Assembly: GCA_021775655.1 (NCBI GenBank)
Contig: JAJFHK010000356.1
Span: 1 to 17,501 of the forward strand
Source: Filomicrobium sp.
GTDB lineage: Bacteria > Pseudomonadota > Alphaproteobacteria > Rhizobiales > Hyphomicrobiaceae
Length of the DNA: 17,501 bases
Direction of reading: 5' to 3'
Part shown: positions 1 to 17,501 of the stretch, in pieces
Numbering within the stretch: the stretch's first letter is position 1
Layout: the number at the start of each line of letters is the position of its first letter
The notes under the pieces: generated by a model
Told to the model about the DNA's origin: nothing
The model's database searches: none
What the model saw: the letters and a program-made list of their open reading frames with translations, nothing else
Translations under genes and position numbers: made by a program

Positions 1-2657
1 CCGACCGAGAACAGATTTCGGAAAAACGTCCGGCCTTCGTATGTTTTTCCATCGAGCGAGATTTGCCAGACACCGTCACCGGCTTTCTGCCCCTTCAGCC
101 CGAGCCGGCTAACCAGGTCCAAGGAAAAATTGGGAAATTTAAACTGTCTCGCCCGCCACTCGCTATCGAGTACGACTTCGCCTTCGATTGCAATATCCGA
201 GCCGGTAATACGCAGGTTGGAAAGCGTTTTACCACCACCATTGCCGGCATCAACCACGTCAAAATCCAGAAACGCTTCTCGTCCAGCAGGCTTTTGCCAC
301 CCGATCGTTCTGAGTGACAGAACGGCCGGCGTCAGGTCGGCCCGTACATTCACGGACTGCCCGCTCTGGCCCGCGTTTTGAATCGTCAGCTCGACCGGCA
401 CATCGCCGACCAAAAACTCATCGAGTTCGATACCGAGATGCTTTCGGTCAGCACCATCGATTTTAGCGGTTAATCGGGCAGGTGGCTGATCACCGTCATC
501 ATCTCCCTTGATGCGCTGCCAGTTGACCTTGGCGAGCACCCCCTTGATCAGCACTTCGCCCTTCACTTCGACCGACTGTGGCGCGGCGTGTACATCAAGG
601 CTGGCCCCTTTGATGTCTTCGCCATTAAGCACCCCGCTGATCAGCCCTTCGCTAAGATGTGCCTTGATGTCGTAGCCAATGTCCTCCGCAGCGACCGTGC
701 GGGCCAATGGGAATCCAATCACGGCCTCTCCGGAAACCTTGCCTCTAACACCGGATGGCAATTTTTCATTGTCCATGGCCTGGGCAAGCACCGGTGTCTC
801 AAACACTTTACCGATTGCTCTTGCAGGGCCTTCAAATGTGAAGGTCGTCTGGCCTGACGGCGCAGAGCCAAGCATACCAGACCCAATAAATTGACCGTTG
901 CGCATTTGAATTTGAGCTGCATCAACATCCATCAATGCTTCAGGCACGGTCACTTCAAGTGTTTCATTCTCAAATCGCGCGAGCGCGCGCGGTGCTAACA
1001 TTGTCGGCATTCCCGCAAGTGCAGCGAACACCACATTTTCGGCTTCCATCGCAACGACAAACCGTGCGTCGCCGGCCTGACCCTGCGCGGGGGGGAGATG
1101 CCGCCCGCGCAAATAGATTATCGTACCAGCGCTCACCTGACCGCCACGAACATTTTCGCTGACCCAGATCCGCCCTGCACTCGCCAGATCACGCGGCCAA
1201 AGTGCAGCTAGCTGACTAACAGGCATCCCGGAGAAACCGCCTTCAAACTTGGCGCCGGGTACCGCGCCAGCGTCGATTTCCCCTGTGAGCTTGATGCTTC
1301 CGCCAGCAAGGTCGAAATTCAAATCTTCGATCAAAAGCCGCCGCTCGGAAGTATCAAATCGACCACGTGAATAGCCGGAACGAAGCGCGACAGCTCCGGC
1401 ATCCGAAGCAGGATCCCCCAACACGGCTGGAGCCGCACGAACTTCAAAGTCCCAGTCCGACTGTGGCTGCACGCCGCCATCGACAACATTGGCAGCACCA
1501 CTCAGAAGCAGGCTCGTATCTCCACTTTGCACCGTTGATGGCTTCAGCTCTACTCGCTGCGCCTTCGGATCGTAGATAAAATTCAGTACACCAGCATCAA
1601 CCGTCAGGAGTGCCCCTTGAACCCCCTTCGGTCGCAGTTTAGTTCCAGAAACCTCAACCGCCATCTCGCTGGCAATCAGCTGCCCTGCCGCGCTGAATTC
1701 AGCGCTGATATCTGCAGACATCGGCGCATCAAACAAACTAAGAAAATCCGCACCAGGTATAGCTGCAGCGATCTGGCGGGGCACAACATCGCGAATGGCT
1801 GTCGAAACTGAAACAGCACGTCCGTCCCCGGGATCCTCGAAGCGCAACGATGCCGTCCAGATTCTTCCAGCCGAAGATACTCTAGCCGCCCCCGAGACAA
1901 CGCTTCGATCACTGCGCCTCTCAACATCAACCAGCAATCTTGGTACTTGCCAGTAACTTGTACTCCCCTCGGCATCCAACACGACAGTCGCGTTTCGCAA
2001 GCCGACTTCGCGTAGCGTCGATACGCTGCCAACGTCGCGTGTATACTGCGAAGTCGCAGCAATAATACCTGCGAGATCAACCGTTCCCGAGCCCGACTGT
2101 CGAGTTGGTTCGCGGCCGGAGGCGACTTCACCAGCCGGCAAGTTCGTTTCGCCTGATGCAAAGTCCAGCGACAAGCCGCCACCGCGCGTATATGTTAGCG
2201 AAATTCGCGGCTCGATCAGCTCAACACGTTCTGGGGCGGCGTTGAGCCCCCATAATGAACCTGCGCTCAGCCCGATCGCGGCCTGCGGTGCAGAGACCAC
2301 CACTTCGCCATCGGTTTCGCGAAGGCGCAAATCCCTGAGCCGTAGCTCCAATCCTCCCGATTCCGCCAGCGTAAGTATGACGTCGCCGAACGTTGTCGAT
2401 AACCCGGGTAACCCTTGATCGATCCCCTGCCGGATCGAATCGGCAAGAAAATTGACGCTGACCGGCCCCTGCTGCAATCGAAAGTATCCGATGCCAGCTG
2501 CTAGGCCAAAAAGGATTGCGAGCGGCAAGACGACCATGCTTACGAACCCGACGCAGATGCGCCGTATCGACGAATCCCCTTGCACCGCCGCCGATGACAC
2601 AGCCGCTGCAGGCTGACCAGACCGCTGCTTGACGCCGGCGCGGCCTCTTGAACTCAT
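1..2657 (-). CDS. AsmA/DUF3971-like large envelope protein (5' part, runs off the left edge)
   Basis: Reading the minus strand from an ATG at 2657-2655 gives one frame open for about 885 codons, with no stop before the window edge, so the C-terminus is missing. Residues about 35-57 form one hydrophobic membrane anchor after a basic, Ala/Ser-rich cytoplasmic tail. The rest is beta-rich, with phrases such as ELRLRDLRLRETDGEVVVSA and SLWGLNAAPERVELIEPRI, the style of the DUF3971/AsmA-like (YhdP-related) proteins of Hyphomicrobiales. Members of this superfamily form long beta-grooves spanning the periplasm and are linked to phospholipid transport or outer-membrane homeostasis. The role here is inferred from the family. 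An in-frame TTG at 2675 is an alternative start, and an in-frame TAA lies just upstream of it. The gene is divergent from the peroxiredoxin gene. I am confident of the ORF and fairly confident of the family. Confidence 0.82.
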   Translation of the reverse strand, partial: MSSRGRAGVKQRSGQPAAAVSSAAVQGDSSIRRICVGFVSMVVLPLAILFGLAAGIGYFRLQQGPVSVNFLADSIRQGIDQGLPGLSTTFGDVILTLAESGGLELRLRDLRLRETDGEVVVSAPQAAIGLSAGSLWGLNAAPERVELIEPRISLTYTRGGGLSLDFASGETNLPAGEVASGREPTRQSGSGTVDLAGIIAATSQYTRDVGSVSTLREVGLRNATVVLDAEGSTSYWQVPRLLVDVERRSDRSVVSGAARVSSAGRIWTASLRFEDPGDGRAVSVSTAIRDVVPRQIAAAIPGADFLSLFDAPMSADISAEFSAAGQLIASEMAVEVSGTKLRPKGVQGALLTVDAGVLNFIYDPKAQRVELKPSTVQSGDTSLLLSGAANVVDGGVQPQSDWDFEVRAAPAVLGDPASDAGAVALRSGYSRGRFDTSERRLLIEDLNFDLAGGSIKLTGEIDAGAVPGAKFEGGFSGMPVSQLAALWPRDLASAGRIWVSENVRGGQVSAGTIIYLRGRHLPPAQGQAGDARFVVAMEAENVVFAALAGMPTMLAPRALARFENETLEVTVPEALMDVDAAQIQMRNGQFIGSGMLGSAPSGQTTFTFEGPARAIGKVFETPVLAQAMDNEKLPSGVRGKVSGEAVIGFPLARTVAAEDIGYDIKAHLSEGLISGVLNGEDIKGASLDVHAAPQSVEVKGEVLIKGVLAKVNWQRIKGDDDGDQPPARLTAKIDGADRKHLGIELDEFLVGDVPVELTIQNAGQSGQSVNVRADLTPAVLSLRTIGWQKPAGREAFLDFDVVDAGNGGGKTLSNLRITGSDIAIEGEVVLDSEWRARQFKFPNFSLDLVSRLGLKGQKAGDGVWQISLDGKTYEGRTFFRNLFSV

Positions 2658-3067
2658 GCGCTTACGGAGTTTCAAGAATTGTGACCTTTAGCGCTGGGGG
2701 CGGCACCCGCCCCGGTATGACACCGAAACCGATGAGCCCGGAAACCCTTAACCCGACAACCAAGACGCAAACGGCCCAAGACCGGAACTGGTCCTCGCAC
2801 CGGAGTGTGGCCGCCCATCTTCGATAACGCACGCACCGCAAAACTTGATAACCCTTCGCTCACAAAAACTGCACAGACTCCAACTAGCCACGCAGCGCGA
2901 CGAATTTGTGAACAACTCCTCCTCCGCTTCGATTGGGCGAGCTTCCAGCCATTGCGGAGAACTATTTAACGAGGTGAGATCGTATAGTCGCGGCCGTACT
3001 TCAAGACAACTCAAACGGCACTGGCATCATAAGCTGCGAAAATCAAACAATAAAAGGTTCTTTAAAC
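2658..3067. other. 410-nt intergenic region between divergent AsmA-like and bcp genes
   Basis: This stretch should carry the promoters of the two divergent genes. Open frames on both strands here (for example 2748-3014 minus and 2845-3123 plus) have no convincing ribosome-binding site or protein-like composition and were not called. The right half, from about 2850, is more AT-rich than the left. I saw no strong -35/-10 pair, no tRNA and no stable hairpin with a T-run. The bcp ribosome-binding site AAAGG lies at 3053-3057, 10 nt before its ATG. Confidence 0.5.
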
Positions 3068-3535
3068 ATGGTTGCAGTGGGCAAAAAAGCTCCCAATATC
3101 AAACTCTCCGACGCCAATGGTGAACTTGTGGAAGTGTCAAAACTGAAGGGAACAACGGTTGTCGTCTATTTTTATCCAAAAGACGACACCTCCGGCTGCA
3201 CCAAGGAAGCCATCGACTTCACAACCCATATGGACGACTTCGATGCATCTGGCGCAGTCGTCCTCGGCATCTCGCCGGATTCAGAGAAAAGCCACAAGAA
3301 ATTTGCCGACAAGCATGGCCTGGGCGTCCGTTTGCTCGCTGACACCGAAAAGAAGGCTGCCGAGGCCTACGAAGTGTGGGTCGAAAAATCCATGTATGGA
3401 AGGAAGTACATGGGTGTCGAACGGGCCACCTTTTTGATCGATAAATCTGGCAAGGTCGCCAGAATCTGGCGAAAAGTGAAGGTTCCAGGGCACGTTGCTG
3501 AGGTTCTGGCGGCCGTGAAGGAAATCGGTGCCTAA
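3068..3535 (+). CDS. bcp: Thioredoxin-dependent thiol peroxidase, Bcp/PrxQ family (1-Cys form)
   Basis: The protein has 155 residues, the usual Bcp/PrxQ length. The family reduces hydrogen peroxide and organic hydroperoxides in the cytoplasm, with electrons usually from thioredoxin. The peroxidatic site is plain: YFYPKDDTSGCTKEA, with Cys44 preceded by the Thr41 and Pro37 expected in the fold. The C-terminal part has the R-x-TFLID-x-G-x-V strand pattern of the family. The resolving cysteine that many Bcp proteins carry five residues after the first is Ile49 here, and Cys44 is the only cysteine in the protein. The enzyme must therefore work as a 1-Cys peroxiredoxin, resolved by a partner thiol. 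The start is ATG with AAAGG 10 nt upstream. The gene is followed by a 191-nt gap before the bactofilin gene, with no clear terminator. Confidence 0.95.
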   Translation: MVAVGKKAPNIKLSDANGELVEVSKLKGTTVVVYFYPKDDTSGCTKEAIDFTTHMDDFDASGAVVLGISPDSEKSHKKFADKHGLGVRLLADTEKKAAEAYEVWVEKSMYGRKYMGVERATFLIDKSGKVARIWRKVKVPGHVAEVLAAVKEIGA

Positions 3536-3726
3536 AAAGGCCACTGTTTGCCTCATAGTTCCGCAACCCGCCAGTCGATTGGAACTTCTCCGATCGTTCG
3601 CGTGACGTCTGTTGGCAACTGTGCTAACTGCGCTCTAGGACGTGGGTCGTTGCAGATTGGGTGTAGCCTTGCGATCAATCCGACATTGCCGGTCTGTAGC
3701 TGGGTTTATTGGAGGTCGAGTAAATC

Positions 3727-4215
3727 ATGCTGCCAAACTTCAAGAAAAATGAAGCAGAAATGCCAAAGCCACCTGCGCCTCCGGCACAGGCTCCCATTCA
3801 GAATTCTACGACACTGGCCTCAACGCGCCCTGGTGATCGCATGCCCCCGTCTGTCATCGGACCAGACTTGACGATTACCGGCAATCTTTCATCGGAAGGC
3901 CAGGTTCAGATCGACGGCCGCGTCGAAGGCGATATTCGCGGCACCCACATCATCGTTGGCGAGCGCGCCCACATCACCGGCGGCATCATCGCTGAAGAAG
4001 TCGTTGTCCGCGGGCACGTAATGGGCTCGGTGCGTGGTAAGCGCGTCATGCTGCAGGCACAAAGCCATGTTGAAGGCGACATTTATCACAAGGCACTTGC
4101 CATTGAGCAGGGCGCGTTCTTCGAGGGCAAGTCACGTCGTAGCGAAGATCCCGTGGCCGCTGCGGCAACGGCAGAAAAACCACCAATGATCGCCCCTGTA
4201 CCCGAAGTATCCTGA
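3727..4215 (+). CDS. Bactofilin (polymer-forming cytoskeletal protein)
   Basis: The protein has 162 residues. A Pro/Ala-rich disordered N-terminus (about 1-43) and a disordered C-terminal tail (from about 135) flank a bactofilin (DUF583) core of short beta turns: SVIGPDLTITGNLSSEGQVQ, IDGRVEGDIRG, VGERAHITGGIIAEEVVVRG and HVEGDIYHKALAIEQGAFFEG. Bactofilins assemble without nucleotide into filaments that act in cell shape, stalk or pole organisation and peptidoglycan patterning. GGAGG at 3711-3715 lies 11 nt before the ATG. No M23 peptidase gene, a frequent partner of bactofilins, lies within the window on either side. The gene ends in a good intrinsic terminator and may be expressed alone or as read-through from bcp. 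Confidence 0.95.
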   Translation: MLPNFKKNEAEMPKPPAPPAQAPIQNSTTLASTRPGDRMPPSVIGPDLTITGNLSSEGQVQIDGRVEGDIRGTHIIVGERAHITGGIIAEEVVVRGHVMGSVRGKRVMLQAQSHVEGDIYHKALAIEQGAFFEGKSRRSEDPVAAAATAEKPPMIAPVPEVS

Positions 4216-4224
4216 CGCTGCGAG

Positions 4225-4240
4225 TGTCGGAGCACCGACA
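4225..4240. repeat. Small inverted repeat between the bactofilin stop and its terminator
   Basis: TGTCGG-agca-CCGACA forms a perfect 6-bp stem with a 4-nt loop, 9 nt after the bactofilin stop codon and 18 nt before the terminator stem. It has no T-run of its own. It may act as a 3'-UTR stabilising element, but that is inference. Confidence 0.5.
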
Positions 4241-4258
4241 GCCACGGACGCATTGATG

Positions 4259-4291
4259 GCCCCGGACCGTTCTATCGGTGCGGGGCTTTTT
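4259..4291 (+). terminator. Rho-independent terminator after the bactofilin gene
   Basis: GCCCCG (4259-4264) pairs with CGGGGC (4281-4286). After a G/G mismatch, ACCG (4266-4269) pairs with CGGT (4276-4279) around a 6-nt loop. Five T residues follow at 4287-4291. The polarity fits the plus-strand bactofilin gene. The other strand has no U-run after the stem, and the convergent ATPase gene ends only a few bases away at 4296. Confidence 0.88.
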
Positions 4292-4295
4292 AATC

Positions 4296-6932
4296 CTAAA
4301 AATCGGCGTCTGGACGCCAGGATGAGAGTTCCAGCCGCGTTCCGCCGAGGGCTGAGAATATCGGCTCACGGCATGTCAGCACCACCACCTGATGCTGAGA
4401 GGCTGCTTCGCGTAACCCTCCAAACATCTGCTGGATTCTTTCCGCATCGCTATAAACCAGCGGATCGTCGAAAATGACCGGCAATGCTTCACCGCTATCG
4501 GCAATCAACTTCGCATAGGCCAACCGAACGATAAGCCCGAGCTGCTCTTGCGTACCGTCGCTTAGCATATCGATTGATTCAACGTTGCGCCCGTGTCGCT
4601 TGAGACCCTCCAGCCAGAAGCCTTCCGCAAATTGCGCGTGCGCCGAACCGAAGACAGCCGAGAGGTAGGGCCCAACCCGCTTCTGCAATGGGGCAAGAAG
4701 ACGCTCACGAGCCTTTTCGCGAGCCTCATCCATGGCTTCCAGTAAGAGGTTCAACGCATCGACCTCAGCTTCAAATTCGGCTACGTCTCCAGCAGCACGT
4801 TGCAGTTCACCTTCCAACTCTGCAACGCGCCGGCCAAGACCTGTGTCGCCAGCCATTTCGATGCGGGCACTGGCAGCCGACATCGCCTCGCGCAGGCGGC
4901 TGGCTTCCTGACGTGCTTCTTCAAGCGCCTTCGCTGCTTGGCTTGCTCGATCACTCAACTCCGTCAGCGCATCGCCGTCGGGGAGCACTTCCTCCAGGGC
5001 CGTCAAGGTTCGCACTGAGTCGCCCAGCTTCTCATCGGCCGCCCTGGCGCCTGCTTCAAACTTTAGGGCGACTTCCTCGCGATTGTCCTGCGATCCCAAC
5101 AGCCGTTCGAGTTCTTCGATCCTCTGACGCCGTGCCGACACAGTTGTCTGCACGACGCCGAGGGCTGCAGCGCTGGACTTAAGCGCAGCAGCGCATTCAG
5201 GGTAAGCCTTCCGTGCGGCCTCAAGCTCCGTTGCAACGAACTGCAGGCGCTCGGATACTTCCTCAGTTGACAATTCACCAAATTCGCCGTGTGCGGCTTC
5301 TTCACATTGGCCGAGTTGATTTTCAAGGTCGGCCACGTCAGAGCGCAATGAGGCCGCTCCGTCAGGCGCGAGCCCGCGCAGTTCCGCAATGGCAGAAGCC
5401 AGCCGCCGGTCGCGTTTTTGCCGCTCAGAGAAAAGCTCCAACGCTTCCGCCATATCCGCTGCAACCAATTCTCGCAATAGCTCATCCCGCTCGACCAACA
5501 AAGCTTGCGAGCGTGCCACCAGTTCTTCGCGCCCCTCACCGTCACCCGGTGCAATTTCGACGCGGCCGATACCTGGAATTTCGAGGACAAGAGACTCGCG
5601 CGCACGCAGGCTCGAACCATCGGCCAGCGCTTCACCCCTAAGAAAGATCTGCTGCTTCGCGCCTGCCTCGTAACTAACTTGCACCGTAGGGCTCTCGGCC
5701 GAAATCCGGCCTTCAGCAAGCTGATGCTGATTGTTTACCCGTTGTAGCCTATCGATCCGCTCAGATGTTACCGGATCAGAACGCATGCGTTCTGTCTCAG
5801 CGGCAATCTCCCGATCGAGCCGCTCTGCACCCTCAAGGACCCGAGATTTCGCTTCGAGCCGCGCGACAATCTCCAATCGGCCTTTGACCAACTGCAATTT
5901 GTGCTCTTCTTCGCGCAGCCGTTCACCATCAGTCCGCGATTTGTCATAGGCCGACTGCGCCACTTCCGCCGCCTGCCGCAGCTCCGACAGTTGCGCTTCT
6001 TCCCCACAAACGCCGTCTGTCAGTTCAGCCAGACGGGCGATCTTGGCGCGGAAGTCAGCGAGTGCTGACTGCGCAGTTTTTTGTTCATTCGTGCAGAACT
6101 GGACAGCTTCCTTCGCTTGGCGAACGCGCAGGCGTTGCCGCTCCGCTTCTTCACGAGCATCTACCGAAGCTTTCGCTTTCTCTTGCAACGCCGCAATTTG
6201 GGGCGCGTCCCCGACTTGAACTAACCGGGCCTGCAGTGCATCGAGTTCGGCCTGCGTACTCACGACGGCTTCAAGCGCGTCATTTTCGACGTCAAATTGC
6301 TTTTGTAGATCCGCCTGGCGCTCCAATGCCGCAGCGTATCGGCCACCCTTTTTCGCGCCGCGCTTTGTGACAAGCTCGTCCAGCTGTTCCTGAGCGCGCG
6401 CGCGCACCGCATCGGCAGTGCCACTCCCGACCATTGTGCCAACTTCAGACTCGATCGCCGCCATTAACGCACCACGTTCACCGCGAACGTCTGGCTGCGG
6501 TGCCTGCAGCGATTCTTTTTGGCCGACCCATACGAGGCCATGCGCACCGAAACCGGATGCATTGCGCTCAAGCATTTCCGTCAACAGTTCGTCGGCTTCG
6601 CTGTTGCGCGCAACGATTGCATCTTTTGCCAAGTCGACAAGCTGCGCACGCGGCCCCTTGCCGTAGCGTTTGGTTATCCGCCACGCCTCGCCGCCAAGTT
6701 CAAATTCCGCTTCGATCAGTGGTTGCCCGCCCGAATACGGCGTCAGCCGCTCCACATCTTTGCTTTTCGATGTGTGCTTGACGCCGAGCACCAACCGCAG
6801 GGCTCGAAACAATGTCGACTTGCCCAGCTCATTTGGGCCCGCCAACACATCGAGACCGCCAGAAAACCCCTCAATGGCAACCGGCTTATCGAACCGGCCA
6901 ACTTCACGAACACGCAACGCATTGATCTTCAT
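4296..6932 (-). CDS. YhaN/SbcC-like AAA (ABC-class) coiled-coil ATPase
   Basis: The protein has 878 residues. The N-terminus carries a Walker A GPNELGKST (32-40) inside the typical SMC/Rad50-type opening. The C-terminus carries the signature LSDGTQEQ (790-797), Walker B LPVIFDD (817-823) and a D-loop-like stretch after it. Residues about 175-400 and 470-740 are rich in Glu/Arg/Ala/Leu and read as two coiled-coil arms. There is no CxxC zinc hook at the turn. Instead a short beta-rich, Gly/Pro-containing segment (about 411-465, with LEIPGIGRVEIAPG) interrupts the arms, which points to the YhaN type rather than true SbcC/Rad50. The start overlaps the stop of the nuclease gene as ATGA at 6929-6932, implying translational coupling and a nuclease-ATPase complex for DNA-end processing or repair. 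Function is inferred from family and context. Confidence 0.9.
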   Translation of the reverse strand: MKINALRVREVGRFDKPVAIEGFSGGLDVLAGPNELGKSTLFRALRLVLGVKHTSKSKDVERLTPYSGGQPLIEAEFELGGEAWRITKRYGKGPRAQLVDLAKDAIVARNSEADELLTEMLERNASGFGAHGLVWVGQKESLQAPQPDVRGERGALMAAIESEVGTMVGSGTADAVRARAQEQLDELVTKRGAKKGGRYAAALERQADLQKQFDVENDALEAVVSTQAELDALQARLVQVGDAPQIAALQEKAKASVDAREEAERQRLRVRQAKEAVQFCTNEQKTAQSALADFRAKIARLAELTDGVCGEEAQLSELRQAAEVAQSAYDKSRTDGERLREEEHKLQLVKGRLEIVARLEAKSRVLEGAERLDREIAAETERMRSDPVTSERIDRLQRVNNQHQLAEGRISAESPTVQVSYEAGAKQQIFLRGEALADGSSLRARESLVLEIPGIGRVEIAPGDGEGREELVARSQALLVERDELLRELVAADMAEALELFSERQKRDRRLASAIAELRGLAPDGAASLRSDVADLENQLGQCEEAAHGEFGELSTEEVSERLQFVATELEAARKAYPECAAALKSSAAALGVVQTTVSARRQRIEELERLLGSQDNREEVALKFEAGARAADEKLGDSVRTLTALEEVLPDGDALTELSDRASQAAKALEEARQEASRLREAMSAASARIEMAGDTGLGRRVAELEGELQRAAGDVAEFEAEVDALNLLLEAMDEAREKARERLLAPLQKRVGPYLSAVFGSAHAQFAEGFWLEGLKRHGRNVESIDMLSDGTQEQLGLIVRLAYAKLIADSGEALPVIFDDPLVYSDAERIQQMFGGLREAASQHQVVVLTCREPIFSALGGTRLELSSWRPDADF

Positions 6933-8062
6933 GCACCCCCCGCCGCCTCACGCCGCATCAGGACAGCGAGGCGCGTTAACGCAGCGGCAGCAATAGGCTG
7001 GCGTGCATCATCATCGTCGCCGGCGATAATGCCAAGGCTCCTTGCTGCTTCGCCAAGTTCCTCACTGGCAGAAAACAGACCGAGGTCATCATCATCGGCA
7101 CGTGGTAACAACGCCGACGTATCAACCTCCAGATACTGAACCTTTGCTTCGAGATCACCACACCAGCGCTCAACCTCAGCGAAATCTTCAAGACGCAACC
7201 GGCCGAAAATGCGCAATCGCAAAACAAGACTGCCGGGATCGCTCACCAAGCCTGCAAGCTCGCGCGCGATACCTGCAAGATCTGCCACGCTCGAAATTTC
7301 AAGTTCTCGCTTGACCCACACGAAAGCTGCGCTGTCGACAACCTGCACCTCGGGACTACCACCACTATCAGGCAGGCTAACAGCAAGAACCGATCCCGGT
7401 GCGTTGTCCGGATACCTGTCGGGCTCAGGTGTACCAGCATACCAGGTCCGCGCGTTGATCTTCGCCGAGCCATGCCAGTCGCCAAGCGCCATATATGCGA
7501 GCCGGGCTTTCGACGCCCGATCCGGATCGATCGACACCGCGCTCTCTTCACCGCTGCCAAACCCCTTGATCGAACCATGAGCAAGGCCGATACGCATCGC
7601 ACCCGAAGGCGATTCCGCAACATCCATCCATGCCGTTGGGTCACTTGCGACGCTGCGCGCTGTTAGGGGTGCGGGCAGGACAAAAACACTCGGCTCGACC
7701 TCGACCACGTCCGGCGTATCGAGAATTCGAACGTTATCGGGCAGGCGTTCAGCTCTCAGCCGCGCCCAGACCCCCTGGGCCCGCGCCGGATCGTGGTTGC
7801 CTGGAAGCAGCCACCAAGTCAGACGGTGTGCTTGCTCCATGCGATGAATGGGTTGCATCAGCGTCTTGAGTGGGACGCTTTGCGCGTCATAGATATCTCC
7901 AGCAACCAAGACATGGCGCGCATCGTGTTCTTGCGCGATTGCCGCTATACGGTCGATGACCGCAAGGCGGGCACCTTCAAGCCGACCGGCCACCCGCTCC
8001 TCGAAATTTCGGAATGGCTTGCCGATCTGCCAATCGGACGTATGAATGAAGCGAAACGTCAA
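6929..8062 (-). CDS. Mre11/SbcD/YhaO-like metallophosphoesterase (DNA repair exonuclease)
   Basis: I place the start at TTG 8062-8060, because AGGAGG lies 8 nt upstream and the product then opens directly with the first strand, TFRFIHTSDW. This gives 377 aa. A GTG at 8110 would add 16 residues but has no good ribosome-binding site. Calcineurin-type metal motifs are present in order: SDWQ (Asp10, Gln12), GDIYD (55-59), GNHD (88-91), AHGS (His162) and GDWHG (His197). The first motif is normally D-x-H in SbcD/Mre11, but here the histidine is Gln. The C-terminal part (about 240-377) is less conserved and presumably binds the ATPase. With the overlapping ATPase gene it should form a Mre11-Rad50-like complex acting on DNA ends. 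The reaction is inferred from the family. Confidence 0.88.
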   Translation of the reverse strand: MTFRFIHTSDWQIGKPFRNFEERVAGRLEGARLAVIDRIAAIAQEHDARHVLVAGDIYDAQSVPLKTLMQPIHRMEQAHRLTWWLLPGNHDPARAQGVWARLRAERLPDNVRILDTPDVVEVEPSVFVLPAPLTARSVASDPTAWMDVAESPSGAMRIGLAHGSIKGFGSGEESAVSIDPDRASKARLAYMALGDWHGSAKINARTWYAGTPEPDRYPDNAPGSVLAVSLPDSGGSPEVQVVDSAAFVWVKRELEISSVADLAGIARELAGLVSDPGSLVLRLRIFGRLRLEDFAEVERWCGDLEAKVQYLEVDTSALLPRADDDDLGLFSASEELGEAARSLGIIAGDDDDARQPIAAAALTRLAVLMRREAAGGA

Positions 8063-8070
8063 AGTGCCGA

Positions 8071-8076
8071 CCTCCT
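8071..8076 (-). promoter_or_regulatory. Ribosome-binding site that decides the nuclease start
   Basis: The plus-strand bases CCTCCT read AGGAGG on the minus strand, a perfect anti-SD match 8 nt before the TTG at 8062-8060. No other candidate start of this gene has a comparable site. Confidence 0.75.
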
Positions 8077-8108
8077 GCGCCCCATCTGACGCGCCGAATC
8101 TATTTGGC

Positions 8109-8126
8109 ACAAAGTTCTCACTTTGT
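8109..8126. promoter_or_regulatory. Inverted repeat in the divergent nuclease / FAD-oxidase promoter region
   Basis: ACAAAGT-tctc-ACTTTGT is a perfect 7-bp inverted repeat with a 4-nt spacer. It overlaps a direct repeat GTTCTC at 8114-8119 and 8125-8130, spaced 11 bp or one helical turn. It lies 47 nt upstream of the nuclease TTG and about 90 nt upstream of the FAD-oxidase ATG, a fitting place for a shared operator. No regulator is known from the window. Confidence 0.45.
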
Positions 8127-8214
8127 TCTCGTGAAAGTCAAGTTGAGTTTTCCGCTTTTCGACAGCTCATTGCCGTTGAAATGCAGAGGAGCAACCATCG
8201 CAAGTTGAGACCAA

Positions 8215-9387
8215 ATGGCCACCGCTGACATTGAAACAATCGTGGTTGGCGGTGGGGTCATCGGCCTTGCAGTCGCCCGCAGCCTCAGCATGCGCGGAAT
8301 GGAGGTCATGGTTCTCGAACGACATGACCGAGTCGGGTCTGAGACATCCTCACGAAACTCCGAGGTCATTCATGCCGGACTCTACTATTCAAAGGACAGC
8401 CTTCGGGCCCGCCTGTGCGTCGCAGGTAAGAAGATGCTCTACCGGTTCGCTGAAGAGAACGGCGTCGACGTCAATCGCTGTGGCAAGCTCGTCGTAGCAA
8501 CCAGCCAAGACGACCTCGCTGCGCTCGACAATATCGCCCAGCGCGCGCACGTGAATGGCGTCACCGACGTCACCAAGCTCGATGCAGCAGCCGCAAACAG
8601 TATTGAGCCTGAAATCACATGCATCGCAGCTCTTCACTCGCCATCAACCGGAGTCATCGATACGCATGGGTTAATGACTGCGCTTGATGGCCACATCACA
8701 ACAAACGGTGGCAGCGTCGTGCTCTCGACCAATGTGACCGGAATTTCACTTCGGCCCGATGGACTGTATGCACTGGTCACTCGCAGCACCGACTCTGAGG
8801 CGGACGACGTAACCGCAAACACAACGATCACAGTCAAGAACATCATCCTCGCTGCCGGACTTGAAGCAACGCGCGTCGGCAAAATGCTGAAAAGTGCTTG
8901 GCCCTCCGACTACTCGTGCCCGAAGACGCATCCAGCCATTGGCCACTACTTCACGCTTTCTGCACCCGCCCCCTTTAAGAAGCTTATCTACCCGGTTCCT
9001 TCCGGCGCCTGGCTTGGTATTCACCTGACCCTAGATATCGCAGGGCAAGCCAAGTTCGGTCCCGACCTACAATGGATCGATACAATCGATTATGGCTTCA
9101 TCGACAAGGATGGCGAACGCTGCAGCCTGTTCGAAAAAGAAATCCGCCGCTATTGGCCAAACCTTCCCGACAGCGCGCTTCAGCCCGGCTACACCGGCAT
9201 TCGTCCGAAGATCTACGCACAAGGTGAAAAGGCCGCCGACTTCGCAATTCACGGTCCAGCAATTCACGGGCTGGACAACGTCATCGCACTTTACGGCATC
9301 GAAAGCCCCGGCCTCACATCGTCACTCGCCATCGGCGATTACGTCGCCGATATGCTGCTCGCCGCCACTGCCGATGAAACCGGCTAA
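8215..9387 (+). CDS. FAD-dependent oxidoreductase, L-2-hydroxyglutarate oxidase/dehydrogenase-like (LhgO family)
   Basis: The protein has 390 residues with a DAO-type FAD fold. The dinucleotide motif VGGGVIGLAVA is at about residues 11-21, followed by an acidic end of strand two (VLERHDRVGSE). The stretch SSRNSEVIHAGLYYSKDSLR and the C-terminal GIESPGLTSSLAIGDYVADM are characteristic of the L-2-hydroxyglutarate dehydrogenase/oxidase family. That family oxidises L-2-hydroxyglutarate to 2-oxoglutarate and passes electrons to oxygen or quinone. The exact substrate here is inferred. The ATG at 8215 is the first in-frame start after a TGA; a GAG-type site lies close by, while a better AGAGGAG is rather far upstream. 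The stop overlaps the aapM stop on the other strand by 4 nt. Proximity to an amino-acid importer may fit glutamate or 2-oxoglutarate metabolism. Confidence 0.88.
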   Translation: MATADIETIVVGGGVIGLAVARSLSMRGMEVMVLERHDRVGSETSSRNSEVIHAGLYYSKDSLRARLCVAGKKMLYRFAEENGVDVNRCGKLVVATSQDDLAALDNIAQRAHVNGVTDVTKLDAAAANSIEPEITCIAALHSPSTGVIDTHGLMTALDGHITTNGGSVVLSTNVTGISLRPDGLYALVTRSTDSEADDVTANTTITVKNIILAAGLEATRVGKMLKSAWPSDYSCPKTHPAIGHYFTLSAPAPFKKLIYPVPSGAWLGIHLTLDIAGQAKFGPDLQWIDTIDYGFIDKDGERCSLFEKEIRRYWPNLPDSALQPGYTGIRPKIYAQGEKAADFAIHGPAIHGLDNVIALYGIESPGLTSSLAIGDYVADMLLAATADETG

Positions 9388-10499
9388 TTCTTGTGACCCG
9401 TATCGAGGCGGGTCTCGAGCCATGCTGAATAGCGGCTCATGCCAAAACAGAAGAGCCAGAAAACGAACGCTGCGAAGACGTAACCCGTCGCCGCCGTCTG
9501 CGGCGAGAACCACTTGGCATCTGAAGAAATTCCCTGCTGTACAATCCCGAGCAAATCAAACACGCCTATGATCAAAACCAGACTCGTATCCTTAAACAGC
9601 GCAATGAAGGAATTGACGATACCCGGGATGACGAGCTTCAAGGCCTGTGGCAGAACGATAAATCCCATCTTCTGCGGGTAGCCCAGGCCCAACGCATCGG
9701 CCGCTTCGAATTGCCCGCGCGGAATTGCCTGCAGCCCGCCACGCACAACTTCTGCCAAGTATGCGGCCGAAAATAACGCCACACCGATCAGTGCCCTCAG
9801 GAGTTTATCGAAGGTCACGTTCTCGGGCAGGAACAACGGCAGCATCACGGACGCAAAAAACAACACCGTCACAAGCGGCACGCCGCGCACGAACTCAATG
9901 AAGAAAATCGCGAGCCACTTGATCAGCGGCAATTCGGAACGGCGCGCCAACGCAAGAATGATTCCCAGCGGAAACGATGCCGCGATCCCGACGCAGGCAA
10001 CTACGAGTGTGACCAGCAGCCCGCCCCATTTCTCCGTCTCCACATTTGGCAGACCGAACCATTCCGCACCCGTCAGAAGAAAGAATGCGATGACCGGAAA
10101 CACAACGAGCATATAGATCGACAGCCACAGCTTTCCGGGGATGCCGGGCAACATCAGCGGAATCAGTCCGGCAAGTGCCAAAACGTACGTAAGATTGACC
10201 CGCCAGATTTCCTCGACCGGATAACGCCCATACATGAACAGCTGGAATTTGTGCACGACAAACGGCCAGCACGCGCCTGCACCTTCAATTCGACATGCCG
10301 ATCCATCACTTCCAGTGAAGACCGCACGTAAGATCGCCCAATCGACCACGCTCCAAACGAGCCAAACCGAGAATGACAATCCGAACAGCGTCAGGATGGA
10401 ATTGCCCACGGAGCCGAACAAGTTCTCTTGCACCCACTGCGCTATGCCGATTGAGTTACGCTGCGGCGGTCCTTTGCGGGGTTCGCTGTTTACCGCCAT
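9384..10499 (-). CDS. aapM: General L-amino-acid ABC transporter, permease AapM
   Basis: The protein has 371 residues, of the HisMQ/GltJK-type permease family. After a short polar N-terminus there are hydrophobic spans at about 36-60, 102-120, 125-145 and then the core transporter helices from about 165. The ABC-ATPase coupling loop reads EVVRGGLQAIPRGQFEAADALGLGYPQKMGFIVLPQAL. The extra N-terminal membrane spans, absent from simple HisM-like permeases, are typical of AapM/BztC. It pairs with AapQ in the inner membrane. The start ATG lies 1 nt after the aapQ stop (TGA-g-ATG), so translation is probably coupled. It is the last gene of the cluster. No terminator is possible in the usual place, because the stop overlaps the end of the convergent FAD-oxidase gene. 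Confidence 0.95.
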   Translation of the reverse strand: MAVNSEPRKGPPQRNSIGIAQWVQENLFGSVGNSILTLFGLSFSVWLVWSVVDWAILRAVFTGSDGSACRIEGAGACWPFVVHKFQLFMYGRYPVEEIWRVNLTYVLALAGLIPLMLPGIPGKLWLSIYMLVVFPVIAFFLLTGAEWFGLPNVETEKWGGLLVTLVVACVGIAASFPLGIILALARRSELPLIKWLAIFFIEFVRGVPLVTVLFFASVMLPLFLPENVTFDKLLRALIGVALFSAAYLAEVVRGGLQAIPRGQFEAADALGLGYPQKMGFIVLPQALKLVIPGIVNSFIALFKDTSLVLIIGVFDLLGIVQQGISSDAKWFSPQTAATGYVFAAFVFWLFCFGMSRYSAWLETRLDTGHKN

Positions 10500-10500
10500 C

Positions 10501-11703
10501 TCACCGCTCCACTAGCGCAACGCGCGCGTTAAACCAGTTCATGAAGAGCGAGGTAAGCAGGCTCAAAAGGAGATAGACCGACATCGTGATCAGAATGACC
10601 TCAACCGCCTGGTTGGTTTGATTGAGGACCGTCCCCGCGAATACGGAAACGAGATCGGGATATCCGATGGCGACCGCAAGCGACGAGTTCTTTGTCAGAT
10701 TGAGGTACTGGTTCGTAAGCGGCGGAATAATGACGCGCAGTGCTTGCGGGATGACGACAAGGCGCATAATCTGCCCTTGATGAAGGCCAAGCGCAGCCGC
10801 CGCTTCCCTTTGCCCCTTATGCACCGCAAGAATTCCGCTCCGGACAATCTCCGCGATAAAAGCCGCCGTATAGAGCGTCAAGCCTGCAAGCAAAGCGATG
10901 AACTCAGGCTGCACTACAAGACCGCCCTTTAGATTGAAGCGACCTGCTACCGGATATTCGAACGCCAGCGGAGATCCTGCCGCGACAAACGCGACAAGCG
11001 GGAGACCGATGATCAGACCGGCAGCAGGCACTGCCACGCTGGGAGCTTGACCGGTCAGGATGAATTTTCTGCGCGCTCTGAAGTAGAGCAGAACCACCCC
11101 CCCTAATCCGGCAACCAGACCTAGAAGAAACAGCCATGTCCCATCGCCCCAGATGGGTGCGGGGAAATAGAGGCCGCGCGTATTGAGATAACTCGAAAGC
11201 GGAAGCTCAAGACTGTCGCGCGGCGAAGGCAACGTCTTCAACACACCGAAATAGACCGCAAACAGCATCAACAGCGGCGGAATGTTGCGCAAGGTCTCGA
11301 TGTAAACGGACGCCAGCGTAGCGACAAGCCAGTTGCCCGACAGTCGTGCAATGCCAATGCCGAAACCGACGATCGTCGCCAGGAAGATTCCAACCACAGC
11401 AACCAAAAGAGTATTGAGGAGCCCGACAAGAAACGCTCGGGCATAAGTCATGGTATTGGTGTAGGCGATCAGAGTCTGCGAAATATCGAAGCCAGCCGTA
11501 TTGTCGAGGAAATCAAATCCCGATGCGATACCCTGGGCCTCGAGGTTTCGGATCGTATTTTCGATGATCGAACCGACGAACCAGACCAGCAACAGCGCCA
11601 CGAGGGCTTGCAGCACCAGCCCGCGCGTTTTTGGGTCATAGACGTAATCAGAAAGCGAGCGTGAAACCTTGGCCGGGGATGGCGGCTTCGAAGGTCCCTT
11701 CAA
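10501..11703 (-). CDS. aapQ: General L-amino-acid ABC transporter, permease AapQ
   Basis: I place the start at TTG 11703-11701. AGGGAG at 11713-11718 lies 9 nt upstream, and the product is then 400 aa, close to known AapQ proteins. The open frame reaches back to a GTG at 11763, which lacks a ribosome-binding site and sits inside an intercistronic hairpin. The protein begins with a polar tail and a YDPKTRGLVLQ segment, then a first membrane helix and a periplasmic segment containing FDFLDNTAGFDISQ, which is typical of AapQ/BztB. The coupling loop is EIVRSGILAVHKGQREAAAALGLHQGQIMRLVVIPQAL. It forms the inner-membrane pore with AapM and is served by the AapJ binding protein and the AapP ATPase. 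The 1-nt spacing to aapM supports one transcript. Confidence 0.93.
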   Translation of the reverse strand: MKGPSKPPSPAKVSRSLSDYVYDPKTRGLVLQALVALLLVWFVGSIIENTIRNLEAQGIASGFDFLDNTAGFDISQTLIAYTNTMTYARAFLVGLLNTLLVAVVGIFLATIVGFGIGIARLSGNWLVATLASVYIETLRNIPPLLMLFAVYFGVLKTLPSPRDSLELPLSSYLNTRGLYFPAPIWGDGTWLFLLGLVAGLGGVVLLYFRARRKFILTGQAPSVAVPAAGLIIGLPLVAFVAAGSPLAFEYPVAGRFNLKGGLVVQPEFIALLAGLTLYTAAFIAEIVRSGILAVHKGQREAAAALGLHQGQIMRLVVIPQALRVIIPPLTNQYLNLTKNSSLAVAIGYPDLVSVFAGTVLNQTNQAVEVILITMSVYLLLSLLTSLFMNWFNARVALVER

Positions 11704-11712
11704 CGCTTCCCA

Positions 11713-11718
11713 CTCCCT
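11713..11718 (-). promoter_or_regulatory. Ribosome-binding site supporting the TTG start of aapQ
   Basis: On the minus strand this reads AGGGAG, 9 nt before the TTG at 11703. It is the only good SD near the 5' end of the aapQ frame. Confidence 0.6.
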
Positions 11719-11743
11719 CTTGCCGTCGTATCGAAATGATAAG

Positions 11744-11789
11744 AACCGCCCATCGGCAACCACGAATTATCGCGGGCGGATGGGCGGCT
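11744..11789 (-). promoter_or_regulatory. Intercistronic hairpin between aapJ and aapQ
   Basis: AACCGCCCATC (11744-11754) and GATGGGCGGCT (11779-11789) form an 11-bp stem with one G-U pair in the RNA and a 24-nt loop. It begins about 20 nt after the aapJ stop in the 105-nt gap before aapQ. On the minus strand it is followed only by a loosely T-rich stretch, not a T-run. This is the usual place for a structure that protects the binding-protein mRNA and lowers permease expression. Confidence 0.72.
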
Positions 11790-11808
11790 GATAGCTCAAG
11801 ATTTCGGT

Positions 11809-12837
11809 CTAGCGTATCGGCGGCGCGTACTGAAGACCGCCATCTTTCCAAAGGGCATTCTGACCCCGCGCAATACCAAGCGGCGAACCGGCACCGACAT
11901 TGCGGTCAAACGATTCCCCATAGTTTCCGACAAGCTTGAGGATTTGGTAGGCCCAGTCGGCATCCAGACCAACAGCTTTTCCGTATTCGCCTTCAAGGCC
12001 CAGCAACCTGCGGATTTCGGGATTCTTGGAGTTCTTCATCTGATCCACGTTGGCCTGCGTGACCGCCAGCTCTTCGGCGTTGATCATTGCATTCAGCGTC
12101 CAGCGTACGATGTTGCCCCACTGCGCATCACCTTGCCGCACAACAGGACCGAGTGGTTCTTTAGAAATGATCTCAGGCAGCACGATATGGTCAGCCGCGT
12201 TACCAAGCGTCAGACGGATCGAATAGAGCTGCGAAACATCAGTCGTGAAGGCATCGCAGCGGCCAGCGTTGTAGGCCGCCAGCACCTCAGGAAGCTTTTC
12301 GAACACGACCGGGTCGTATTCGATCTTGTTGGAGCGGAAATAGTCGGCGAGGTTCAGTTCGGTCGTCGTACCGGTCTGCACGCAGATGCTCGCACCCGAT
12401 AATTCCTTTGCCGAAACGACATCCAGCGACTTCTTCACCATGAAGCCTTGGCCGTCGTAGTAGTTTATACCGGCAAAGCTGAGACCAGCAGCCGTATCGC
12501 GGCTCATCGTCCAAGTCGTATTGCGTGACAAAACGTCGATCTCGCCCGACTGCAGAGCCGTGAAACGTTCCTTGGCAGTCAGCGGCACGAACTTGATCTT
12601 ACTCGTATCTTTGAAGATCGCAGCCGAGATTGCCCGGCAAACATCGACATCAAGACCTTTCCAAGTACCCGCATCATCGGGAGCACTGAATCCTGCCAGC
12701 CCCGTATTGACACCGCATTGCAGTTGCCCGCGCGCTTTAACCGTATCAAGCGTGCTCGTTGTCTGTGCGCCCGCTTGACCTGCAAGCTGGCTCATAGCGG
12801 TGAGCAACGCCAAACAGCCCGCGACCCAGTACCTCAT
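11809..12837 (-). CDS. aapJ: General L-amino-acid ABC transporter, periplasmic binding protein AapJ
   Basis: I place the start at ATG 12837, because GGGGAGGAG (12845-12853) is a strong ribosome-binding site just before it. The longer frame from GTG 12855 would include that site in the coding sequence. The product has 342 residues. A signal peptide, MRYWVAGCLALLTAMSQLAG and following, ends at an AGA-Q site at about residue 24, so the protein is periplasmic. The mature part has the two-lobed solute-binding fold: TLDTVKARGQLQCGVNTG, then GLDVDVCRAISAA, LSRNTTWTMSRD, CVQTGTTTELNLADYFR and the C-terminal LGIARGQNALWKDGGL typical of AapJ/BztA. The four mature cysteines are consistent with disulphides. 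AapJ binds a broad range of L-amino acids and delivers them to AapQM. Confidence 0.95.
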   Translation of the reverse strand: MRYWVAGCLALLTAMSQLAGQAGAQTTSTLDTVKARGQLQCGVNTGLAGFSAPDDAGTWKGLDVDVCRAISAAIFKDTSKIKFVPLTAKERFTALQSGEIDVLSRNTTWTMSRDTAAGLSFAGINYYDGQGFMVKKSLDVVSAKELSGASICVQTGTTTELNLADYFRSNKIEYDPVVFEKLPEVLAAYNAGRCDAFTTDVSQLYSIRLTLGNAADHIVLPEIISKEPLGPVVRQGDAQWGNIVRWTLNAMINAEELAVTQANVDQMKNSKNPEIRRLLGLEGEYGKAVGLDADWAYQILKLVGNYGESFDRNVGAGSPLGIARGQNALWKDGGLQYAPPIR

Positions 12838-12844
12838 ACGATAT

Positions 12845-12864
12845 CTCCTCCCCACTTAAAGTGG
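12845..12864 (-). promoter_or_regulatory. aapJ ribosome-binding site with adjoining small inverted repeat
   Basis: On the minus strand CCACT-ttA-AGTGG (12864-12852) is directly followed by GGAGGAG, the aapJ SD. The 5-bp stem is short but abuts and partly shares the G-rich SD, so it could modulate ribosome access or simply insulate the site. Confidence 0.4.
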
Positions 12865-12869
12865 TGCTG

Positions 12870-12898
12870 CATAGATTCCGGCGCGTGATAAACGCCAA
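12870..12898 (-). promoter_or_regulatory. Weak candidate promoter for aapJ within the aapP-aapJ gap
   Basis: On the minus strand TTGGCG (12898-12893) and TCTATG (12875-12870) are separated by 17 nt and lie about 30 nt before the aapJ SD. The match is poor, especially at -10. It is listed because the 163-nt gap between aapP and aapJ is long enough to contain a promoter for the binding-protein gene. Confidence 0.2.
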
Positions 12899-13000
12899 TT
12901 GTAAGGTTAGCACAGACGCATCGGCCAACTGCGGCGAGCGCTCATACTGAACCGTCTGAACGGTGAACAGATAAAGCGACACGGGTTTGGCCACAACAGG

Positions 13001-13789
13001 TCAATGCGCCAGGATTTGTGCAAGAAACTCCTTCGTCCGCGGAGAACGTGGCGCTGTAAAGAACTCAGAAGGCGCCGCCGCCTCGATGATTTCACCTTCG
13101 TCCATAAAGATAACACGGTCCGAAACAGCTTTTGCAAATCCCATTTCATGGGTGACGCAAAGCATCGTCATGCCCTGATCGGCCAATTCTATCATCACGT
13201 CGAGAACTTCTTTGACCATCTCCGGATCGAGCGCCGATGTCGGCTCATCGAACAGCATGATTTTCGGGTTCATACATAGTGCCCTGGCAATTGCCACCCG
13301 CTGCTGCTGACCACCGGAAAGCTGTCCAGGAAATTTATCTGCCTGTTCCGGGATACGCACGCGGTCCAGATATTCCATCGCCAACCGCTTCGCTTCGGCC
13401 CGCGGAACTTTACGGACCCATTGCGGTGCCAGACAGAGATTGTCGAGGACAGAAAGATGAGGGAATAGATTGAAGCTTTGAAAAACCATCCCGACTTCTG
13501 AGCGAATGGCGTCGATCTGTCTCAGGTCATCTGTGAGTTCATGTCCGTCGACGACAATACGGCCGCTTTGATGCGCCTCAAGCCGGTTTATGCACCTTAT
13601 CAGAGTTGATTTGCCTGATCCCGACGGCCCGCAAATCACGATGCGTTCGCCGCGCGCCACGTTGAGGTTGATATCCTTCAAGACATGAAATTCGCCGAAC
13701 CACTTGTTGACGTCCACCATCTCGATTGCCCGAGCCCCACCGGACTGCGCACCAAACTCAGACATCGGACTACCACGCGCTTGCGCCAT
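13001..13789 (-). CDS. aapP: General L-amino-acid ABC transporter, ATP-binding protein AapP
   Basis: I place the start at ATG 13789, with AAAGGTG 11 nt upstream, giving 262 residues. An ATG at 13765 is the alternative, and the upstream extension to 13858 is not credible. Motifs, counted from 13789: Walker [10 protein letters not shown] (54-62), Q-loop Gln104, signature LSGGQQQ (157-163), Walker B IMLFDEPT (177-184), switch His214. The stretch [20 protein letters not shown] and [19 protein letters not shown] place it in the polar-amino-acid ATPase group (GlnQ/HisP/AapP). It energises AapQM in the cytoplasm. It sits first in the cluster and is separated from aapJ by 163 nt, whereas characterised aap clusters have aapP last. 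Confidence 0.95.
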
Positions 13790-13849
13790 GGACTGATGAA
13801 CACCTTTATTGCGCCGCGATCTTGTCGAGCAGGCAATGACACCGCCTCG

Positions 13850-13864
13850 GCAAAGCATCTTTGC
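13850..13864. repeat. Short hairpin upstream of aapP
   Basis: GCAAAG-cat-CTTTGC is a perfect 6-bp stem with a 3-nt loop, about 60 nt before the aapP start and 75 nt after the GNAT stop. It could belong to the aapP leader or the GNAT 3' end. There is no T-run on the minus strand, so it is not called a terminator. Confidence 0.35.
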
Positions 13865-13938
13865 GGCAACTCGCCGGCAAACCTATTACGTGAAACGGGA
13901 CGAGGCCAGCCCCTACGACCCGAAGGCGACTGTCAACC

Positions 13939-14502
13939 TCAATCAAGCAGCCGACCCAGCATGATGCTATCACTCGGGTCGCCCTTAATGACCTTGAGCG
14001 GTGTAAAGCCATTCCGCAGGTAAAAGGGAATGTTGCGCGAGTGGCGTCCGGTCACGAGGTGCACCCCCTCCACTCCAGCAATCCGCAAATCGGATGCAAA
14101 TCGGTCGATCAGTCGAGAACCAACGCCGCCACCGCGAAACGCCGCGCCAACATTGATATGAAGATGAGCTGGATACTGCCCTGTCCAACCGGCGAGCTCT
14201 TCAAAATATCCAATATCGGAAAAACGCGCAGTACGCGCCGGATCGTCAATCGAGCCGGCCAGATATCCCGCCAGGCGATCACCGACCAGCGCCACATAGA
14301 ACCAATCGGGATCGTCTTCCAGATAGCGCCCAAGCCACCGTTCGCGAAATGCCGAACGCTCTTCCTCACCCGCAAATGATTTCGTTGCACTTGACGTGAA
14401 GAAAATCTCGTCGAGCTGACGCGCAAAGTACCGCATTGGCGGCATCTCTGCCAGTCGGACAATCGTTGCTTTACCACCAGAATCGATAGGGTCTTCGGTC
14501 AT
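13939..14502 (-). CDS. GNAT-family N-acetyltransferase
   Basis: I place the start at ATG 14502, giving 187 aa. The open frame extends back to 14691, but that part overlaps the preceding lipoprotein gene and is not protein-like. The GNAT core is in the C-terminal half: a strand WFYVALVGDRLAGYLAGSID, a beta-4 strand AHLHINVGAAF, the acetyl-CoA pyrophosphate loop RGGGVGSRLI (123-132), and a closing VTGRHSRNIPFYLRNGF typical of the fold. It should transfer an acetyl group from acetyl-CoA to an amine, but the substrate cannot be read from the sequence. The start lacks a strong ribosome-binding site; only CCAGG is close to it. It follows the lipoprotein gene by 37 nt, so the two probably share a transcript. 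Confidence 0.82.
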   Translation of the reverse strand: MTEDPIDSGGKATIVRLAEMPPMRYFARQLDEIFFTSSATKSFAGEEERSAFRERWLGRYLEDDPDWFYVALVGDRLAGYLAGSIDDPARTARFSDIGYFEELAGWTGQYPAHLHINVGAAFRGGGVGSRLIDRFASDLRIAGVEGVHLVTGRHSRNIPFYLRNGFTPLKVIKGDPSDSIMLGRLLD

Positions 14503-14539
14503 GGCGCCTGGATACTTTTTCCGCTTTAGTTCGGAAACA

Positions 14540-14953
14540 TTATGTCCCTGCAGCTTGCTTCGCGAGCCTGTTGCGAAATTCTTCCGGAAGATCGTTGGGA
14601 ACATAAGTCGGCGTTGCACCGGCATCCGCCCGTTTGAGAGTCCTAAACCGCCCATAATTGGGGCTGAACGGTTCCGTAGGATCGTCAACAACGGGCCTGC
14701 GCGCTAGCGGCGGTGGAGTTTGAGCTTCCATGCCGTCATCTTCGATCTCAACCCGGTTCTGATGGCGATATCCTGCAACCCGAGCAGGAATGTAGCCTTG
14801 GGTTGCCGGTTGATAAACCGGCGCGCGGACATACGTCGGCGCACGCGAAGCGCATCCGGCAACCGTTAGAGCGGTCACCAGAACGACGCCGGCACCAAAC
14901 CGGCGGCACTTCCTCTTCGGCATCAGGCCGTGAGGACACGGAGATCTAAACAC
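14540..14953 (-). CDS. Small hypothetical lipoprotein
   Basis: I place the start at GTG 14953, because AGGAG at 14962-14966 lies 8 nt upstream, giving 137 aa. ATG 14923 is the alternative, without a good ribosome-binding site. A basic n-region (MPKRKCRR) and hydrophobic stretch GAGVVLVTALTVAGC end in a lipobox with Cys34, so it should be lipid-anchored in the envelope. The mature part is Pro-rich and polar (APVYQPATQGYIPARVAGYR, then EIEDDGMEAQTPPPLARRP) and looks unstructured, with DLPEEFRNRLAKQ near the end. I recognise no domain. It is probably co-transcribed with the downstream GNAT gene. Confidence 0.68.
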   Translation of the reverse strand: MFRSPCPHGLMPKRKCRRFGAGVVLVTALTVAGCASRAPTYVRAPVYQPATQGYIPARVAGYRHQNRVEIEDDGMEAQTPPPLARRPVVDDPTEPFSPNYGRFRTLKRADAGATPTYVPNDLPEEFRNRLAKQAAGT

Positions 14954-15114
14954 AACTAACGCTCCTGAAAAAACACAACGCAACTGACCAAAAGCCAAGC
15001 ACAGCTCCTGCTAAGAACTCCTTAACGCCTGCTCTAGAATCTAACGACGTGAGCACCGGCCCATCCGCCAGGTAGTCGGTATCACTGCTCTGTTCACGAA
15101 TTTGCAGCCCATCA

Positions 15115-15194
15115 ATCACGCAAATGGAAAAGACAATCACGCGCACGTGAAATCACGAATTGAATTCCGTGATAATTGCGTTGAATTCCCGTGA
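15115..15194. promoter_or_regulatory. Cluster of TTGAATTCC direct repeats and CACG/CGTG words
   Basis: TTGAATTCC occurs at 15160-15168 and 15181-15189, 21 bp apart or two helical turns. Each copy is followed by (C)CGTGA. ATCACG occurs at 15115-15120, 15136-15141 and 15152-15157. The last copy pairs as an inverted repeat with CGTGAT at 15168-15173. CACGTG sits at 15144-15149. Such phased, partly symmetrical repeats between divergent genes suggest binding of one regulator to several sites. The regulator is unknown. Confidence 0.45.
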
Positions 15195-15304
15195 GACAAA
15201 AAATGAAACTCGGCGGAGGCTAGAAACTTTGCCGTTGACGGAATGCCGAAAACACCGCCTCAGACACGGCCAAATCAACGGCTCCGAAAATCCAGGCAAG
15301 CCAC

Positions 15305-15326
15305 TGACAATAAACAATATTTGTCA
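15305..15326. promoter_or_regulatory. Inverted repeat TGACAA-N10-TTGTCA
   Basis: Perfect 6-bp arms flank a 10-nt AT-only-but-one spacer about 210 nt upstream of the first small secreted-protein gene. The layout resembles a dimeric helix-turn-helix operator. It does not match the FNR/FixK or CRP consensus half-site spacing, so no regulator is named. Confidence 0.35.
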
Positions 15327-15536
15327 CAAGTCTGTGGGTCGCATCACACTCATTCAACAGTCCGCTCACCTGCCGCTCTCATTCAAGTGAGACCGGCTTA
15401 CCGTCATGTGAGTTTATTTCCAGAAGTTGGACCACTAACTTCATTGGTGTCGGACAAACACTCCGGCAGCGCCAAACAAAAAAAATCGGCGTGAATCAAA
15501 AGATGAAATGAGCAACTTAAAAATTGGAGAATTGAT

Positions 15537-15722
15537 ATGAAGACGATTACGAGCATCCTTGCAGCCACTGCCATCCTTTTCGCGGCTTCTGCAGCCCAGG
15601 CCGATTTCGCTTCGGACTTCTTCGAAAAACAGAGCCTCTACGGTGAAAACATCGACCGCGATGCCATCCGCTCGGGTCAGACCGTCCACCCGCTGGGCGT
15701 TTTCGGCGCCGACGCTAAGTAA
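15537..15722 (+). CDS. Small secreted protein with one YGEN-type 15-residue unit
   Basis: The protein has 61 residues. It starts at ATG with GGAG at 15526-15529, 7 nt upstream. Residues 1-22 form a signal peptide (MKTITSILAATAILFAASA and AQA cleavage site), leaving a mature peptide of about 39 residues. Residues 27-41 read DFFEKQSLYGENIDR, the same unit found three times in the next gene and in the same register relative to the start. The tail, DAIRSGQTVHPLGVFGADAK, differs and may bear a separate function. There are no cysteines. The gene lies 63 nt before its relative, with no terminator between, so the two likely form one transcript. I recognise no family. The antisense frame 15441-15746 was rejected, because only this strand has a ribosome-binding site plus a signal peptide. 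Confidence 0.8.
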   Translation: MKTITSILAATAILFAASAAQADFASDFFEKQSLYGENIDRDAIRSGQTVHPLGVFGADAK

Positions 15723-15785
15723 CAGCGCGACTTCTCCGATCAGCACGAGACAACAACCAGAACAAAACCAACTAGGAGAATTCGA

Positions 15786-16010
15786 ATGAAAATCATCATG
15801 AGCATCCTCGCAGCAGCAGCCTTATTTGCCGCTACCTCTTCGGTTCAGGCCGGCACAGCCGAAGATTTCTTTGAGAAGCAGCAGCTTTACGGTGAAAACA
15901 CTGCAACCGACATCTTCGCCGAACAGCAGCTATACGGTGAGAATACCGCTACCGACATTTTCCTCGAGCAGCAGTTCTACGGCGAGAACCTTGCTCAGAC
16001 CGGCAAGTAA
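15786..16010 (+). CDS. Small secreted protein with three tandem YGEN-type 15-residue repeats
   Basis: The protein has 74 residues. It starts at ATG with AGGAGA at 15774-15779, 6 nt upstream. A signal peptide (1-22, ending VQA) is followed by GTAE and three 15-residue units in exact tandem: DFFEKQQLYGENTAT (27-41), DIFAEQQLYGENTAT (42-56) and DIFLEQQFYGENLAQ (57-71), then TGK. Between units, the codons for the QQ and YGEN core differ only at silent positions, which points to selection on the protein sequence. There are no cysteines and few charges other than Glu/Asp and Lys. It should be exported to the periplasm or beyond. The function is unknown. Possible roles of the repeats include oligomerisation, ligand binding or release of repeated peptides; none is shown by the sequence. 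A hairpin follows the gene. Confidence 0.82.
   Translation: MKIIMSILAAAALFAATSSVQAGTAEDFFEKQQLYGENTATDIFAEQQLYGENTATDIFLEQQFYGENLAQTGK
15864..15998 (+). repeat. Three in-frame 45-bp coding repeats
   Basis: The units at 15864-15908, 15909-15953 and 15954-15998 encode the three D-[FI]-F-x-[EK]-Q-Q-[LF]-Y-G-E-N units. By eye, units 1 and 2 share about 33 of 45 bases and units 2 and 3 about 31. Most differences inside the core are at third codon positions. The repeats are therefore old and kept by protein-level selection, not recent slippage products. Confidence 0.85.
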
Positions 16011-16047
16011 TCTCACAGTATGACAGTACGTAATTACGCAAACTAGC

Positions 16048-16085
16048 GCGGTGGAGCGAGGCACTGTCGATGCCTTCTCCACCGC
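16048..16085. terminator. Hairpin terminator between the small secreted-protein operon and the MarC-like gene
   Basis: GCGGTGGAG (16048-16056) pairs perfectly with CTCCACCGC (16077-16085). Inside, AGGCA (16059-16063) pairs with TGCCT (16071-16075) around a 7-nt loop. On the plus strand it is followed by the T-rich ATCCTTTATCTT. It lies in the 120-nt gap between convergent genes and could serve both, though neither side has a perfect T-run. Confidence 0.7.
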
Positions 16086-16130
16086 ATCCTTTATCTTGCT
16101 CGCAGCATAAATGCAGGTCCGAATAGGTTC

Positions 16131-16766
16131 CTATCGCGCCAACCCGGCATCATGCAGACCATCAAACAAGGCCTGCACGGCAATCGCCGCAAGAAGGAGG
16201 CCGAACACGCGCATCAGGACGCGCTGGGCCGTTACACCGATAAACCGAGCCAATTCTGGTGCGACCAACAGTAGTCCAAGCGTCAACACGAGCACCGCTC
16301 CGAGACCAGCCAGCACACCCGCTATTTGAACCACATCGCCATGCGCCCTTGCCGCCAGAACGATCCCCGCACTCATTGCACCAGGTCCGGCGAGCAGCGG
16401 CGTTGCCATGGGAAAAACTGCAACATCATCCTTGATGAGCGCTTCTTCCCCCTCCTTCGGCGTCAACTTTGAACTGCTGCCTGGTCCAGAAAAAATCATA
16501 TCGATCGCAATGAGCCCCAGGATCGCCCCGCCAGCCGTCTTGAGCGCAGCAAGCGTCACGCCAAGCTGTGATAGGAGCGGCTGGCCAAACAGCGTGAACA
16601 CCAGCAAAATGAGGCTTGCGATAACGATAGCGCGCACTGCCAGCCGTCGCCGCTCAGATGAATCAAGATCGCTCGTAAACCCGGCATAGAGGACGGCGGC
16701 TTCAACCGGACCAATCGTTGCGAAGAAGGTTGTGAAGCTTGTGAGCGCGAAATTTATAAAGTCCAC
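16131..16766 (-). CDS. MarC-family integral membrane protein
   Basis: I place the start at GTG 16766, where AGAAGG (16775-16780) lies 8 nt upstream, giving 211 aa and beginning (M)DFINFALTSFTTFFATIGPVE. The frame back to 16814 adds 16 residues without a good ribosome-binding site. About six hydrophobic helices are visible, in two related halves. The first ends in the short IGPVEAA motif near residue 20, and the second has FPMATPLLAGPGAMSAGIVL, the re-entrant-type motif of the MarC family (UPF0056). MarC proteins sit in the inner membrane. Their transport substrate is not established, and an early link to multiple antibiotic resistance has not held up. The gene is divergent from usg and convergent with the small secreted-protein genes. 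Confidence 0.9.
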   Translation of the reverse strand: MDFINFALTSFTTFFATIGPVEAAVLYAGFTSDLDSSERRRLAVRAIVIASLILLVFTLFGQPLLSQLGVTLAALKTAGGAILGLIAIDMIFSGPGSSSKLTPKEGEEALIKDDVAVFPMATPLLAGPGAMSAGIVLAARAHGDVVQIAGVLAGLGAVLVLTLGLLLVAPELARFIGVTAQRVLMRVFGLLLAAIAVQALFDGLHDAGLAR

Positions 16767-16860
16767 GTTGCAGACCTTCTTGTTAGCCGTCGGCAACGAC
16801 GGCTGCCAATACATTGATTCAAAGCAGTTTTTTCATGACAGTTGCACTGCTCCGGACTTA

Positions 16861-16875
16861 GCATGGTGACCATGC
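16861..16875. promoter_or_regulatory. Perfect 15-bp palindrome in the marC-like/usg divergent region
   Basis: GCATGGT-G-ACCATGC has 7-bp arms and a single central base. It lies about 95 nt upstream of both the MarC-like GTG and the usg ATG, so it could be a shared operator. No regulator can be named. Confidence 0.4.
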
Positions 16876-16959
16876 GGGATGATTCGGCCGCTACGCTATG
16901 ACCCAACTAGCCAGAATTCCATCGACGAGAAGGAATTAAGACCGCGAAGGAGCTATTGC

Positions 16960-17229
16960 ATGAAGAGGTCAGATTTCGCCAAGCAACTACAGGGCTACGC
17001 TCTGACAACCGCTGAGATACTCTATCGATTGCCAGACCATCCAGCCCTCATCCAGACATTCATCTGGCAGGACCTCGACATGCACCCACGCTTCCCAAAG
17101 CTTCGCGGATTTCTTGATTTCTGGGAAGCCAACCTCGACGGCCCACTTTACAAAGTCACCGTCGCCCACCGTGAACTAATTTCCCCCGCCGAAGTCCGGC
17201 TGTTGAACGCAGACTACCGGCTCAACTAA
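16960..17229 (+). CDS. usg: Usg-family protein (alphaproteobacterial, function unknown)
   Basis: I place the start at ATG 16960, where AAGGAG (16947-16952) lies 7 nt upstream, giving 89 aa. The frame back to 16879 adds 27 residues without a ribosome-binding site. The sequence LTTAEILYRLPDHPALIQTF, IWQDLDMHPRFPKLRGFLDF and a WEANLDGPLYKVTVAH tail is typical of the Usg family. That family was named for an ORF upstream of trpF in alphaproteobacteria. No trp gene follows here. The next gene is a convergent DUF1285 gene only 16 nt away, so usg stands alone on this strand. The biochemical role is unknown. The protein is small, soluble, rich in aromatic residues and without an export signal. Confidence 0.88.
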   Translation: MKRSDFAKQLQGYALTTAEILYRLPDHPALIQTFIWQDLDMHPRFPKLRGFLDFWEANLDGPLYKVTVAHRELISPAEVRLLNADYRLN

Positions 17230-17245
17230 CCCATTCAGCGTCAAC

Positions 17246-17501
17246 CTAGTCCGATGCGGAAGGCCCAACACTAAAGAATTGTCCCCCGCTCCAGATCCCT
17301 GCACCTCCCGCCCCATCATCTGTGGCAAGTTCGAGGAGGTCGTAGGTAATAGATCGACCGACCAGCGCTTGAAGCCGCCCGCGGACCCGGACATAGGGCT
17401 TCAATCCATCCCGTCCCTCTTCCTCACAAAAATGCAATGGATGTTCTGCATCACAGATCACGACATCGTCGAGATTGGTGCGGAATATGAGGGACTGGCC
17501 C
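17246..17501 (-). CDS. DUF1285-family protein (C-terminal part, runs off the right edge)
   Basis: The minus-strand frame is open from the window edge to a TAG at 17246-17248, about 84 codons. The visible C-terminus reads GQSLIFRTNLDDVV, AEHPLHF, GLKPYVRVRGRLQALVGRSI, TYDLLELA and GIWSGGQFFSVGPSA, which matches the end of DUF1285 proteins. The GTG at 17461 is merely an internal valine codon, and the true start is outside the window. DUF1285 proteins are about 180-200 aa soluble proteins of unknown function, common in alphaproteobacteria. The gene converges on usg with 16 nt between stops and no terminator in the gap. Confidence 0.82.
   Translation of the reverse strand, partial: GQSLIFRTNLDDVVICDAEHPLHFCEEEGRDGLKPYVRVRGRLQALVGRSITYDLLELATDDGAGGAGIWSGGQFFSVGPSASD

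Follow-up and report, generated by a model that had tools for sequence, protein, structure and literature searches.

Tandem genes for tiny exported YGEN peptides in Filomicrobium: a probable branch of a wider, unnamed family of exported peptides

Introduction

Small exported products that are made under the control of a two-component system and act back on its sensor are exemplified by MgrB and CpxP. The likeness of these systems to the locus described here is one of idea only; no sequence relation is claimed, and the YGEN peptides are not members of either group. Short repeats containing Q, G, and N are likewise found in the exported curli subunit CsgA, but the length and pattern of its repeats differ from those of the YGEN units, and a Pfam match is absent. 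The library families DUF4148 (PF13663) and penta_MxKDx (TIGR02953) are weakly similar to YGEN proteins along the signal-peptide stretch, but the YGEN motif is absent from both.

Another set of comparison is provided by peptides of other genera that we term FDAK type (for example P0121, named for Dichotomicrobium thermohalophilum). Like the YGEN proteins, they have an MKTI-type signal peptide and occur in tandem arrays. The mature part starts with F/L-D-x-K-x-F-[FWY]-x-Q-Q, and many of the genes have phased GTGA/TCAC boxes upstream. FDAK-type peptides mostly have a single unit within 38 to 42 amino acids, whereas YGEN proteins have G-E-N and one to three units of ∼15 residues. The HP tail is a feature of one YGEN form, unlike the FDAK type. 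Here we describe a YGEN gene pair in a window (the whole stretch of DNA analyzed) of 17,501 nucleotides from Filomicrobium sp.

Results and Discussion

Two adjacent genes for exported YGEN proteins

The features of the locus are listed in Table 1. A sequence-only reading of the window had proposed two adjacent genes, for proteins of 61 and 74 amino acids, with which the coordinates and lengths found here agree; the signal-peptide length of 22 and the motif start at residue 27 were confirmed for both proteins, and GGAGAATT is present a few bases 5' of the ATG at both genes. The count of one motif unit in protein 1 and three in protein 2 also stood, but units 2 and 3 of protein 2 begin with D-I-F rather than the D-F-F that had been given for all of them. 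The signal peptides were assigned by eye, and the signal-type leaders of the two proteins end in AQA and VQA. In all 12 complete copies known from the genus, the mature part is acidic (pI 4.1 to 4.6) and contains no cysteine.

Table 1. Features of the YGEN locus in the window
Feature	Position	Strand	Basis
Upstream element: CAAGTGA (15384-15390), GTGA (15408-15411, 21 bp on), ACTAACTTC (15434-15442)	15384..15442	+	genus alignment
GGAG, likely ribosome-binding site of gene 1	15526..15529	+	sequence
Gene 1, 61 aa	15537..15722	+	relatives, genus conservation, dN/dS
Protein 1 signal peptide	residues 1-22		
Protein 1 unit	15615-15650 (residues 27-38)		
Protein 1 tail, IDRDAIRSGQTVHPLGVFGADAK			
GGAG, likely ribosome-binding site of gene 2	15775..15778	+	sequence
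Gene 2, 74 aa	15786..16010	+	relatives, genus conservation, dN/dS
Protein 2 signal peptide	residues 1-22		
Protein 2, unit 1	15864-15899 (residues 27-38)		
Protein 2, unit 2	15909-15944 (residues 42-53)		
Protein 2, unit 3	15954-15989 (residues 57-68)		
Stable hairpin 3' of gene 2, possible terminator before convergent marC	16048..16085	+	folding vs shuffles

The hairpin 3' of gene 2 has a folding energy of −26.8 kcal/mol (z, −4.2), and none of 200 shuffles was equally stable; the terminator scan did not list it, and the T run behind it is weak. The end of a 10-codon open frame at 15508-15540 (ATG AGC AAC ... TGA) shares the bases ATGA with the start of gene 1, and a similar ATGAGCAACTC is found in genome G004, in frame with the gene of that genome. 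The overlap with the start of gene 1 may be due to chance.

A search of 5.8 billion proteins recovered four relatives of each protein besides itself, the worst at an E value of 1.6e-18, and none of the relatives of either protein had an informative name. No match for the pair was accepted in Pfam, NCBIfam, or PDB. Protein 2 had no Pfam match at E ≤1, and the only Pfam match to protein 1 was a sub-cut-off one to DUF4148, on the signal peptide; the NCBIfam result was similar. The DUF4148 match scored 14 bits against a curated cut-off of 27, and penta_MxKDx scored 12.9 bits against a cut-off of 41, and neither family was accepted. A precursor of PqqA or another modified peptide was also rejected, as there was no Pfam PqqA match at E ≤1 and no maturation gene was recognized among the flanking genes, and so was a curli-type amyloid, with no curlin repeat match in Pfam at E ≤1. 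Rfam gave no match, nor did plasmid and phage searches with protein 2. The motif had not been recognized from sequence, and no described family matched it in the libraries searched.

The cluster occupies a fixed place in the genus

Matches at E ≤0.01 were found in 7 of 99 genomes, namely, the window's own and six of the eight other genus members, and in none of the 90 genomes outside the genus. A contig scan found three loci among 70 stretches, on the same contigs as in G004, G005, and G008. The neighbors of the cluster are constant: marC and usg adjoin it on one side, and on the other there are a lipoprotein-like gene, a GNAT gene, and an amino-acid ABC operon (probably 'Aap'). The marC and usg matches exceed Pfam cut-offs, whereas the matches of the ABC components to transporter models of NCBIfam mostly do not reach the cut-off. 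Both flanks are complete in G005 and G001; the stretches taken from G004 and G008 had no match to usg and marC, respectively, and a single flank is visible in G002 and G006, where contigs end. Homologs with the motif, the signal peptide, and conserved neighbors, the evidence by which the sequence-only reading was to be judged, are thus present at the same place in six of the eight other genus genomes. G007 has both flanks and no YGEN gene between them, and G003, in which neither flank gene was found, is uninformative on the presence of the cluster.

The lipoprotein-like gene (LTVAGC; 14540-14998, minus strand) adjoins the cluster and is also found in G001, G004, G005, G007, and G008. It had no Pfam or NCBIfam match.

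There are one to three tandem copies per genome at this place. The 12 complete copies, from six genomes, have either the HP tail with one or two units or three units, and the G001 protein has one unit and a tail of its own. Two units plus the HP tail, an intermediate form, are found in P0008 and in both G005 copies, whereas copies G002_3 and G008_3 have a decayed motif. The order of the forms is tail and then repeat in the window; repeat, repeat, and tail in G008; and three tail forms in G002.

Against the window genes, close copies of the same type gave dN/dS values of 0.06 to 0.20 in seven comparisons, with dS near saturation between species; gene 1 versus copies 1 and 2 of G005 and G002 and gene 2 versus copies 1 and 2 of G004 and G008 fall in this range. 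Values for gene 1 versus the decayed copies were higher (0.31 for G008_3 and 0.44 for G002_3), as was that versus G001 (0.28), again with dS near saturation, and comparisons between forms gave 0.31 to 0.55. Within genomes, dN/dS was 0.12 for the G008 pair, 0.17 for the G005 pair, and 0.47 to 0.76 among the G002 copies. Conservation of the first unit is about equal to that of the signal peptide; only pairs that include G008_3 depart from this.

Because relatives are found at the same place in six of the eight other genus genomes and dN/dS is low, both genes are real; they are under purifying selection, and within the genus their location is constant and the cluster changes through tandem duplication and the gain or loss of motif units. 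A small family therefore exists, as had been proposed from the sequence, but the accompanying idea of related but distinct jobs for its members was not supported, given the intermediate forms, the variable order and number of copies, and the absence of the gene from G007.

A conserved element upstream of the cluster

The upstream element (Table 1) aligns without gaps in six genus genomes. All six have CAMGTGA followed by MCTA, 47 bp from the start of the first GTGA, and five of the six have two GTGA boxes 21 bp apart. The core pattern, with at most one mismatch allowed, had a single match in four of nine genus genomes, always at this place; its reversed control had one match, in G004. Over 177 loci (774,390 bases, with redundancy), CAMGTGA-N43-MCTANCTTC occurred at five distinct places, four in the genus and one before the FDAK-type array of G027, a likeness that had been seen by eye beforehand. 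The shorter CAMGTGA-N43-MCTA occurred at seven places (six in the genus and one in G027) and at none with four other spacings. Only the longer skeleton carries weight, because the shorter one is expected about once by chance under equal base frequencies, compared to 0.006 times for the longer one.

The element is likely a promoter or operator. A consensus scan found no sigma-70-like site at 15384..15442. As a coding stretch the element was rejected, with changes by codon position of 149/137/151 over the six genomes, which is not codon-like. In four close genomes the same counts were 43/28/52, which is mildly codon-like, and the frame is open in several genomes, so that a short coding stretch within the element keeps some small probability.

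A wider family of tiny exported peptides

Beyond the genus, the YGEN profile gave weak matches in four genomes (G101, G136, G055, and G104) of the bacterial family f1, which we take to be Hyphomicrobiaceae; it also matched MxaI of G007, on the signal peptide only. G101 encodes two adjacent 39-residue peptides that end in FDAKDFYQQQERQAY and ADFGSQGFWQQQGNRY. Of 631 candidate proteins, 395 were recovered at E ≤10 with an alignment of eight such peptides, the best at 1e-17. Among the 120 matches listed of these 395, 110 were 37 to 44 residues long and the other 10 had longer predicted starts; their common form was a signal peptide followed by F-D-[AS]-K-x-F-[FWY]-x-Q-Q. No publication was found in a literature search for the motif strings FDAKTFW, FDAKSFY, and FDSKTFW. 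As far as the database searches and this limited literature search reach, the family is undescribed, and we leave it unnamed.

Profile A7, built from 67 FDAK-type peptides with no YGEN row, matched 20 of 102 f1 genomes at E ≤1e-4, which belong to 6 of 25 genera. In G010, G013, G027, G033, and G048, three or four matches form an array; several of the matches in genus g21 cover the signal peptide only. Across the class, 1 of 385 genomes matched A7, on the signal peptide, with at most 19 candidates scored per genome. In PDB, profile A8 had no sequence match and A7 had one at chance level (E, 0.54; a permease). The wide searches at order and class level scored no more than 16 to 19 candidates per genome. 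With the YGEN profile, 2 of 385 class genomes besides the window's own matched at E ≤0.001: G692, in long frames of 356 and 389 amino acids, and G594, in a 72-amino-acid frame rejected by the signal-peptide rule. An order search with a three-row profile matched 42 of 397 genomes at E ≤0.01; most of the places inspected matched over the signal peptide only, and motif-bearing peptides were present in G013 and G207.

The YGEN pair most likely belongs, as the branch of its genus, to an unnamed family of exported peptides of 38 to 56 amino acids in the same bacterial family, with F-D-x-K-x-F-[FWY]-x-Q-Q as the mature motif and often encoded in arrays; in this branch the peptides would have become longer and the motif repeated. 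The reading is supported rather than proven. We count the link as supported because A7, which has no YGEN rows, nevertheless detects YGEN proteins in G001 (E, 5.2e-8) and in G005 (E, 5.8e-5), the matches spanning model positions 1 to 34; the link depends in part on the signal peptides. At E ≤1e-4, A7 misses the YGEN proteins of the window's genome, G002, G004, G006, and G008. The two alignments matched each other at 94.8% over 38 columns in hhalign, signal peptide included. Intermediate sequences are found in G001 (LDAQKFFDQQQLYGEN) and G027 (FDAAKFFQQLQLNGH), and G027 also has a two-unit peptide.

It is unlikely, though not greatly so, that the YGEN genes are instead an independent invention of the genus, resembling FDAK-type peptides mostly through the signal peptide and a chance likeness of aromatic and QQ residues. 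The match to MxaI illustrates that hits by signal peptide alone do occur. YGEN and FDAK-type loci had no neighbor in common in the five stretches compared, and a mature-only model of FDAK peptides alone was weak, with 4 of 20 YGEN proteins at ≤10 of 1,000 shuffles. Against an independent origin, a rule-based mature-only profile (38 mature peptides from 22 loci of other genera, the rows being related rather than independent) placed 11 of the 20 at ≤10 of 1,000 shuffles and all 20 at ≤78; this set was relied on, and a hand-picked set of 11 'bridge' peptides was set aside. The intermediate protein of G001, with its A7 match, and the promoter skeleton that the genus has in common with G027 also argue against it.

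Several other tiny exported proteins were encountered. L039 and L040 (G055 and G104) encode exported-type proteins of 70 to 79 amino acids with NDDF[RK]QALP repeats, which matched the YGEN profile over its first 20 to 30 positions only. Array members at L124 to L127 (G050, G013, and G036) have similar signal peptides and different mature parts (FGPNDLQTTASEK and SPWTPYGVTSGAEGK). Another tiny exported family, with a mature part of the CPFSDKSMC type, is present in four f5 genomes (L051, L053, L056, and L058 in G062, G316, G442, and G381).

Phased boxes before the arrays of other genera

Of 21 upstream regions taken from arrays of other genera, 18 were used; the three left out belonged to an internal gene, ran into a contig end, or contained an N. 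The most enriched tetramer was GTGA/TCAC, with 80 occurrences versus 31.6 ± 5.2 in dinucleotide shuffles. When the six genus regions were included, the spacing of the boxes peaked at 10 bp (TCAC-TCAC 10 times and TCAC-GTGA 8 times) and at 20 to 21 bp. At least five boxes were present in 9 of the 18 array regions versus none of 145 regions upstream of other genes at the same loci, which had a mean of 1.5 boxes and contained 4 pairs spaced by 10 bp and 3 spaced by 21 bp. GTGA/TCAC was not an enriched tetramer in the six regions of the genus, one of which had five or more boxes. Fewer than five boxes were present upstream of the arrays of G027 (two), G041 (one), G020 (one), and G044 (four). Because the genus regions and those of G027, G041, and G020 are poor in boxes, a regulator common to the genus and the other arrays is something that we infer.

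Pattern TCACYCNNNTTCACNNNNNNGTG, drawn from four arrays, was found at nine places in 8 of the 102 f1 genomes, compared to none for its reversed control. The nine places are the four source arrays, a gene in G026, pqqA in three genomes of genus g22, and one place in G135. The G026 gene encodes a further tiny exported peptide, of 42 amino acids from the second ATG or 60 from the first, and lies 131 bp on from the pattern if the second ATG is the start. The protein profile had no match in the genus of G026; the upstream pattern alone led to this gene.

Phased GTGA boxes are located ∼90 bp before pqqA, which we named from the peptide, in g22 (L141, L142, and L146 in G045, G134, and G135). PqqA matches were found in 77 of the 102 f1 genomes, up to eight per genome. 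Among 30 pqqA loci, a gene start was found by rule in 19 and not in 11; 4 of the 19 had at least five boxes, one of them (L172) with a mis-set start. Without L172, the mean was 2.6 boxes versus 1.5 in the controls, with four box pairs 10 bp apart. A link to a PQQ regulon was rejected, the general pqqA loci being too weak in boxes to claim one.

Regulators beside peptide genes of other genera

In G041, a peptide gene is located 3' of genes for a CusF-like protein, a Response_reg/Trans_reg_C regulator, and a HAMP kinase. A similar regulator and kinase adjoin the peptide gene in G044, and a similar regulator does so in G020, where the kinase was assigned by likeness only. Trans_reg_C regulators are of the OmpR/PhoB class, which binds tandem half-sites 10 to 11 bp apart. 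A link between this class and the peptide arrays is weakened because the kinase-linked arrays of G041, G020, and G044 are not rich in boxes. No two-component pair was found beside the cluster in the window.

The tiny exported peptide that follows the OmpR-class regulator and HAMP kinase at L129 (G041), L130 (G020), and L128 (G044) contains FPPKDFWDQQ. The CusF-like copper protein precedes the regulator and kinase genes in G041 and, by eye, in G020. An 80-amino-acid exported-type protein with three FDQ[IV] repeats (L129:3553-3795) adjoins the single-unit peptide of G041.

Potential role of the YGEN peptides

The promoter of the cluster might depend on an activator and have half-sites that are in helical phase and spaced as those of OmpR/PhoB-type response regulators are. 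Cleavage by signal peptidase would then yield an acidic, cysteine-free peptide of 35 to 54 residues in the periplasm or outside the cell. The mature peptide could bind an envelope partner through its short motif, valence and dose being determined by how many units and gene copies there are. As a specific guess, it would provide feedback to a sensor kinase or an envelope complex, or serve as a connector to one, in the manner of MgrB or CpxP. The grounds for the regulator and for feedback are, in full, the neighbors of the peptide genes in G041, G044, and G020 and the half-site spacing given above; partner, regulator, and function are all read from sequence and are putative. The whole proposal, a regulated genus branch of a tiny-peptide family that acts on an envelope partner, is tentative, and we think it somewhat more apt to fail than to hold. 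That G007 lives without the cluster counts against it.

Other roles appear less probable. The peptides could be secreted for cell-cell contact, as a signal or a narrow antibacterial whose units are released or presented in several copies, and the Sec-type leader, short repeated units, variable copy number, and restriction to a lineage are what such a peptide might show. However, no transporter, protease, modification, or immunity gene was recognized adjoining the cluster, the flanks being marC, usg, the GNAT gene, the lipoprotein-like gene, and the amino-acid ABC operon, and the peptides are acidic rather than cationic, which makes this role distinctly unlikely. It is very unlikely that the 15-residue units, each a strand or short helix with a G-E-N turn, stack or polymerize into a functional amyloid, coat, or other surface or matrix protein. 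Regular repeats with Q/N and aromatic residues in exported proteins are suggestive of one, but single-unit forms are common, Pfam gave no match to curli or another repeat family at E ≤1, and the AlphaFold model of protein 2 contained no strand stack, at a confidence (pLDDT, 52; pTM, 0.20) that makes it unreliable and too poor to claim any fold. A tiny membrane-active protein resembling type I toxins, with its hydrophobic start left uncleaved in the membrane, would agree with the tandem copies and with a start conserved about as much as the first unit, but is highly improbable considering that the A-x-A-type cleavage site is retained, selection acts on the mature part too, and Rfam gave no antisense RNA match.

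The proposal of a regulated peptide acting on an envelope partner can be extended to an undescribed family-wide regulon, of which the pair would be one branch. A single response regulator, binding TCAC/GTGA half-sites in helical phase, would drive arrays of motif peptides that tune an envelope sensor or complex; the mature parts would diverge while signal peptide and promoter persist. We regard this extension as speculative and rather unlikely to hold in full.

Peptides of 38 to 75 residues are easily missed or left unnamed. Within one bacterial family, many such peptides were seen here to have in common a motif, an arrangement in arrays, and a signature upstream of their genes. The upstream signature offers a way to chart this set of peptides, and a function established for one of them could account for many hypothetical proteins.
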